From Fidelibacterota bacterium (GTDB taxonomy: Bacteria; Fidelibacterota; Marinisomatia; SCGC-AAA003-L08; D37C17), in assembly GCA_002717625.1 (NCBI GenBank), contig PBEF01000002.1, positions 65,338 to 129,337 on the forward strand: a DNA stretch of 64,000 bases, written 5' to 3'. Positions 1 to 64,000 of the stretch are shown one piece after another. A program made the translations under genes and the position numbers. Below the pieces are notes generated by a model, which had not been told where the DNA came from, made no database searches, and saw only the letters and a list, made by a program, of their open reading frames with translations. The first letter of the stretch is position 1. Each line of letters begins with the position of its first letter.

Positions 1-81
1 CTTAGATTTATAGTGTCTGTTCCTAGAATTAGCTTTTCTAGATTGCCTTACTCTTTTTAATTCTGAACCTTTAGCACTCAT
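1..81 (-). CDS. rpsT: Ribosomal protein S20, 5' part only (runs off the window start)
   Basis: Only the first 27 codons lie inside the window, read on the minus strand from the ATG whose complement is at 79-81. The start MSAKGSELKRVRQSRKANSR, followed by NRHYKSK, matches the basic N-terminal helix of S20, which typically reads SAxKRxRQSxKRRxRN. S20 binds 16S rRNA in the small subunit. The gene is divergent from the CRP-like regulator, so the two share the 82-237 intergenic region. There is no strong Shine-Dalgarno sequence. The identification rests on a short stretch, but the pattern is characteristic. Confidence 0.75.
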   Translation of the reverse strand, partial: MSAKGSELKRVRQSRKANSRNRHYKSK

Positions 82-145
82 TTAGATATATAATATTTAT
101 TTAATAAAGACCGTGAAATATAAACAATTATATATTATTCAATGC

Positions 146-210
146 AAATAATTAATTATTTATTTTTAGGAAAAAAAACACTTAGGTTTTAAACTATATT
201 ATTGTATAGT
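146..210. promoter_or_regulatory. Two inverted repeats between rpsT and the CRP-like gene (candidate operators)
   Basis: Bases 146-161 form a perfect 16-bp palindrome, AAATAATTAATTATTT. Bases 193-210 form ACTATA-N6-TATAGT. The second has the five-six-five spacing typical of CRP/FNR-family operators and ends 27 bases before the regulator's ATG, so autoregulation is plausible. AT-rich palindromes also arise by chance in DNA of this composition. Confidence 0.3.
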
Positions 211-237
211 CAATTAATAGCTTAAATAGGAGACTTT

Positions 238-915
238 ATGATTAGTGATTTCTTGAAAAATATTAATATTTTTTCCGATTTATCTGATGATGGATTAAAA
301 GATATTGAAGATTTGTTTGTATTAAGAGAATATCCCAAAGGAAGTATGATAATATTAGAAGAAGAGTATGGGGATATTGTTTTTATTGTTAAAAAGGGAA
401 CTGTGAAAATAACAAGAGTGAATGATGAAGGTAAGGAAGTTATTTTATCATTGATGGGTTCTTACGATATAGTTGGTGAATTATCAATTATAGATGGAGA
501 AGCTAGATCTGCTAATGTATTAGCTCAAGAAAATTGTGAATTATATGCTATATCAAGTGAAGATTTTTTGAAAATATTAAAAAATAATTTTGAAGTATCT
601 TTAGCCCTTATGGGAGAGCTTGCGAGTAGAATAAGGAAATCTGATCAGCATATAGAAGCTTTATCATTATCTGATGCAGAACATAGAATAGGGGTGTCCA
701 TTTTAAATTTAGCAGAAGAGATGGGCATTATTAGGCAAGGGATGGTTACTATAGAAAATTTACCTTTTCAACAAGATATTGCTAATATGTCTGGAACATC
801 AAGAGAGACAGTTTCTAGAATATTAAAATTATTTGAAGATAAAAATATGTTATCAAAAAGTGGCCATAAATTAATCATTCCTAATTACAATAGTTTTAGA
901 CGTTATTTTAGTTAA
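238..915 (+). CDS. CRP/FNR-family transcription regulator, CRP-like (probably cAMP-responsive)
   Basis: A 225-residue regulator with an N-terminal cyclic-nucleotide-binding beta-roll (about 10-125), a dimer helix (about 118-148) and a C-terminal winged helix-turn-helix (about 150-222). The phosphate-binding cassette GELSIIDGEARSANV (80-94) keeps Glu81, Arg90 and Ser91, which align with the cAMP contacts of E. coli CRP. The recognition helix TSRETVSRIL (187-196) resembles CRP's CSRETVGRIL. There is no N-terminal cysteine cluster, so an FNR-type iron-sulfur sensor is unlikely. AGGAGA at 228-233 supports the ATG. The window also encodes a class III cyclase (56575) that could supply the ligand, which is inference. 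It leads a long co-directional run that starts with meaB. Confidence 0.85.
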   Translation: MISDFLKNINIFSDLSDDGLKDIEDLFVLREYPKGSMIILEEEYGDIVFIVKKGTVKITRVNDEGKEVILSLMGSYDIVGELSIIDGEARSANVLAQENCELYAISSEDFLKILKNNFEVSLALMGELASRIRKSDQHIEALSLSDAEHRIGVSILNLAEEMGIIRQGMVTIENLPFQQDIANMSGTSRETVSRILKLFEDKNMLSKSGHKLIIPNYNSFRRYFS

Positions 916-934
916 CTAAATTTGTTTTTATATT

Positions 935-1864
935 GTGATAAATGACATTCTTAAAGGATTAAAGAACCAAGAACATAAATATATAGCTCAAGCAATATCC
1001 ATTGTTGAAAATAATAGTTCTTTAAATAAAAACCTTTTACTGAATTTAAAAACTTCTTCAATGGAATCCATTAAAATTGGTATTACCGGTCCTCCTGGAG
1101 CAGGCAAAAGTTCTATTACTAATCAGTTAATTAAAAAATATAGATTTGAAGATAAGAGCGTCTGTGCTTTATTGGTAGACCCTAGCAGCCCTTTTACAAA
1201 AGGGGCTGTGTTAGGAGATAGAATACGTATGAGAGATTTTTATAATGATAGTAAAGTTTTTATTCGTAGTATAGCTTCTAGAGGAAGTAAAGGAGGTTTA
1301 GCTGAAAATATTGATTATATTTCAGATATAGTAGAATTTTCAGGTTTTGATGTTATTATTTATGAAACTGTTGGGGTTGGTCAGGTTGAATTAGATGTTG
1401 TAGATTCTGTTGATACAACCATCGTTGTATTGGTTCCTGAATCTGGAGATGATATTCAAGTGATGAAAGCTGGGCTTATTGAGATTGCTGATATATATGT
1501 AATTAATAAATATGATAGAAAAGACTCAGATAAATTATTTTTAACACTTACAAATATGTTGCAATTAGCTGATAAAGATAAATGGATACCAAAAATAGTA
1601 AAAACAGTAGCAATAAATGATATAGGCATAGACTCTTTAAAAGATGAATTAGCTATACATAGGAAACATTTAATCAAATCAAATAAAGGTTTAGATAAAT
1701 ATAATGATAGATTTATTAAAAAAATTAAGCATAGATTAATTTCTGATTTTGAAAATTCATTTTGGAATAAAAAACGATATGAATTTCTTAATAGCGAAAT
1801 TGAAAAAGATATTAATGATAGGTTGGATATAGATTCTATTATAAATAAAATTAAATCTATTTAG
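935..1864 (+). CDS. meaB: MeaB/ArgK-type P-loop GTPase, chaperone of methylmalonyl-CoA mutase
   Basis: A G3E-family GTPase of 309 residues, close to the family's usual length. The Walker A motif is TGPPGAGKSS (51-60). The switch region reads VDPSSPFTKGAVLGDR (about 82-97). A VGVGQVELDVVD segment matches the MeaB signature, and the guanine-specificity motif is NKYD in place of NKxD. MeaB proteins protect B12-dependent methylmalonyl-CoA mutase and load or eject its cofactor; the mutase is not in this window. Methylmalonyl-CoA epimerase (6307) and a cobalamin adenosyltransferase (35678) fit the same pathway. The start is GTG, since no in-frame ATG lies near the conserved N-terminus. It begins 19 bases after the regulator and nearly abuts tatC. 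Confidence 0.9.
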   Translation: MINDILKGLKNQEHKYIAQAISIVENNSSLNKNLLLNLKTSSMESIKIGITGPPGAGKSSITNQLIKKYRFEDKSVCALLVDPSSPFTKGAVLGDRIRMRDFYNDSKVFIRSIASRGSKGGLAENIDYISDIVEFSGFDVIIYETVGVGQVELDVVDSVDTTIVVLVPESGDDIQVMKAGLIEIADIYVINKYDRKDSDKLFLTLTNMLQLADKDKWIPKIVKTVAINDIGIDSLKDELAIHRKHLIKSNKGLDKYNDRFIKKIKHRLISDFENSFWNKKRYEFLNSEIEKDINDRLDIDSIINKIKSI

Positions 1865-1866
1865 AT

Positions 1867-2586
1867 ATGATTAAAGAAATGACATTTTTAGAACATTTAT
1901 TAGAATTAAGAGGAAGACTCCTTAAATTTTTCTTATCAATTGTTGTATTTTCTATTATTGGTTACTATTATGCTGATATAATTATTCAATTTTTAATAAG
2001 GCCTATCTCTGATCCGCATATTAATCTTCAGGTGTTAAAAATTACTAGTATATTTATAACTAAATTAACAGTTGCATTTTTTTTTGGTGTAATTCTTTCA
2101 TTCCCTGTTTTTTTATATCAGCTATTAGCTTTTATTTTGCCTGTATTTAATAAAAAAGTAACTTTTTTAAAGATTGTCTTCTTTATTTCTCTATCTATTT
2201 TTTTATTGATTTTAGGTTTTCTTTTTGGTTATTATGTTATGATTCCTACATCAGTAACATTTTTTAAAAGTATATCATTAAACCTTTCAGGATTGGTTGG
2301 CTTAAATTACACGTTAGAAAATTATTTAATTTATTTAATATGGATTCTTATGATATCATCATTTGTTTACCAAATGCCAATTTTGATTTTTATGCTTATT
2401 AAAATAGGAATAGCTGATTTGATGTGGTTTAAGTCTAATAGACATTATGTGATAGTCATATTTTTTATCTTAGCAGCTCTTCTTACTCCTCCAGATCCAA
2501 TAAGCCAGATTATGATAGCTTTTCCTTTAATTTTACTTTATGAGTTTAGTTTGCTTTTTATATCTATTATATATAAAAATAAATGA
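1867..2586 (+). CDS. tatC: Sec-independent protein translocase TatC
   Basis: A 239-residue polytopic inner-membrane protein with about six hydrophobic segments. The cytoplasmic N-terminus MTFLEHLLELRGRL carries the HLxELR signature that binds twin-arginine signal peptides. The segment LTPPDPISQ near residue 205 matches the TatC periplasmic or loop motif. TatC is the receptor of the Tat system, which exports folded, often cofactor-bearing proteins. No tatA or tatB is visible here, so they must lie elsewhere. It starts three bases after meaB and overlaps the next gene by four bases (ATGA), indicating translational coupling. Confidence 0.93.
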   Translation: MIKEMTFLEHLLELRGRLLKFFLSIVVFSIIGYYYADIIIQFLIRPISDPHINLQVLKITSIFITKLTVAFFFGVILSFPVFLYQLLAFILPVFNKKVTFLKIVFFISLSIFLLILGFLFGYYVMIPTSVTFFKSISLNLSGLVGLNYTLENYLIYLIWILMISSFVYQMPILIFMLIKIGIADLMWFKSNRHYVIVIFFILAALLTPPDPISQIMIAFPLILLYEFSLLFISIIYKNK

Positions 2587-3563
2587 AAAAAAAGATTGAT
2601 AATATAGCTTTTCCTATTAATAAAGATTTGAAAAAATTTGATAGTTTTTTAATGGAAAACTTACATTCTGAAGTGAATGTTATTAATAGTATTACAAAGT
2701 ATTTAATTAAGAGTAAAGGGAAACAATTTAGGACTGTTTTGTGTTTATTATCGTCACGTCTAACAGGAGAAAAAGTCAATAAGTTTAGCTTTTTGAGTGC
2801 TGCAACTGTTGAGATTTTACATGTTGCAACATTGTTGCATGATGATGTTGTAGATGATTCAGATGTACGTAGAGGTTGGCCTACAGTTAACAAAATATGG
2901 AAAAATAAACTATCTATTCTTATTGGAGATTATCTTTTTTCAAAATCGCTTTCAAATATATCTAAATTTAATGATCTTAATTGTGTTAGTATATTATCTA
3001 GTGTATCTCAGCGCTTAAGTGAAGGTGAGATTTTGCAGATTGAAAAAGCTATAAATAAAAATATGAATGAACAAGAATATTTTAAAATGATTGCTGATAA
3101 AACAGCTTCATTGATTTCAGCTTCTTGCTATCTTGGATTATATAGTACTAATAAAGATGAACATCTGTGCGAAGCAATGAAAAAATTTGGTGAATATCTA
3201 GGTATTGCTTATCAAATAAAGGATGATTTATTTGATATTGTAGGCAATATTAATAATACAGGGAAACAGTCAAATCTTGATTTAAAAAAAAATATGTTAA
3301 CTTTGCCATATATCCATGCTTTATCATCGCTTAATAAAATAGAAAGAAAGATATTCCTAACTAAAATTAAAAAGTATGCTTCAAAATCAGATATTAATAA
3401 TATAAAAAAAATGATTGTTGAGTATGGCGGTATAGCGTATACTGAAAATAAAATTTTTGAGATTTCTGAAAAAGCAAAAAGTATGCTTAATCAATTTCCT
3501 GAATCTAAATATAAGGATGCTTTAAATTTAGCTGTAGATTTTAATATTAGCAGAAGCTATTAA
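2583..3563 (+). CDS. Long-chain polyprenyl diphosphate synthase
   Basis: A trans-isoprenyl diphosphate synthase of 326 residues. The first aspartate-rich motif, LLHDDVVDDSDVRRG, begins near residue 84. The second, YQIKDDLFD, falls near residue 215. These bind magnesium and allylic diphosphate during chain extension with isopentenyl diphosphate. The GKQFR segment near residue 46 is the usual IPP-binding motif. Length and motifs match the octaprenyl or heptaprenyl synthases that make the quinone side chain, but product length cannot be set from sequence alone. It overlaps tatC by four bases and is followed directly by a phospholipid-synthesis gene. Confidence 0.88.
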   Translation: MKKKIDNIAFPINKDLKKFDSFLMENLHSEVNVINSITKYLIKSKGKQFRTVLCLLSSRLTGEKVNKFSFLSAATVEILHVATLLHDDVVDDSDVRRGWPTVNKIWKNKLSILIGDYLFSKSLSNISKFNDLNCVSILSSVSQRLSEGEILQIEKAINKNMNEQEYFKMIADKTASLISASCYLGLYSTNKDEHLCEAMKKFGEYLGIAYQIKDDLFDIVGNINNTGKQSNLDLKKNMLTLPYIHALSSLNKIERKIFLTKIKKYASKSDINNIKKMIVEYGGIAYTENKIFEISEKAKSMLNQFPESKYKDALNLAVDFNISRSY

Positions 3564-3566
3564 ATT

Positions 3567-4136
3567 TTGAAAACAAAAAAAAGTATATATAATTTTGCAA
3601 ATTTTTTGAGTATATCAAGGATAGTAGTATCTATTCCCTTAATTATTTGCTTTGAAAATTTTGATGTAGATATAAAATACTATTATTATTCTATTGGTAT
3701 TATTTTATTTATTATTCTATCTGATGTGTTAGATGGTTACTTTGCAAGATTATCTAACTGTGTTACTGATTTTGGTAAAATTATTGATCCTATTGCAGAT
3801 AAAACATGTTTTATGGTTGTCTTAATTTATTTAATTGATAAATATTCTGTAGTTAATCATATCTTTAACCCTTTTTTAATTTTTTATATTATATTAGTTA
3901 TAAGAGATACTATATTGCTGTTATTGAGTCTATATAATATTACTCAAAAAAAATATGTTTCACAGGCAAATACTTCAGGAAAAATTTTTATTTTCTTTTC
4001 TAGTATTATGATTATTTTTTATGTATATGATATAAATAATTTAATTGCACAATTATTTTATATCCTTGCATTGTTTTCAATGATTCTTAGTACTATGTTT
4101 TATATTAAAGAGCATAATATGGTTAGAAAAAAATGA
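3567..4136 (+). CDS. pgsA: CDP-alcohol phosphatidyltransferase, PgsA-like
   Basis: A 189-residue integral membrane enzyme. The CDP-alcohol phosphotransferase motif DG-x2-AR-x8-G-x3-D-x3-D is complete in the segment starting DVLDGYFARL and ending DPIADK (about residues 52-78). Four to six hydrophobic helices surround it. The likely reaction is transfer of a phosphatidyl group from CDP-diacylglycerol to glycerol-3-phosphate, which starts phosphatidylglycerol synthesis; other alcohol acceptors are possible in this family. The start is TTG, three bases after the previous stop. The end overlaps ftsY by four bases (ATGA). Confidence 0.82.
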   Translation: MKTKKSIYNFANFLSISRIVVSIPLIICFENFDVDIKYYYYSIGIILFIILSDVLDGYFARLSNCVTDFGKIIDPIADKTCFMVVLIYLIDKYSVVNHIFNPFLIFYIILVIRDTILLLLSLYNITQKKYVSQANTSGKIFIFFSSIMIIFYVYDINNLIAQLFYILALFSMILSTMFYIKEHNMVRKK

Positions 4137-5008
4137 GTTTATTTAATAAGACATTTTCTAGTTTATTTAAAACACGTTCTATTATAAGAGAAACTTTTAG
4201 AAAAGTTTTGGGAAAATCTAATCTTCACGATAGTGATTATGAAATTATAGAAGAAAGTCTTTTAAGTGCAGATATTAGTTGGGGTATTACTAATAATATT
4301 ATAGATAAAATAAAGTCTAAATCATTTAAAAACACTGATTGGGAAGGAATCTTGCAAGAGTTATTATCTGAAATTCTTATTAAAAAAGATATTGGTCTTA
4401 ATAAGATTATATTGATGGTTGGTGTTAATGGGGTAGGTAAGACAACTTCATGCGCTAAGCTTGCAAATTATTTAATTGGTTTAAATAAAAAAGTAACTTT
4501 AGTAGCAGCTGATACGTATAGAGCCGCAGCAACTAATCAATTATTATTATGGTCAAAACAATTAGGCATTGATTGCGTATCTAATGATAGGACAGCTGAC
4601 CCCGCATCAGTAGCTTATGATGGTGTGCAATCTGGATTGGCTAAAAATTGCGATCATATTATAATAGATACTGCTGGCCGTTTGCAAAATTCAAAGAATT
4701 TAATGCTTGAACTTAAGAAGGTATATAAAGTAATATCTAAATTATCAGATAATATTTCGATTATAATGAATTTAGATGCAAATATTGGTCAAAATTCAAT
4801 TGCTCAAATTGAAGAATTTAATGATATTGTTCCTATAGATACTGTGATTTTAAATAAAATGGATGGAACTTCAAAAGGTGGAATTGCATTGTCTATTATT
4901 GATAAATTTAATATTCCAATATCTTTTATAGGTATTGGAGAAAAGATAGATGATATAGTCCCATTTAATATAAATGATTATATAAAATCTTTAATAGCAA
5001 GAGAGTGA
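4133..5008 (+). CDS. ftsY: Signal recognition particle receptor FtsY
   Basis: An SRP-family GTPase of 291 residues with a helical N domain (1-90) and a G domain. G1 is GVNGVGKTT near residue 98, followed by VAADTYRAAA (G2 and insertion box), DTAGR (G3) and LNKMDGTSKGG (G4 with closing loop). DTYRAAA followed by NQLLLW distinguishes FtsY from Ffh, as does the absence of a methionine-rich M domain. FtsY docks SRP-ribosome complexes at the membrane for co-translational insertion. The acidic A domain of E. coli FtsY is missing, which is normal in many phyla. It shares an operon with tatC, so two translocation factors are co-transcribed. Confidence 0.93.
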   Translation: MSLFNKTFSSLFKTRSIIRETFRKVLGKSNLHDSDYEIIEESLLSADISWGITNNIIDKIKSKSFKNTDWEGILQELLSEILIKKDIGLNKIILMVGVNGVGKTTSCAKLANYLIGLNKKVTLVAADTYRAAATNQLLLWSKQLGIDCVSNDRTADPASVAYDGVQSGLAKNCDHIIIDTAGRLQNSKNLMLELKKVYKVISKLSDNISIIMNLDANIGQNSIAQIEEFNDIVPIDTVILNKMDGTSKGGIALSIIDKFNIPISFIGIGEKIDDIVPFNINDYIKSLIARE

Positions 5009-5012
5009 TTAA

Positions 5013-6314
5013 ATGAAATCATATAAAAGAATATCGTTAGTAAGTCTTGGTTGTGCTAAAAATTTAGTTGATTCTGAAATTCTTTTAGGTGGATTAAAGA
5101 AAGAAAACTTTAAATTTGTAAATAAGCCTGAGGATTCTGATGTGATTATTGTTAATACATGTGGGTTTTTAGATACAGCTAGGGAAGAATCTATTGATAC
5201 AATTTTAGAATGTGGACAGATTAAAAGTAGTACAAATGTAAAAAAACTTTTAGTCATGGGTTGTTTTTCAGAGCGCTATGGAGATGACCTTATAAAAGAA
5301 ATGCCAGAGGTTGATAAATTTTTTGGAACTAATGATCATAGTATTGTTTTAAGTTATCTTACAGGCAAAAAATATAAAAAAGATGATCCCGATTATTACA
5401 GATCAATTCTTACTCCTAAACATTATGCTTATCTAAAAATAGCTGAAGGTTGTGATAATGTTTGTAGTTTTTGTTCTATTCCATCAATGAGAGGCTTACA
5501 AGTTAGTAGTACATTGGAAAATAATTTAATAGAAGCTCAGCGATTAGCTGATAGTGGAGTAAAAGAACTGTTGCTTATTGCTCAAGATACTACTTCATAT
5601 GGCTGGGATTTAAACCCTAAGTCCTCTCTTCATGATTTATTAGATATTTTAGATAATATTGATAATATTGATTGGATTCGTTTACATTATGCCCATCCTG
5701 CTCATTTGCATAGACGGGTTATAAATAGGTTTTCTACTTTGAATAAATTGATTCCATATATTGATATGCCAACACAACATGGCTCTGATGCTGTATTAAA
5801 AGATATGAGAAGAGGACTTGGTGTATCAGGCATTAAAAGGCGTATTGACGCTTTAAGAGAAGCTAATAATGATATATCTATTAGAACTAGCATTATTGTT
5901 GGTTTTCCAGGAGAAACAGATAAAGAATTTAACGAATTATATGATTTTGTTAATGAAATTGAATTTGATCGTTTAGGTGTGTTTGAATATTCAGAAGAAG
6001 AGGGTACGCACGGAGCAAAAGCATTTACTGATGATGTTCCTAAGGCTATTAAAAAAGAAAGGCGAGAAGCTATTATGATGCTTCAGCAAAAAATTAATTA
6101 TAAAAAGAATATAGATAGAGTAGGCTCTATAGAAAGAATATTAGTTGATGTTGTTAATGATGAGGGTTGGTCACTTGGGCGTTCATATAGGGATGCTCCT
6201 GAGATAGATAATTATGTGAAAATTAATCAAAAATTAGAAGTTGGGAATATGTATAATATTAAAATAGATAAAGCATATGAATATGATGTAGAGGGTAGCC
6301 TTATTAATGAATAA
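5013..6314 (+). CDS. rimO: Ribosomal protein S12 methylthiotransferase RimO
   Basis: A radical-SAM methylthiotransferase of 433 residues. The N-terminal UPF0004 domain starts with SLGCAKNLVDSE (Cys14), the RimO form of the motif, with further cluster cysteines in NTCGF and MGCFSERY. The radical-SAM cluster is CDNVCSFCS near residue 147. A C-terminal TRAM-like domain ends the protein. RimO adds a methylthio group to an aspartate of S12, using one cluster as catalyst and the other as sulfur donor. The GCAKN motif favours RimO over the tRNA enzyme MiaB. It overlaps the next gene by eight bases (ATGAATAA). Confidence 0.92.
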   Translation: MKSYKRISLVSLGCAKNLVDSEILLGGLKKENFKFVNKPEDSDVIIVNTCGFLDTAREESIDTILECGQIKSSTNVKKLLVMGCFSERYGDDLIKEMPEVDKFFGTNDHSIVLSYLTGKKYKKDDPDYYRSILTPKHYAYLKIAEGCDNVCSFCSIPSMRGLQVSSTLENNLIEAQRLADSGVKELLLIAQDTTSYGWDLNPKSSLHDLLDILDNIDNIDWIRLHYAHPAHLHRRVINRFSTLNKLIPYIDMPTQHGSDAVLKDMRRGLGVSGIKRRIDALREANNDISIRTSIIVGFPGETDKEFNELYDFVNEIEFDRLGVFEYSEEEGTHGAKAFTDDVPKAIKKERREAIMMLQQKINYKKNIDRVGSIERILVDVVNDEGWSLGRSYRDAPEIDNYVKINQKLEVGNMYNIKIDKAYEYDVEGSLINE

Positions 6315-6726
6315 AAATTTTAAAATATTAAAGATAGATCATGTAGCTATAGCTGTAAATAGTTTGGAAGAGACTAGAAAAATATACTCTTTACTTGGTA
6401 TGAATATTGGCCATGTTGAAAATGTGATTACTGAAAATGTTGATGTTCTTAAAATTCACCCAGATTCTAATGAACATACAATTGAGCTACTAGAGCCAAA
6501 TAGCATAGAATCTTCAGTTCATAAATTTTTAAATAAAAAAGGTCAAGGATTACATCATATAGCTCTTGAAGTTGATAATATTTATAATGCTATTGATTAT
6601 TTAGTAGAGAATAATATTCAAGTTATTTATAGTCCCCCGCAAAAAGGCGCAGACAATAAATTGATTACATTTATACATCCAAATTGTACATCTGGTGTAT
6701 TAATAGAGTTATGTCAGTCAGCCTAG
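6307..6726 (+). CDS. mce: Methylmalonyl-CoA epimerase
   Basis: A 139-residue vicinal-oxygen-chelate (glyoxalase-fold) protein. Two beta-alpha-beta-beta-beta modules carry the metal ligands in KIDHVAIAV, EHTIELLEP, GLHHIALEV and GVLIELCQ, the arrangement seen in methylmalonyl-CoA epimerases. The enzyme interconverts the R and S forms of methylmalonyl-CoA so the mutase can convert it to or from succinyl-CoA. MeaB upstream in the same run supports this reading over a generic glyoxalase. The mutase itself is not visible here. The start overlaps rimO by eight bases. Confidence 0.88.
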   Translation: MNKNFKILKIDHVAIAVNSLEETRKIYSLLGMNIGHVENVITENVDVLKIHPDSNEHTIELLEPNSIESSVHKFLNKKGQGLHHIALEVDNIYNAIDYLVENNIQVIYSPPQKGADNKLITFIHPNCTSGVLIELCQSA

Positions 6727-6729
6727 GTT

Positions 6730-8544
6730 ATGTCCCTTAAAAAGCAAGTTAAAACTGTCCCTAAGAACCCAGGAGTATATTTTTTTAAAAACAAATATGA
6801 TGATATAATATATATAGGTAAAGCTAAGAACCTTAGAAGTAGAGTTTCATCTTATTTCAATAAAAATAATAAAGATACTAAAACAGCAGTAATGATATCG
6901 AATGCTTCTAGTCTTGAATATCTAGTTGTTAGTGATGAAGTTGAAGCAATTATCACAGAAGCTAATATGATTAAACAATATAAACCTCGTTATAATGTTT
7001 TTTTAAAAGATGATAAAACCTTTCCATATATCATTATTACTAATGAGCCTTATCCTAGAGTTGAAATTATTAGGAAGAAAAATTTACATAAGGATGGTAA
7101 TATGTATTTTGGTCCTTATACTGATGTTAGTTATTTGCGGGAAGTTGTAAAAGCATTACATCGTATTTTCCCAATTAGAACATGCTCTTATTTTATAGAT
7201 AAGCAATTTATTGAAAATAATAAGGCTCAGGTTTGTCTTGACTATCATATAAAAAAATGTCAAGGTCCTTGTGAGGGTTTAGTCTCAAATAAAGATTATA
7301 TCGATATGATAGAATCTGTAGTACAGTTTTTAAAGGGTAGAAATAAAGATATTAAAAATAAAATCAAATCTATGATGAGTGATGCAAGTGCTAAGTTGAA
7401 TTATGAAGAAGCTGCAAGATTAAGAGACCAATTAATAGCAATTGATTCTTTTAGCAAGAAACAAAAAAAAATAGCTCATGATTTTAATGATAGAGATATT
7501 TTACATGTTTCGATTAAAGATACATACGGAGTTGGATTTGTAATGAGAATCAGAAACAGCCTTCTTATTGGTAGGGAAAAGTTTGACTTGAAAATTACAA
7601 ATGATAATTTTGAGACTTTAATGAATATGTTTTTAATTCAATATTATAATAGCACTTTTGATATTCCCCCAGAAATAGTTGTTGATGTTAGCTTTGATGA
7701 TCTTGATTCTATTGAAAGTTGGTTGACATCTAAAAAGGGTAAAAAAGTAAAAGTATTAAAGCCTATTAAAGGTGATAAGAGGAAAATGCTTGATCTTTGT
7801 ATCAAGAATTCTAATATGGTTATTCAGGATTTAGTTTTTAAGAAAATTAAACGAAAAGAGTATGCCCCTAAAATTTTGAGTGAATTACAAGAAGTTTTAT
7901 CTATGCCAGTACTTCCAAAAAGAATAGAAGCATTTGATAATTCAAATATACAAGGTAAAAATGCTGTTGCTGGAATGGTATGTTTTGTAAATGGGAAACC
8001 ACTAAAAAAAGAATATAGAAAATTTAATATTAAAACTGTTGAAGGTATTGATGATTTTGAATCAATGCGAGAGGTTGTTTTTAGACGATACAGTCGCCAA
8101 ATTAAAGATAATGCTCAGTTGCCTGATTTGATACTTATCGATGGAGGTAAGGGACAATTATCTGCAGCGAAAAGTTCTCTTGATAAGCTAGGTTTAGGCT
8201 ATATATCTATTATAGGTATTGCTAAGAAATTAGAAGAAGTTTTTTTACCTAGCTCTTCTAGTCCCCAAAATATAAGCAAAACATCTCCTGCATTGTATCT
8301 GTTGAGAAAGATAAGAGATGAAGTGCATCGTTATGCTATTACGTTTCATAGGAGTAAAAGAAAAAAAGATACATTTAGTTCAGTCTTTAATGATATTAAA
8401 GGTATGGGACCTAATTACATAAAAAAAATATGGAGTTATTATGAATCATTAGAAGAAATAAAAAAAGATTCAATTGAAGCAATATCTGAAAAAACAAAAA
8501 TTCCTTTGAATGTAGTAGCCAATATTAAAAAGGCAATTAAGTGA
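6730..8544 (+). CDS. uvrC: Excinuclease ABC subunit C
   Basis: UvrC of 604 residues, the normal size. The N-terminal GIY-YIG nuclease domain (PKNPGVYFF, then IIYIGKAKNLRSR) makes the 3' incision. The cysteine cluster in the 150-180 region is followed by a UVR motif (NYEEAARLRDQL, near 220) that contacts UvrB. The RNase H-like nuclease (FDNSNIQGKNAVAG and LILIDGGKGQL) makes the 5' incision. Tandem helix-hairpin-helix elements close the protein. uvrB lies about 1.1 kb downstream, past DUF456 and msrA. It overlaps the next gene by four bases (GTGA). Confidence 0.95.
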   Translation: MSLKKQVKTVPKNPGVYFFKNKYDDIIYIGKAKNLRSRVSSYFNKNNKDTKTAVMISNASSLEYLVVSDEVEAIITEANMIKQYKPRYNVFLKDDKTFPYIIITNEPYPRVEIIRKKNLHKDGNMYFGPYTDVSYLREVVKALHRIFPIRTCSYFIDKQFIENNKAQVCLDYHIKKCQGPCEGLVSNKDYIDMIESVVQFLKGRNKDIKNKIKSMMSDASAKLNYEEAARLRDQLIAIDSFSKKQKKIAHDFNDRDILHVSIKDTYGVGFVMRIRNSLLIGREKFDLKITNDNFETLMNMFLIQYYNSTFDIPPEIVVDVSFDDLDSIESWLTSKKGKKVKVLKPIKGDKRKMLDLCIKNSNMVIQDLVFKKIKRKEYAPKILSELQEVLSMPVLPKRIEAFDNSNIQGKNAVAGMVCFVNGKPLKKEYRKFNIKTVEGIDDFESMREVVFRRYSRQIKDNAQLPDLILIDGGKGQLSAAKSSLDKLGLGYISIIGIAKKLEEVFLPSSSSPQNISKTSPALYLLRKIRDEVHRYAITFHRSKRKKDTFSSVFNDIKGMGPNYIKKIWSYYESLEEIKKDSIEAISEKTKIPLNVVANIKKAIK

Positions 8545-9044
8545 TTTTTATAGATTTATTATTAATTCCTATTTTTATTATGTTTTCTATTTTATCTATT
8601 ATTTTAATTTGGATTAATTTGCCAGGAACATTTATTTATTTTTTTATCATAGCTATTTTGGGTGCTTTAAATGGTTTTAATATAATTTCAAAAAATATTT
8701 TATTGGTAATATTATTAGTTTTTATATTATTTGAGATTATTGAATTTTTGTTATTAGGGTTAACTGTAAAAGTATATGATGGTAAAAAATCATCAATTTT
8801 CTTATCTATATTAGGAGGTATATCTGGTGCAATGATAGGAAGTTTTATTTTTCCATTTCTTGGTGCACTTATTGGGCTAATTATGGGAACTTATTTAGTA
8901 ACTTATTTCAATGAAAGAAGAGAAGGTAAAAATATAAAAGATGCAGTTAAAGTTGCAGATAGTACTATGCTAGGTTATGTGCTTTCAAAAGGAATTAAGT
9001 CGGTCGCTGTTATTAGCTTGACTCTTTATTTAATTTATTTTTAA
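8541..9044 (+). CDS. DUF456-family membrane protein
   Basis: A 167-residue integral membrane protein with four or five hydrophobic segments and a glycine-rich core (LSILGGISGAMIGSFIFPFLGALIG, written here in parts: LSILGGISGA at about 92, then MIGSFIFPFL). This glycine-rich hairpin pattern and the NLPGTF motif near residue 27 match DUF456 (YqgC-like) proteins, whose function is unknown. The GTG start overlaps the uvrC stop. The stop at 9044 faces msrA only eight bases away, with an imperfect AT-rich hairpin around 9043-9077 that may terminate both. Confidence 0.7.
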   Translation: MIFIDLLLIPIFIMFSILSIILIWINLPGTFIYFFIIAILGALNGFNIISKNILLVILLVFILFEIIEFLLLGLTVKVYDGKKSSIFLSILGGISGAMIGSFIFPFLGALIGLIMGTYLVTYFNERREGKNIKDAVKVADSTMLGYVLSKGIKSVAVISLTLYLIYF

Positions 9045-9051
9045 TTGATAA

Positions 9052-9558
9052 TTATTTAAAAAAATTATCTAATTTAGGTTTAATTACAATTCTGCAGTAT
9101 GGCGCATTTTCGTTATTCTTATAATAATCTTGGTGATAATCTTCCGCTTCATGGAAATTGTTTAGCTTTATTATCTCTGTTACAATAGGATTATTAAAAG
9201 CGTTCTCTGTAGTAAGTTTTTTAATATATTCTTTAGCAATTTCTTTTTGTTCTTCGCTTGTATAATAGATTCCAGATCTATATTGAGTTCCTTTATCTGC
9301 ACCTTGCATATTAAGTGTTGTAGGATCATGTGTTTGGAAAAATACGGTTAAAAGTTCCTTAAATGATACAATGTTAGGGTCATATGAAATTTTACATACT
9401 TCAACATAACCTGTTTCCCCTGAGCATACACTTTCATATGTTGGGTTTTTTGTGATACCATTAGAATATCCAGAGGTAACACTGTTAACTCCAGAAAGTT
9501 GAGAAAATATTGCTTCAACACACCAAAAACAACCTGCACCAAAAACAGCTATGTTCAT
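9052..9558 (-). CDS. msrA: Peptide methionine sulfoxide reductase MsrA
   Basis: A 168-residue MsrA. The catalytic motif GAGCFWCVEA places the nucleophilic Cys10 at the usual position. The conserved YSNGITKNPTYE segment, HDPTTLNMQGAD, GTQYRSGIY and FHEAEDYHQDYY complete the fold. The enzyme reduces methionine-S-sulfoxide in proteins, using thioredoxin to resolve the disulfide. No signal peptide is visible, so it acts in the cytoplasm. It is a lone minus-strand gene divergent from uvrB. The 116-base gap between them is AT-rich and shows no clear operator. Confidence 0.94.
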   Translation of the reverse strand: MNIAVFGAGCFWCVEAIFSQLSGVNSVTSGYSNGITKNPTYESVCSGETGYVEVCKISYDPNIVSFKELLTVFFQTHDPTTLNMQGADKGTQYRSGIYYTSEEQKEIAKEYIKKLTTENAFNNPIVTEIIKLNNFHEAEDYHQDYYKNNENAPYCRIVIKPKLDNFFK

Positions 9559-9674
9559 AAAAATAACTCCAATTTGATTATAAATTAAATATTAAAAAAT
9601 AAATAAAAAAATGTTTATTTTAAGAAAAAATGTCATTAAATTTACCGAAGAGAAGTATATGAAAATAAGACAAT

Positions 9675-11678
9675 ATGACAGAATTTGAATTAATCTCAAA
9701 CTATTCTCCATCTGGAGATCAACCCCAGGCAATAGATAAATTGTTTTCTAATCTTAATAGAGGTATTAAAGATCAGACTCTTTTAGGTGTAACTGGTTCT
9801 GGTAAAACGTTTACAATTGCTAATTTGATACAAAAGTATCAAAAACCTACTATTATATTATCACATAATAAAACATTAGCAGCTCAACTTTATGGTGAAT
9901 TTAAAGTTTTGTTTCCTAAAAATGCTGTTGAATTTTTTATATCTTATTATGATTATTATCAGCCCGAAGCATATCTCCCCGTTACAGATACATATATAGA
10001 AAAAGATTCTTCTATTAATGAAGAAATTGATAAGCTTAGAATTAAAGCGACAGCATCTCTTATTTCTAGGCAAGATATTGTTATTATTGCAAGTGTTAGT
10101 AGTATATATGGACTTGGATCTCCCGAAGAGTATAAAAAAATGTTAGTTAAAGTATCTAAAGGTGAAAAAATAGATACTAAATCTTTTTTTAAAGCTTTAG
10201 TATCTATTCATTATTTAAGGAATGATATGGTATTACAGCCTGGTAATTTCAGAGTTAGAGGTGATGTTATTGATGTTTTTCCTTTATATTCTGATTATCC
10301 TATTAGAATAGAGCTGTTTTGTGATGAGATTGATAATATTAGTAGATTTGATTCAATCACAGGTGAAATTATCAATGATGATGTTGAATTTGAGTATATA
10401 TATCCTTCAAAACACTTTGTTGTATCTGATGATTTGATGAAAAAGGGAATTGAAAAGATTAGGACAGAGCTTTTTGCTAGATTAAAAGATTTGAGAAATA
10501 ACGATAAATTATTAGAAGCTCAAAGATTAGAACAAAGAACAATGTATGATATAGAGATGATGATGGAACTTGGATATTGTTCCGGTATTGAAAATTATTC
10601 TAGACATTTAGATGGCAGGAAGGAAGGGCAGAGACCTTTTTGCCTTTTAGATTTTTTCCCAGATGATTTTCTGCTAGTTATTGATGAATCTCATGTTACT
10701 ATTCCCCAAATTAAAGCAATGTATAATGGTGATAAAGCTAGGAAATTGAATTTAGTTGAACATGGATTTAGATTGCCCTCAGCTTTAGATAATAGACCCA
10801 TGAAATTTGAAGAGTTTGTAGACAAAATAGGTAAAACAGTTTATGTTTCTGCTACTCCTTCAGAATATGAATTAGATTTGTCAAAAAAAAATATAATTGA
10901 ACAGATTATTAGACCTACAGGATTATTAGACCCTGAAATTATCTGCCATAAAACAAAGAATCAAATAGATCATTTAATTGAAAATATTAAAAACACTACA
11001 AAAAGAGGTGAAAAAGTACTTATTACAACTTTAACTAAAAGAATGTCTGAAGATTTAACAGAACATTTAAAATCACTTAATTTAAGAGCTGAATATTTGC
11101 ATAGTGAAATTGATTCTTTAGAAAGGGTTAAAATTTTAAGAAGCCTTCGATTGAATGAATTTGATATTTTAGTAGGGATTAACCTTTTAAGAGAAGGCTT
11201 AGATCTTCCTGAGGTTTCTTTAGTCGCTGTATTAGATGCTGATAAGCAGGGTTTCTTAAGGTCAAAATCTTCCTTAATGCAAGTTTCTGGAAGGGCAGCA
11301 AGAAATGTTAATGGAAAGGTAATATTGTATGGTGATTTTACATCTGTTGCTATGCAATATTTGATTGATGAAACAGCTCGAAGAAGAAAACTTCAGATTG
11401 ATTATAATAAATCAAATAATATTAAGCCTAAAACAATATTTAAAAGTGTAGATGAAATTAAAAATACTACTGTTATTGCAAATAATCAGATTGATGAAAT
11501 CATTGATATTGATGAAGAAATTGATATTTCTAATATTGATTCAATTGAATCAGAAGACATTATTAAAAAAATAGAAAGAAAAATGTTAAATTATGCTAAG
11601 GATTTGAAGTTCGAGCAAGCAGCTTTACTTAGAGATAAATTGAATAAAGTAAAATTAGATAAGAAAGGTTTAAATTGA
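9675..11678 (+). CDS. uvrB: Excinuclease ABC subunit B
   Basis: UvrB of 667 residues. The helicase-like core carries Walker A (GVTGSGKTF, near 38), the damage-verifying beta-hairpin (YYDYYQPEAY, near 95), Walker B with DESH (near 338), SATP (motif III region) and motifs V-VI (REGLDLPEVSL, QVSGRAARN). The C-terminal UVR domain (MLNYAKDLKFEQAALLRDKL) binds UvrC. It loads onto damaged DNA from UvrA and recruits UvrC for incision. An acidic Ile/Asp-rich linker (about 600-630) precedes the UVR domain. It joins purD by overlapping stop and start. Confidence 0.96.
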   Translation: MTEFELISNYSPSGDQPQAIDKLFSNLNRGIKDQTLLGVTGSGKTFTIANLIQKYQKPTIILSHNKTLAAQLYGEFKVLFPKNAVEFFISYYDYYQPEAYLPVTDTYIEKDSSINEEIDKLRIKATASLISRQDIVIIASVSSIYGLGSPEEYKKMLVKVSKGEKIDTKSFFKALVSIHYLRNDMVLQPGNFRVRGDVIDVFPLYSDYPIRIELFCDEIDNISRFDSITGEIINDDVEFEYIYPSKHFVVSDDLMKKGIEKIRTELFARLKDLRNNDKLLEAQRLEQRTMYDIEMMMELGYCSGIENYSRHLDGRKEGQRPFCLLDFFPDDFLLVIDESHVTIPQIKAMYNGDKARKLNLVEHGFRLPSALDNRPMKFEEFVDKIGKTVYVSATPSEYELDLSKKNIIEQIIRPTGLLDPEIICHKTKNQIDHLIENIKNTTKRGEKVLITTLTKRMSEDLTEHLKSLNLRAEYLHSEIDSLERVKILRSLRLNEFDILVGINLLREGLDLPEVSLVAVLDADKQGFLRSKSSLMQVSGRAARNVNGKVILYGDFTSVAMQYLIDETARRRKLQIDYNKSNNIKPKTIFKSVDEIKNTTVIANNQIDEIIDIDEEIDISNIDSIESEDIIKKIERKMLNYAKDLKFEQAALLRDKLNKVKLDKKGLN

Positions 11679-12958
11679 TGTATAATGTTTTAGTACTAGG
11701 GTCTGGAGGGCGAGAACATTCAATGGTTTGGTCTTTAATAAAAGATAAAAATATATCAAAAGTATTTTGTGCTCCTGGAAATGCTGGAACAGAATCTATA
11801 GCAAAAAATGTAAGTGTAGATTTGAATGATAATAATCAAATTCTTAATATCATTAAAAAGTATAATATTGATTATACTGTGGTTGGTCCTGAAAATCCGT
11901 TGAATAATGGAATTGTAGATTTTTTATCTATTAATGATTGTGATGTGTTTGGTCCTACTCAGCATGCTTCTCAATTAGAGTGCAGTAAACTGTTTGCAAG
12001 AAAATTTATGGAAAAATACAATATTCCTCAACCTTCATTTTTTGAATGTTCTAGTGAAGAAGAAGTTATATCTGTTAGTACTAAATTAGGTTTCCCTATT
12101 GTTTTAAAAGCTGATGGATTAGCTGCTGGAAAAGGAGTTCTTATATGTTCTAATCAATCAGATCTTAATGATGGTCTTGATGTAATGTTTACAAATAAAA
12201 AATTTGGAGATGCTTCTAATAAAATTTCTGTAGAAGAATGCTTGAAAGGAGAAGAATTATCAATATTTGTAGTTACAGATGGTGAAGATTATAAGATTTT
12301 AAATTCAGCTCAAGATCATAAGAGAGTATTTGATGGTGATAAAGGACCTAATACAGGTGGTATGGGAGCATATTGTCCTGCACCTTTATTCGATGAATTT
12401 TTAGAAAAGAAGGTAGTAGATAGAATTATTTTACCAACTATTAGAGGTATGAAAAAAGAAGGACACCCCTATAAAGGTTTTTTATATATTGGAATTATGA
12501 TTGTTGCAGGGGACCCTTATGTTATTGAATATAATGCAAGATTAGGAGATCCAGAATCACAGGTTTTAATGCCGATGCTCAAAGATGGATTATTTCCTAT
12601 AGTTAAAAGCGTATTATCTCGAGATGTTAGTAATCTTGTTATTAATAATAAAGAGGGGTATTCTGTTGCGGTTGTATTATCTTCAGAAGGCTACCCTGAT
12701 GAATATAAAAAAAATATGTTAATAAGTGGTCTTGATGACTCTTTTCTTGCTTTTCATTCTGGAACAAGTAGGATAGATGATAAGATTTATGCTAATGGTG
12801 GGAGGGTATTGAATGTAATCGGGCATGATGTTTCATTAGATGGTGCTATTTTTGATGCATATCAGAATGTAAAAAAAATTATGTTTGATAATATGTACTA
12901 TAGAACTGATATAGGGGAAAAAGGTTTGTTATATCTGAGAGGATTATCTAGTGAATAA
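11678..12958 (+). CDS. purD: Phosphoribosylamine-glycine ligase (GAR synthetase)
   Basis: An ATP-grasp ligase of 426 residues from the ATG at 11678; an in-frame TTG sits one codon earlier. The N-terminus VLVLGSGGREHSMVW, PFKV-type segment VVGPENPLNNGIV, the ATP-grasp FPIVLKADGLAAGKG and the metal-binding EYNARLGDPE are all standard PurD motifs. It makes glycinamide ribonucleotide, the second step of purine synthesis. No other purine gene is near, so it appears to be an isolated pathway gene placed in a repair/housekeeping run. It overlaps the next gene by eight bases. Confidence 0.94.
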   Translation: MYNVLVLGSGGREHSMVWSLIKDKNISKVFCAPGNAGTESIAKNVSVDLNDNNQILNIIKKYNIDYTVVGPENPLNNGIVDFLSINDCDVFGPTQHASQLECSKLFARKFMEKYNIPQPSFFECSSEEEVISVSTKLGFPIVLKADGLAAGKGVLICSNQSDLNDGLDVMFTNKKFGDASNKISVEECLKGEELSIFVVTDGEDYKILNSAQDHKRVFDGDKGPNTGGMGAYCPAPLFDEFLEKKVVDRIILPTIRGMKKEGHPYKGFLYIGIMIVAGDPYVIEYNARLGDPESQVLMPMLKDGLFPIVKSVLSRDVSNLVINNKEGYSVAVVLSSEGYPDEYKKNMLISGLDDSFLAFHSGTSRIDDKIYANGGRVLNVIGHDVSLDGAIFDAYQNVKKIMFDNMYYRTDIGEKGLLYLRGLSSE

Positions 12959-14162
12959 TATAGATAAAATAAGGAGGTCTGTTGGATTTATTGGTGAGTC
13001 TGATGAAATGATAGAAATGTTATCTTTGGTTTCTCAAGTAGCTCTAACTGATATATCTGTTTTAATTACAGGGGAATCTGGTTCTGGTAAAGATATGATT
13101 GCTCAAGCCATACACAAAAATAGTAAAAGAAAATTTGAATCTTTAATTATTGTTAATTGTGCTGCTATTCCATCTGGAATTATAGAGAGTGAACTTTTTG
13201 GTCATAAGAAGGGCTCTTTTACAGGCGCGATTGAAAATAAAAAAGGTTATTTTGAAGAGGCTGATAAAGGAAGTATTTTTTTAGATGAAATAGGTGAGCT
13301 CCCAAAGGAAACACAGGCAAAGTTATTAAGAGTTATTGAATCAGGTGAATTTATTAGAGTAGGAGAGTCAAAGTCACAAAAAACAAATGTTAGAATCATT
13401 GCAGCTACAAATCGTGATTTAAAATTAGAAGTTAATAAGGATAATTTTAGACAAGATTTATATTTCAGATTAAAAACAATTAATATTAATGTTCCTCCAT
13501 TAAGAAAACACCTAAGTGATATTAATTTATTTATAGAAAGATTTGGATTAGAATTTTCAGATCAAAACAATATTCCATTTAAGGGATTTAGTCCTGATGC
13601 AATTAATTTAATGAAAAATTATAATTGGCCAGGAAATATAAGAGAATTAAAAAATACCGTTGAAAGTTTATTAGTTATGAATAAAGGTGAGAGAATTATT
13701 CCTAAAATGGTTAGTCGCCAGTTAAACTTATCAGATACAGAATCGAGTAATAATTTAGTGCCTGTTAATGAAAATAGTGATAAAATTGAAAGAGAACTCA
13801 TATTGAAACAATTGCTTTTTTTAAGACAAGATATAAATGAAATAAAGCAATATTTATTATCCAATTCATCTGATGCCGAATTTATTAAAACTAATCCTGC
13901 ATTGTTTTTACCTGTTGATAAAGCTAAAACTGAAAATTCTTCAATGGTGAATAATCTAGAAGGAAATGATATTAATGATGCTCAGTTAAGAGCAATAAAA
14001 GATGATGCTGTTGGCGAAATAACTATGACTGAGATTGAGAGAGAAGTGATTGAACGATATTTAAAAGAATTCAAAGGCAATAGAAGGAAAACTGCTAAAG
14101 CACTTGATATATCAGAGAGAACTTTATATAGAAAAATAAAAGAATATGATTTGCAGGCATAA
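12951..14162 (+). CDS. Sigma-54-dependent transcription activator without a receiver domain
   Basis: A 403-residue bacterial enhancer-binding protein. The AAA+ domain begins almost at the N-terminus: Walker A is TGESGSGKD (near 42), the sigma-54-contacting loop is GSFTGA (near 88), Walker B is GSIFLDEIGEL and the arginine-finger region is FRQDLYFRL. A WPGNIRELKN segment closes the AAA+ part. A linker of about 100 residues leads to a Fis-type helix-turn-helix at the end (MTEIEREVIERYLKEF, then KTAKALDISERTLYR). With no receiver or GAF domain, activity may be set by expression or by a partner protein. Start is GTG, overlapping purD. Its targets are not evident here. Confidence 0.9.
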   Translation: MNNIDKIRRSVGFIGESDEMIEMLSLVSQVALTDISVLITGESGSGKDMIAQAIHKNSKRKFESLIIVNCAAIPSGIIESELFGHKKGSFTGAIENKKGYFEEADKGSIFLDEIGELPKETQAKLLRVIESGEFIRVGESKSQKTNVRIIAATNRDLKLEVNKDNFRQDLYFRLKTININVPPLRKHLSDINLFIERFGLEFSDQNNIPFKGFSPDAINLMKNYNWPGNIRELKNTVESLLVMNKGERIIPKMVSRQLNLSDTESSNNLVPVNENSDKIERELILKQLLFLRQDINEIKQYLLSNSSDAEFIKTNPALFLPVDKAKTENSSMVNNLEGNDINDAQLRAIKDDAVGEITMTEIEREVIERYLKEFKGNRRKTAKALDISERTLYRKIKEYDLQA

Positions 14163-14724
14163 TAATATACTAATTCTAATAGCTGTCATTTTATTTAATG
14201 GTTGTGGAATATATTCGTTTAAGGGTTCTTTACCACCTAATATTAAAACGATATATATATCTCCTGTTATAAATTCAAGTTCTGAATATGCACTTAGTAA
14301 TATGCTTAATGAACAGATTAATGAACAGTTAGTAAAAAAAAATATTTTAAAAATAGAAGAATTTTATAATTCTGATAGCAAGCTTGATATTAGCATTCAA
14401 TTAGTTGAAGATATTCCAAATAGTTATACATCTAACATTAATAGTTATGAGGTTATAGAACAATGGAAATTAAATGCTAGAGTTTCTATAACTTGGCTTG
14501 ATAATTTAAATAATAATACTATTTTAGATAAGGTTTTTACAGAATGGGCAATGTATGATAATTCTGGTTTAGATATTAGTTCTGATGGTATTGATAATGA
14601 TTCAGATGGATTAATAGATGCGGAGGATTCTGATGAGTATGGTCCTTCTAGACAAGCAGCCTTAAGAATTATTGCGAATAATACAGTTGATCGTATTATA
14701 GAAGAATTAATTTCAAATTGGTAA
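14146..14724 (+). CDS. LptE-like lipoprotein of the LPS transport outer-membrane complex
   Basis: A 192-residue lipoprotein. The signal segment ILILIAVILFNGCGIYSF has a lipobox ending at Cys20. The mature start GIYSFKGSLPPNIKTIYI matches the LptE/DUF4136-like pattern GYSFxG-LPxxIKTIxV, where a beta sheet plugs LptD during LPS delivery to the outer surface. Near residue 145 it has an Asp-rich insert, SDGIDNDSDGLIDAEDSD, that looks like a calcium-binding DxDxDG loop. The start overlaps the previous gene by 17 bases, and asnS follows after 12 bases. The family call is good; the role in LPS transport is inferred from that family. Confidence 0.7.
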   Translation: MICRHNNILILIAVILFNGCGIYSFKGSLPPNIKTIYISPVINSSSEYALSNMLNEQINEQLVKKNILKIEEFYNSDSKLDISIQLVEDIPNSYTSNINSYEVIEQWKLNARVSITWLDNLNNNTILDKVFTEWAMYDNSGLDISSDGIDNDSDGLIDAEDSDEYGPSRQAALRIIANNTVDRIIEELISNW

Positions 14725-14736
14725 ATTGGAGTAAAA

Positions 14737-16029
14737 ATGAAAAAAGCTATTATAAGTAAAATTTCAGAATATAATGAACAAAATGTTATCGTAGATGGAT
14801 GGACCTATAATTCACGTAGAAGTGGAAAAATTGGCTTTTTATCTTTACGTGATGGTTTTGGAATTATACAATGTATTGTTGAAAAACAAAAAATAGGAGA
14901 TGAATTATTTGAATCTTTTAAAAGATTACATCAGGAATCTTCTATATCTGTTATAGGTAAGGTCGTTGAAAACTCAAGAGCTATTGGAGGCTATGAAATT
15001 TTAGTAGAAGATTTTACTATACACCAATTAACTGAAAATTATCCGATTACACCAAAAGAGCATGGTACAGATTTTCTAATGAATCATAGGCATCTATGGT
15101 TAAGATCAAAAAAACAGCATTCAATTTTAAAAATCAGACATCAGATTGTGAAGGCAATTAGAGATTTTTTTGATAATAATGATTTTACTTTAGTTGATAC
15201 TCCAATATTTACTCCTAATGCTGCTGAAGGAACATCTACATTATTTGAAACTAATTATTTTGATTCTAAAGCATATTTATGTCAAACAGGTCAATTATAT
15301 GGTGAAGCTAGTGCTATGGCATTTGGAAGGCATTATAATTTCGGACCATGCTTTCGTGCTGAAAAAAGTAAAACAAGGAGGCATCTTACAGAATTTTGGA
15401 TGGTTGAACCTGAAATTGCATATGCAGATATAAATGATAATATGGAATGGGCTGAAAGGTTAATAGCTTATATTGTGAAGCAAGTTTTAGATAATAGGAT
15501 GAATGAATTGAATGTTTTAGGTAGAGATATAGATAAAATAAAAAATATTATGACTCCATTTCCAAGAGTTAGCTATACTGAATGTATAGAAATTTTAAAT
15601 AAATCAGGTAATGAGATTAAATGGGGGGAAGATTTTGGTTCCCCTGAAGAAACTTATATAGCAAATCAATTTGATAAACCTGTTATTGTTTATGGTTTTC
15701 CATCTGAAATTAAAGCATTTTATATGAAGAGAGATCCTAATAATGAAAAAGTTGTTCTTGGTATGGATATTTTAGCTCCGGAAGGATATGGTGAAATTAT
15801 AGGAGGTTCTGAAAGAGAAGTGAATATTAACACTTTATTAGATAGAATTAAAGAAGAAAAGTTAAATAAATCTGATTATGAATGGTTTTTAGATTTGAGG
15901 AGATATGGTTCTGTACCACATTCAGGTTTTGGAATGGGTTTGGAGCGTGTTGTTGCTTGGATTTGCGGAATATCTCATATTAGGGAAACTATTCCGTTTG
16001 CAAGAACAATGAATCGTATTAATCCATAA
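14737..16029 (+). CDS. asnS: Asparaginyl-tRNA synthetase
   Basis: A class IIb aminoacyl-tRNA synthetase of 430 residues. An N-terminal OB-fold anticodon-binding domain (1-100; VDGWTYNSRRSGKIGFLSLR) precedes the catalytic core. Motif 2 is FRAEKSKTRRHLTEFWMVE (near 206) and motif 3 is GFGMGLERVVAW (near 400). The HLTEFW sequence after motif 2 and the overall length favour AsnRS over AspRS, which is longer and carries a GAD insert. Direct charging of tRNA-Asn is implied. A short SD-like GGAG lies at 14728-14731. It is followed after seven bases by nadE. Confidence 0.92.
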   Translation: MKKAIISKISEYNEQNVIVDGWTYNSRRSGKIGFLSLRDGFGIIQCIVEKQKIGDELFESFKRLHQESSISVIGKVVENSRAIGGYEILVEDFTIHQLTENYPITPKEHGTDFLMNHRHLWLRSKKQHSILKIRHQIVKAIRDFFDNNDFTLVDTPIFTPNAAEGTSTLFETNYFDSKAYLCQTGQLYGEASAMAFGRHYNFGPCFRAEKSKTRRHLTEFWMVEPEIAYADINDNMEWAERLIAYIVKQVLDNRMNELNVLGRDIDKIKNIMTPFPRVSYTECIEILNKSGNEIKWGEDFGSPEETYIANQFDKPVIVYGFPSEIKAFYMKRDPNNEKVVLGMDILAPEGYGEIIGGSEREVNINTLLDRIKEEKLNKSDYEWFLDLRRYGSVPHSGFGMGLERVVAWICGISHIRETIPFARTMNRINP

Positions 16030-16036
16030 AAAATAA

Positions 16037-16789
16037 ATGAATCTTCAAAACGAAATATCTTCCTGGTTAGATACCTACCTTATTAAAAGTAAATTGAGCA
16101 CATTTGTTGTGGGTGTATCAGGAGGAATAGATTCTGCTCTTACATCAACATTATGTGCAATGACAGGTCAAAAGACAATTTTAGTTATTATGCCTATACA
16201 GCAAAACCCAAATGAAACTGATAGGGCAGAAAAACATTGTAATTGGCTTAGTTCAAAATATCATAATGTAGAAATACTAAAGATAGACTTAACAAATCTT
16301 TATTTAGAATATTTGAAAACAATTCCTGTTCAGTTTCACAATCAATTAGCATTAGCTAATACTAGAGCAAGAATAAGAATGTCTTCATTATATTTGATTG
16401 CAGGAGGTTCAAAAGGAATTGTGGTTGGAACAGGTAATAAAATTGAAGATTTTGGGGTAGGATTCTTTACAAAATATGGTGATGGTGGTGTTGATATTAG
16501 TCCTATTGCAGATTTAATGAAGTCGGAGGTTTATTCTGTTGCAAAAGATTTGGGCATTATAAAAGAAATTTTAGATGCAGCTCCCACAGATGGGTTATGG
16601 GATGACGGTAGAACTGATGAAGAACAGCTTGGAGTTAGTTATGATGAATTAGAATGGGCAATGAAAAATACAGATAATAATCAAATGGATTTATCTGATA
16701 GAGAAAAAGAGGTGTTGTCAATATATAATAATTTCAGATATTCTAATTTACATAAAATGATTCCTATTCCAATTTTTAAGAGAAAATGA
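16037..16789 (+). CDS. nadE: NAD+ synthase, single-domain (ammonia-type)
   Basis: A 250-residue N-type ATP pyrophosphatase. The PP-loop is VGVSGGIDSALTS (about 25-37). GTGNKIEDFGVGFFTKYGDG (about 134-153) and the later PTDGLWDDGRTDE are NAD-synthase signatures. The enzyme amidates deamido-NAD to NAD. It has no N-terminal nitrilase (glutaminase) domain, so it should use free ammonia or a separate amidotransferase. It overlaps polA by four bases. Confidence 0.92.
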   Translation: MNLQNEISSWLDTYLIKSKLSTFVVGVSGGIDSALTSTLCAMTGQKTILVIMPIQQNPNETDRAEKHCNWLSSKYHNVEILKIDLTNLYLEYLKTIPVQFHNQLALANTRARIRMSSLYLIAGGSKGIVVGTGNKIEDFGVGFFTKYGDGGVDISPIADLMKSEVYSVAKDLGIIKEILDAAPTDGLWDDGRTDEEQLGVSYDELEWAMKNTDNNQMDLSDREKEVLSIYNNFRYSNLHKMIPIPIFKRK

Positions 16790-19479
16790 AAAAAATATTT
16801 TTAATTGATGGTATGGCTATTTTGTATAGAGCTCACTATGCAATGATTAATAATCCATTGACTACTCAGTCTGGCGTTCATACATCTGCAATATTTGGTT
16901 TTTTTAATATTATATTTAAAATTTTAAAAGAAGAGAATCCTGATTATTTTTTAATTGCAATGGATTCTAAAAAGCCTACTTTTAGGCATGAAAGGTATGC
17001 TGAATATAAAGCAAATCGGAAGCAAATGCCTGTAGAACTTCAAGAACAAATTCCAATATTTTATGACATTCTAGATAAATCAAATATTAGTATGTTTAAA
17101 TTGGATGGCTTTGAAGCAGATGATATATTAGGTACTATTGTTTCATTGAATAGAAAGAAAAATATACAGCAATATATCGTAAGTGGAGATAAAGATTTAA
17201 TGCAACTTGTTAATGAAAATACTTTTGTTTATTCTCCAGGAAATAATTTTCAACCAAAAAAAATCTATACAGAAGAAAAAGTTATTGATAAATGGGGAGT
17301 ACATTGTAAATCCATAATAGATTATCTTGCTCTTGTGGGAGATTCTTCAGATAATGTTCCTGGAGTTCCTGGAGTTGGTCCAAAAACAGCTGTTAAATTA
17401 TTAGATCAATTTGATTACAAAGTTGAAAATATTTATGAATTAATAGAAAATATTAAAAATGATAGATTGCGTGAAAAATTAATTTTAAATAAGGATAATG
17501 CTCTACTATCTAAAGAATTAGTTACAATAGATAATAATGTTCCCATTAACTTTTCAATGGCACAAACATCTTTTGATTTAATAGATTTTTCTAGTATGCA
17601 AAAAGAATTGAATGATTTAGAAATTTATGCTTTTGATAATACTGTTAAAAAATATATTTATGATGATAAGCTTGTAGAAAATAAAGAAGTAAAAAAAAAC
17701 TATAAGGTTATTCAAAATGAAAAAGAATTAATAGAGTTATCTAATAGAATGACTGATTATGAGTATATCGCAATTGATCTAGAAACAACTGATATTAATC
17801 CTAATATTGCAGAAATAGTTGGTGTATCTATAGCATTTAATATAAATCAGGCTTATTACATTCCTTTTATATCACCAAATAGTTCTATTATTAAGTTAGA
17901 TTTATTTGTAAGAAAAATTATTTCAGTATTAATATCTGATAAATATAAAATTATAGGACAAAATATAAAATATGATTTATTGATTTTAAAAAGGTATGGT
18001 GTAGAATTTGAAAATATATATTTTGATACGATGCTTGCTGAAAGCCTTATCTCACCTGAAAAGAATAATTATAAGCTTGATGATTTATCTTTAGATTATT
18101 TAGCATATAAAATGCAACCGATTGAAGATTTAATTGGTGATAAAAAAAATACTCAAATTTCAATGTCTGAAGTTCCTATTGAAAAGATTTGTTTTTATGC
18201 TTGTGAAGATGCCGATATAACTCTGCAAATATTTTATAAACAATTAAAATTAATAGACAGTATGGATTTGGCTAATTTATTTTATAAAATTGAAATGCCT
18301 CTAGTTAATATTTTATTAGATATAGAATATAATGGTATTTATATTAATCAAAATTATATAAAAAAATTGTCTGTGGACTTGAAAAAGAAGATTATTGAAA
18401 TTTCTGAAATTATTTATTCAATGGCAAATAAACAATTTAATATTAATTCTCCTAAACAATTATCAGAAGTTCTCTTTGATGATTTACAACTAAAGCCAAT
18501 AAAAAAGAGAAGCACTGCTTCAAATGTATTGGAGAAATTAAAAGATTTTCATCCTATTGCTGAATATATTTTAGATTTTAGGCATTTAAGTAAATTAGTT
18601 AATACTTACTTAGAAACTATGCCTAATTTTATTATTGAAGATACTAATCGAATACATACTTCATTCAATCAAGCTATTACTTCTACAGGTCGATTATCAA
18701 GTACCAAGCCAAATTTTCAGAATATTCCAATTAAAACTGAAATAGGTAAAAAAATTAGAAAAGCATTTGTCGCTGAGCAGAAAAATTCCTTTATATATTC
18801 ATTTGATTATTCACAAATCGAATTACGTATCCTTGCTCATTATTCTAATGAAAAAAATTTAATAGATTCATTCATTAGAGATGATGATATACATACTAGA
18901 ACGGCCGCACTTATTTTTGAAATTAATAAATCTGATGTAGGGTTTGATGAAAGGCGTATTGCAAAAACAATAAATTATAGTATTATTTACGGTGCTGGTC
19001 CCTATAGAATATCTCAAGAACTTAAAATTCCAATTAAAGAGGCCGCCTCTATTATAGAAAACTATTTTAAAACGTATCCCAATATAAAAGAATATATAGA
19101 TAATGTTATAGATGATGGTTTTCAAAATGGTTTAGTAAGAACACTTAATGGTAGAATTCGAAAAACATTTAATCTAAAATCATCTAATAGAAATATTGTA
19201 GAAGCTGAAAAAAGAGCAATTATTAATATGCCAATACAGGGTACAGCATCAGAATTAATCAAAATTGCTATGATTAATATTCATAAAAAAATGCAGTCTA
19301 ATAATATGAAATCAAAAATGATTTTACAAATTCATGATGAGTTATTATTTGAGGTACCAAAAGATGAATTGCATGTAATTAAAGATTTGGTTATATATGA
19401 AATGGAAAATGCATTGAATTTAAATGTTCCTATAAAAGTTGATTCAAATTATGGTAAAAATTGGTACGAGGCACATTAA
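16786..19479 (+). CDS. polA: DNA polymerase I (5' exonuclease, 3' exonuclease and polymerase)
   Basis: A full three-domain Pol I of 897 residues. The 5' nuclease (1-290) shows IDGMAILYRAHYAM, DGFEADDILGT and GVPGVGPKTA. The 3'-5' exonuclease (about 310-490) keeps its acidic residues in AIDLETTDI, NIKYDLLI and YACEDADITLQ, so proofreading looks intact. The polymerase has motif A FDYSQIELRI, motif B RRIAKTINYSIIYG and motif C QIHDELLFEVP. In motif B, Tyr731 occupies the position of E. coli Phe762, the residue that governs discrimination between deoxy- and dideoxynucleotides. It fills gaps in repair and replication and sits in a run with uvrB and uvrC. Confidence 0.96.
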   Translation: MKKIFLIDGMAILYRAHYAMINNPLTTQSGVHTSAIFGFFNIIFKILKEENPDYFLIAMDSKKPTFRHERYAEYKANRKQMPVELQEQIPIFYDILDKSNISMFKLDGFEADDILGTIVSLNRKKNIQQYIVSGDKDLMQLVNENTFVYSPGNNFQPKKIYTEEKVIDKWGVHCKSIIDYLALVGDSSDNVPGVPGVGPKTAVKLLDQFDYKVENIYELIENIKNDRLREKLILNKDNALLSKELVTIDNNVPINFSMAQTSFDLIDFSSMQKELNDLEIYAFDNTVKKYIYDDKLVENKEVKKNYKVIQNEKELIELSNRMTDYEYIAIDLETTDINPNIAEIVGVSIAFNINQAYYIPFISPNSSIIKLDLFVRKIISVLISDKYKIIGQNIKYDLLILKRYGVEFENIYFDTMLAESLISPEKNNYKLDDLSLDYLAYKMQPIEDLIGDKKNTQISMSEVPIEKICFYACEDADITLQIFYKQLKLIDSMDLANLFYKIEMPLVNILLDIEYNGIYINQNYIKKLSVDLKKKIIEISEIIYSMANKQFNINSPKQLSEVLFDDLQLKPIKKRSTASNVLEKLKDFHPIAEYILDFRHLSKLVNTYLETMPNFIIEDTNRIHTSFNQAITSTGRLSSTKPNFQNIPIKTEIGKKIRKAFVAEQKNSFIYSFDYSQIELRILAHYSNEKNLIDSFIRDDDIHTRTAALIFEINKSDVGFDERRIAKTINYSIIYGAGPYRISQELKIPIKEAASIIENYFKTYPNIKEYIDNVIDDGFQNGLVRTLNGRIRKTFNLKSSNRNIVEAEKRAIINMPIQGTASELIKIAMINIHKKMQSNNMKSKMILQIHDELLFEVPKDELHVIKDLVIYEMENALNLNVPIKVDSNYGKNWYEAH

Positions 19480-19482
19480 TAT

Positions 19483-20454
19483 ATGAGTAATCAGTTAATT
19501 ATTGGTTTAGATGGAGGAGGAACTAAGACGACTTGCGTATTATTTGACCATAAAGGTTTTACTATAGACATAGCCTCTGATAAAGGAACCAATATTTATG
19601 TATTTAAAGATGAAGCTATAGCTAGAATATTATCTATTGTCAGGTCTATTTTAGAAAAGAATAAGCTGAATCATTCTGATATTACTGCATTTGGTTTTGG
19701 ATTAGCAGGTATTTCAGATTTAGATAGTAGAGAAAAATTGCTTAAAGAACTGGATCGGATAAATATAACTAAACATTCTCTTATATTATCAGATGTAGAA
19801 GCTGCCTATAAAGTTTTATGTCCCAATAATACAGGTATACTTGTAAATATAGGAACTGGAATAGTTTGTTTCGCTAGAGATGAAGCAGGCAATATTATTA
19901 AAGAAGCTGGGAATGGTTATGACCAAGGCGATTTAGGAAGTGGATATTGGCTAGGTAAGGAGATTTTTTCAAGATTAATCTTAAATGAAGGAATAGTATT
20001 AGAGGATTCAGAATTAAATCAAATATTTGAAATAGTTAAGTCTAAGTTTGATGTTCAGTCATTTAGAGAACTGTATAAATGTATAGAAGATGATATTAAT
20101 ATTTTCCCATATTTAGCATCTCTCGGAGAAGATACTATTGATTTAGCAGAATCTGGAAATGATATAGCCTTATCTATTGTTCAAGAAGGTACTAGGTATG
20201 TTTCTGAGTATATTAAGTCTATATCTGGAAGAATGCAAATTATCAATTCTGATATAATGTTATCTATAAATGGAAGTGTAATAAAAAATAATTTTTATAG
20301 AAATTTATTAGAAGAATCTTTACAATATGATTTTAATAAAATCCATTGGATTTCTTCTGTTTTATCTCCTGCATATGGAGCGGGTATTATGGCTGGAAAC
20401 TATAGAAATATAAATATTAATTTATCTAATATAATTAAAGGTGTTAGTAATTGA
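19483..20454 (+). CDS. BadF/BadG-family sugar kinase (N-acetylglucosamine or N-acetylmuramate kinase)
   Basis: A 323-residue ASKHA-fold kinase. The phosphate-1 loop is IIGLDGGGTKTTCVLFD (about 6-22). The phosphate-2 region is NIGTGIVCFA, and GNGYDQGDLGSGYWLGKE (about 142-159) matches the NagK/MurK pattern. These kinases phosphorylate amino sugars freed from peptidoglycan. Neighbours are an alanine racemase, a NagZ-type hexosaminidase and a symporter-muramidase fusion, so GlcNAc or MurNAc is the likely substrate. Tannerella forsythia uses a BadF-type MurK with an SSS transporter, a similar arrangement; no murQ etherase is in this window. The end overlaps alr by four bases (TTGA). Confidence 0.8.
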   Translation: MSNQLIIGLDGGGTKTTCVLFDHKGFTIDIASDKGTNIYVFKDEAIARILSIVRSILEKNKLNHSDITAFGFGLAGISDLDSREKLLKELDRINITKHSLILSDVEAAYKVLCPNNTGILVNIGTGIVCFARDEAGNIIKEAGNGYDQGDLGSGYWLGKEIFSRLILNEGIVLEDSELNQIFEIVKSKFDVQSFRELYKCIEDDINIFPYLASLGEDTIDLAESGNDIALSIVQEGTRYVSEYIKSISGRMQIINSDIMLSINGSVIKNNFYRNLLEESLQYDFNKIHWISSVLSPAYGAGIMAGNYRNININLSNIIKGVSN

Positions 20455-21548
20455 GTACAGCAAAAGTTATTATAAATCTTAATAATTTTGAGCATAATAT
20501 TCGATATATGCAGTCAATTGCAAAAAAAGCAGATTTATATCCTGTTATTAAAGCAAATGCATACGGTCATGGATTTGATAGAATAGCTCATAAAATAGCT
20601 GATTTGAAACTTAAAGGTGTTTGTATTGCAACTATAAATGAATTAAAACAATTAATTCATCTTAATTTTAATTATTCGATATTGCATCTTGGAAAAATAT
20701 CTTTTTTAGATTTTATGCTTTATCAGAATTCAAATGTTATAGCAACTATAAATACATTAGATGATATTAAAAAAATTAAAAAGTATAATAATTCTAGTAA
20801 GCCGATAAGAGCTCATATTAAAGTTGATACGGGAATGACTCGCATGGGTTGTGATATAAAAGAATTTATTGAAGTTCTTGACTCTTGCTTAAAGGAAAAG
20901 TCTATTTCATTAGAAGGTATTTATTCTCATTTAGCTAACTCGGAAACTTCTAATTCTGATTATAATAATCAACAATTTATAATGTTTCAAAAAATTATTA
21001 ATCATTTAAAAGATAAATCTCTTAATTATTTAAAAATTCATTTATTAAATAGTGGTGGTCTGCTTAATTACCCTCATTTTAATTATGATATTATAAGGAC
21101 AGGTTTAGCGCTTTATGGTATTTCACCATTGCATAATACTCGTAATAAGTTTAAGCCTGTTATGGAGTTTAAAGCTCCTATTGTACTTAATAAAGATATA
21201 GTTCAAGGAACTATGATTGGTTATGGGTGCTCCTATGAAGCAAAAAAAGATATGAAAATAAGTATTATACAATGTGGATATGGAGATGGCGTTCCATATG
21301 AATTTTCTAATCAAGGTTTTGTATATTATAATAATAAAAAAATTCCAATAGTTGGTCGTGTTTCTATGGATTTAATATCTGTAGATACAACGCTTGTAGA
21401 TTGTAAAATTAATGAATATGTAACTATCTGGGGAGGAGAATCTAGTGCCTCTAGATTAGAAGATATAGCGGATTATTTTAATAATATTCCTTATACATAT
21501 ATAACTGGAATAACAGATAGGGTTGTTAGGGAATATATTGATGATTAA
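20451..21548 (+). CDS. alr: Alanine racemase
   Basis: A fold-III PLP enzyme of 365 residues. The cofactor lysine lies in VIKANAYGHGF (about residue 35). KVDTGMTRMG, the loop IGYGCSYEA with the catalytic tyrosine, and GRVSMDLISVD are standard. It makes D-alanine for peptidoglycan. The TTG start overlaps the kinase stop, and the end overlaps the next gene by eight bases (ATGATTAA). This packing ties D-Ala supply to the cell-wall recycling genes around it. Confidence 0.93.
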   Translation: MSTAKVIINLNNFEHNIRYMQSIAKKADLYPVIKANAYGHGFDRIAHKIADLKLKGVCIATINELKQLIHLNFNYSILHLGKISFLDFMLYQNSNVIATINTLDDIKKIKKYNNSSKPIRAHIKVDTGMTRMGCDIKEFIEVLDSCLKEKSISLEGIYSHLANSETSNSDYNNQQFIMFQKIINHLKDKSLNYLKIHLLNSGGLLNYPHFNYDIIRTGLALYGISPLHNTRNKFKPVMEFKAPIVLNKDIVQGTMIGYGCSYEAKKDMKISIIQCGYGDGVPYEFSNQGFVYYNNKKIPIVGRVSMDLISVDTTLVDCKINEYVTIWGGESSASRLEDIADYFNNIPYTYITGITDRVVREYIDD

Positions 21549-24339
21549 CTTAATTAGAATAATATTGCTATTTAGTTTTATTTATGCAAATGATATAAAA
21601 TATAAACATAATTATAATTTAGAATCTATGACATTGAAGGATAAAATTGCACAAATGATAATGGTCCGAATTAATGGAGAATTCTATAATGATGAGCATT
21701 GGAGGAAAAAGAAGGTAACTAGTTTAATTCAGAATTATAATATAGGAGGAATAATATCGTATACAGGTAGTGTGCATGGTACATATTATAATTTAAAAGA
21801 ATTCCAAGAACTTTCTGAAATCCCTTTATTTATTGCAGCTGATTATGAAAGGGGAGTTGGTCAGTTTATAGACGGTACATTATTCCCAAGTAATATGGCT
21901 GTATCTGCATCAGGAAATCCAGAAAATGCATTTAAACAGGGAGAAATAACAGCTATAGAGGCAAAAGCAGTAGGTATAAATATGATTTTTGCTCCAGTTT
22001 TAGATATTAATAACAATTTAGATAACCCTATAATTAATTTTAGGTCATATGGTGATAATCCTGATATAGTTACTAAATATAGTTTACCATATATTAAAGG
22101 TATTCAAAGTCAAAATATAATAGCTTGTGGTAAGCATTTTCCAGGTCATGGAGATACAAATACGGATAGTCATACAAGTCTGCCTATTATAAATAAAACT
22201 ATAGAAGAACTTTTTAATAATGAGTTGATTCCGTTTAAGAATGCTTGCGATAATAAAGTAAGATCTGTAATGGTGGCTCATATATTATTTCCTGAGTTAG
22301 ATTCTGATAACCCTGCAACTCTTTCAAAAAAAATAACAACTGGTATTTTAAGAGAAAAATGGGGATATAAAGGTTTGATTATAACAGATGCTTTAGAAAT
22401 GGGTGCATTGACTAGTCATACTTGGCATGGAGAAGCTGCTGTTAAGGCTATAGAAGCTGGTGCTGATATAATACTCCTTCCAATTGATGTTGAAATAGCT
22501 ATTAATTCTATTTATAATGCTGTACTTGAAAATAGAATATCTGAAAAAAGAATAGATGAATCTGTAAATAGAATTATACTTGAGAAAGAAAGAATGAAGT
22601 TGTTTGATAATAATATTCATAATTGGAGTCATATTGAGAAAAATGTTAAAATAAGAAAGCATACAAAGATTGCTCAAAAAATCGCTAATGAATCAATTAC
22701 TTTAGTTAAGGATAAACATAATCTTATTCCATTAGATGTTAAAAAAAATAAAAATATTACCCATATTATGCTCTCAATGGATGATGGTGTGAAATCTAGA
22801 TTTAAAAGTTATGCAAGGGATATTAATAAGACTCATGGTAATGTGCAAGAAATTGTTGTTAATAATGAATTATCAGCTTTAGGAATTAAAGATATTTTGA
22901 AAAAGGTTAAAAAAAGTGATTTAGTATTAATTTCTATGCTTGTAAGAATTAAAATGGATAAAGGAATTTCAACTATTGATTTATCACATGATGAACTTAT
23001 AACAAAAATCAGTAAAATGGGTATCCCTATTATTGGTGTTAGTTTTGGTAGCCCATATTTACCTAATTATAAAAATTTGGATACTTATATATGTACATAT
23101 GGTTATGGTTCAGTATCATTAAGATCTGCATCAAGTGCTATTTTTGGTAGAATTAATATTTCAGGAAAACTTCCTGTCACTTTAAATGATAAATACAAAA
23201 ATGGATATGGGTTAGAAGTAAAAAGAATTTCTAGTGTATTTAATGAGAATCAAGATGTTAATTTCTCTAATACAAAGGAGATGATTTATAAAGCTATAAA
23301 TGATAGCATATTCCCAGGAGCACAAGTTTTTATTTCTAAAGGGAATAGTATTCTTTTAAATGAAGGGTTTGGAAAAATATCAAATGATAAGAATTCAGAA
23401 GATGTAACTAGATCTACTATTTATGATACCGCCTCTTTAACTAAAGTATTGTCTACTACTCCTGTTGTTATGAAGCTTATAGAAAAAAATAAATTGAGTT
23501 TAAATTTCCCATTAAAAGATTTTTATCCAAGCTATAATACTAATGATAAAAAAAATGTAACTATTAGACATTTACTAACACATAGTTCAGGTTTAAAAAG
23601 TCATATAGCTTACTATGATATTCCTGGCATAGATAGAGATGCTATTATAAATGATATTATTAATCAAGATTTAGAATATAAGCCTGATTCAAAAACAAAG
23701 TACAGTGACTTAGGAATGATTTTATTACTAGATATTATAGAAAATGTCACAGGGTCAAAATTAGATGAATTATCTAATAAATATTTCTATAATCCTCTTG
23801 GAATGCACAATACAATGTTTAATCCTGAAGATAATTTTATAGATAAAATTGCTCCAACAGAAAGAGACCGTTATTTTAGACACAAATTACTTCGAGGTAT
23901 AGTGCATGATGAAAATGCTTATATCTTAGGTGGAGTTTCTGGTCATGCTGGATTATTTTCAAATGCTAGCAATATAGGTATTTTTTGTAAAATGCTGTTA
24001 GATGGAGGTTATTATTTAGGTACACGTTATTTTAATTCAGAAATAATTGATTCTTTTACAGTTAGAAAAAATATTCCAAAAAACTCAGATCGAGCTTTGG
24101 GCTGGGATACTCCATCTGAAATAGGTAGCACAGCAGGTGATTATTTTTCGAATAATAGTTATGGACATCTTGGATTTACGGGAACATCTGTTTGGTCTGA
24201 CCCTGTAAATGATATTATTGTTGTACTTTTAACCAACCGTGTTTATCCCACTAGAAATAAAAAAGATATTCAAAAAAAAATGTATAATTTTAGAAGAAAT
24301 TTCCATAATGAAGTAATGAAGCAAATATTAGGAGCTTAA
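21541..24339 (+). CDS. Secreted GH3 beta-N-acetylhexosaminidase (NagZ-type) fused to a serine beta-lactamase-like domain
   Basis: A two-domain protein of 932 residues. From ATG 21541 it begins with a signal peptide (MINLIRIILLFSFIYAND); an in-frame TTG six codons earlier is less likely. The GH3 domain (about 30-360) has KHFPGHGDTNTDSH with the Asp209/His211 dyad and the nucleophile Asp283 in ITDALEMGA, as in NagZ. A second GH3-associated domain (about 380-560) follows. The C-terminal domain (about 580-925) is class C beta-lactamase/DD-peptidase-like: SLTK (632-635), YSDLG (721) and HLGFTGT near the end. It probably cleaves GlcNAc from muropeptides and trims or hydrolyses peptide or ester bonds in the periplasm. 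Such fusions are known in the FCB group. Whether the second active site is functional is unproven. Confidence 0.88.
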   Translation: MINLIRIILLFSFIYANDIKYKHNYNLESMTLKDKIAQMIMVRINGEFYNDEHWRKKKVTSLIQNYNIGGIISYTGSVHGTYYNLKEFQELSEIPLFIAADYERGVGQFIDGTLFPSNMAVSASGNPENAFKQGEITAIEAKAVGINMIFAPVLDINNNLDNPIINFRSYGDNPDIVTKYSLPYIKGIQSQNIIACGKHFPGHGDTNTDSHTSLPIINKTIEELFNNELIPFKNACDNKVRSVMVAHILFPELDSDNPATLSKKITTGILREKWGYKGLIITDALEMGALTSHTWHGEAAVKAIEAGADIILLPIDVEIAINSIYNAVLENRISEKRIDESVNRIILEKERMKLFDNNIHNWSHIEKNVKIRKHTKIAQKIANESITLVKDKHNLIPLDVKKNKNITHIMLSMDDGVKSRFKSYARDINKTHGNVQEIVVNNELSALGIKDILKKVKKSDLVLISMLVRIKMDKGISTIDLSHDELITKISKMGIPIIGVSFGSPYLPNYKNLDTYICTYGYGSVSLRSASSAIFGRINISGKLPVTLNDKYKNGYGLEVKRISSVFNENQDVNFSNTKEMIYKAINDSIFPGAQVFISKGNSILLNEGFGKISNDKNSEDVTRSTIYDTASLTKVLSTTPVVMKLIEKNKLSLNFPLKDFYPSYNTNDKKNVTIRHLLTHSSGLKSHIAYYDIPGIDRDAIINDIINQDLEYKPDSKTKYSDLGMILLLDIIENVTGSKLDELSNKYFYNPLGMHNTMFNPEDNFIDKIAPTERDRYFRHKLLRGIVHDENAYILGGVSGHAGLFSNASNIGIFCKMLLDGGYYLGTRYFNSEIIDSFTVRKNIPKNSDRALGWDTPSEIGSTAGDYFSNNSYGHLGFTGTSVWSDPVNDIIVVLLTNRVYPTRNKKDIQKKMYNFRRNFHNEVMKQILGA

Positions 24340-24340
24340 T

Positions 24341-27025
24341 ATTAGTCCTTTAGATATAATAATAATTATTTCTTTTTTATTATTGATATGTTCCTATGGT
24401 GTTTATCAATCTTATAATAATAAAACTCAAAAAGATTTTTTTTTAGGAGGACAAAATATACATTGGTCTACATCAATGTTTTCAATTGTTGCAACAGAAA
24501 CCTCTGTTTTAACTTTTATAAGCATTCCAGGTATATCTTATAGAGGTGATTGGACATTTTTGCAATTAGCTATTGGATATTTATTTGGACGAGTTTTAGT
24601 TAGTATATTTTTACTTCCAATTTTCTTTGAGAAAGGTATTGTATCTATATATGAAATACTAAATAAAAAATTTAGTATAAAAATTCAAAAATTAGCTTCT
24701 ATCACATTTCTTATAACTCGAGTTTTAGCAGATGGGGTAAGATTTTTAGCTACAGCTATAATATTGCAAACAATTACAGGTTGGAGTATTGGAGGGTCCG
24801 TTTTATTAATTGGCTTAGTTACTCTTATATATACTGTTACAGGTGGTCTTAAAACTGTTATTAGAATTGATGCTTTCCAGTTTATTATTTATCTTATTAG
24901 TGCATTTATTTGCATTTATTATCTTTTATTATTTATTAACCTTCCGTTTAATCAAATTATATCGAGCTTACATATATCTGATAAGTTGAAAATTGTTGAT
25001 TTTTATGGTAATATATTTTTAAATCCATTTATGTTCTTTTCTGCATTCATAGGAGGCGCGATGTTATCATTTGCATCACATGGAGCTGATTACATGATGG
25101 TGCAAAGAGTGCTAGCAACTAATAATATAAGCTCAGCTAAAAAAGCGATGATAGGAAGTGGTTTTTTTGTAATTATACAGTTTTCATTATTTCTTTTTAT
25201 TGGTTCACTTATATACATTGCTAGTGACTGTTTATTAATTGATAAAGATCGTGAAATTTCATATGTTATTAATGATATTCTTCCTATTGGTGCTAAGGGT
25301 ATAGTTATTGCTGGTGTTCTTTCTGCTGCAATGTCTACACTTAGCTCATCAGTCAATGCATTAGCCTCTTCAACTTTAAAAGATTGGTTTCCAAAAGTTA
25401 AAAGTTTAAAAATTTCTCGATTAATTGCAATGTTTTGGACATTTATACTTATAATAATGGCTTTTATTTTTAATGATTCTAATAGTTCTTTAGTTATTGT
25501 AGGTTTAAAAATAGCCTCTTTTACATATGGGTCATTATTAAGTTTTTTTATATTATCAAAATTTAATTTTACCATAGAAGATAGGGATATATTTTTAGGC
25601 TATGTATTTGGGATTGTTGTAGTCTTTTATCTCATGCATTATAATATTTCCTGGACATTTTATATTGCGATTAGTTTATTTATTAATATTTCGATTGTAC
25701 TTTTTTTAAATAATTTTAATCTTAATTATATAAGACATTTTTTAATATTACTTTTATTTTTCAGTTTATTCCCTTTGTTAAATTCCAAAGATCAAAAAAA
25801 CAACTATAAAACAGAAATTCTTAATTTTCCAATTAAAGAAAGTTGTAAACAGTATAGTATTTGGGATGGTTATGATGTTTTAGTTGCTAATCCTGATAGG
25901 CTAGATATTATGAATGTTGGATTAGTTGTTAATCATACTAGTTCAATTATAAATATTAATGATATTGATAAAGTAATTGAGGTTAGTTTAGGCTCAACAC
26001 CTATTTATGTTAAAAAGATTTTTACTCCAGAACATGGCCTTAATAATAAATATCAAGCAGGAGAAAAAATATTAGGGGATATGAGCTATAATATTCCAAT
26101 TATAAGTCTTTATGGTAAAAACTTTAAGCCTGATATTTCTGAATTAGAAGGTTTAGATGCCTTGATTTTTGATATCCAAGATATAGGTAGTCGTTATTAT
26201 ACCTATGTAAGTACTTTGACTAATATTATGTCTTCATGTGCTGAAATAGGATTACCTCTTTATGTGCTTGATCGTCCTAATCCAATAGGAGGAGAGGCTA
26301 TTGATGGCCCTACTTTAAGCTTAGATTATAGTTCATTTGTTGGTATGCATCCTATTCCTGTTAGGCATGGAATGACAATAGGAGAATTAGCCTTTATGAT
26401 TAATGAACTTGGTTGGCATAATGGTGAAAAGATAGATTTGAAAATCGTTGCTATGCAAGGCTGGAATAGATCTATGCATTTTGAAAATACAGGTAAAAAA
26501 TGGATTTCTCCATCACCTAATATCCCAAATAATAAAACAGCTTTTATTTATCAGGGAACTTGTTTGATTGAGGGAACCAATTTATCTGAAGGAAGAGGTA
26601 CAAATAGTCCTTTTGTTTTTGTGGGTTCTCCATGGCTTGATTCAAAAAAAATAATAGCTAGACTAAATGATTTAAATTTAAAAGGGGTGAAATTTAATGA
26701 AGTTACTTTTATTCCTAGGTTTATTCCAGGAAAGTCAATTTCACCAAAATATAAAGATAAAAAGTGCTATGGAATAGAGATTGATATTTTTAATAGAGAA
26801 TTATCTTCACCTTTATTGATTACTGCAAATATAATTAATATTGTATCTGATTTACATCCAGATAAATTTAAATTTAATCAAGATAATTTTTTTGATAAAC
26901 TATATGGTTCAGATGAATTAAGAAAATTTATTTTATTAGATCAAAGTTTGGATGCTTTATTTGAAAAATGGGATCAAGATTCAGAGAACTTTAGAAAAAT
27001 GAGGAAAGATTTTTTAATTTATTAA
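24341..27025 (+). CDS. Sodium:solute symporter fused to a NamZ-type (DUF1343, GH171) exo-N-acetylmuramidase domain
   Basis: An 894-residue fusion. Residues 1-465 form an SSS-family symporter with many membrane helices and the LGGQNIHWSTSM and ASHGADYMMVQRVLA motifs. A last hydrophobic helix (about 465-480) leads into a soluble domain (505-894) with the DUF1343 signatures FTPEHGL, DIQDIGSRYYTY, VLDRPNPIGG, PVRHGMTIGELA, SPSPNIPNN and EGTNLSEGRGT. DUF1343 includes NamZ, which releases terminal MurNAc. The natural reading is cleavage of MurNAc at the outer face of its own importer. No ATG or GTG fits: an AUU at 24341 follows AGGAG (24330-24334) by six bases and restores the first helix (ISPLDIIIIISFLLLI). 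Starting at TTG 24383 would cut that helix in half. Confidence 0.85.
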   Translation: MSPLDIIIIISFLLLICSYGVYQSYNNKTQKDFFLGGQNIHWSTSMFSIVATETSVLTFISIPGISYRGDWTFLQLAIGYLFGRVLVSIFLLPIFFEKGIVSIYEILNKKFSIKIQKLASITFLITRVLADGVRFLATAIILQTITGWSIGGSVLLIGLVTLIYTVTGGLKTVIRIDAFQFIIYLISAFICIYYLLLFINLPFNQIISSLHISDKLKIVDFYGNIFLNPFMFFSAFIGGAMLSFASHGADYMMVQRVLATNNISSAKKAMIGSGFFVIIQFSLFLFIGSLIYIASDCLLIDKDREISYVINDILPIGAKGIVIAGVLSAAMSTLSSSVNALASSTLKDWFPKVKSLKISRLIAMFWTFILIIMAFIFNDSNSSLVIVGLKIASFTYGSLLSFFILSKFNFTIEDRDIFLGYVFGIVVVFYLMHYNISWTFYIAISLFINISIVLFLNNFNLNYIRHFLILLLFFSLFPLLNSKDQKNNYKTEILNFPIKESCKQYSIWDGYDVLVANPDRLDIMNVGLVVNHTSSIININDIDKVIEVSLGSTPIYVKKIFTPEHGLNNKYQAGEKILGDMSYNIPIISLYGKNFKPDISELEGLDALIFDIQDIGSRYYTYVSTLTNIMSSCAEIGLPLYVLDRPNPIGGEAIDGPTLSLDYSSFVGMHPIPVRHGMTIGELAFMINELGWHNGEKIDLKIVAMQGWNRSMHFENTGKKWISPSPNIPNNKTAFIYQGTCLIEGTNLSEGRGTNSPFVFVGSPWLDSKKIIARLNDLNLKGVKFNEVTFIPRFIPGKSISPKYKDKKCYGIEIDIFNRELSSPLLITANIINIVSDLHPDKFKFNQDNFFDKLYGSDELRKFILLDQSLDALFEKWDQDSENFRKMRKDFLIY

Positions 27026-27037
27026 AGGGAGGATGTA

Positions 27038-27220
27038 TTGAAAGAAGAGCAAGAACATAATGTTGCAATTAAAGATTTTAACATGCCATTTTCTTCAATG
27101 GTAATTTTTATGGTTAAATGGGCAATAGCTTCAATACCTGCAATAATAATACTTTGGATTCTATTTATGCTATTAATATCAATTTTTGGTAGTGGTTTAA
27201 CTATTTTCAGTATTATATGA
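27038..27220 (+). CDS. Small one-helix membrane protein upstream of a symporter
   Basis: A 60-residue protein with a charged N-terminus (MKEEQEHNVAIKDFNMPFSS) and one long hydrophobic helix (about 25-58). The TTG start follows GGGAGGA (27027-27033). Its stop overlaps the start of the next symporter (ATGA), so the two are translationally coupled. I do not recognise a named family. Position and topology suggest an accessory subunit of the symporter, as small single-helix partners are known for several sodium symporters. This is inference. Confidence 0.6.
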   Translation: MKEEQEHNVAIKDFNMPFSSMVIFMVKWAIASIPAIIILWILFMLLISIFGSGLTIFSII

Positions 27221-28671
27221 GTATTATAGATATATCAATAATAATTTTATATTTATTATCAATTTTTGCTATTGGGATATATACGCGTCATTATATAAAT
27301 GATTTCTCAGATTTTATGATAGCAGGAAGAAATGTTAAGCTTTCTTTATCTGTAGTTACAATGCTTGGTTCAGAATTAGGACTAATAACTGTAATGTATA
27401 CAGCTCAAACAGGAGTAAATGGTTTATTTACATCATTTCATATTGGATTTGCAGCTTTTTTAGTCACTTTATTCATTGGTTTAACAGGTTTTGTAGTAGT
27501 AAAGCTAAGAAAACTTAGAGTGAAGAGTATACCTGAGTATTATCAATTGAGATTTGGAAAAAAAGTTAGGATTATTGGTGCATCTTTACTTGTTTTAGGT
27601 GGAATTCTTAATATGGGTTTATTTTTGAAAGTAGGTGCTATATTTATACAGGCAGTATTTGGTTTAGATGCAGAAGGCTCTACGCTTATTATTATTATGT
27701 TCATATTACTTGTTCTTGTTTTAGTTTATACAATAAGTGGTGGTATGGTTTCAGTTATTGTTACTGATTATATTCAGTATGTTGTTTTATCTTTAGGTTT
27801 TATATTTGCTGTATTATACTCTATAAGCTATTTTGGTTGGAGTAATATTTTTTTAGAACTTGAAAAAATTAAAAGCTATGACGAAATATATAATCCTTTA
27901 GAAAATAAGGGTTTTTCATATCTGTCTTGGCAAGTTATACTAGGTTTCGTTAGTGCTGTTATATGGCCTACAGCAATAACTAGAGTTTTAGCAATTAAGC
28001 AAGTAGAAATGGTAAAAATGCAATATATTTGGTCTTCTATATCATTTTTATCAAGATTTATTATACCCTGTTTTTTAGGTATATGTGCATTTCTTTATTT
28101 TGATGGAAATTCTAAGTCTTATAATACATTATCGTTAATGCCAATGTATCTATACGAAATACTTCCAGTTGGTGTTTTAGGTATTGTTGTAGCTGGTATG
28201 TTAGCAGCCTTTATGAGTACTCATGATAGTTATTTGTTGTGCTGGAGTACTATTATCACAAATGATATTATTGAACCTCTAAGTAATAAAACATTATCTT
28301 CTTCAATAAAAATTCAAATTACACGATTTATTATCATAGTATTAGGTTTATATATTTTTTATTGGGGTATGTTTTATGAAGGATCTGATGCTATATGGGA
28401 TTATTTGGGTATAACGGGAGCAATTTATTTTACAGGAGCTATATCTGTAATAATTTTTGGTCTTTATTGGCCTAAGGCAAGTTCTACTGGTGCAGTTTTA
28501 TCTCTTTTAGCAGGAATGTCTTCATTGATTGGGCTAGAACCTGTTAGACTTTATCTAGGAATAAATGTAAGTAATCCTGCAATTATTGGTCTTTTAACTC
28601 TTGCCTTTAGTTGTTCTGTAATGATTTTAGGTTCTCTTTTATTCCCTGATCAAAATAAGGATATAATATAA
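27217..28671 (+). CDS. Sodium:solute symporter (SSS family)
   Basis: A 484-residue inner-membrane transporter with about 13 hydrophobic helices. The N-terminus IIDISIIILYLLSIFAIGIY, DFMIAGRNVKLSLSVVTM (about 30-47) and the GGMVSVIVTDYIQYVV segment (about 180) are SSS hallmarks; the last lies in the sodium-site region. The substrate cannot be read directly. Its place beside a muramidase-linked symporter hints at an amino sugar, muropeptide or amino acid. It is sandwiched between two tiny membrane-protein genes with overlapping stops and starts, which suggests a three-part transporter unit. Confidence 0.87.
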   Translation: MSIIDISIIILYLLSIFAIGIYTRHYINDFSDFMIAGRNVKLSLSVVTMLGSELGLITVMYTAQTGVNGLFTSFHIGFAAFLVTLFIGLTGFVVVKLRKLRVKSIPEYYQLRFGKKVRIIGASLLVLGGILNMGLFLKVGAIFIQAVFGLDAEGSTLIIIMFILLVLVLVYTISGGMVSVIVTDYIQYVVLSLGFIFAVLYSISYFGWSNIFLELEKIKSYDEIYNPLENKGFSYLSWQVILGFVSAVIWPTAITRVLAIKQVEMVKMQYIWSSISFLSRFIIPCFLGICAFLYFDGNSKSYNTLSLMPMYLYEILPVGVLGIVVAGMLAAFMSTHDSYLLCWSTIITNDIIEPLSNKTLSSSIKIQITRFIIIVLGLYIFYWGMFYEGSDAIWDYLGITGAIYFTGAISVIIFGLYWPKASSTGAVLSLLAGMSSLIGLEPVRLYLGINVSNPAIIGLLTLAFSCSVMILGSLLFPDQNKDII

Positions 28672-28790
28672 TGTGGAAATTAATGTGGCAATTACTTTTA
28701 TTTATTACAATGGTATTATTTGTATTTATGTTTTTTAAATTTACATTTGCAGGTTATAAAGAGCTTAAGGAAATCCTTAAAAATGATTAG
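28671..28790 (+). CDS. 39-residue single-helix membrane protein
   Basis: A short gene with ATG at 28671 sharing one base with the symporter stop and ending at TAG 28788-28790. The product is MWKLMWQLLLFITMVLFVFM followed by FFKFTFAGYKELKEILKND: one hydrophobic helix and a charged C-terminal tail. The end overlaps the start of the MFS gene (28783) by eight bases. Tight coupling on both sides and a sensible membrane topology argue that it is real. It has no recognisable family and may be an accessory of the symporter. Confidence 0.5.
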   Translation: MWKLMWQLLLFITMVLFVFMFFKFTFAGYKELKEILKND

Positions 28791-30078
28791 TGAATATAAA
28801 AGAACAGTTTTTTCTTGGTCTTTGTATGATTTTGCTAATCAACCTTTTACAACTATAACGATAACCTTTATTTATTCAACTTTTTTTGCTTCAACTATTT
28901 TTCTAGGCTCTGAAGAAGCTGGTGTTGCTGCTTGGGGGAAAGCAATAACAATTTCATCATTAATAGTTGCATTTTTATCTCCATTTATGGGAGCAATAGC
29001 AGATAGAGGTGGATATAGAAAATTATTTTTAATGTTTTGGACATGGGTTTGTGTCCTGTTCTCTTTTTTGCTTTATTTCCCTTTACCAGGTGATGTTTTT
29101 AAAGCTTTGTTATTTTTCTGTGTTGCAAATATTGGTTTTGAAATGGGGGGTGTTTTTTTAAATGCTTATTTGCCTGAAATTGCGCCTAAAAATAAAATTG
29201 GTAGAATATCTGGATATGGTTGGTCCTTTGGTTATGTTGGAGGATTATTAGCTCTTTCTGTATGTTTTATTTTTTTAGTATTCCCCGAAAATCCTATTAA
29301 TCCATTAACAGGAAATACTTTTAATAAGAATTCATTTGAACATATAAGAATAATTAATGTAATAGTAGCTATTTGGTTGGCTGTATTTTCTATACCAACT
29401 TTTTTATTTGTTAAGAGTAATAAGAAAACATCTAAAAAAAGAGATGCTCTTATTTCAAAGTCTTTTTTAGAATTTAAAAAAACATTTTTAGAAATAAAAC
29501 AATATAAAGAAATATTAAGATTTTTATTTGCTAGAATAGTTTATAATGATGCTTTAATTACTGTTATTGCATTTGGTGGCCCTTATGCATACACGCAATT
29601 TGGTTTTGATATGGATACAAATGGTAAACTGATGATATTTGCAATAGTATTAAATGTATTTGCTGGTATAGGAGCATTTTTATTTGGCTTTATAGATGAT
29701 TGTATTGGAGGTAAAAAAACAATCCAGTTAACTAACTTAGGCTTTATTATTGCTCTTATTATTGCGTTTTTAGCTCCAAGTTTAAAAAATGGTGAAATAT
29801 ATTTTTGGATATCTGGAATTCTTATAGGAATTTTTATGGGTCCAAATCAGGCTGCAAGTAGATCCCTTATGGGAAGATTAATTCCTGAAAATAAAGAAAA
29901 TGAGTTTTATGGATTTTTTGCTTTTTCAGGCAAAGCAACTGCATTTTTAGGACCATTGCTTTTTACGATAGTGATAAGTTACACTGATAGTATGAGGCTG
30001 TCTCTTTTAATGTTAGCTTTTTTATTCTTAATTGGAATGATTTTATTAAAGAAAGTCAAAGATCCTCAAATGAGTTAA
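28783..30078 (+). CDS. MFS transporter, UMF1 (Atg22-like) family
   Basis: A 431-residue major facilitator from the ATG at 28783 (MISEYKRTVFSWSLYDFANQ). An upstream in-frame start at 28720 would add 21 residues without family resemblance and would overlap the small gene before it. AAGGA about eleven bases upstream supports 28783. SWxLYDFANQPF at the N-terminus and the GxxxDRxGxRK loop (GAIADRGGYRKL) typify UMF1 proteins, which are related to the yeast vacuolar amino-acid effluxer Atg22. About 12 helices are present. Substrate is unknown; amino-acid efflux is the family precedent. A stretch of about 90 bases without a gene follows. Confidence 0.8.
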   Translation: MISEYKRTVFSWSLYDFANQPFTTITITFIYSTFFASTIFLGSEEAGVAAWGKAITISSLIVAFLSPFMGAIADRGGYRKLFLMFWTWVCVLFSFLLYFPLPGDVFKALLFFCVANIGFEMGGVFLNAYLPEIAPKNKIGRISGYGWSFGYVGGLLALSVCFIFLVFPENPINPLTGNTFNKNSFEHIRIINVIVAIWLAVFSIPTFLFVKSNKKTSKKRDALISKSFLEFKKTFLEIKQYKEILRFLFARIVYNDALITVIAFGGPYAYTQFGFDMDTNGKLMIFAIVLNVFAGIGAFLFGFIDDCIGGKKTIQLTNLGFIIALIIAFLAPSLKNGEIYFWISGILIGIFMGPNQAASRSLMGRLIPENKENEFYGFFAFSGKATAFLGPLLFTIVISYTDSMRLSLLMLAFLFLIGMILLKKVKDPQMS

Positions 30079-30168
30079 AAATTATTTAACTTAATAAATT
30101 ACTTTAAGTAAATCTTGTTTCTTTTTATTTGGATATATTATATTTGATGAGTAAATATAACGTAAATT

Positions 30169-30480
30169 TTGATAAAAATATTTAGATTCATATTTTCATT
30201 TATACTCATTAGTATAATTTGCTATAGCGTTATTCCTCATGAAAAAACAAAAACTCAAGTTATAATTAGCGTAGATAATCTTTTAACTTACGATGTTATA
30301 GAGTCTTTAGAAGAAGAGCTAAATAGTTATAATAATATAAAGTTTATTGAAGGATCTATATTGACTAGTATTGTTGTTCTAGAAATTTCAGACAACGAAC
30401 TTGAAATGCAATCTATCAATGCCGCTTTTAATCGTTGGGGTTGTAATATTGAAAATATTAATTATAGAATGTTAAATTGA
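30169..30480 (+). CDS. Small exported or membrane-anchored protein, unknown
   Basis: A 103-residue product from a TTG start. An N-terminal hydrophobic segment (FRFIFSFILISIICYSVI) acts as signal or anchor. The rest alternates strands and helices (TQVIISVDN, YDVIESLEEEL, IKFIEGS, TSIVVLEISDN, INAAFNRWGCNI), which resembles a small ferredoxin-like beta-alpha-beta fold such as heavy-metal-associated domains. The CxxC metal site of those domains is missing. Its last nine bases overlap the end of the convergent PpiD-like gene. Function unknown. Confidence 0.5.
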   Translation: MIKIFRFIFSFILISIICYSVIPHEKTKTQVIISVDNLLTYDVIESLEEELNSYNNIKFIEGSILTSIVVLEISDNELEMQSINAAFNRWGCNIENINYRMLN

Positions 30481-32205
30481 TTTATGTCTAACATCTATTT
30501 TTTCAATGTTTTCTGTCATATACTGTATCCAATTATAAAATATATTATCTGATATATTTGATATTATTTTATCTCTTGTATCAGTGTATTTTAAATCATA
30601 TTCATTATCATATAATTTTGTTTTACTATTTAGTTTAACTAGAAATAATTTATTGTTTGAATCTATTGGGTTTGTAATATCACCTTCTTTCATTGCTGAT
30701 AGACAGCCCATCAATTTATAGTTTCTTCCCATGGTTTTAAAGCTTCCATTAATAAGAGACTCTTCAGATTCACTTATAGATACAATTTTGCTTTTATTAT
30801 ATTTTTGATTTTCTATTTCTTCATATTTAGATTGAGAAGAAGGTCCCCAAATTCCATCTGCTTCTAAGTTATTATTAGATTGGAAGTCTTTGATTTTCTC
30901 AATATCTTCTTTGAAAGGTTTATTTTCAATTTTTGGACTAGTAGGATTAAGCATTTTTTCAATTTCATCCCATTCTAAATTTTCATCATTTAGTAAATTT
31001 AAAGCATATATTTTTTTATTTTCATTTAATAATTCTTTTTTGATTTGTTCTGTAACTTCGTTTAATGGTTTTATAGATTTTTCATTTTTATCAATTATTC
31101 TAAAAATTGCAATACCATCATCTGTTATGATTCTATCTGAGACAGAGTTGATATCATTATCAAATGCAAATCGTACAATAGCTCTGCTATAACCCATGCT
31201 TAGTGGTATCCCTGAATTATTTGTGAATTTTTCTGTTACATCAATCGTTCCTGTAATTGATAAATCATATTCTTCTAGAGCAGCATTAAAACCCATGATA
31301 TCAGGCTGTGCATCTAATGCAAAATCAATAGCTTCTAATCTTTGTTCTTCATTAAGTACAATTTCTAGAGAATCATTTTCATTTTCTATATTTTCAAATA
31401 GTATATAATCTAATTTTATACTTTCATCAATAGAAAATTTTTCATCAATGTTTTCAGTGTAATATTTTTCAATTTCAGAATCATCTACATTGATTTTGCT
31501 ATCATCTATTGCTTTGTAATCAAGTGATAGTATATCTATGTTGCAAGTTTGTGTACTTTTATTTATTTCATTTTTAATTTCAAGATCAGAGGTAGATGCA
31601 AGCATGCTATATAAAGATTGTAGTTTTTGTCTTGGCAAATCATTTGATTTTAATTGTGATTCATAATTTGTAAATACATTGATTAATGAATCGGGAATCC
31701 ACTTTATATTTTCATCAATTGAATATTGATAGAGTTCTAAATCAAAAGATTCATCTTCAAGTTTAAATAAATTATTCTGTGTCAAGAAGTTTTGTAAACT
31801 TATTGGTGGAGTATTTCTTAAAAATTGTTTTAATTCTTGATCCTGAGTTTTAAGGTTCAGTTGCTCTATTTTATTATTGATTATTGTGCTGGATATAATA
31901 GCATCCCATGCTCTTCCAATATAATAGCTTTCTGTTGTATTGATTTGGAATTGTTGAGATGAAGCTCTTTGCTTCCTTAATTCTGTAGCAAAGAAACTTC
32001 TGGTAATTTTTTTATCTCCAACTTTTCCAACGTAAAGGGCTGGATTAACGGAATTAGAGAATAATGATGTTAAGCTTGCTCCACCTAAAAAGCCACCACC
32101 TCCACCAGAACTAGTTCCCATAACCCCTACTAATGATAGTACGAAGCCTATTAAGCATACCCATAGAAATATTTTAGATTTTTCTCTTATATCGCTCATT
32201 TTCAT
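30472..32205 (-). CDS. PpiD/SurA-like membrane-anchored periplasmic folding factor
   Basis: A 577-residue protein from the ATG at 32205, preceded by AAGGAG at eight bases. A longer reading frame would run through the tRNA-Ala and is not the gene. A short cytoplasmic start (MKMSDIREKSKIFLW) leads to one membrane helix (about 12-34) and a glycine-rich turn. The SurA_N-like chaperone region follows (about 55-230). Later segments (GYSRAIVRFAFDNDINSVSD, then DGIAIFRI) resemble a degenerate parvulin domain, so isomerase activity is doubtful. Near residue 440, IKDFQSNNNLEADGIWGPSS resembles a peptidoglycan-binding type 1 repeat, which is unusual here. Role: chaperone for proteins leaving the Sec translocon. 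Confidence 0.75.
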   Translation of the reverse strand: MKMSDIREKSKIFLWVCLIGFVLSLVGVMGTSSGGGGGFLGGASLTSLFSNSVNPALYVGKVGDKKITRSFFATELRKQRASSQQFQINTTESYYIGRAWDAIISSTIINNKIEQLNLKTQDQELKQFLRNTPPISLQNFLTQNNLFKLEDESFDLELYQYSIDENIKWIPDSLINVFTNYESQLKSNDLPRQKLQSLYSMLASTSDLEIKNEINKSTQTCNIDILSLDYKAIDDSKINVDDSEIEKYYTENIDEKFSIDESIKLDYILFENIENENDSLEIVLNEEQRLEAIDFALDAQPDIMGFNAALEEYDLSITGTIDVTEKFTNNSGIPLSMGYSRAIVRFAFDNDINSVSDRIITDDGIAIFRIIDKNEKSIKPLNEVTEQIKKELLNENKKIYALNLLNDENLEWDEIEKMLNPTSPKIENKPFKEDIEKIKDFQSNNNLEADGIWGPSSQSKYEEIENQKYNKSKIVSISESEESLINGSFKTMGRNYKLMGCLSAMKEGDITNPIDSNNKLFLVKLNSKTKLYDNEYDLKYTDTRDKIISNISDNIFYNWIQYMTENIEKIDVRHKSI

Positions 32206-32233
32206 AATATGAACTCCTTTTTTAATTTTAAAG

Positions 32234-32306
<73 letters not shown>

Positions 32307-32325
32307 TAAACGTATAAAATACGTC

Positions 32326-32331
32326 ATTATA
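32326..32331 (-). promoter_or_regulatory. Probable -10 element of the tRNA-Ala gene
   Basis: The minus strand reads TTTGTATAATGACG, a perfect TATAAT about 19 bases before the tRNA 5' end. No good -35 is present. Between it and the tRNA lies the inverted repeat ACGTAT-AAA-ATACGT (32310-32324). Confidence 0.4.
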
Positions 32332-32435
32332 CAAAGTCCTAATTTATTTTTTATTATTATTTTCTCAAACAAAAAGGTTAATTTTGAGTAAAGTTTTATT
32401 GAAACTTTAATATAACAAGCTATTATAATAAATTA

Positions 32436-33488
32436 ATGTACAGTCTAGTTAAACAAACTTCATATATAATAATTTTATCGGTCCTATTAGCCTTGGGCAG
32501 GTATTCTTTACTTGATGATTATAACATTTTTGAATCTAAAAAATCTTCATTAGATAATTCTGAAAATATAGAATTAAATCAGATTCTAGATGATATGAGT
32601 TCTCCTGAATCTATAGATATATCAATGGCTAAATCAATATATGACCAAGATATTGGGATTTTTATTGATGCAAGAGAAAGTATTGATTTTGCGGAAGGCC
32701 ATATTGAAGGATCTTTGAATTTGCCTTATTCTTCTGAATCTGATTACAGTAAAGAATTTCTGGATTCGTTATTGTATGCTGATAAAATAATTATTACATA
32801 TTGTAGCGGAGAGGGTTGTTCGCTTAGTGAAGATTTATCATATGATTTATATGAAAATTATAATTTATATTCTGTATTTTATTTTGAAGAAGGTTATCCT
32901 GATTGGGAAAAACTTAATTATCCTATTAAAAAGGGGTATAATAATGAAACTTTTGATATTGAAGGTGAAACATTTTTTACATTCATTGATTATATTATAA
33001 TTTTATCAATTTGCTTTATAATTTGTTTTTATTTCACACATAATTATAAGTATTTGATTCCAATTATTTCTAGGTTGATATTAGGTTTTATTTTTATATA
33101 TTTTAGTTGGGATAAAATTTTATCACCTGATTCTTTTGCAAAATTAATTGTAAATTATGATATGTTACCTATTAGTTTAATTAAGATAGGTGCGTTAATA
33201 CTCCCTTGGCTAGAATTTATTATAGGAGTTTGTTTAATTTTAGGTGTTGTTTTAGATACTTCTGCTACAATATCAATATCACTATTATTGCTATTTATTT
33301 TAATGATTTCTCAAGCTCTTTTAAGAGGTAAAAGTATCGATTGTGGTTGTTTGTTATCAGATATAAATGATTTGTCTGCAAGTAATAAAAGGATGCATAT
33401 GATTCAACGTATTATTCAAGATATTTGTTTTATAGCATATGCAATAATTGTAAAATATAGGGCTATATTTAGGAGAGTAAATGATTAA
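32436..33488 (+). CDS. Rhodanese domain fused to a MauE/DoxX-type redox membrane protein
   Basis: A 350-residue fusion. An N-terminal hydrophobic segment (about 8-22) puts the rhodanese domain (about 65-165) in the periplasm. That domain has GIFIDARESIDFAEGHIEGS and the active-site loop TYCSGEGCS with Cys123. A four-helix membrane domain (185-345) follows, with the CGC motif at 303-305 (SIDCGCLL), typical of MauE/DoxX redox-associated proteins. MauE-like proteins pass electrons or sulfur equivalents across the membrane to periplasmic thiols. Its end overlaps the selenoprotein gene by eight bases (ATGATTAA), so the two are coupled. A shared redox task is inferred. Confidence 0.8.
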   Translation: MYSLVKQTSYIIILSVLLALGRYSLLDDYNIFESKKSSLDNSENIELNQILDDMSSPESIDISMAKSIYDQDIGIFIDARESIDFAEGHIEGSLNLPYSSESDYSKEFLDSLLYADKIIITYCSGEGCSLSEDLSYDLYENYNLYSVFYFEEGYPDWEKLNYPIKKGYNNETFDIEGETFFTFIDYIIILSICFIICFYFTHNYKYLIPIISRLILGFIFIYFSWDKILSPDSFAKLIVNYDMLPISLIKIGALILPWLEFIIGVCLILGVVLDTSATISISLLLLFILMISQALLRGKSIDCGCLLSDINDLSASNKRMHMIQRIIQDICFIAYAIIVKYRAIFRRVND

Positions 33489-34620
33489 AAGAGTTATTTT
33501 TCTGTTATGTTTTCTAATTCATTTTTTATATGCTGCAGATAATACATTTAGAATTATTGCTTCTGCAAATATCAATAATGAAATAGACCCATGTGGTTGA
33601 AAGAAAAAACCAACGGGCGGTCTTGCTCGAAGAGCTACAGTAATAGATGAGTTTGCACGTAATATTAAGAATCATTATATTGTTGATGCAGGGAACCTTT
33701 TGTTTAAAAAAACATCTTTAGAGCCAGGTGTTGGAGGTGAAATTGCACGTATTAATGCTGATATTATATTACAATCATTTGACAAAATAGGTTGTCATGC
33801 ATTTTCTCCTGGAGAAAAAGATTTTGCAGCAGGTAAAGATTTTATTGTTGAATCTTCAAAAAATGTTAATTTTCCATTTATATCAGCTAACATTTATGAT
33901 TTAGATCAAGGATTATTATTTAATCCATATATTATTTATGAACTTAAAGGAATTAATGTAGCTTTTATAGGTTTAACATCCAATTTTATATCTGAAGAGA
34001 TTATTGTTAAAGACCCTATTGAATCACTGAAACCTATATTAACTGAGTTAGAATCTAAAGCAGATATTAAAATACTTTTATTTAGTTCAAGTAATGATGA
34101 TATGAGGAGATTGCAAGCTGAAAGCTTGAATTTATCAATGATTATTAGGAGTAAAAACAAAAAGAAATCTGCTGATGGAGGTAAGGGAATTCCCACTTAT
34201 TCACTTGGAGATAGAGGAAGAACTTTATATGCATTTGATTTAGAGATTAATGATAGTTCTGTAGAATTAACTGATTTAGCATCATTTGAAAAAGTTATAA
34301 AACAATCAAATATTAATCTTAATAAAATGAAAAAAGGAGATTCTACTGTTGATTTAAAAACATTATTTAGAGATGATCCTATTGTTTTAGAAAAAATATT
34401 TAAATATGAAAGTAATATTGAAGAAGCAAATCAGAAAATAGAAAATGCTATTAATAAAATTACAATTAATAAGGTAGATTTAGGAAAGAAAATAGATAGT
34501 CAAATTGATATTCTAAAAATAATTGATGATGGAAAGGTTAAAATAAAAGAATTAACTAATTTAAATCCAAATTATCGTGTTCCACATGATCATGATGGTG
34601 ATGGAATTCCAGATCATTAG
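33481..34620 (+). CDS. Predicted selenoprotein: secreted metallophosphatase-fold protein with Sec at an in-frame TGA
   Basis: A 379-residue product if TGA 33598-33600 is read as selenocysteine (residue 40). The ATG follows AGGAG at 33471-33475. A signal peptide (MIKRVIFLLCFLIHFLYAAD) precedes FRIIASANINNEIDPCG, the TGA, then KKKPTGGLARRATVIDEFAR. UshA-like homologues I recall carry a CGC-type motif followed by GGLARR at this point, so Sec replaces the second Cys. The frame stays open for 340 codons with family-like sequence (YIVDAGNLLF, CHAFSPGEKDF). The metal-binding DxH and GNH motifs of true phosphatases are absent. A coiled-coil region (about 300-360) and a DHDGDGIPDH tail end the protein. 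A stem-loop follows the TGA (see separate entry). The alternative is a nonsense mutation. Confidence 0.8.
33598..33629 (+). promoter_or_regulatory. Candidate bacterial SECIS element after the in-frame TGA
   Basis: After TGA 33598-33600, CGGGC (33614-33618) pairs with GCTCG (33625-33629), five pairs including one G-U, around the loop GGTCTT (33619-33624). The GGTCT of the loop lies 19-23 bases after the TGA, the offset I recall for GGUCU in the E. coli fdhF SECIS. SelB recognises this type of apical loop. There is no clear extended lower stem. The element lies inside the coding sequence, as bacterial SECIS elements do. Confidence 0.7.
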
Positions 34621-34686
34621 AATAAAAAAAAGTTGTAATACATACATATTTAATATAAAATTTAGACCTTGTATTATGTAGGTTTT

Positions 34687-34759
34687 GCGAAAGTAGCTCA
34701 GCTGGTAGAGCATCACGTTGCCAACGTGAGGGTCGTGGGTTCGAATCCCATCTTTCGCT
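34687..34759 (+). tRNA. tRNA-Gly (anticodon GCC)
   Basis: A 73-base cloverleaf. Acceptor GCGAAAG pairs with CTTTCGC. The anticodon stem TCACG/CGTGA holds the loop TTGCCAA. The T arm is GTGGG-TTCGAAT-CCCAT and the discriminator is T, usual for glycine. It is the first of three tRNAs in a cluster; TATTAT at 34672-34677 may be its -10. Confidence 0.95.
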
Positions 34760-34763
34760 CTAC

Positions 34764-34794
34764 AGGCCTCTGTAAAGAGGCCTCGTTTTTTTTT
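34764..34794 (+). terminator. Rho-independent terminator between tRNA-Gly and tRNA-Cys
   Basis: AGGCCTC (34764-34770) pairs with GAGGCCT (34777-34783) around TGTAAA, followed by nine T residues (34786-34794). It ends directly against the first base of tRNA-Cys at 34795, so it should reduce read-through into the next two tRNAs. Confidence 0.85.
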
Positions 34795-34866
34795 GGCGTC
34801 GTACCCAAGTGGTAAGGGAGCAGTCTGCAAAACTGTCATGCACCAGTTCGAATCTGGTCGACGCCT
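34795..34866 (+). tRNA. tRNA-Cys (anticodon GCA)
   Basis: A 72-base cloverleaf. Acceptor GGCGTCG pairs with CGACGCC. The anticodon stem GCAGT/ACTGT holds the loop CTGCAAA. The discriminator is T, the cysteine identity base. It begins immediately after the T-tract of the terminator. Confidence 0.94.
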
Positions 34867-34878
34867 CTCGATTAAGTT

Positions 34879-34964
34879 GCCGAGGTGGTGAAATTGGTAG
34901 ACACAAGGGACTTAAAATCCCTCGGACATATTTGTCCGTGCCGGTTCGACTCCGGCCCTCGGTA
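34879..34964 (+). tRNA. tRNA-Leu (anticodon TAA)
   Basis: An 86-base class II tRNA. Acceptor GCCGAGG pairs with CCTCGGT (terminal G-U). The anticodon stem AGGGA/TCCCT holds CTTAAAA. The long variable arm (CGGACATATTTGTCCG) and discriminator A fit leucine. It lies 12 bases after tRNA-Cys. Confidence 0.94.
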
Positions 34965-35001
34965 CAACTTATATCATTTCCTTTAAATAAGAATTTTAAT
35001 A

Positions 35002-35643
35002 ATGCCTTATTTTGAATATTTAGATCAATTTTTAATCATCGCAATGGCTCATTTTTTTGCAGTTGTAAGCCCTGGACCAGATTTCTTTTTAATTCTAAGA
35101 CAATCTTTTGTATATGGAAAACAAAAAACCATACTGACTTCTCTAGGTGTAGCAACAGGAATTTTGGTTCATAGTCTTTACTGCGTTTTAGGTTTATCTT
35201 ATGTACTGACTGATACCTTTTTACATGATGTTTTAAGAATTTTATGTTCTTTATATTTATTTTATTTAGGTTTTAATTCTATTTTTTTCATGAATATTAT
35301 TGATACTGATAATAGTATTGATGTTAAAGAAAAACTAAATTCATCTATTAGTTCTTTTGCTGCATATAGGCAAGGTTTTATTACTAATTTACTTAATGTT
35401 AAAGCCAGTTTATTTTTTATTTCTCTTTATTCTTTTATAGATTTATCAACCCCTAAATATGTATTGTTTTTTTATGCCCTTTGGATGACTCTAGTAACGG
35501 GAGGGTGGTTTATATTCTTAACTATTTTATTATCTGCAAATAAAGTTAATAAAATAGCATATCATTATCATTACTATATAAGTAAACTTATGGGATTTAT
35601 TCTTATTTATATAGCAATAAAAATATGCTTAAATTATTCATAA
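35002..35643 (+). CDS. LysE/RhtB-family amino-acid exporter
   Basis: A 213-residue inner-membrane protein with about six hydrophobic helices. The N-terminal motif FFAVVSPGPDFFLILRQS (about 18-35) is the LysE/RhtB signature, and GxxTGxxxH follows (GVATGILVHS, about 52). Members export amino acids such as lysine, threonine or homoserine lactone. The substrate cannot be told from sequence. It begins 37 bases after tRNA-Leu, with no terminator visible between. Confidence 0.87.
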   Translation: MPYFEYLDQFLIIAMAHFFAVVSPGPDFFLILRQSFVYGKQKTILTSLGVATGILVHSLYCVLGLSYVLTDTFLHDVLRILCSLYLFYLGFNSIFFMNIIDTDNSIDVKEKLNSSISSFAAYRQGFITNLLNVKASLFFISLYSFIDLSTPKYVLFFYALWMTLVTGGWFIFLTILLSANKVNKIAYHYHYYISKLMGFILIYIAIKICLNYS

Positions 35644-35677
35644 AGATTTATATTAATAAGAAGAAAGTAATTATAAA

Positions 35678-36295
35678 TTGAGTAAAGATAAATATAACGA
35701 ACCAAAAATTACTATAAATAAGGTTTATACTCGTACTGGAGATTTAGGAATGACATCTCTTGTTGGAGGTCAATCTGTTTCAAAAAGTGTTTTAAGAATA
35801 TGTGCTTATGGAAAAATAGATGAATTGAATTCTTATATAGGTGCTTGTAAAGAATATTTGATTGTAGATTCTAATAAGATAGATTCTGATTTAAAGAGAT
35901 TAATTAATGTATTATATCGAATACAAAATGAATTGTTTAATGTTGGTAATATGTTGGCAACTTTAGAAGAAGATATTAAGGAAGGTATGCCTAAAGTAGA
36001 AGTGTCTCATATTGAGGCTTTAGAAAAAGAAATAGACTATTTTAATAATGGTTTACCAGCATTGAAATCTTTTGTGCTTCCTGGAGGTTCAAAAATTAAT
36101 GTTTGGTTTCATATTGCAAGGACTGTTTGCAGAAATTGTGAAAGAAAAATAGTAGACTTATCATACAAAGAGAAAATTGATGTTAATATTATTAAATATT
36201 TAAATAGACTTTCTGATGCCTTGTTTGTATTTAGTAGATGGTCGAATAATAAGTTATCAGTTAAAGAGACATTATGGAACCCTAATCAAATATAA
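35678..36295 (+). CDS. pduO: Cob(I)alamin adenosyltransferase, PduO type
   Basis: A 205-residue PduO-type ATP:corrinoid adenosyltransferase. The N-terminal phosphate-binding motif is VYTRTGDLGMTSLVGG (about 15-30). Later, the FVLPGGSKINVWFHIARTVCRNCER stretch (about 126-150, given here as FVLPGGSKIN then WFHIARTVCRNCER) carries the arginine motifs that bind ATP. The enzyme makes adenosylcobalamin, the cofactor of methylmalonyl-CoA mutase, which links it to MeaB and the epimerase earlier in the window. The start is TTG, chosen because the family motif begins only 15 residues later. Confidence 0.9.
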   Translation: MSKDKYNEPKITINKVYTRTGDLGMTSLVGGQSVSKSVLRICAYGKIDELNSYIGACKEYLIVDSNKIDSDLKRLINVLYRIQNELFNVGNMLATLEEDIKEGMPKVEVSHIEALEKEIDYFNNGLPALKSFVLPGGSKINVWFHIARTVCRNCERKIVDLSYKEKIDVNIIKYLNRLSDALFVFSRWSNNKLSVKETLWNPNQI

Positions 36296-36303
36296 AATGT
36301 ATT

Positions 36304-37209
36304 ATGGAAAATAATTTACAATGGTTATATAAATTTTTCACATATTCATCTATTCAGGTGAAATTTATATCTAGTTTTTTAGCTCTTATAATTTTTGTTA
36401 TTATTAGAAGAATAATAGTTAGTATTATTTTTAAAAATATTAATGATTCTTTATTGCGATATAGATGGCAAAAAACAACTACTTATATAGTATTTATTCT
36501 TGCAACAATTACAATTGGAAGAGTTTGGTTTAAAGGTATTGAATCCATTGCAACTTATTTAGGTCTTTTATCTGCAGGTATTGCAATAGCATTAAGAGAT
36601 CCTATTACTAATATAACTGCTTGGATGTTTATTTTATGGAGGTCTCCATTTACAGTTGGAGATAGAATCGAAATTGGTGAAAATGCTGGTGATGTAATTG
36701 ATATTAATTTTTTTAAGTTCAGTATAATGGAAATAGGTAAATGGATAGATGGAGAATCTAATACAGGAAGAGTAATCCATATCCCAAATGGGAAAGTTTT
36801 TACTGATAATTTAGCTAATTATGGTAAAGGTTTTAAGTATATATGGAATGAATTACCTGTGCTTGTTACATTTGAAAGTGATTGGAAGAAAGCTAAAAAA
36901 ATTTTAAAAGATTTAAGTATGAAACATACTACACATGTAAGCAAAGCTGCAGCAAAAAAATTCCAAGAAGTATCAAAACTATTTATGATGCATCAGCCTA
37001 ATTTTGATCCTGAAGTATACACCTCTGTTGAAGATTCTGGTATAAAATTAACGATTAGGTATTTATGTAATCCTCGTAAAAGAAGAGCTTCTTCTCAGGC
37101 AATATGGGAAGGAATATTGGATGCCTTTGAAAAAGAGAAAAAAATAGAGTTTGCATATCCTACAATTAGATATTATGAAGAGCCTAATCAGCCTCCAAAA
37201 GTCTCTTGA
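36304..37209 (+). CDS. MscS-family mechanosensitive ion channel
   Basis: A 301-residue small-conductance channel. Two or three membrane helices occupy 1-110; the pore-lining helix has a glycine/alanine-rich face (ATYLGLLSAGIAIALRDPI, about 84-102). The soluble beta domain follows with PFTVGDRIEI and VIHIPNGKVF, both typical. It probably releases solutes on hypo-osmotic shock. An Arg/Lys-rich segment near 258 (NPRKRRASSQ) sits in the cytoplasmic C-terminal domain. It overlaps the FAH gene by four bases (TTGA). Confidence 0.88.
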   Translation: MENNLQWLYKFFTYSSIQVKFISSFLALIIFVIIRRIIVSIIFKNINDSLLRYRWQKTTTYIVFILATITIGRVWFKGIESIATYLGLLSAGIAIALRDPITNITAWMFILWRSPFTVGDRIEIGENAGDVIDINFFKFSIMEIGKWIDGESNTGRVIHIPNGKVFTDNLANYGKGFKYIWNELPVLVTFESDWKKAKKILKDLSMKHTTHVSKAAAKKFQEVSKLFMMHQPNFDPEVYTSVEDSGIKLTIRYLCNPRKRRASSQAIWEGILDAFEKEKKIEFAYPTIRYYEEPNQPPKVS

Positions 37210-38090
37210 AATTAGTTTATTTTATACATAATAGAACAGGTAATAAAGGATGGGGCATATTTAAAAATGACTATGTTACAGATTTAGGTATATTACATTT
37301 TGAGCATTTGATTCAAAACAATCAAGAACTATTAGAAAAAGAAACTATTAGTATTAGTGAAATTACTCTTATTTCTCCAATCCCAAAGCCAACATCATTA
37401 AGAGACGCATATGCTTTTAGACAGCATGTAGAGGCAGGAAGGAAAAGTAGAGGTCTTGATATGATTCCTGAATATGATAAGTTTCCTGTTTTCTATTATG
37501 GTAATCATAATGCTATTAGTGGACCAGGAGAAATTGAAGTTGAAAAAGATCAATCTGTAAAATTAGATTATGAACTTGAAATAGCTGCTGTTATAGGTAA
37601 AGAAGGTAAAAATATATCGGTAGATGAGGCAGATGATTATATTATGGGTTATACTATTATGAATGATTTGAGTGCACGTGCATTGCAAAAAGAGGAAATG
37701 AAGTTAAGCTTGGGTCCTGCAAAAGGCAAAGATTTTTTAACTACGTTAGGTCCATATATTATTACAAAAGATGAATTGGAAGATAAATTGATTAAAGGTA
37801 GTGATGGAGATAGATATGATTTAAATATGAAGGCATATCTAAATGGCGATTTAATATCTCAAGATAATTTTAAAAATATTACATGGACATTTGCTCAAAT
37901 AATATCTCGTATATCTAATGGTACTATAATTTATCCTGGTGATGTTATTGGTTCTGGCACTTGTGCAACAGGTTGTTTGTTGGAACTTAATCAAACAAAT
38001 AATACAAATATTTGGCTTCAAGATGGTGATGAAATTAAATTGGAAATTGATAAATTAGGCTCTCTTGTTAATACTGTAAAATTGATTTAA
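37206..38090 (+). CDS. Fumarylacetoacetate hydrolase (FAH) family protein
   Basis: A 294-residue member of the FAH superfamily. PISPIPKPTSLRDAYAF-type N-terminus, then FPVFYYGNHNAISGPGE (about 97-113) and the metal-binding acidic triad region LDYELEIAAVIG (about 120-131). DLSARALQKEE and PGDVIGSGTCATGCLLE (about 241-257) are also typical. The family hydrolyses or decarboxylates acylpyruvates and related keto acids in aromatic or amino-acid breakdown. Its place just upstream of a dehydrogenase E1 and a glutaryl-CoA dehydrogenase-like gene suggests a catabolic cluster. The start is TTG. Exact substrate unknown. Confidence 0.82.
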   Translation: MKLVYFIHNRTGNKGWGIFKNDYVTDLGILHFEHLIQNNQELLEKETISISEITLISPIPKPTSLRDAYAFRQHVEAGRKSRGLDMIPEYDKFPVFYYGNHNAISGPGEIEVEKDQSVKLDYELEIAAVIGKEGKNISVDEADDYIMGYTIMNDLSARALQKEEMKLSLGPAKGKDFLTTLGPYIITKDELEDKLIKGSDGDRYDLNMKAYLNGDLISQDNFKNITWTFAQIISRISNGTIIYPGDVIGSGTCATGCLLELNQTNNTNIWLQDGDEIKLEIDKLGSLVNTVKLI

Positions 38091-38092
38091 TT

Positions 38093-40063
38093 ATGCTGTC
38101 AAATTCTAAGCTTAAAGAACTTTTTTACTACCTAAAACTTCCTAGATATATTGAAGAAAGAATGTTGATTCTGCTTAGACAAGGAAAAATTTCTAAGTGG
38201 TTTTCTGGCATTGGTCAAGAAGCAATATCTGTTGGTACTACCTTTGCTCTTAGCCATAAAGATTATATTTTGCCAATGCATCGTAACCTTGGTGTTTTTA
38301 CAACTAGAAATGTTGATTTTTATATTTTGTTTTGTCAGCTGTTTGGCAAGCAAGATGGCTTTACCCAAGGAAGAGATAGAACTTTTCATTTTGGAACATT
38401 AGAATATAATATAATAGGAATGATTTCTCATTTAGCAGCAATGCTCCCTGTCGCTAATGGTTTAGCTTTATCGATGTCTCTAAGAAAACAAAAACGTATT
38501 GTAGTATCTTTTACAGGAGATGGTTCAACGAGTGAAGGTGATTTTCATGAGGCCCTAAATATTGCATCTGTATGGAATTTACCTATTATATTTTTAGTTG
38601 AAAATAATGGTTATGGTTTATCTACCCCTGTTAATGAACAATATAAGTGTGAAAAAATATCTGATAAAGCTATTGGCTATGGTATTCAAGGCATACAAAT
38701 AGATGGAAATAATATTGTTGAAGTCTATGATACTATTAGAAAAGCAAAAAAAGATATTTTAAGAGGGAGAGGTCCTGTTCTTATTGAAGCTTTAACTTTT
38801 AGAGTTAGAGGGCACGAAGAGGCTTCTGGAATTAAATATGTCCCTAAAAAAATGATTGATAAATGGAAAAAGAAAGATCCAATTTTACAATTTGAAAATT
38901 ATTTATTATCTAAAAAAGTTATTGATAAAAAATACATAGAAAAAATTGAAAATGAGTTTAACAAAAAAATATTACCTGTTATTACTAAATCTCTTGGTTC
39001 AAAGGACCCTGCAAGTACAGAAGAAAGGGAATTGGATTTAGTCTATAAAAAATCATCTTATAAAAAAAGTATTAAGTCATTTAGTGAAACTTTAAATATG
39101 AGATTTGTTGATGCTATTAAAGATTGCTTATATCGTAAAATGGATTGTGATTCTAATGTTTTAATTATGGGGCAAGATATTGCTGAATATGGAGGTGTTT
39201 TTAAAGTTACAGAAGGTTTCTTGGATAAATTTGGAAAAGATAGAGTGCGTAATACTCCTATTATAGAATCTGGTATTATAGGAACGGCTATGGGCCTTGC
39301 AATAGAAGGATATAAACCTATTGTAGAAATGCAATTTGCAGATTTTGTAAGTGTCGGCTTTAATCAGATTGTAAACAACCTTGCTAAAACTTATTATCGA
39401 TGGAGACAACCAGTTAATGTTACATTGCGTTTACCAACTGGTGGTGGTATAGGGGCTGGTCCATTCCATTCTCAAAGCAATGAATCATGGTTTTTTCATG
39501 TTCCAGGTTTAAAATTAGTTTACCCCTCAAATCCAGTAGATGCAAAAGGTTTGTTGCTTAGCTCAATTGATGATGAGAATCCCGTTTTATTTTTTGAACA
39601 TAAAGCCCTTTATCGTAGTTTATCTGACAAGGTTCCTGTAGGTGATTTTCATACTGATTTAGGCAAAGCAAAGATTATACAACATGGGGATAACTTAACT
39701 ATTGTTAGTTATGGTATGGGTATTATATGGATTAAAGATTTTATTAATAAAAATCCTGATTATAAAGAATTATTAGAAGTTATAGACTTAAGGACTCTTC
39801 TTCCATGGGATAAGAATACCATTTTACAATCAATAAAAAAGACAAATAAATTACTTATTATTAATGAAGATAATATAACTGGTTCTATTAGTGGAGAGAT
39901 TAGTGCTTATATTGCAGAAAATGCGTTTGAATATTTAGATGCTCCGATATTAAGATTAGGATCTCTAGATACTCCAATCCCATTTTTTCCATCTTTAGAA
40001 AAAGAAATTTATTTCCCTATTAATAAGATAGAGGAAAGCATTAAAAAACTTATAGAATATTAA
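38093..40063 (+). CDS. 2-oxoacid dehydrogenase E1 with fused alpha and beta subunits (first copy)
   Basis: A 656-residue thiamine-diphosphate enzyme in which E1 alpha (1-320) and E1 beta (340-656) form one chain. The alpha part has the TPP motif FTGDGSTSEGDFHEALN (about 140-156). The beta part has VLIMGQDIAEYGGVFKVTEG and LRLPTGGGIGAGPFHSQS. Such E1s decarboxylate pyruvate, branched-chain 2-oxoacids or related acids and acylate a lipoyl E2. No E2 lies next to it; the E2 is at 55310 beside a paralogous fused E1. Downstream is a glutaryl-CoA dehydrogenase-like gene, so a lysine or branched-chain catabolic role is possible. Confidence 0.87.
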   Translation: MLSNSKLKELFYYLKLPRYIEERMLILLRQGKISKWFSGIGQEAISVGTTFALSHKDYILPMHRNLGVFTTRNVDFYILFCQLFGKQDGFTQGRDRTFHFGTLEYNIIGMISHLAAMLPVANGLALSMSLRKQKRIVVSFTGDGSTSEGDFHEALNIASVWNLPIIFLVENNGYGLSTPVNEQYKCEKISDKAIGYGIQGIQIDGNNIVEVYDTIRKAKKDILRGRGPVLIEALTFRVRGHEEASGIKYVPKKMIDKWKKKDPILQFENYLLSKKVIDKKYIEKIENEFNKKILPVITKSLGSKDPASTEERELDLVYKKSSYKKSIKSFSETLNMRFVDAIKDCLYRKMDCDSNVLIMGQDIAEYGGVFKVTEGFLDKFGKDRVRNTPIIESGIIGTAMGLAIEGYKPIVEMQFADFVSVGFNQIVNNLAKTYYRWRQPVNVTLRLPTGGGIGAGPFHSQSNESWFFHVPGLKLVYPSNPVDAKGLLLSSIDDENPVLFFEHKALYRSLSDKVPVGDFHTDLGKAKIIQHGDNLTIVSYGMGIIWIKDFINKNPDYKELLEVIDLRTLLPWDKNTILQSIKKTNKLLIINEDNITGSISGEISAYIAENAFEYLDAPILRLGSLDTPIPFFPSLEKEIYFPINKIEESIKKLIEY

Positions 40064-40111
40064 ATAAAGAATTTGCTTAACTTATAAAATAAAATTTATA
40101 GGAAAAATTAG

Positions 40112-41281
40112 ATGAAACTGAATGCATTAGATTATATGGGTATCACAAGCCACTTTTCTGAAGAAGAATTAATGGTTCAAAATACAGCTAGAGATTTTTC
40201 AGAAAAAGAAATTATGCCAATTATAGAGGAGCATTATGAAAAAGGAACGTTTCCTGAACATTTAATTCCTAAATTTGGAGAATTAGGTTTTTTTGGTGTT
40301 AATATTCCTGAAAAATATGGATGTGGTGGAATGTCAAATATTGCATATGGCTTAATATGTCAAGAGCTTGAAAGAGTGGACTCAGGTATAAGATCTTTTG
40401 CATCAGTCCAGGGTTCTCTTGTAATGTATCCTATTTATGCATATGGTAATGAAGATCAAAAAATGAAATGGTTACCAAAACTTGCAAAAGGAGAAAAGAT
40501 TGGTTGTTTTGGTTTAACTGAGCCTAATTTTGGTTCTAATCCATCTGGAATGTTAACAAATGCAAAAAAAGTTGATGGAGGCTATATTTTAAATGGTTCT
40601 AAAATGTGGATTACCAATGGGAGTATAGCTGATATAGCTATTGTTTGGGCTAAGGATGATAATGAAGATGTCTTAGGTTTTATTGTTGAAAAAGATTTTG
40701 AAGGTTTTTCTGCACCTGAGATGCATGGCAAATGGTCTTTAAGGGCATCTGTTACATCTGAATTAGTTCTAGAAAATGTTTTTGTTCCAGATTCTAATGT
40801 ATTACCTAATATTAAAGGTCTTAAAGGTCCTCTTGGATGCTTAACTCAAGCTCGTTATGGAATAGGTTGGGGTGCTCTAGGTGCTGCGATGAATTTATAT
40901 GATATAGCTCTTAATTATTCAAAAGATAGAATCCAATTTGATAAGCCTATAGCTTCTTTCCAAATGATACAGGATAAATTAGTATGGATGTTGACTGAAA
41001 TAACGAAAGGTCAGCTTTTAGCATTACAGGTTGGTAAAAATAAAGATGATGGTACTTTAAAACATACTCAAGTATCTATGATTAAACGTAATAATGTAAA
41101 TGTTGCAAGAGAATGTGCTAAGCTTGCAAGAGGTATATTGGGCGCAAATGGAATAACGTCTGATTACTCTATAATGCGTCATATGATGAATATTGAAAGT
41201 GTGTATACTTATGAGGGCACAGATGAAATGCATACTCTTATATTAGGACATGATATAACAGGTATCCCTGCATTTAAGTAA
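40112..41281 (+). CDS. gcdH: Acyl-CoA dehydrogenase, glutaryl-CoA dehydrogenase type
   Basis: A 389-residue flavoprotein of the acyl-CoA dehydrogenase family. GCFGLTEPNFGSNPSGM (about 130-146) and the FAD/acyl segment MWITNGSIADIAIVWAK match the family. The C-terminal TYEGTDEMHTLILGHDITGI (Glu368 as base) resembles the YEGT-ILGR-ITG ending of glutaryl-CoA dehydrogenases. That enzyme oxidises and decarboxylates glutaryl-CoA to crotonyl-CoA in lysine and tryptophan breakdown. FAH and E1 genes lie upstream. A small hairpin AAGTAA-N4-TTACTT (41276-41291) spans both convergent stop codons. The decarboxylating function is inferred from similarity. Confidence 0.82.
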   Translation: MKLNALDYMGITSHFSEEELMVQNTARDFSEKEIMPIIEEHYEKGTFPEHLIPKFGELGFFGVNIPEKYGCGGMSNIAYGLICQELERVDSGIRSFASVQGSLVMYPIYAYGNEDQKMKWLPKLAKGEKIGCFGLTEPNFGSNPSGMLTNAKKVDGGYILNGSKMWITNGSIADIAIVWAKDDNEDVLGFIVEKDFEGFSAPEMHGKWSLRASVTSELVLENVFVPDSNVLPNIKGLKGPLGCLTQARYGIGWGALGAAMNLYDIALNYSKDRIQFDKPIASFQMIQDKLVWMLTEITKGQLLALQVGKNKDDGTLKHTQVSMIKRNNVNVARECAKLARGILGANGITSDYSIMRHMMNIESVYTYEGTDEMHTLILGHDITGIPAFK

Positions 41282-41291
41282 AAAATTACTT
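41276..41291. terminator. Weak hairpin between convergent genes
   Basis: AAGTAA (41276-41281) and TTACTT (41286-41291) form a 6-bp stem with a four-base loop over the stop codons of both convergent genes. There is no T-tract on the plus side. It may act as a weak shared terminator or be chance. Confidence 0.25.
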
Positions 41292-41966
41292 TGCTTCTAT
41301 ATAATTTCTAATTTTATATATTGATAATAATGACATTATATATGATGGGATATATAATATCCCGAATATAATCAAAGTGTATTCTGGTTTGAAATATACA
41401 GTCAATATAAATAGCATTAGTAGATATGAGTGGTACTTCATCCATAAAGTTAACGGTTTTATAAAATTAATGTTATTATTCTCTATATTAGCATTTAAGA
41501 TAATTTTTATTAATTCAGAAGCTAGTAATCTGAAAAATAATAAATCTAAACCTAATACTATATTTCTGTAGTTTTCGTAATGAAGCCCATTGATTAATCC
41601 TATTGGTAGAGGCCATAGTATATCAATTTTCCCAAATCTAAAGATCAAATCAAGTATAATATGAGTTATTATACCCCATGAAAAACCATTTCCTATATAT
41701 AATATGAGTTTGTTTTTTTTTATTTCATATGCTATTAAAAAAATAAGATATATTCCTGCTAAGCTTATGAAACTATGTGTGAGTGTTTTATGAAAAAGAA
41801 AAATACTTTGATTAAGTGGAGTTAAAAAACTTGATATGGCAACTAAAATAATATCTATATCAGGGAAAAAAGAGCCTATAATAAAGGATGTAACAAACAT
41901 CTCATTCTTCGGTAAGAATTTCTTTAGTTTTAATATTATATATATACGAAGTCCTAATTGAGTCAT
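41286..41966 (-). CDS. YdjM-like membrane-bound metal-dependent hydrolase family protein
   Basis: A 226-residue integral membrane protein with about five hydrophobic helices. The early SFFPDIDIIL motif (about 32-41), HKTLTHS (59-65) and WGIITHIILDLIFRFGKIDI (about 97) match the YdjM/DUF457 family (PF04307). The conserved Asp and His residues are proposed to bind a metal. E. coli YdjM is SOS-induced; no SOS box is evident here. It is a single minus-strand gene, convergent with gcdH and divergent from the unknown gene at 42030. Function remains unclear. Confidence 0.7.
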   Translation of the reverse strand: MTQLGLRIYIILKLKKFLPKNEMFVTSFIIGSFFPDIDIILVAISSFLTPLNQSIFLFHKTLTHSFISLAGIYLIFLIAYEIKKNKLILYIGNGFSWGIITHIILDLIFRFGKIDILWPLPIGLINGLHYENYRNIVLGLDLLFFRLLASELIKIILNANIENNNINFIKPLTLWMKYHSYLLMLFILTVYFKPEYTLIIFGILYIPSYIMSLLSIYKIRNYIEAK

Positions 41967-42029
41967 TGATAAATTTAAAATATAAAATATTATAAGATTT
42001 GTAAATTATAAATTAATATAATTAAAAAA

Positions 42030-42884
42030 ATGAATAAAGAAGATTTAAAGAATAAAATTGAAACTTTTTATATAAAGTCTCTAAATGTAGATAATCCTGA
42101 TTTTCTAATAGCTTTAGATGCAATTAAGTCTATTATTGGTATAAATCTAGATCAAGTTAAAATTAGCCTTTTAGATTGGTTTTCAGATAGTTTGAAAGGT
42201 ATTAAAATAAACGAATATAAAATGAACAATTTTAAAAATATTCCTGGAGCTATATCCTTTTACAGCTTAGAATCTGCATTATTGGATAATAATAAAAAAA
42301 AATCTTATGAAAGTATCTTTTATTTATCTAAAGTATCTGAAGGAACACAGGTTTTTGAGTTTTTATTAGAATTTTCCTTAAAATATACAGAAGATTGTTT
42401 TAAATATATTTGGCATATTATGAGATTAGAGAGGCTTTTTAATGGAAAGTATAGAATTGAAAGCTTGAATCGATGTGTCGACTTATTAATGATTGCTGAT
42501 TACATTGATTGCTGCCCCTCAGAACGGAACTCTGCATTAGAATGGGATAATTGTTTTAATTCAAAAACAGATAATGTCCTGTTATATTATATAGTGTATA
42601 ATAGTGAGTTAACAAGGTCTGATACTATACGTAGATTGATTTCAGGTAAACTGGAAATATCTAGTATGCAAGATTGTTCTAGCGATGATATTAATGTAAA
42701 AGAAGAACAGTTAATAGAAGGTAAACTGTGGATTAATAGGTATTTTGACAACCTAAAAATAAAAGATATTAGTTTAAGTCAAATTATTTTACTAGATCAA
42801 ATACGTTCATGTTTGTTATTTGAGAAACAATATGTAGACATTAAATTGTTTTGGAACTATTTGAATAAAAATTTATGCAATTAG
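42030..42884 (+). CDS. Unknown soluble protein, predicted mostly helical
   Basis: A 284-residue protein I cannot assign. It has no signal peptide or membrane helix. Sequence is rich in amphipathic helices, with a central stretch FKYIWHIMRLERLFNGKYRI (about 130-149) and a cysteine-containing loop (DYIDCCPSERNSALEWDNC, about 152-170). A repeat-type or scaffold fold is possible, but no repeat could be read by eye. Codon use and composition resemble the neighbours, so recent transfer is not suggested. The end overlaps the MBL-fold gene by ten bases, so the two are coupled. Confidence 0.55.
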   Translation: MNKEDLKNKIETFYIKSLNVDNPDFLIALDAIKSIIGINLDQVKISLLDWFSDSLKGIKINEYKMNNFKNIPGAISFYSLESALLDNNKKKSYESIFYLSKVSEGTQVFEFLLEFSLKYTEDCFKYIWHIMRLERLFNGKYRIESLNRCVDLLMIADYIDCCPSERNSALEWDNCFNSKTDNVLLYYIVYNSELTRSDTIRRLISGKLEISSMQDCSSDDINVKEEQLIEGKLWINRYFDNLKIKDISLSQIILLDQIRSCLLFEKQYVDIKLFWNYLNKNLCN

Positions 42885-43735
42885 AAAATATAGGAAAATG
42901 GAAAGTGTTTGCGATTGAATCAGGCTTTTTTAAGCTTGATGGAGGAGCTATGATGGGCTCAGTTCCAAAAGTACTTTGGGAGAAAACTAATCCTCCTGAT
43001 AAGCTTAATAGAATAAATTTATCTCTAAGATGCCTCCTTGTTGATGATGGTGAAAATGTAGTTTTGATTGAAAGCGGTATTGGCCAAAAAAATTCAAAAA
43101 AATTCAAAAAAATATTTGCTATAGATCATTCTGAATATACATTAAGTAATACTTTAAGTAAATATGGCTATAGCTTTAAAGATATAACACATGTGATATT
43201 GACTCATTTACATTTTGATCATTCGGGAGGAGCTATTTATTATGATGAAAATAGATGCTCCAAAATTGCATTTCCAAATGCAAAATATTATGTGTCTAAA
43301 AAAAATTGGGATATAGCATTAAATCCTAGCCCAAGAGATAGTGCTAGTTATTTAAAAGATAATTATAAGTTACTCGATGAAAGTAATGTGTTAGAATTAT
43401 TTAATGATAATGATGATATATTAAATGGTATTTCAGGATATGCAGTTGATGGACATACTATAGGTCAGCAACTTATTAAAGTTTCAGATAAGGGGAGTAC
43501 TTTAGTTTTTGTTTCTGATTTAATCCCATTGAAATCACATTTAAAGCTTCCTTGGATTATGGGTTATGATTTAAATGCAGCTTTAACTTTAAAAGAAAAA
43601 AAAATATTTTTAGATGAAGCTTCTGATAAAAATTGGTTATTATTTTTTTACCATGATCCTGATACTATTGCGGTTAAAATTTGTAAAGATAAAAAATATT
43701 ATAAAATTATAAATGAATATAGAAGAGAGAAATAA
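42875..43735 (+). CDS. Metallo-beta-lactamase-fold hydrolase
   Basis: A 286-residue MBL-fold protein. The dinuclear metal motif THLHFDHSGGA (about 109-119) is intact. Further ligands appear in VDGHTIGQQ (about 190) and in FVSDLIPLKSH (about 211), and a late His in FFYHDPD (about 263) completes the set. The N-terminus GFFKLDGGAMMGSVPKVLW (about 15-33) is typical of the AttM/N-acyl homoserine lactonase-like and related branches, so a lactone or ester substrate is possible. Three tandem CAAAAAAATT decamers (43085-43113) lie inside the gene. It overlaps the following DUF309 gene by 23 bases. Confidence 0.8.
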   Translation: MQLENIGKWKVFAIESGFFKLDGGAMMGSVPKVLWEKTNPPDKLNRINLSLRCLLVDDGENVVLIESGIGQKNSKKFKKIFAIDHSEYTLSNTLSKYGYSFKDITHVILTHLHFDHSGGAIYYDENRCSKIAFPNAKYYVSKKNWDIALNPSPRDSASYLKDNYKLLDESNVLELFNDNDDILNGISGYAVDGHTIGQQLIKVSDKGSTLVFVSDLIPLKSHLKLPWIMGYDLNAALTLKEKKIFLDEASDKNWLLFFYHDPDTIAVKICKDKKYYKIINEYRREK

Positions 43736-44078
43736 AATAAAATTATTTAATAAAGGACTAGAAGCATTTAGGCAGCATAACTTTTATGATGCGCATGAAT
43801 TTTGGGAAGAACTTTGGTCCGATTATAGATTACAAGATGCTAACTTTATTCAAGGCCTTATCCAACTTTCCGTCGGATATTTTCATATTTCTAATTTTAA
43901 TATTAATGGAGCAAGAGGATTATTAAATAAATGTAAACCTAAGCTTATAGAGTTTTATCCTGAATATAGAGGAATTAATATTTCAATTATTATTGATGCT
44001 ATTGATAAAAGTTTAAAATTTTTAGAAAAAAATCCAGATACTTCAAAATTTGATTGGTCTTTAGTGCCTAAAATTTAA
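43713..44078 (+). CDS. DUF309-family protein
   Basis: A 121-residue all-helical protein. The core FNKGLEAFRQHNFYDAHEFW (about 11-30), followed by EELWSDYR, is the DUF309 signature (FNxGxYxEAHExLExxW). The next helix, QGLIQLSVGYFHISNFNING (about 49-68), is also typical. DUF309 proteins have a helical hairpin fold with a conserved His/Glu pair; their function is unknown. The gene overlaps the MBL-fold gene upstream and is two bases from the receiver-like gene downstream, in a small operon of poorly known genes. Confidence 0.8.
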   Translation: MNIEERNKIKLFNKGLEAFRQHNFYDAHEFWEELWSDYRLQDANFIQGLIQLSVGYFHISNFNINGARGLLNKCKPKLIEFYPEYRGINISIIIDAIDKSLKFLEKNPDTSKFDWSLVPKI

Positions 44079-44080
44079 AA

Positions 44081-44446
44081 ATGAAATATGAATTTAAAAT
44101 TATAGCGTTTACAAATGACCCTGATTTCTCTATATCTCTAGCTACAGAGTGTAATAAGTATGGTTTTTTATTATCTTTTGTTGATGATTCAGATGAGATA
44201 TTATGTGAGTTAGAAAATAATATTATTGTTGTTACACTTATAGATCTACATGAATATAATATTAGTCCTTTTAAGTTATGTAAAAGTATTAAAAATAAAT
44301 ATGGAATCCCTGTTTTTGGAGTTTTGAATATATTTAGTAAGCAATTGCAGGAAGAGGCAAGGAAAAGTGGATTTGATTTAGTATTTACTAAAAAAATGCT
44401 TATAAAAAGTATTAGAGAGGTTGTTATACATGTTTCAAATGAATAA
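44081..44446 (+). CDS. Receiver-like (CheY-fold) single-domain protein, degenerate
   Basis: A 121-residue protein whose pattern fits a response-regulator receiver fold: a first strand FKIIAFTNDP, a third strand VVTLIDLHEYN with an Asp near residue 53 at the phosphorylation position, and a fifth strand LVFTKKMLIKSI with a Lys near 104. The usual acidic pair after strand 1 is weak. No output domain is attached. It could be a stand-alone signalling or docking protein. Assignment is by pattern only, with no family recognised. Confidence 0.5.
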   Translation: MKYEFKIIAFTNDPDFSISLATECNKYGFLLSFVDDSDEILCELENNIIVVTLIDLHEYNISPFKLCKSIKNKYGIPVFGVLNIFSKQLQEEARKSGFDLVFTKKMLIKSIREVVIHVSNE

Positions 44447-44454
44447 TATTGTTT

Positions 44455-45099
44455 ATGAATCGTATTGAAAAGTCTAAAAAAATAGGCAAAATTTTAGATG
44501 ATTTATATCCAGATACACCTATTCCTTTAAATCATTTTAGTGCATATACATTATTAGTTGCAGTAATGCTTTCTGCTCAAACTACTGACAAGAAGGTTAA
44601 TGAGGTAACACCTTTATTATTTGATTATGCAGATACCCCTGAAAAAATGTTCTCTCTTAAAGAAAGTTTAATTAGAAGCTTGATTAAGGAGATAGGATTA
44701 GCTCCTACTAAGGCAAGAAATTTAAAAAAAATGGCCAAACAGTTGATAGAAGGAGGTGGTGTTAAGCCAAACTGGAATTATCTTGAGAATTTAGCAGGTG
44801 TAGGACATAAGACTGCTAGTGTAGTTATGTCGCAATGGTACGGGATTCCTGCTTTCCCTATAGATACTCATATTCATAGACTTGCTGCAAGATGGGGCTT
44901 ATCAAAAGCTAAAAATGTTACTATGACAGAGAAGGATCTTAAAAGAATTTGGTCTAAAGAATTATGGAATAAACGTCATTTGCAAATTATATTTTTTGGT
45001 AGAGAGTATTGTCCAGCTCGTAATCATAACCTTGAAAATTGTTTAATTTGTTCTTGGGCTTCATCCAAAAAAAGAATTAAACAAGAGATGAGTACATAA
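44455..45099 (+). CDS. nth: Endonuclease III-type DNA glycosylase with an altered cysteine cluster
   Basis: A 214-residue HhH-GPD glycosylase. The helix-hairpin-helix with the catalytic lysine is LAGVGHKTASV (Lys119), and the aspartate is in PIDTHIHR (Asp137). These excise oxidised pyrimidines and nick abasic sites. The C-terminus has only three cysteines, Cys186-x9-Cys196-x2-Cys199, where E. coli Nth has four (x6, x2, x5) binding a 4Fe-4S cluster. The cluster is probably lost or altered. ATG 44455 is chosen over a TTG two codons earlier; neither has a strong SD. Confidence 0.87.
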   Translation: MNRIEKSKKIGKILDDLYPDTPIPLNHFSAYTLLVAVMLSAQTTDKKVNEVTPLLFDYADTPEKMFSLKESLIRSLIKEIGLAPTKARNLKKMAKQLIEGGGVKPNWNYLENLAGVGHKTASVVMSQWYGIPAFPIDTHIHRLAARWGLSKAKNVTMTEKDLKRIWSKELWNKRHLQIIFFGREYCPARNHNLENCLICSWASSKKRIKQEMST

Positions 45100-45178
45100 G
45101 TATTTAGTCTATAAAATAAAATATGAAACTTGTTTGACCTTTTGTAATTTTAGAAAAATATTTTAATAGAATATATAC

Positions 45179-45763
45179 ATGTTAAGTAAACGTCAAAAAG
45201 AAGAAAGAAGTATAAGAAAAAAAACTATTCTTAATGGTGCTCTTAAAGTTTTTAAAAGCTATGGTATAGAAAAAACTACAATGGATGAGATTGCTATAGA
45301 GTCTGGTTTTGGAAAAGCAACCTTATATTATTATTTTGCATCTAAGGATGAAGTCTTTATTGCAATTATGGAAGATGGTTGGCAACAACTTTGGGAAGGA
45401 ATAGAACACTTGATAATTACTGATACTAAACCTAGAAAAAAATTTATGAGTATTATAAAAAAAATGGCAGAAATTGTTAAAAGTGATAAAAATTTATATG
45501 GCTTTCTTTTTACTGCTCCTAATCATATACAGGATGAAACAAAACAAATATGGAAAACATATCAAGAGAGATTATATGCAATCCTTAAAAGTATTATAGA
45601 AGAGGGTATTAAGAAAGAAGAGTTTATAAATTTGAATTCAGGAATGCTTATGAAGGCAATTGGAGGTTTATTTCATGGGCTTCTTATTGAGAATCAACAA
45701 GATTTAGATCAAAAAGAATTCGAATTAATGTTGCAAAATTTTTTAAGACCTGAAAATGATTAA
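45179..45763 (+). CDS. TetR-family transcriptional regulator
   Basis: A 194-residue TetR regulator. The N-terminal helix-turn-helix (about 15-60) reads ILNGALKVFKSYGIEKTTMD then IAIESGFGKATLYYYFASKD, a canonical TetR_N domain. The C-terminal ligand-binding region is helical, with GGLFHGLLIEN near residue 163. Ligand and targets are unknown. The end overlaps a 45-residue membrane-protein gene by eight bases, and it is convergent with the iron operon, so it need not control it. Confidence 0.85.
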   Translation: MLSKRQKEERSIRKKTILNGALKVFKSYGIEKTTMDEIAIESGFGKATLYYYFASKDEVFIAIMEDGWQQLWEGIEHLIITDTKPRKKFMSIIKKMAEIVKSDKNLYGFLFTAPNHIQDETKQIWKTYQERLYAILKSIIEEGIKKEEFINLNSGMLMKAIGGLFHGLLIENQQDLDQKEFELMLQNFLRPEND

Positions 45764-45893
45764 AAAGTTTAAAGAATTATTGGCTAAATATGGTTGGAAG
45801 TTTGGAATTGCAATTTTTATGTACTACTTAATTAGAGATGTTTTTTTGTATATTTTTCTCCCTTGGTTTATCGCAACAAGATTTATGGATTAA
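45756..45893 (+). CDS. 45-residue membrane protein coupled to the TetR gene
   Basis: A short gene with ATG at 45756 inside the last codons of the TetR gene (ATGATTAA overlap) and stop TAA at 45891-45893. The product MIKKFKELLAKYGWKFGIAI, followed by FMYYLIRDVFLYIFLPWFIA and TRFMD, has a basic amphipathic start and a hydrophobic helix. Its last four bases overlap the end of the convergent minus-strand gene. Coupling, coding-like composition and a plausible membrane topology support it. Function unknown. Confidence 0.5.
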   Translation: MIKKFKELLAKYGWKFGIAIFMYYLIRDVFLYIFLPWFIATRFMD

Positions 45894-46432
45894 AAATTTT
45901 TATTTTTATCTATTTCTTTTTTAAAGCATAATTCATAAATCGATATAAATATCATTATATACCAGCAGGGGTATAAAAGTATGGCTGAAGCTATAGTTAA
46001 ATATACAAAACTATCATTGAAATATCTCATTATCCATAAAGAACTAAATGTAATGATTGTCGATATAAATGGTTCTATGATTAAGAATAATTTTAGTTTC
46101 CCTTTTATTATAGAATTAAAATAAAAAATTAAACCTATTAATATTGAAATAACAGAGAATGCTATAACATGTGTGTGTGTAGTTTCTAGCATATCATGTA
46201 AATACTTTTTTGTTTTAGGAGGTTTATCTAAAAAATCATCTAAATCACCTTCATATGATAAATTTGTTGATCCTTTATAATGTTCTATAACTCCTAATGT
46301 ATTTGCATTTGTGGTATAATAGAGATATAGCATCCCAGTTGTAATTCCTATTGCTAGTGTAATTAGAAATGATACTAAAATATATTTTATATCATCACTT
46401 AAATTGTTTAAATAAAAATTATTCTCCATCAA
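45890..46432 (-). CDS. Four-helix membrane protein of the iron-uptake operon
   Basis: A 180-residue inner-membrane protein with about four hydrophobic helices. A periplasmic loop (about 42-82) contains GVIEHYKGSTNLSYEGD. A histidine pair at the start of the second helix (TTHTHVIAFSVISIL) could bind heme or metal. The gene is the last of the minus-strand run FTR1, P19-like, porin-like, FMN-binding protein, and overlaps the FMN-binding gene by 14 bases. It may pass electrons to the FMN domain or anchor it. No named family recognised with certainty. Confidence 0.6.
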   Translation of the reverse strand: MMENNFYLNNLSDDIKYILVSFLITLAIGITTGMLYLYYTTNANTLGVIEHYKGSTNLSYEGDLDDFLDKPPKTKKYLHDMLETTHTHVIAFSVISILIGLIFYFNSIIKGKLKLFLIIEPFISTIITFSSLWIMRYFNDSFVYLTIASAILLYPCWYIMIFISIYELCFKKEIDKNKNF

Positions 46433-46955
46433 AATTTTTTATAATATGATTAATTATTAATGCCAGTTTATGAACCCCTTTTGAAACAGAGTGTACAGAT
46501 AGTGTTGCTCCTGATATTGCGTAAATTCCATCTCCTATTTTATAGTTTGAAGTATCAGTGTATTGTGAGAATTGATTCAGCCACTTTTTACTCTTAACTT
46601 CTCCTCCATAAGGTTCACGATATTTAATGATTGAAGTTTCAAATACTTTCCCTTTTTGATTGAAAATTACGAGAAATGTTATAGGCATAGCCTTTCCTAT
46701 TACGTTATCAAGAACAGCATAGTAGTAGGTGCTATCATCTTTTTGTATCTTCCAAGTATTTACTTCATCTCTGAAAAACTTTTGATTAACAACTTTTTTT
46801 GTTTCTTTATATGAAGATTTAAGATTAAACATTTTATGCTCAATTTTTTTAAAGTCAGGAATAGCTTTTTTAATTTTAAGGTTAGTTTCATCAATTATTT
46901 TTGATGAAAAAGCAAATGATAGTAATATGGTGAAGATGTATATTATATATTTCAT
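46419..46955 (-). CDS. Exported FMN-binding domain protein
   Basis: A 178-residue protein with an N-terminal signal or anchor (MKYIIYIFTILLSFAFSS) and an FMN_bind domain (about 80-172). The motif AISGATLSV has Thr151 at the position where NqrC/RnfG-type domains carry FMN in phosphoester link. The Asp three residues before the Ser in the canonical motif is Tyr145 here. A flavinyl transferase (ApbE) is not in the window. It sits in an iron-uptake operon, so the flavin may reduce ferric iron or a periplasmic partner. That is inference from context. Confidence 0.75.
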   Translation of the reverse strand: MKYIIYIFTILLSFAFSSKIIDETNLKIKKAIPDFKKIEHKMFNLKSSYKETKKVVNQKFFRDEVNTWKIQKDDSTYYYAVLDNVIGKAMPITFLVIFNQKGKVFETSIIKYREPYGGEVKSKKWLNQFSQYTDTSNYKIGDGIYAISGATLSVHSVSKGVHKLALIINHIIKNFDGE

Positions 46956-46963
46956 ATATTTAT

Positions 46964-48004
46964 TCAGAACATATATCCTAGGCCTATATTTAGAATATTG
47001 CTTTTTGTATTACTTGTTTTATTAGTACCCATATCTACTTTGAAAGATATGCTTGGAATAGGTTTGTAGGTCAATCCATATAATAGAATATTGGTTTTAA
47101 TACTATCAATAGAATATGAACTTGTTCTTATCCAAGGCATTAAAACAGAATTCATATCTATAAGGCTTCCTATATTGTAGCCAATATCTAGATAGTATCC
47201 AGAATTTTTCCATGATGAACTTGGATGTGAAAATTCATTCATTCCATATTCGAATACAGCGTGAATGTTATTTTTTGAATACATTGTATTTAGTTCAATT
47301 AAAGTTGTACTTAAAATATCAATAGCTTCACCGCTTGCAGGATCAATTTCAACAGGGGCATCATTTAGAGCATAAGATCCTGCTATTCTAAGACCGTCTA
47401 TACCAATCCATGAAATACTGAATATTTTTGTCCCAAGAATATCTGTAGCTGTTGCATTTGAACCTTTGTTTTGACCATATTTAATTGACTTCGTTTCTCC
47501 TTCAAGAATATTTTTCCCATTAAGATCTTCTAACATTGCTAATTCTAATTGAATATTTCCTATGTTTCCATAAAAAGAAAATCCATTTCCGAACCATGTG
47601 GTAGGGATTATTTCTGTTGAATAGAAGGGTCTCTCAACACTGAGAAATGTTGGCGGTTCATGGTAAGGGTTTATAATTCCAACAGGTGCAACTAATACGC
47701 CTCCTTTAAAACCCCATAGCTCGCTATTATAATTAACATATCCTTTTTGTAGCTCAATTGTTCCATCATGTGAATCTCCAACAACATTATTCTTAAGTTG
47801 AACCTCTGATTTAAATGACCAGTTTTTATCCCAGTTATAGCCTAAAAATATAACAAATCTATGAAAATCAATTTTTTGTTTTTCAGTATTCCAATGAAGT
47901 TCTCCATATGCTCCAATATTAGTATTTGAAAATATTGAATCATTAGGAAATGAAATTGATATAAAAAGACTGATTATAAATAATAGTGGTTTATTCATGA
48001 ACAT
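46964..48004 (-). CDS. Outer-membrane beta-barrel (porin-like) of the iron operon
   Basis: A 346-residue protein with a signal peptide (MFMNKPLLFIISLFISISFP) and alternating amphipathic strands ending in YMF, typical for outer-membrane barrels. Segments such as NIGAYGELHWN, DKNWSFKSEVQLKNN and FKGGVLVAPVGIINPYHEPP resemble the phosphate-selective or DUF-type porins of Bacteroidota and relatives. It lies nine bases upstream of the FMN-binding gene. Passage of iron or an iron complex is a plausible role given the neighbours. The exact family is uncertain. AAAGGA about five bases before ATG 48004 supports this start. Confidence 0.65.
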   Translation of the reverse strand: MFMNKPLLFIISLFISISFPNDSIFSNTNIGAYGELHWNTEKQKIDFHRFVIFLGYNWDKNWSFKSEVQLKNNVVGDSHDGTIELQKGYVNYNSELWGFKGGVLVAPVGIINPYHEPPTFLSVERPFYSTEIIPTTWFGNGFSFYGNIGNIQLELAMLEDLNGKNILEGETKSIKYGQNKGSNATATDILGTKIFSISWIGIDGLRIAGSYALNDAPVEIDPASGEAIDILSTTLIELNTMYSKNNIHAVFEYGMNEFSHPSSSWKNSGYYLDIGYNIGSLIDMNSVLMPWIRTSSYSIDSIKTNILLYGLTYKPIPSISFKVDMGTNKTSNTKSNILNIGLGYMF

Positions 48005-48107
48005 ATAGTCCTTTGTTATTTATAGTTTAAAAAACATAACCTAACTTACATTAATAAAAATAATATTCTCAATTAGATTAATAAAAAAATATTAATTTTT
48101 TAAGATT

Positions 48108-48668
48108 CTATTTCTTTTTTATGATAGCTCTTGATGCACCACAAATTTCTTCAAAATAAACATCTTTATATAAAAAGGTATTTTCTTCCATTAATTGATT
48201 CCCATAAAAATCTAGCCAATCTCTATGAAGAGCTAAGTCAATGTGGGTAGGGGGTATTACAAAAAACTCAACAGTATAGAAGTCTGTATCTTTTCCAGGT
48301 AGCGATATATTTCTAGCATAATGAAAGTTATCTATTAGATTTATATGTGGTAACAAATCTACAAAAGTAGTCATTCCTGTTTTTTGATTTGTTATTAATG
48401 ATGTAATATGTAAATAAGGAACAAAACCTCCTTTAGGAGTTCCCTCTGGAATATTTTTTTCATCCCAATTTACACGTGCCTCTATGTGTACATGAGTTTG
48501 ATCTTCACTAAGATGTATTCCCATTGGCATTACATGATCTTTTACAGCTCCTTCAAAAATGAAAACTATGCCTGGTTCAATTCTTTCTTCTCCTATTACT
48601 AGTTCAGGTCCAGCTAATAATAAATTTGAAGTTAAAATTAGTATTAATATATAAAGAGTATTTTTCAT
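48108..48668 (-). CDS. Periplasmic iron-binding protein, P19/Tp34 type
   Basis: A 186-residue protein from the ATG at 48668, preceded by AAAGGA; a frame extended to 48752 would overlap the FTR1 gene and lacks a signal. The signal peptide is MKNTLYILILILTSNLLLAG. The mature protein has VKDHVMPMGIHL (about 45), HVHIEARVNWDE and PYLHITSLI, carrying the Met/His/Glu copper- and iron-binding pattern of Campylobacter P19 and Treponema Tp34. It probably hands ferrous or ferric iron to the FTR1 permease encoded ten bases upstream. Confidence 0.8.
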   Translation of the reverse strand: MKNTLYILILILTSNLLLAGPELVIGEERIEPGIVFIFEGAVKDHVMPMGIHLSEDQTHVHIEARVNWDEKNIPEGTPKGGFVPYLHITSLITNQKTGMTTFVDLLPHINLIDNFHYARNISLPGKDTDFYTVEFFVIPPTHIDLALHRDWLDFYGNQLMEENTFLYKDVYFEEICGASRAIIKKK

Positions 48669-48678
48669 TTTGATTCCT

Positions 48679-49701
48679 TTAATTTTTATTTGTAGCATTT
48701 CTCCATAAGTAACTAAATCCAAGAATTGATAATAGCCAAATAACAAATTCAATTAAACTAGGATCACCATTATATCCAAAAAATCCTTTAACTAGTTGAC
48801 CTATTCTACCTTTATCATGTAATAACGGATAAGAATAGCAGATTCCCTTTGCTTCAATCCATTTATAATCAATAGGACATTCTTCTTGTGACTTAATATT
48901 TGTTTCTAATAAGTTAGGATTTATATCCCAAATTCTAGATGCCCATTTTTTTGCTTTTTCTCCTTTATCAATATCAAAGTCTTTACTAAACCCATTAATT
49001 CTTGTAGCTCTTAGTAAGTAAAATTCTACATTATCATTATTATCATCATTTGTTTTTTTAATTTTTTCAACTTTTCCTGAAAAATAAGGTATAACTTTAG
49101 CAGATTCAAGTTCATGTACCCCATAAGCTAACATACCTGAAGCTACAAAAATTAATAATATAGAAGTTATGTTAAAGAACTTTTTTATAGGCATTTTTCT
49201 ACCTTGAATAAAAATAGCATATCCTGCTATTAGAGCTAAAAATCCTCCAAATAAAGATGAGCCAATAGATATCCCTCCTTGTTTGATTGTAATCCCATAG
49301 AGAAAAAGAATTGTTTCAACTCCTTCCCTGAAAACAGCAATAAATGATAAACTGAAAATTCCTAGACCGAATTTTGAATTCAAAGATTTTTCTGCCTTAT
49401 CCTTTAAATCTTGAGTAATATTTTTATTTTTTGCCATCCAAATTATCATACTTGCAAGAACGGCAGAGGCTATAATCATAACTATCCCTTCAAAAATTTT
49501 ACCAGCATTTCCAGTGAATCCTCCTGCAAATTTTTGGAATAGAAAAGAACAAATAACACTTAAAATGATAGCAAGCAATACACCGTTCCATAGTAGCTTG
49601 ATATTTGATTCATTATTTGATTTTTTAAGGTATGTATATAAAATACCAATTATTAGAGCAGCTTCTAAAACTTCTCTGAATACAATTATTAATTCAGCCA
49701 T
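48679..49701 (-). CDS. FTR1-family iron permease
   Basis: A 340-residue permease with seven or so hydrophobic helices. Both iron-passage motifs are present: REVLE (9-13) and REGVE (about 124). The chain also has a hydrophilic insert of about 90 residues (about 205-295), containing two cysteines (EECPIDYKW, GICYSYP), between the last two helices. It imports ferric iron in concert with the P19-like protein downstream. It is first in the minus-strand operon; an inverted repeat at 49718-49736 lies just upstream. The insert is longer than in E. coli EfeU. Confidence 0.87.
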   Translation of the reverse strand: MAELIIVFREVLEAALIIGILYTYLKKSNNESNIKLLWNGVLLAIILSVICSFLFQKFAGGFTGNAGKIFEGIVMIIASAVLASMIIWMAKNKNITQDLKDKAEKSLNSKFGLGIFSLSFIAVFREGVETILFLYGITIKQGGISIGSSLFGGFLALIAGYAIFIQGRKMPIKKFFNITSILLIFVASGMLAYGVHELESAKVIPYFSGKVEKIKKTNDDNNDNVEFYLLRATRINGFSKDFDIDKGEKAKKWASRIWDINPNLLETNIKSQEECPIDYKWIEAKGICYSYPLLHDKGRIGQLVKGFFGYNGDPSLIEFVIWLLSILGFSYLWRNATNKN

Positions 49702-49717
49702 TTTTATCCTTTTTGAT

Positions 49718-49736
49718 ATTGAGATTCACCCTCAAT
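49718..49736. promoter_or_regulatory. Inverted repeat upstream of the iron operon (candidate operator)
   Basis: ATTGAG-ATTCACC-CTCAAT is a perfect 6-bp inverted repeat with seven bases between arms, ending 17 bases before the FTR1 start. It does not match the Fur consensus closely, but its location suits an iron-responsive repressor. It could be chance. Confidence 0.3.
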
Positions 49737-49799
49737 TTATAAAATAAAGAATTTTAATAAAAGTTTTTTGTTATAAGGTATAGTAGCTTTTAGGTAAAA

Positions 49800-50081
49800 T
49801 TATTCTTCTAAAGAATTTGTGTTATTTAGGAAGACAATGATATCATCTAATTCTTCTTTATCAATAATAACTGTGGCTTCATTTGGTTTTTGTTCTATAA
49901 TTACAAGATCTCCTATATCTTGAATAGAAATTCCACTTTTAAATTTTTTTGATAGTTCATTATTATGCATATAATCACTTTTACTTAAAGAGTATGTATT
50001 TTGATTACTATCTGAAACATTTAAGTATATTAAAGATAATATGATAGCTGTTACGGCAAATAATATAAATTTTCTATTCAT
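49800..50081 (-). CDS. Small exported or anchored protein, unknown
   Basis: A 93-residue protein from ATG 50081; a longer frame to 50162 adds a poorly coding stretch. An N-terminal hydrophobic segment (MNRKFILFAVTAIILSLIYL) anchors or exports it. The remainder has DIGDLVIIEQKPNEATVIID, then an acidic DKEELDD segment. No family recognised. It is upstream of the iron operon on the same strand, about 100 bases away, with its own start. Function unknown. Confidence 0.45.
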   Translation of the reverse strand: MNRKFILFAVTAIILSLIYLNVSDSNQNTYSLSKSDYMHNNELSKKFKSGISIQDIGDLVIIEQKPNEATVIIDKEELDDIIVFLNNTNSLEE

Positions 50082-50155
50082 AAAATTTCTTTTTTTTTGT
50101 TTATATTTAAAACATAAATATAAATATATAATAAAAACAAGTTTTTTTATATCAA

Positions 50156-50181
50156 TTGACATTTGTTCAAGATAGTATAAT
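50156..50181 (+). promoter_or_regulatory. Possible sigma-70-type promoter of the pterin operon
   Basis: TTGACA (50156-50161) is followed after 14 bases by TATAAT (50176-50181), about 50 bases before the PTPS start. Both hexamers are perfect, but the 14-base spacing is shorter than the usual 16-18, so strength is uncertain. Confidence 0.35.
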
Positions 50182-50229
50182 TTGTTTAAATTAAGTATTC
50201 AGATTTATCTATTTAAATGAGGAACTGTT

Positions 50230-50643
50230 ATGCCGTATATTACAAAGCAATTTAAGTTTTGTGCTGCACACAAATATTGGAATCCTAACTGGTCTGATCA
50301 GAAGAACAAAAAAATCTTTGAGGATGATATTAAAATTCATGGTCACAATTATACTTTAGATATAACAATTAAAGGTCAACCTTTAGATGATTCAGGTTTT
50401 ATAATTAATATATCAGATTTGAAGAAAATTGTTGACAAATATGTTATCAAATATTTAGACCATTCTCAAATTGAACAAGATGTAGAATGGTTTGAAAACA
50501 AACAGCCTTCAACGGAAAATTTAGTGATTTTTATCTGGGAACAGATAAGTCCTCATATAATAGGTAATGGAAAATTATTTAAAATAAAATTAAGAGAAAC
50601 GCCAACTATTTATACTGAATATTATGGTCCAGATGGAGAATAA
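50230..50643 (+). CDS. 6-pyruvoyltetrahydropterin synthase family, PTPS-III-like (folate branch)
   Basis: A 137-residue T-fold enzyme. Zinc ligands are His14 (in CAAHKYW) and His37/His39 (IHGHNY). The Cys that in animal PTPS lies six residues before the HGH is Glu31 here (FEDDIKIHGH). A Cys-to-Glu change defines PTPS-III, which converts dihydroneopterin triphosphate to 6-hydroxymethyl-dihydropterin and so bypasses FolB. folE, making the substrate, begins directly after the stop. KYLDHSQIEQD and TEYYG carry the other conserved residues. QueD remains possible, but QueD needs the Cys. ATG follows GAGG at 50218-50221. Confidence 0.78.
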   Translation: MPYITKQFKFCAAHKYWNPNWSDQKNKKIFEDDIKIHGHNYTLDITIKGQPLDDSGFIINISDLKKIVDKYVIKYLDHSQIEQDVEWFENKQPSTENLVIFIWEQISPHIIGNGKLFKIKLRETPTIYTEYYGPDGE

Positions 50644-51222
50644 ATGACTAAATATAATAAAGACAATATAAAAAATATTACTAAAGAGTTATTAACACAA
50701 ATAGGTGAAGACCCTGAACGTGAAGGTTTGTTGAGTACCCCTGATCGAGTATCTAGAGCTTGGGAGTATTTATCAAGAGGTTATAGACAAGATATTAAGC
50801 AATTAATTAATAATGCTATTTTCAATGAAAAATATGATCAAATGGTTGCTGTCAAAGATATTGAATTTCATAGTATGTGTGAACATCATTTACTACCATT
50901 TTTTGGGCATGCACATATCGCATACATCCCAAATGGAAAAATTGTAGGTTTATCTAAAATTCCCAGAATTTTAGATATGTTCTCAAGAAGGTTGCAGGTT
51001 CAAGAAAGAATGACGCAAGAAGTTGCAGGGATGCTGAATGATGTATTAGAACCTAAAGGTGTTGCTGTCATTATTGAAGCTCAGCATATGTGTATGCAAA
51101 TGAGAGGAGTTGAAAAAAAACAATCTTATATGTCTACATCTGCAATGCTTGGCATCTTTAGAGATGATGATAAAACAAGAAAAGAATTTTTAGATATTGT
51201 TAAGCTTAGGAAAAAATTCTAA
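50644..51222 (+). CDS. folE: GTP cyclohydrolase I
   Basis: A 192-residue type IA GTP cyclohydrolase. [20 protein letters not shown] (about 20-39), zinc ligands in [12 protein letters not shown] (about 78-89) and in [11 protein letters not shown] (about 148-158) are all present. It opens GTP to dihydroneopterin triphosphate, the substrate of the preceding PTPS-like enzyme. It begins directly after the PTPS stop (TAAATG) and ends sharing a base with the start of lpd, so folate and lipoyl-complex genes are transcribed together. Confidence 0.93.
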
Positions 51223-52604
51223 TGAATTATGATTATGATATTGTTGTTGTTGGCGGTGGCCCTGGAGGATATGTCGCTGCAATTAGAGCCGCACAACTAG
51301 GTAAAAAAGTTGCAATTATTGAGAAAGAGAGTTTAGGTGGTGTCTGCTTAAATTGGGGTTGTATACCTACAAAATCATTATTAAAGAATGCATATGTATT
51401 AGATTTAGTTAAGAATGCTAGTAAATATGGTATTGATATTCCTTCATTTACAGTTGATTGGACTAAAGTTGTTAAACGTTCACGAAATATAGCAAAAAGG
51501 CTAAGTAAAGGCATAGAATATTTAATGAAAAAAAATAAAATCGATCATTTTTATGGAATTGCAATCTTGAAAGATTCTAACAGTATATCAATTAAGTCAT
51601 CGGATGATAGTATTAATATGATTACATCTGATTATATTGTTATTGCAACAGGAACAAAGCAAAGGAATCTTCCAAATCTAACTATAGATCATAAGCAGAT
51701 TATTTCATCTAAAGAAGCTATGGTTCTTGATAATATTCCAAAAAGAATGACTATTATAGGAGCTGGTGCTATTGGAGTAGAATTTGCTCATTTGTATAAT
51801 GCATTTGGATGTAATGTTACTCTTGTAGAGGCTCAGGAAAATATTCTTCCTAATGAAGACTTAGAAATATCATCTGAGTTGCAAACCCTTTTTTCTAAGA
51901 GAAAGATTAATATTATTACAAATAAATTAGTTGATAAAGTGATTAAAAATAAGAAAACTATTAAGCTTCATTTAGGGAAAGATGTTATAGAAACTGATAT
52001 TGTTTTAGTGGCTGTTGGTGTTTCTGGAAATATTTTTGATTTAGGATTAGAAAAATTAAATATTAAGACAGATGGAAATTTTATATTAACAAATAAGCAT
52101 ATGCAGAGCAATGTATCTAATATCTATGCAATTGGTGATGTTAGTGGACCTCCTTTATTAGCACATGTTGCTTCAGCTGAAGGTATTGAAGCAGTTGAAC
52201 ATATTTGTGGTATTAAGAACAAGGGAATTTATTATGATAATATTCCTGCTTGTACTTATTGTGAGCCTGAAATAGCATCTGTTGGCTTAACTGAAAAAGT
52301 TGCAAAAGAAAAGGGCTATGAAATTAAAGTTGGAAAATTTCCTTTTAGAGCTTTAGGTAAGAGTTTAGCAGATGGTAGTCATGAAGGATTTGTTAAAACT
52401 ATTTATGACGCAAAATATGGAGAACTTCTAGGATGTCATATTATAGGTAACAATGCATCTAATCTTATTAGTGAGATTGCAATAGCCAGAACATTGGAAA
52501 CAACGTATCATGAAATACTTAAAACGATACATCCTCATCCTACTTTATCAGAAGCTATACAGGAATCAACAGGGGTTGCATTAGATGAGGCAATTCATAT
52601 ATGA
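51222..52604 (+). CDS. lpdA: Dihydrolipoamide dehydrogenase (E3)
   Basis: A 460-residue flavoprotein disulfide reductase. The FAD loop is VVVGGGPGGYVAA (8-20), the redox disulfide is GGVCLNWGCIPTKS (Cys42, Cys47), the NAD-binding loop is IIGAGAIGVEFAHLYNAFG (near 179) and the C-terminal base lies in TIHPHPTLSE (near 440). It reoxidises the lipoyl arm of the E2 encoded downstream. It overlaps lipB by four bases (ATGA), and the order lpd, lipB, E1, E2 points to a complete dehydrogenase unit. Confidence 0.94.
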   Translation: MNYDYDIVVVGGGPGGYVAAIRAAQLGKKVAIIEKESLGGVCLNWGCIPTKSLLKNAYVLDLVKNASKYGIDIPSFTVDWTKVVKRSRNIAKRLSKGIEYLMKKNKIDHFYGIAILKDSNSISIKSSDDSINMITSDYIVIATGTKQRNLPNLTIDHKQIISSKEAMVLDNIPKRMTIIGAGAIGVEFAHLYNAFGCNVTLVEAQENILPNEDLEISSELQTLFSKRKINIITNKLVDKVIKNKKTIKLHLGKDVIETDIVLVAVGVSGNIFDLGLEKLNIKTDGNFILTNKHMQSNVSNIYAIGDVSGPPLLAHVASAEGIEAVEHICGIKNKGIYYDNIPACTYCEPEIASVGLTEKVAKEKGYEIKVGKFPFRALGKSLADGSHEGFVKTIYDAKYGELLGCHIIGNNASNLISEIAIARTLETTYHEILKTIHPHPTLSEAIQESTGVALDEAIHI

Positions 52605-53326
52605 TAATAGACACTGCTATAGAAAACATATTAGATTTATCAGATAATAATTTATCTTTATCTGAGATTAGAAGTGAGATTGTTAATTTACAAGATAATA
52701 TGATTAATTTTGTTTATTTAGGTAAGAGAAGTTATAGACCTATATGGAATCTTCAACAACAAATACATAATGAGGTTAAAAATAATACAATATGTAGTAC
52801 AGTTTTATTTTTGGAACATGATCATGTTTATACTTTTGGGAAAAATGCAAATAAAGATTTTTTACTTAATTCATACCCTAAAGATATTGATGTCGTAGAA
52901 ACTGATCGTGGAGGACAGGTTACATATCATGGTCCAGGTCAATTAGTAGGTTACCCTATTATTAATTTAAATCATTTTAAAAAAAGTGTTAGCTGGTATA
53001 TGAGAAGTTTAGAAAAAGTTATCATAATGACTTTAAGTGATTATGGTATTTCAGCAGAGCGTAAAGATGGAATGACAGGTGTTTGGGTTGATGATGAAAA
53101 GATTTGTGCTATGGGAGTAAGACTTTCAAGATGGGTTGCAATGCATGGATTTGCTTTAAATTTAGAACCTAAAATGGAATATTATGATAGCATGATTCCA
53201 TGTGGAATACAAGAGTATGGTATTACGTCTATCTCTGATAAACTGTCTGATAATATTTCAATAGATAAGATTATTGAATCTTTAACAATTAATTTTATTA
53301 AAACATTTAACATTGAAGAGGTATAA
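52601..53326 (+). CDS. lipB: Octanoyltransferase LipB
   Basis: A 241-residue acyltransferase that moves octanoate from acyl-carrier protein to E2 lipoyl domains. ETDRGGQVTYHGPGQLVGYP (about 100-119) is the family signature. Active-site Lys167 (DEKICAMGVRLSRW) and Cys201 (MIPCGI) are present. An extra N-terminal segment of about 34 residues precedes the usual start (FVYLGKRSY), so initiation may also occur at Met34. It lies between E3 and E1 and pairs with lipA at 59452. It overlaps the E1 gene by 14 bases. Confidence 0.93.
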   Translation: MIIDTAIENILDLSDNNLSLSEIRSEIVNLQDNMINFVYLGKRSYRPIWNLQQQIHNEVKNNTICSTVLFLEHDHVYTFGKNANKDFLLNSYPKDIDVVETDRGGQVTYHGPGQLVGYPIINLNHFKKSVSWYMRSLEKVIIMTLSDYGISAERKDGMTGVWVDDEKICAMGVRLSRWVAMHGFALNLEPKMEYYDSMIPCGIQEYGITSISDKLSDNISIDKIIESLTINFIKTFNIEEV

Positions 53327-55301
53327 AAAATATTCAAAAAAAGATTTATTAGGCATCTTTGAATTGATGTTTAAGTCTAGGCGCCTAGATGAAAAACAGC
53401 TTATTCTTTTAAAACAAGGTAAAGGTTTTTTTCATATAGGAGCTTCTGGCCATGAAGCAGCTCAGGTAGCAGCAGCTCATTCTATGAATTCATCTATAGA
53501 TTATGCCTATCCTTATTATAGAAATCAAGCTTTTTGCTTGGCATATGGTATGACCTCTAAAGATATGTTATTATCTTTTATGGCAAAGGAAGATGATCCT
53601 AATTCAGGTGGCAGGCAAATGCCTCAACATTTTGGTCATAAGGGTTTAAATATTGTAAGTCAATCAAGTCCAACAGGAACTCAGTATTTGCAGGCGACAG
53701 GTGCTAGTTTTGCATTGAAAAGAGATGGTGCTCAAGGTGTTGTTTATGTGTCATCTGGTGAAGGAACAACAAGTCAAGGTGATTATCACGAAGCTTTGAA
53801 TTGGGCAAGTAGAGAAAAAGCTCCTGTTATTTTTCATATTGAAAATAATGGTTATGCTATTTCTGTTCCAGTAGAAGAACAAACAGCTGGTAGTTCCGTT
53901 TATAAAATTTCATCAGGATATGAGAATTTACATAGAATTAAAGTTGATGGTACAGATTACTTTGAATCGCTTTTAGCATTTAAGTTTGCTGTTGATAGAG
54001 CGAGAAAAGGTCTTGGTCCAACAGTTATAGAATCTATGGTTGTACGTCTGCTTCCTCATTCATCATCTGATGATCATAATAAGTATAGATCAAAAGAAGA
54101 TATAGAAACAGATAAACTTAATGATCCTATAGAAAAGTTTAAAAATGAGTGTATTCAGTCAAAAATTATTAAACAAGAAGAATTTGATAAATTAGAACAG
54201 AAAATATCTAATGATATAGATAATGATACTCTTTGGGCAGAAGAACAACAAGACCCAACTGATCCAATGGTGAATTTATTTGAAGAAGAGATTAAGTTTG
54301 AGCATGAAGCGCAGTATAATGATAATGACATTGTGCTTGTAGATGCAATTAATCATGCATTAGATGAAGAACTATCTCATAATAAAAAAATGCTTATATA
54401 TGGTCAGGATGTAGCGGGTGGAAAAGGTGGTGTTTTTACAGCTACAAAAGGTTTAACAGATAAACATGGTAAAGATAGGGTTTTTAATTCTCCTTTAGCT
54501 GAGTCTTCTATTATTGGTACAGCAATAGGAATGGCAACTTTAGGTTATAAACCTGTAGTTGAAATTCAATTTGGAGATTATATATGGACAAGTATGATGC
54601 AAATAAGGAATGAATTGGCAACAATGAATTATAGATCAAATGGAAATTGGCAATGTCCTGCTGTCATACGTGTTCCTGTTGGTGGATATATTCACGGTTC
54701 TTTATGTCATAGTCAAAGTATTGATGGTTATTTTACTCATTTACCAGGAGTAATGATAGCTTACCCTTCAAATGCTGCAGATGCAAAAGGATTACTTAAA
54801 GCTGCTTGTAGAATGAATAATCCTGTTTTATTTTTTGAACATAAAGGTTTGTATAGACAAGGTTATGCAACGTCAAAAGAACCAGATGAAAATTATTGTC
54901 TTGATTTTGGAAAGGGCAATATTGTTCAAGAAGGAAATGATTTAACAATTATAACTTGGGGAGCTCTTGTTCAAAAAAGTATTGAGGCAAGCAAGCAATC
55001 AGGATTTGATATTGAAATACTAGATTTAAGAACCCTTTATCCATTAGATTTAGAATTGATTATTAAATCAATTTCTAAAACAAATAGAGCAATTATAGTA
55101 CATGAAGATAATCTTACAGGTGGATTTGGTGGAGAGATTTCATCTTTAATTAATGAATATGCATTTGAACATTTAGATGCACCTGTAAAAAGAGTTGCTT
55201 CAAAAGATGTTCCTGTTGCATATTCATCTGTCTTGGAAGACCAGATATTAGTTCAAACAGATTGGATATTAGATACAATTAATGAAGTGGTACAATATTA
55301 G
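53313..55301 (+). CDS. 2-oxoacid dehydrogenase E1 with fused alpha and beta subunits (second copy)
   Basis: A 662-residue fused E1. The alpha half (1-310) has [20 protein letters not shown] (about 146-165), the TPP site, with GEG in place of GDG. The beta half (about 345-662) has [19 protein letters not shown] and [16 protein letters not shown]. It decarboxylates a 2-oxoacid such as a branched-chain acid or pyruvate. The start is TTG inside lipB. E2 follows after nine bases and E3 precedes, so the operon encodes the whole complex. It is a paralogue of the E1 at 38093, which lacks such partners. Confidence 0.9.
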
Positions 55302-55309
55302 GAGAATGC

Positions 55310-56578
55310 ATGTCAACTGATGTTATTATGCCAAAGTTAGGAGAGTCAATTACAGAAGGAACTATTCTTGAATGGAAAAAGAATGTAGGGGATTCTATAT
55401 CAAGAGATGAAACTATTTTAGAAATATCAACAGATAAAGTAGATTCAGAAGTTCCTGCTCCAGCATCAGGTATACTGCTTGAAATATTATATCAAAAAAA
55501 TGATACTGTTGCTGTTGGAGAAGTTATTGCTAGAATTGGTGAATCTGGGAAAAAAATTGAGCCTAAAGAAATTAAAGATAGTACAGAGACTAATATTGAT
55601 GTAAAACAAGAATCTGTAGAAGAAATTCCTGTAAAAGAAGAAGTAAAAAAAATAATTCAAAAATCATCCAATAGAAAATTTTATTCTCCTCTTGTTAAAT
55701 CTATTGCTCAAAAGGAAGGTTTGGAGCTAAGTGAGCTAGATTCAATTTCTGGTTCAGGGCATAATGGGCGTGTTAACAAAAAAGATATTTTAGATTATAT
55801 TCATTCTAGAACAACATCCTCTATTTCTAAAGTTCCTGTAACTGCAGATACTGTTAGTTATAGTTTGGAGGATAAGGTTGAGCCAATGGGTCATGTTCGA
55901 AAAATGATTGCACAGCATATGATAAAATCTAGAGATACATCTGTGCATGTTTATTCCTCAAATGAAGTTGATATGACTAAAATTGTAGAATTTAGAGCTA
56001 ATTATAAAGAGACATTTAAAACAAAGTATCAAACCCCTTTAACATATACTCCTTTTATAACAGATGCTACAATTAGAGCTATTCATGAATTTCCTTTAAT
56101 TAATTGCAGTATACAGGGAGATAATATTAAACATAATCAAAATATTAATATGGGTGTTGCTGTAGCTCTACCAGATAATAATTTAATTGTTCCTGTTATT
56201 AAGCGTTCTGAAGAACTTAACTTTTTAGGATTAACTCGATCAACAGCAGATTTAGCATTAAGAGCAAGAGAAAGTAAATTACAGCCAGAAGAAGCACAAG
56301 GTTCAACATTTACTATTACTAATCCTGGGATTTTTGGAAGCTTGTTTGGCATGGGTATTATTAATCAACCTAATGTTGCAATTCTAAGTGTTGGGTCTAT
56401 ACATAAAAGACCTGTTGTTAAGGAAACTGAATATGGAGATGTTGTGGTTATTAGAAGTATGATGTATTTAACACTTGCATATGATCACAGGGTTATTGAT
56501 GGTGCTTATGGTACGCAATTTTTAGCAAAGCTTAAAGACTTATTAGAAAATTTTTCAGATAATGAGGTAAAAATATGA
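55310..56578 (+). CDS. 2-oxoacid dehydrogenase E2 (dihydrolipoamide acyltransferase)
   Basis: A 422-residue E2. One N-terminal lipoyl domain (1-78) with the lipoylated Lys43 in [10 protein letters not shown], a peripheral-subunit-binding domain (about 125-160; [20 protein letters not shown]), linkers, and the catalytic core (195-422) with HRVIDGAYG (about 394) near the end. It transfers the acyl group from E1 to CoA. Sequence type is close to branched-chain or 2-oxoglutarate E2s, so acid specificity is open. ATG follows GGAGAA at 55301-55306. It overlaps the cyclase gene by four bases. Confidence 0.92.
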
Positions 56579-59445
56579 GTCAAAAAAGAGAATTAGGTGC
56601 AATAGTTTTTACAGATATTACTGATTTCACATCTATGATGGATAAAGATGAGTCTAAAGCTCTTAAAATAAGATATAGGCAAAGGAACAGCATACAATCT
56701 ATTCTTAAAGATTTTGATGGTGAATATATTAAAGAAATTGGTGATGGTGATTTAATGATGTTTCAAAGCGCTACTGATGCAGTGCATTTTACACTTAGGC
56801 TTCAGAATGATATTGGTCCTAATGATGATTATTCTATGCGAGCAGCAATTCATATTGGAGATGTTGTTAGGGAAGGAGAAGATATTTTTGGATCTGGTGT
56901 TAATATGGCTTCTCGTATTCATGCTTTTGCATCTCCTGGTTCCACTGTTATATCAGAAAGTGTTTTTCAGGAAATTAAAAATAAATCAGATTTTTCTATT
57001 GTATCCATAGGTAAAAAAAATATTAAAGGTATTGATGATTCAATACATATTCATGAGGTTTCATTAAAAAAAATGGATATAGATGAAAATATAAATGAAG
57101 ATGATTCCTATATTGAAAAGACTATCATGAATGATTTATTTGAACGAAGAGTTCCTCAATTTATAGGTTTATATTTTGCCATTTGTTGGGGTATTATTCA
57201 ATTTGTCAATTGGGCTGTAGATCGTTATTTATTATCTCCTCATTTAGTTGATTTATCTCTTGGTATTGCAGCATCTATGCTTCCAAGTATGTTGCTTCTA
57301 TCCTATTTTCATGGTAGGCCAGGTAAAGATAGGTGGAATAGGATTGAAAAAATTATTGTCCCTGCAAATTTTATCATAGCGACAATTGTTTTATTTATTT
57401 CTTTTTATCCTAAAGATTTAGGTGCTGTAACAAAAGATGTTACAGCAATTGATGAAAATGGTGTTGAAATTACTAAGACAATTATTAAAACAGAATTTCG
57501 AAAAACATATAATGTTCATTTATTTAAAAACACATCATCAGATACAACGTATAATTGGATGGAATCAGGAATCCAAAAATTGATTTTGGAAGATTTGTAT
57601 CAAGATATATTTTGCAATTCAAAGACAGGAAGAGCTGATTACATAAAAATGGGAATGGGCTTTAAAGAATCAGATCATTTATCAATTCCAGAACAACAAA
57701 CTATTGCTAAAAGAACTTTATCTGAATATTTTATAATGGGAAATTATACTGTAGATAATGACACCTATAGTCTGACTATTAATCTTTATAAAACTGATAA
57801 TGCAAAATTAGTTACTTCCAATACTTATCAAGGAGAGAATCTTTTTACACTTATTGATTTAGCTACAAATCAAATAAAAATTGATATGGGAATTCCTCCA
57901 TCTTATTTAGAAAATTTAGATGATCTTCCAATAGCAGATACATTTACAGGTTCAATAAATGCATTGAAATATTATACTTATGGAAGTTTGAGTGCTAACC
58001 ATAGTAACCAAAGATCTTTATATGAAACGGCTATTAAGTATGATGAAGCATTTGTAGTTGCCTATATTGGATTATATGCAAATGCAGTACAAAATAATGA
58101 TCAAGAGAGTTTTAAAAAATATATTAATCTTGCATTAAAACATATTAATAAGTTAAGTGATGAGGATAAATTTTTAGTTAGAATGGATTTAGACCTATTA
58201 GATGAAAAAAAATCAACGAAGAGGGATAGAGATATTTTGATGATGTGGAATGACCTTTATCCGGATTCGATAAGACCAAAGTTACGTCTTGCAGAATTTA
58301 TGCTTTTAACTGAGCAAAATATTGAACAGGCTATTCTATATATTAAAGAAGTATTAGATCTTGCACCTGAACGACATGAATTTCGCTTAAAGTTAGGTGG
58401 TTTGTATGCTGCGCAAGGCGATTATGATACAGCTTTGTTCCATTATAAACAGTATGTTAATCTTAATCCAAAAAATCCAGAAGGATATAAGACTATTGCA
58501 GATCAATATTTAAGACAACTTGATTATAAAAATGCACAAAGCTATTTATTAAAAGCACAAATGATGGGTGCTGCTGGACCTAAATTTGAAAGTTCTTTAA
58601 TTAGTATAAATTATAAACTTAATGATTGGTCCAAAGAAAAGTATATAGATGAATTGCATTTAATCGTAGAAAAATATAAAAATGAATCTTCTGCTTATAT
58701 GGATATAGTCCAATTATATGGTGAGATTATACAAGTGTATCATTCAATGGGTAAATGTAGAATCTCTATTCCTGTAGTTGAAGAGTTTATAGAGTTTGCT
58801 AATATTGGAGTACCTGTATTTGGTAAATTATTTAAGATTAATACTATGGCTTCATATGCAGAACTTGATGATTTTGATAAGGCTAAAGAAATACTTTTGG
58901 AAATGCAAAAAGAGTTATCAATGCCACCATGGGATGCGATGGCTCAAATTGCAGAGTTGACCTATTATGCAGCTGTAGAAGATTGGGATAGTTTTATAGA
59001 AAATTATGATTCAGGAGTAGAAAATATAAGTAGTGGTTCTTTTGCTTTTATGATATTCTTAGCTGAGTCTTTAAAAGGAGAATATTTAGAATCACAAGAG
59101 CAATATCAATCAGCTGTTGATTTATATAACGAAATAATCTCTAAACCACTATTTATGGGAGAACAAGCAAAGGCCCCTATATTTTTATCTTTAGGTCGAT
59201 CATATAGAGAATTAGGGATGTTTAAAGAAGCAGAGGAAGCATTTAAAACAGTTTTAACGCTTCAAGATGAATCTGCAGAATTATTTTATGAATATTCGCT
59301 TTTAAAAGAACAACAGAATAATATGGATGAAGCTTTAAATTTTTTATTAAAAGCTTATGATTTATACAAAGATGCTGATAAAGAACTTGAATTAACACAA
59401 AATATTTTAAATCGCCATCAATCATTTAAAGAACAATTACCTTAA
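56575..59445 (+). CDS. Class III adenylate cyclase with membrane segments and TPR repeats
   Basis: A 956-residue multidomain protein. The N-terminal cyclase domain (1-170) keeps metal residues Asp14 (FTDITDFT) and Asp57 (GDGD), the adenine-specifying Lys53 and Asp103, and the transition-state Asn110 and Arg114 ([11 protein letters not shown]), so it should make cAMP. Two or three membrane helices (about 195-285) surround [19 protein letters not shown] FlgO/TolB-like domain (about 315-460) follows, then many TPR-like repeats (about 470-950; for example [20 protein letters not shown]). The cAMP could feed the CRP-like regulator at 238. It sits inside the lipoyl operon between E2 and lipA. Confidence 0.85.
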
Positions 59446-59451
59446 GCAATA

Positions 59452-60342
59452 GTGATAAAAATTCAAGAACCTCCAATTAAAAAACCTGATTGGCTTAAAA
59501 TTAAGCTCAATACATCTGATAATTTTGCAGATATGAAAGATTTGATGAGTAAGCATTCTTTAAATACTGTTTGTGAAGAAGCTAGGTGCCCTAATATTTA
59601 TGAATGTTGGAATCATAGGACAGCTACTGTAATGATCTTGGGTGATATTTGTACAAGGGCATGTGGCTTTTGTTCTGTAAAAACAGGAAAGCCATCGCAG
59701 GTTGATGAGCAAGAGCCTCAAAGAGTTGCTAGCCTTGTAAAAACCCTTAATCTTAGGCATGTTGTAATTACATCTGTTGATAGAGATGATCTTAAAAATG
59801 ATTATGGCTCAATGATTTGGTATCAAACGATACAAAGTATTAAAAGAGAAGCTCCAAATTGTACGATTGAAATTTTAACACCAGATTTCAGAGGCTATAA
59901 ACCCTCTCTAGATAATGTTTTTGCTGCACAGCCACATATTTTTTCACATAATATTGAATGTGTAGAGAGAGTATCAAAACAAGTTAGAATACAATCAAAT
60001 TGGAAGCGTTCTTTAGATGTTCTGAAATATGCTGTTGATAATCAAATGGCTACAAAAACAGGAATGATGGTTGGCCTTGGTGAAACAGATGATGAGGTTT
60101 TTAAGACTATGAAGGAAGTCTTAGATTTAGGTGTACGTATTTTTAATGTGGGCCAATATTTACAGCCTACCTCTAATAATCTTAAAGTTCAGCGTTTTGT
60201 ACATCCTGATATATTTAAGAAATATGAACAATATGGCTATGAAATAGGATTTGATGTAGTAGAGTCAGGTCCTCTTGTACGTTCTTCTTATCATGCAGAT
60301 AAACAGGCTAGAGAATTTGGGTTAAATAGCAATATTTTATAA
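59452..60342 (+). CDS. lipA: Lipoyl synthase
   Basis: A 296-residue radical-SAM enzyme. The auxiliary cluster is CEEARCPNIYEC (Cys41, Cys46, Cys52) and the radical-SAM cluster is CTRACGFC (Cys67, Cys71, Cys74). The C-terminal RSSYHAD holds the Ser that binds the auxiliary cluster. It inserts two sulfurs into octanoyl groups placed by LipB, maturing the E2 encoded just upstream. GTG start, six bases after the cyclase stop. It ends the dehydrogenase operon; about 130 bases then separate it from lon. Confidence 0.95.
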   Translation: MIKIQEPPIKKPDWLKIKLNTSDNFADMKDLMSKHSLNTVCEEARCPNIYECWNHRTATVMILGDICTRACGFCSVKTGKPSQVDEQEPQRVASLVKTLNLRHVVITSVDRDDLKNDYGSMIWYQTIQSIKREAPNCTIEILTPDFRGYKPSLDNVFAAQPHIFSHNIECVERVSKQVRIQSNWKRSLDVLKYAVDNQMATKTGMMVGLGETDDEVFKTMKEVLDLGVRIFNVGQYLQPTSNNLKVQRFVHPDIFKKYEQYGYEIGFDVVESGPLVRSSYHADKQAREFGLNSNIL

Positions 60343-60351
60343 TAATGTATT

Positions 60352-60386
60352 TTTTGTCACAATTTATAATAATTATTATGACAAAA
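60352..60386. promoter_or_regulatory. Inverted repeats in the lipA-lon gap
   Basis: TTTTGTCA (60352-60359) and TGACAAAA (60379-60386) form a perfect 8-bp inverted repeat with a 19-base spacer. A second perfect palindrome, ATAATAATTATTAT (60366-60379), lies within it. They may be an operator for lon or an end-of-operon hairpin of lipA. There is no T-tract. Confidence 0.35.
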
Positions 60387-60424
60387 TTACATTAGTGATA
60401 CAATTAGTTAATGATTTCTTGCTA

Positions 60425-60433
60425 TGGTATAAT
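60425..60433 (+). promoter_or_regulatory. Extended -10 promoter of lon
   Basis: TGGTATAAT is a consensus extended -10 (TGn plus TATAAT), 42 bases before the GTG start of lon. The -35 region is weak, as is usual for extended -10 promoters. Confidence 0.5.
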
Positions 60434-60474
60434 CTTTGACTAATATAATACATAAATTTACGGGAGAAAGAATA

Positions 60475-62811
60475 GTGGCAGAATTAAATAAAGTATATCC
60501 AGTATTACCATTGCGAAATACAGTATTATTTCCTAACCAAATCATTCCAATTTATATTGGTCGTAAGCAGTCATTACAATTGATATCAGATGTAAATGAG
60601 ATAGATGATAAAACAATAATTGTTGTAGCTCAAAAAGATGGAAATAAAGAAAATCCTAAGCCTGATGATTTATATGAGGATGCTGTTATTGCCAAGGTAA
60701 TGAAAGTGTTTGATATGCCTGATAATTCTAAATCTGCCATTGTTAAAGGTATTAAGAGAGTTAAAATTTCTAATTTTATTGAACATTCAAATTATTATAA
60801 ATGTGAGTATGAAATAAGTAGTGATATATTAGATCATGATGAGTTGGAATTTAAAGCCTTATGTGGTAATGTAAAGTCATTATTTTCAAATTTGATAGAA
60901 GTAGCTCCTTATTTATCAGAAGAACAATCAAATGTATTAAGTAATGTTCAAGAGCCAAATAAAATAGCTGATAAGGCTATCTCTTTAATGAGTATACAGA
61001 CTAAAGAAAAACAAACAATTCTTGAGGAATTAAATGTTTATAAAAGATTAGAGAGGACTTTAGTTTTAATAAATCATGAAATTCAGAGAATTGAATTAGG
61101 TGAAAGAATTCAAGCTGACGTTCAAGATGAAATTTCAAAAACACAAAAAGAATATTATCTTAGAGAGCAAATGAAGGCTATAAAGAAAGAATTAGGTGAA
61201 GATGAATCTAACTTAGAAATTAAAGAAATTGAAGAAAAAGTTAAAAAAGCAGAAATGCCTGAAGATGTATTAAAAGTTGCAAATAAAGAATTGTCTAGAT
61301 TGGAAAAAATACCAACACATTCTCCTGAGTATACGGTGACTAGAACATATTTAGATTGGTTAGTAGAGCTTCCTTGGAATAAAGAGTCTAAAGATATAGA
61401 AGATTTGGATTTTGCAGAAAAAACATTAGATGAAGACCATTATGGTTTAGCAAAAGTTAAAGAAAGAGTTATTGAACATTTAGCTGTAAGGAATTTAAAA
61501 AGAAGTAGAAGTAAAAAAGGGGAAAAGATCAAGAGTCCTATTTTATGTTTTTCTGGTCCACCGGGAACAGGCAAAACATCAATTGGTAAATCAATTGCTA
61601 AATCTATGGGTAGAGAGTTTGTTCGTATATCTTTAGGAGGAATAAGAGATGAAGCAGAAATAAGAGGTCACCGTAGAACATATATAGGGGCATTACCTGG
61701 AAGAATAATTTCAAGTTTGAAAAAAGCAGGAACAAATAATCCTATATTTATTTTAGATGAGATTGATAAATTAGGAATGGATTTCAGGGGTGATCCCTCT
61801 AGTGCATTACTAGAAGTTCTAGATCCTGAACAAAACTTTTCATTTAATGATCATTATTTAGAAGTTGATTTTGATTTATCTAATATTATGTTTATTACAA
61901 CAGCTAATAGATTAGACCAAATTCCTGGTCCATTAAGAGATAGAATGGAAATTTTAGAGTTTACAGGATATATTCATGATGAAAAATTACAAATAGCAAA
62001 AAAACATTTGTTGCCTAAATCTATAGATAGCCATGGTTTAAGAAAAAGTGAAATTGAAGTTAAGGATGAATCTTTATCTAAATTGATTGAATCTTATACT
62101 AGAGAAGCTGGTGTTAGAAATCTTGAGAGACAGGTTTCTAATGTATGTCGAAAAACTGCTAAAGATATCGCGACAAAAGTTAAGAAAAAAGTTACTGTCA
62201 CACCTGAGGTTGTGCATCAATATCTTGGTCCTGAAATATTTTTTTCAGATATTGCAGAAAGAGCTAGTAAACCTGGTGTTGTAGTAGGATTAGCTTGGAC
62301 TGGGTTTGGTGGAGATATTTTATTTATAGAAGCATGTAAAATGCCTGGAAAAGGCATGCTTAAATTAACAGGTAAGCTAGGAGATGTAATGAAAGAGTCT
62401 GCTCAAGCAGCATTTTCCTATGTGCGAACTAATGCAAAAAAGATAGGTCTGAATGAAAATTTTTACAAAAATAATGACATTCATATTCATGTTCCAGCAG
62501 GTGCAATTCCAAAGGATGGACCTTCTGCTGGAGTATCTATGATTACAGCAATTGTTTCTTTGTTAACTAATAAACCTGTTAAAAGTTTCTTGGGGATGAC
62601 AGGCGAAATATCTTTAAGAGGTAATGTTTTACCTATAGGAGGTTTAAAAGAAAAATCGACAGCTGCTCATCGTGCAGGATTGAAACAAATTATAGCTCCT
62701 TATTTAAATGAAAAAGATTTAGAAGAGATTCCTCCTCAGGTAAAAAAAGATCTTAAAATAACATTTGTGAAAGATGTGCAAGATGTTATTAAATTAGCAC
62801 TTGATAAATAG
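60475..62811 (+). CDS. lon: ATP-dependent protease Lon
   Basis: A LonA protease of 778 residues from the GTG at 60475, which follows GGGAG (60462-60466) by eight bases. A TTG at 60436 would add 13 residues unlike Lon; the family begins near LPVLPLRN. N-terminal substrate domain (1-290), AAA+ module with Walker A GPPGTGKTS (about 359-367) and Walker B FILDEIDKLG, and a C-terminal serine-lysine protease with Ser684 (PKDGPSAGVS) and Lys727 (GGLKEKS). It degrades damaged and regulatory proteins. The extended -10 just upstream gives it its own promoter. Confidence 0.96.
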   Translation: MAELNKVYPVLPLRNTVLFPNQIIPIYIGRKQSLQLISDVNEIDDKTIIVVAQKDGNKENPKPDDLYEDAVIAKVMKVFDMPDNSKSAIVKGIKRVKISNFIEHSNYYKCEYEISSDILDHDELEFKALCGNVKSLFSNLIEVAPYLSEEQSNVLSNVQEPNKIADKAISLMSIQTKEKQTILEELNVYKRLERTLVLINHEIQRIELGERIQADVQDEISKTQKEYYLREQMKAIKKELGEDESNLEIKEIEEKVKKAEMPEDVLKVANKELSRLEKIPTHSPEYTVTRTYLDWLVELPWNKESKDIEDLDFAEKTLDEDHYGLAKVKERVIEHLAVRNLKRSRSKKGEKIKSPILCFSGPPGTGKTSIGKSIAKSMGREFVRISLGGIRDEAEIRGHRRTYIGALPGRIISSLKKAGTNNPIFILDEIDKLGMDFRGDPSSALLEVLDPEQNFSFNDHYLEVDFDLSNIMFITTANRLDQIPGPLRDRMEILEFTGYIHDEKLQIAKKHLLPKSIDSHGLRKSEIEVKDESLSKLIESYTREAGVRNLERQVSNVCRKTAKDIATKVKKKVTVTPEVVHQYLGPEIFFSDIAERASKPGVVVGLAWTGFGGDILFIEACKMPGKGMLKLTGKLGDVMKESAQAAFSYVRTNAKKIGLNENFYKNNDIHIHVPAGAIPKDGPSAGVSMITAIVSLLTNKPVKSFLGMTGEISLRGNVLPIGGLKEKSTAAHRAGLKQIIAPYLNEKDLEEIPPQVKKDLKITFVKDVQDVIKLALDK

Positions 62812-62819
62812 CTTATTTA

Positions 62820-62894
62820 GGTCGAGTAACTCAGTTGGTTCAGAGTGCCGCCCTTACAAGGCGGAAGTCCGGGGTTCGAGTCCCTGCTCGACCA
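62820..62894 (+). tRNA. tRNA-Val (anticodon TAC)
   Basis: A 75-base cloverleaf. Acceptor GGTCGAG pairs with CTCGACC. The anticodon stem CCGCC/GGCGG holds CTTACAA. The discriminator is A. It starts eight bases after the lon stop codon, so it may be co-transcribed with lon. Confidence 0.95.
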
Positions 62895-62901
62895 CACCTT
62901 T

Positions 62902-62930
62902 AAAGCCCTTCTTATTTAGAAGGGCTTTTT
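62902..62930 (+). terminator. Rho-independent terminator after tRNA-Val
   Basis: AAAGCCCTTCT (62902-62912) pairs perfectly with AGAAGGGCTTT (62918-62928) around TATTT, an 11-bp stem followed by more T residues. It lies against the stop codon of the convergent dockerin gene and may serve both directions, though the minus side has only a short T-run. Confidence 0.88.
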
Positions 62931-64000
62931 AGTTTAAAATTATATTGATAATCATTATAATATCTTGGATATTAATAATACTATCTTCATTAAGGTCGGC
63001 TGCAAATATTTGTATGCTGGAGAGTTCTATATCCCCTAATATAAAATTAATTACTATAACTAAATCTAATATATCAATAATACTATCTTGATTTAAATCT
63101 CCTGGAGTATAAATAAAAGAATCGAGTTGATTTATAAGAACTCTAATGCTTTCTTCTGTTGCAATTTTTGCAGTATCCCAATCAATATACCCTCCAACAT
63201 GAATGTGCCCAGCTGATATGCAATTCTGTATATTATTAAATTGGTTTAAATCTCTATACCATGTACCGTGGTAGGCCATGAATTCAGAAACGTATCTTCC
63301 TGGATCTCCATTGATATCAATGTATGGATTTAATCCAATATCTAATTCAGATATAGCGCCAACAATTTGATCCATTGGCAAATTTGAATTTCTTAGATGA
63401 AATGCGTCTTCATTAGAATCTGGAGGATTAGGTGTTGGTTGAAATGGAGATGTGAAATCATTGTACCAATTAGTTCGATTGTATGCATTATATTCTAATT
63501 CCCAACTTTGATCCATATATCCTCTGCTAAATGTAATGATTGCAATGGGATTGTGTTGATTTGCAATAGGCCAAAAATCTTCAGATGTATCTTGATAATC
63601 TACTTCTATATCTCCAAAGCCTTGCCCGCAACTTGAACAATCAGGATTGGAAAATTCAGGAAAATATGAAATAATATCATAACCTCTATTTTCCCAATTA
63701 TCTCCTTGCCATCCATTTGGGTTTAGACTCTCATTTTGACTAAAGTGTCTAATCATTTCATTTGTAGGGGGCCAATATCCTGTAACTAGTATAGTTGGTT
63801 CTTCTCTTTGATTGTTTCGTTTGTATAATATACTTTTTTCTTTAATATTGTATTTCCTTTTAAGGAGTTTATAGCTAGATATTTGTATAGGTAAATATTT
63901 TATAGAATCTGAAATATTTACTTCTATGATTATTGAATTCATATTTAGAGGCTTTGATTGAATTATTTGATTGTGCTCATAATATGGACCACTAAATATT
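62929..64000 (-). CDS. Secreted protein with dockerin repeats and a C15-peptidase-like domain, 5' end outside the window
   Basis: The frame has no stop up to the window edge. Codons before the first internal ATG (63942) read IFSGPYYEHNQIIQSKPLN, which looks like coding sequence, so the gene is truncated by the window. A central domain begins PTILVTGYWPPTNEMIRHFS and includes IITFSRGYMDQSW and SAGHIHVGGYIDWDTAKIA, resembling pyroglutamyl-peptidase (C15) folds. At the end, GDLNQDSIIDILDLVIVINF and ADLNEDSIINIQDIIMIINI are two dockerin type I calcium-binding repeats. Such dockerin tails are common on exported proteins of FCB-group bacteria without cellulosomes. The peptidase activity is uncertain. 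Confidence 0.7.
   Translation of the reverse strand, partial: IFSGPYYEHNQIIQSKPLNMNSIIIEVNISDSIKYLPIQISSYKLLKRKYNIKEKSILYKRNNQREEPTILVTGYWPPTNEMIRHFSQNESLNPNGWQGDNWENRGYDIISYFPEFSNPDCSSCGQGFGDIEVDYQDTSEDFWPIANQHNPIAIITFSRGYMDQSWELEYNAYNRTNWYNDFTSPFQPTPNPPDSNEDAFHLRNSNLPMDQIVGAISELDIGLNPYIDINGDPGRYVSEFMAYHGTWYRDLNQFNNIQNCISAGHIHVGGYIDWDTAKIATEESIRVLINQLDSFIYTPGDLNQDSIIDILDLVIVINFILGDIELSSIQIFAADLNEDSIINIQDIIMIINIILN

Follow-up and report, generated by a model that had tools for sequence, protein, structure and literature searches.

A probable secreted UshA-like selenoprotein with a CGU motif, encoded beside a rhodanese-MauE gene in Fidelibacterota (SAR406)

One gene in a stretch of 64,000 nucleotides (hereafter the window) from a Fidelibacterota bacterium is interrupted by a TGA codon near its beginning, which raises the question of whether this codon is read as selenocysteine and, if so, what chemistry the resulting protein might carry out. 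The reading frame (33481 to 34620, forward strand) runs from an ATG at 33481 to a TAG stop at 34618-34620 and would encode 379 amino acids, with its lone in-frame TGA (33598 to 33600) as codon 40 in the motif DPCG-U-KKKPTGGLARR. The preliminary description of this locus had placed the TGA in frame with 340 open codons after it, and both the coordinates and the reading proved exact. At a base composition of 28% GC, an open frame of 340 codons has a chance probability of about 1e-14. The CGU motif is encoded at 33592-33600. As judged from the sequence, the protein probably begins with a signal peptide (MIKRVIFLLCFLIHFLYA, 33481 to 33534, forward strand), and a candidate ribosome-binding site, AGGAG, lies at 33471 to 33475 on the same strand, within the 3' end of the upstream gene. 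Histidine-rich C-terminal tails (HDHDGDGIPDH, DPHHGHNH), which might bind metal, are found at 34585-34617 in the window and in many members of the bacterium's own family.

The identity of residue 40 can be judged from orthologous genes. An orthologue with exactly one TGA is present in 22 of the 23 genomes of this family, and the 36 motif-bearing orthologues read across the order comprise 35 with TGA and one, from genome G038, with a cysteine codon. Matches were found in 133 of 171 genomes in the class search and in 195 of 245 in the phylum search. When the UGA column was read in 94 motif-bearing orthologues of the phylum, 75 carried TGA, 19 carried TGC or TGT, and none carried a codon for another residue. 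Comparison of homologues across the TGA, which had been proposed as a check, has thus yielded Sec or Cys only. A query of the contig collection with the single protein returned no loci; the same collection queried with alignment A1 returned 71. Two genomes (G092 and G089) that have a normal Sec copy also contain a second copy each (L152 and L153; paralogues G092x and G089x) in which PKKM replaces PCGU, so that both Cys/Sec residues are gone, and these paralogues are either degenerate or repurposed.

The source genome (1.49 Mb in 23 contigs) belongs to the phylum Candidatus Neomarinimicrobiota (SAR406, now Fidelibacterota). All four of the genes selA, selB, selC, and selD, for which a search had also been recommended, are present together in this genome. 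The tRNA-Sec gene (selC) scores 65.8 bits, above the cut-off, and is classified by ARAGORN as SeC with anticodon TCA. The selB gene (330 bits) adjoins selA (443 bits). The selD gene (376 bits) is itself a Sec gene, with an in-frame TGA in the motif SPGAG-U-ACK. An ISME survey from 2016 listed three single cells of SAR406 solely among the orphan-SelD organisms (PMC5029168), and therefore the genomes analyzed here show a fuller Sec trait. In G013, a genome of the same genus that is 93% complete, selA, selB, and tRNA-Sec were found and selD was not found at E 1e-40, which likely reflects an assembly gap.

Selection at the RNA level provides another type of evidence. A bSECIS stem-loop is predicted at 33613 to 33630 on the forward strand, starting about 12 nt past the UGA, on the basis of covariation on A2 and A3, its fold, and codon freezing. 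This 18-nt hairpin has a stem of 5-6 bp and a 6-nt loop, GGUCUU (GUCU if the G and U pair), which occupies 33619-33624 and begins 18 nt past the UGA. The outermost stem pair is mismatched (A-A) in the window copy. Throughout the bacterium's own order, a 6-bp stem is built from codons +5 to +10 around GGUCUU. Its outer pair, 16-33, joins the first position of codon +5 with the third position of an Arg codon and appears among 33 distinct sequences as CG (17), UA (12), AU (2), and GC (1), with 15 cells in which both sides have changed (0 of 500 shuffles). The stem is displaced by one base in the sister families, where pair 18-30 falls on two third codon positions and is seen as GC (10), AU (6), CG (4), GU (3), UA (2), and UG (1) and is never unpaired; both sides have changed in 13 cells (0 of 500 shuffles).

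Codon choice in the loop region is likewise constrained. Gly+6 is encoded by GGC in 75 of 75 Sec genes, versus 18% of the other Gly codons in the same genes, and the second Gly of the loop region by GGT in 73 of 75, versus 38%. The loop codons are relaxed in the 19 Cys genes, only one of which uses GGC for Gly+6. Selection on the RNA that is confined to UGA-bearing genes is difficult to account for by anything other than a bSECIS element. The fold of the window sequence (33598-33642) reaches -6.8 kcal/mol and is not better than shuffles (z 0.17). Its energy narrowly misses the minimum free energy of -7.5 kcal/mol or lower applied in bSECIS searches (PMC13188914), which is a search threshold rather than a defining property and is applied here to an AT-rich sequence. 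Because the energy of a single sequence is uninformative, the case for the hairpin rests on covariation.

From these comparative genomic data, UGA codon 40 almost certainly specifies selenocysteine in a secreted protein. The assignment of residue 40 as selenocysteine in the preliminary description is therefore upheld by the orthologue column, the Sec machinery, and the covarying hairpin. Standard ORF calling instead yields a TTG-started ORF of 306 amino acids at 33700, as would be expected if the TGA were a true stop that ended a 39-codon secreted peptide or marked a pseudogene and another protein began farther downstream. A true stop is very improbable, however, given that TGA recurs at the same column in orthologues with as little as ~27% identity, that both flanks are conserved, that the alternative is always Cys, and that the hairpin covaries. 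A sequencing or assembly error for TGC or TGT can be dismissed with still greater assurance, even though Cys codons are one base off, because dozens of genomes from the phylum, each assembled independently, have the same TGA; this check, too, had been proposed beforehand. A lone in-frame TGA would look the same under an alternative code in which TGA specifies Trp or another residue, but such a code is extremely improbable: TGA is the ordinary stop for 11 of 50 long ORFs in the window and interrupts one gene there, and the aligned residue elsewhere is Cys. A scan of the whole window revealed no second convincing TGA-interrupted gene. One TGA-interrupted frame on the reverse strand (34763-35155) overlaps tRNAs and was taken as a chance occurrence.

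If the codon is read as selenocysteine, the remaining question is what the protein does. Pfam contains no significant domain match for it, and the family was detected only through NCBIfam, where the best match is NF041198, 'UshA-like (seleno)protein' (UshA_like_PCGU), with an E value of 1.2e-51 and 175.9 bits over profile positions 17-382 of 519. The curated cut-off of 275 bits is not reached because the match stops at position 382 and the fused cytochrome c554 part is missing; this C-terminal tetraheme domain (profile ~400-518) is absent from the 379-residue protein, and the cut-off is likewise missed in each of the order's 41 genomes. Among the relatives found in Desulfobulbaceae, Myxococcota, Oligoflexia, and other groups, most have four CxxCH motifs after the UshA-like part. 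Cytochrome c554 (PF13435) was found in L219 and L226, of which L219 scores 635 bits for NF041198. A few contigs labelled Myxococcota (L229, L245, L256) encode the short form as well. The window protein combines UshA/COG0737 homology with a CxU motif, as expected for the UshA-like CxU family.

An AlphaFold2 model of the protein (pLDDT 86.5, pTM 0.85) has as its top Foldseek matches E. coli UshA and other 5'-nucleotidases, at ~1e-16 and TM values of ~0.5-0.6. The earlier view of a secreted UshA-like protein thus agrees with the signal-peptide-like N-terminus, the NF041198 match, and the Foldseek result. Metal-ligand positions were mapped through profile-to-structure alignments. None of the two-metal ligands (D, H, D, N, H, H, H) has a match in the window protein, whose residues there are N30, N32, N72, E112, K113, S202, K225, and K227. 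Every aligned position has changed, in keeping with the metal-site loss proposed in the preliminary description, and on these alignments the protein is predicted to retain the UshA/5'-nucleotidase catalytic-domain fold and to have lost the phosphatase metal site. Several ligands are retained in family f5 and in some of the cytochrome-fused relatives, and the sole motif common to all orthologues is CG-C/U. The invariance of this pair, set against the erosion of the metal ligands, suggests that what the family conserves functionally lies at the CGU/CGC pair and not at the metal site. A stop-free paralogue of 633 amino acids that resembles UshA and 5'-nucleotidases is encoded in the same genome (L039; G000:C20:22505-22945) and is presumably a true phosphatase.

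Gene context offers hints regarding a partner. Directly upstream (32436 to 33488, forward strand) is a gene whose product joins a membrane-anchored rhodanese (CSGEGC) to a MauE/DoxX-like domain (DCGC). It has Pfam matches to Rhodanese (7e-11) and MauE (4e-23), and its last 8 bases are shared with the start of the selenoprotein gene. A rhodanese-MauE unit, fused or split, lies directly upstream at every examined TGA locus of the order outside family f5, and directly downstream at most examined loci in the sister families of the class. This link survives rearrangement of gene order and is thus strong evidence for joint function. No rhodanese-MauE was present near the genes of f5, the Cys-form genus g29, or other classes of the phylum (within flanks of ~2 kb for most), and the partner is therefore not obligatory. 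The unit often consists of two ORFs, and a second Sec was considered for it and rejected, as the split is not made by a TGA within one open frame. On the other side of this unit is a divergent gene for a SurA/PpiD-like periplasmic peptidyl-prolyl isomerase (30472 to 32334, reverse strand; Pfam Rotamase_2 and SurA_N), which is a neighbor in 30 of 38 loci. The called start of this gene (32234-32334) runs over a tRNA gene at 32234-32306, and so the real start is probably downstream, at the Met of MKMSDIREK.

Overall, the best explanation, to which a probability of roughly 0.8 is assigned, is a secreted Sec protein whose CGU redox pair carries out sulfur or disulfide chemistry fed by partner proteins. 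The protein would most likely be a periplasmic selenol/thiol oxidoreductase that acts in sulfane-sulfur or disulfide chemistry. A redox role for the CGU pair is considered highly likely, and the narrower assignment to sulfane-sulfur chemistry specifically is tentative. According to this proposal, SelB and tRNA-Sec would decode UGA codon 40 at the bSECIS hairpin, and the C38-U40 pair might then cycle in the periplasm between selenol/thiol and selenenylsulfide forms. In the old nucleotidase pocket, the pair could reduce a disulfide or sulfane-sulfur substrate or transfer sulfur from it. The CGC pair of MauE might bring thiol electrons across the membrane in this clade, and the rhodanese domain (CxxxxC) might supply or accept sulfane sulfur. 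In other phyla, electron transfer would be performed by the fused tetraheme cytochrome c554 domain, such that this domain and the MauE CGC pair may be comparable electron carriers.

Pairs of the CxU or CxC type are also able to bind soft metals. It is conceivable, though unlikely, that Sec is inserted to form a site for a soft metal or metalloid (Cu, Hg, As, or Se) at the CGU motif, assisted by the histidine-rich tail. Such tails end many proteins of the bacterium's own family, and the CGU/CGC pair has stayed invariant despite the loss of the phosphatase ligands. However, most other families of the order lack the tail, and the cytochrome c554 fusion together with the rhodanese-MauE linkage better suits electron or sulfur transfer. 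A considerably smaller chance is given to the idea that what is left of the UshA metal site still lets the protein act on a phosphate or sulfate ester, with Sec in an accessory role. The fold and sequence do resemble those of UshA-type nucleotidases, and several D and H residues equivalent to ligands persist in some distant relatives, but every aligned ligand position is altered in the window protein and CG-C/U is the only motif found in all orthologues.

The Cys forms provide information on the history of the redox pair. Genus g29 (family f13) is represented by 24 genomes, each of ~1 Mb or less and several more than 94% complete. SelA, SelB, and tRNA-Sec are absent from all 24, and selD was not found in the 16 that were searched. 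All 18 orthologues read from this genus (L134-L151) have TGT or TGC at the column, and their loop codons are relaxed. A protein tree, built without the motif columns by a quick method with SH-aLRT support only, places the g29 clade within the Sec clades of its class, as sister to the Sec gene of G050 (SH-aLRT 98), and places G038 among the Sec genes of family f5. The genome of G038 keeps selA, selB, tRNA-Sec, and selD although its UshA-like gene has Cys. In the G038 gene (L090, motif at 1394), the isolated Sec-to-Cys change is accompanied by a one-codon deletion.

The simplest reading of these sequence comparisons would be that the ancestor of the phylum had Sec and that Cys was gained twice, with loss of the pathway in g29 and without it in G038. 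Sec-to-Cys reversals are rare and have been documented mainly for FdhA and SelD, according to a 2026 review (PMC13188914). The phylum would add what appear to be two more, one of which coincides with the disappearance of the entire Sec pathway from a reduced genome, and it supplies matched natural Sec and Cys versions of one protein.

The preliminary description had regarded the protein as a new selenoprotein of no described type, and this part of it does not hold. Table 2 of the GOS survey published in 2008 (Zhang and Gladyshev, PMC2398784) already includes 'COG0737, UshA-like, CxU', for which it counts 76 Sec and 92 Cys sequences; the family appears again in reviews from 2022 and 2026 (PMC9312934, PMC13188914) and is represented by NF041198. 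Some of the UshA-like GOS reads from 2008 may well be SAR406 genes. A partial literature search found no paper discussing the selenoproteins of Marinimicrobia. The short form lacking heme, the rhodanese-MauE cassette, and the Sec-to-Cys reversions look new in that none was seen described, although absence from a partial search is weak evidence. It is possible, and proposed here tentatively, that the short heme-less CGU protein and rhodanese-MauE form a distinct, undescribed selenium-dependent sulfur relay in the periplasm. This relay would be near-universal in SAR406/Marinimicrobia and ancestrally Sec-based, with one streamlined lineage having swapped to Cys on dropping the machinery and another having done so while keeping it.

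Several known systems resemble parts of this arrangement. Like the window protein, members of the NF041198/COG0737 CxU family have a periplasmic UshA-like domain and the motif PCG-C/U ... GGLAR with Sec or Cys at the same column; full-length members have the tetraheme cytochrome c554, whereas the window protein lacks it and is linked to rhodanese-MauE instead. NF049981 (UshA-like family 2) has a related UshA-like domain, but the match is weak (27.4 bits against a cut-off of 140), and its motif is CxxU according to a literature table rather than CxU. E. coli UshA and other 5'-nucleotidases share the catalytic-domain fold; in contrast to E. coli UshA, the window protein has no metal ligands, has a CGU pair, is 379 residues long, and lacks the UshA C-terminal domain. 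The thiosulfohydrolase SoxB, which functions in periplasmic sulfur metabolism, belongs to the same superfamily as a distant relative (TIGR04486, 5e-5), although the window protein scores far under the SoxB cut-off and does not retain the metal site. The upstream gene resembles TsoB, a rhodanese/DsbD-fusion selenoprotein (NF045694), in combining a rhodanese with a membrane redox domain, but it scores 36.5 bits against a cut-off of 805, its membrane part is MauE, and it has Cys rather than Sec.

Since their listing in 2008, no function has been attached to the UshA-like selenoproteins. The clade described here offers a short version that stands alone and can be expressed easily, and the partner genes (rhodanese, MauE, and the cytochrome c554 fused elsewhere) point to periplasmic transfer of electrons and sulfur. 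Among the fused forms, a Myxococcota-like UshA-cytochrome protein (L260) comes from a record titled Klebsiella pneumoniae, a metagenome-assembled contig whose title is probably wrong or whose bin is mixed.
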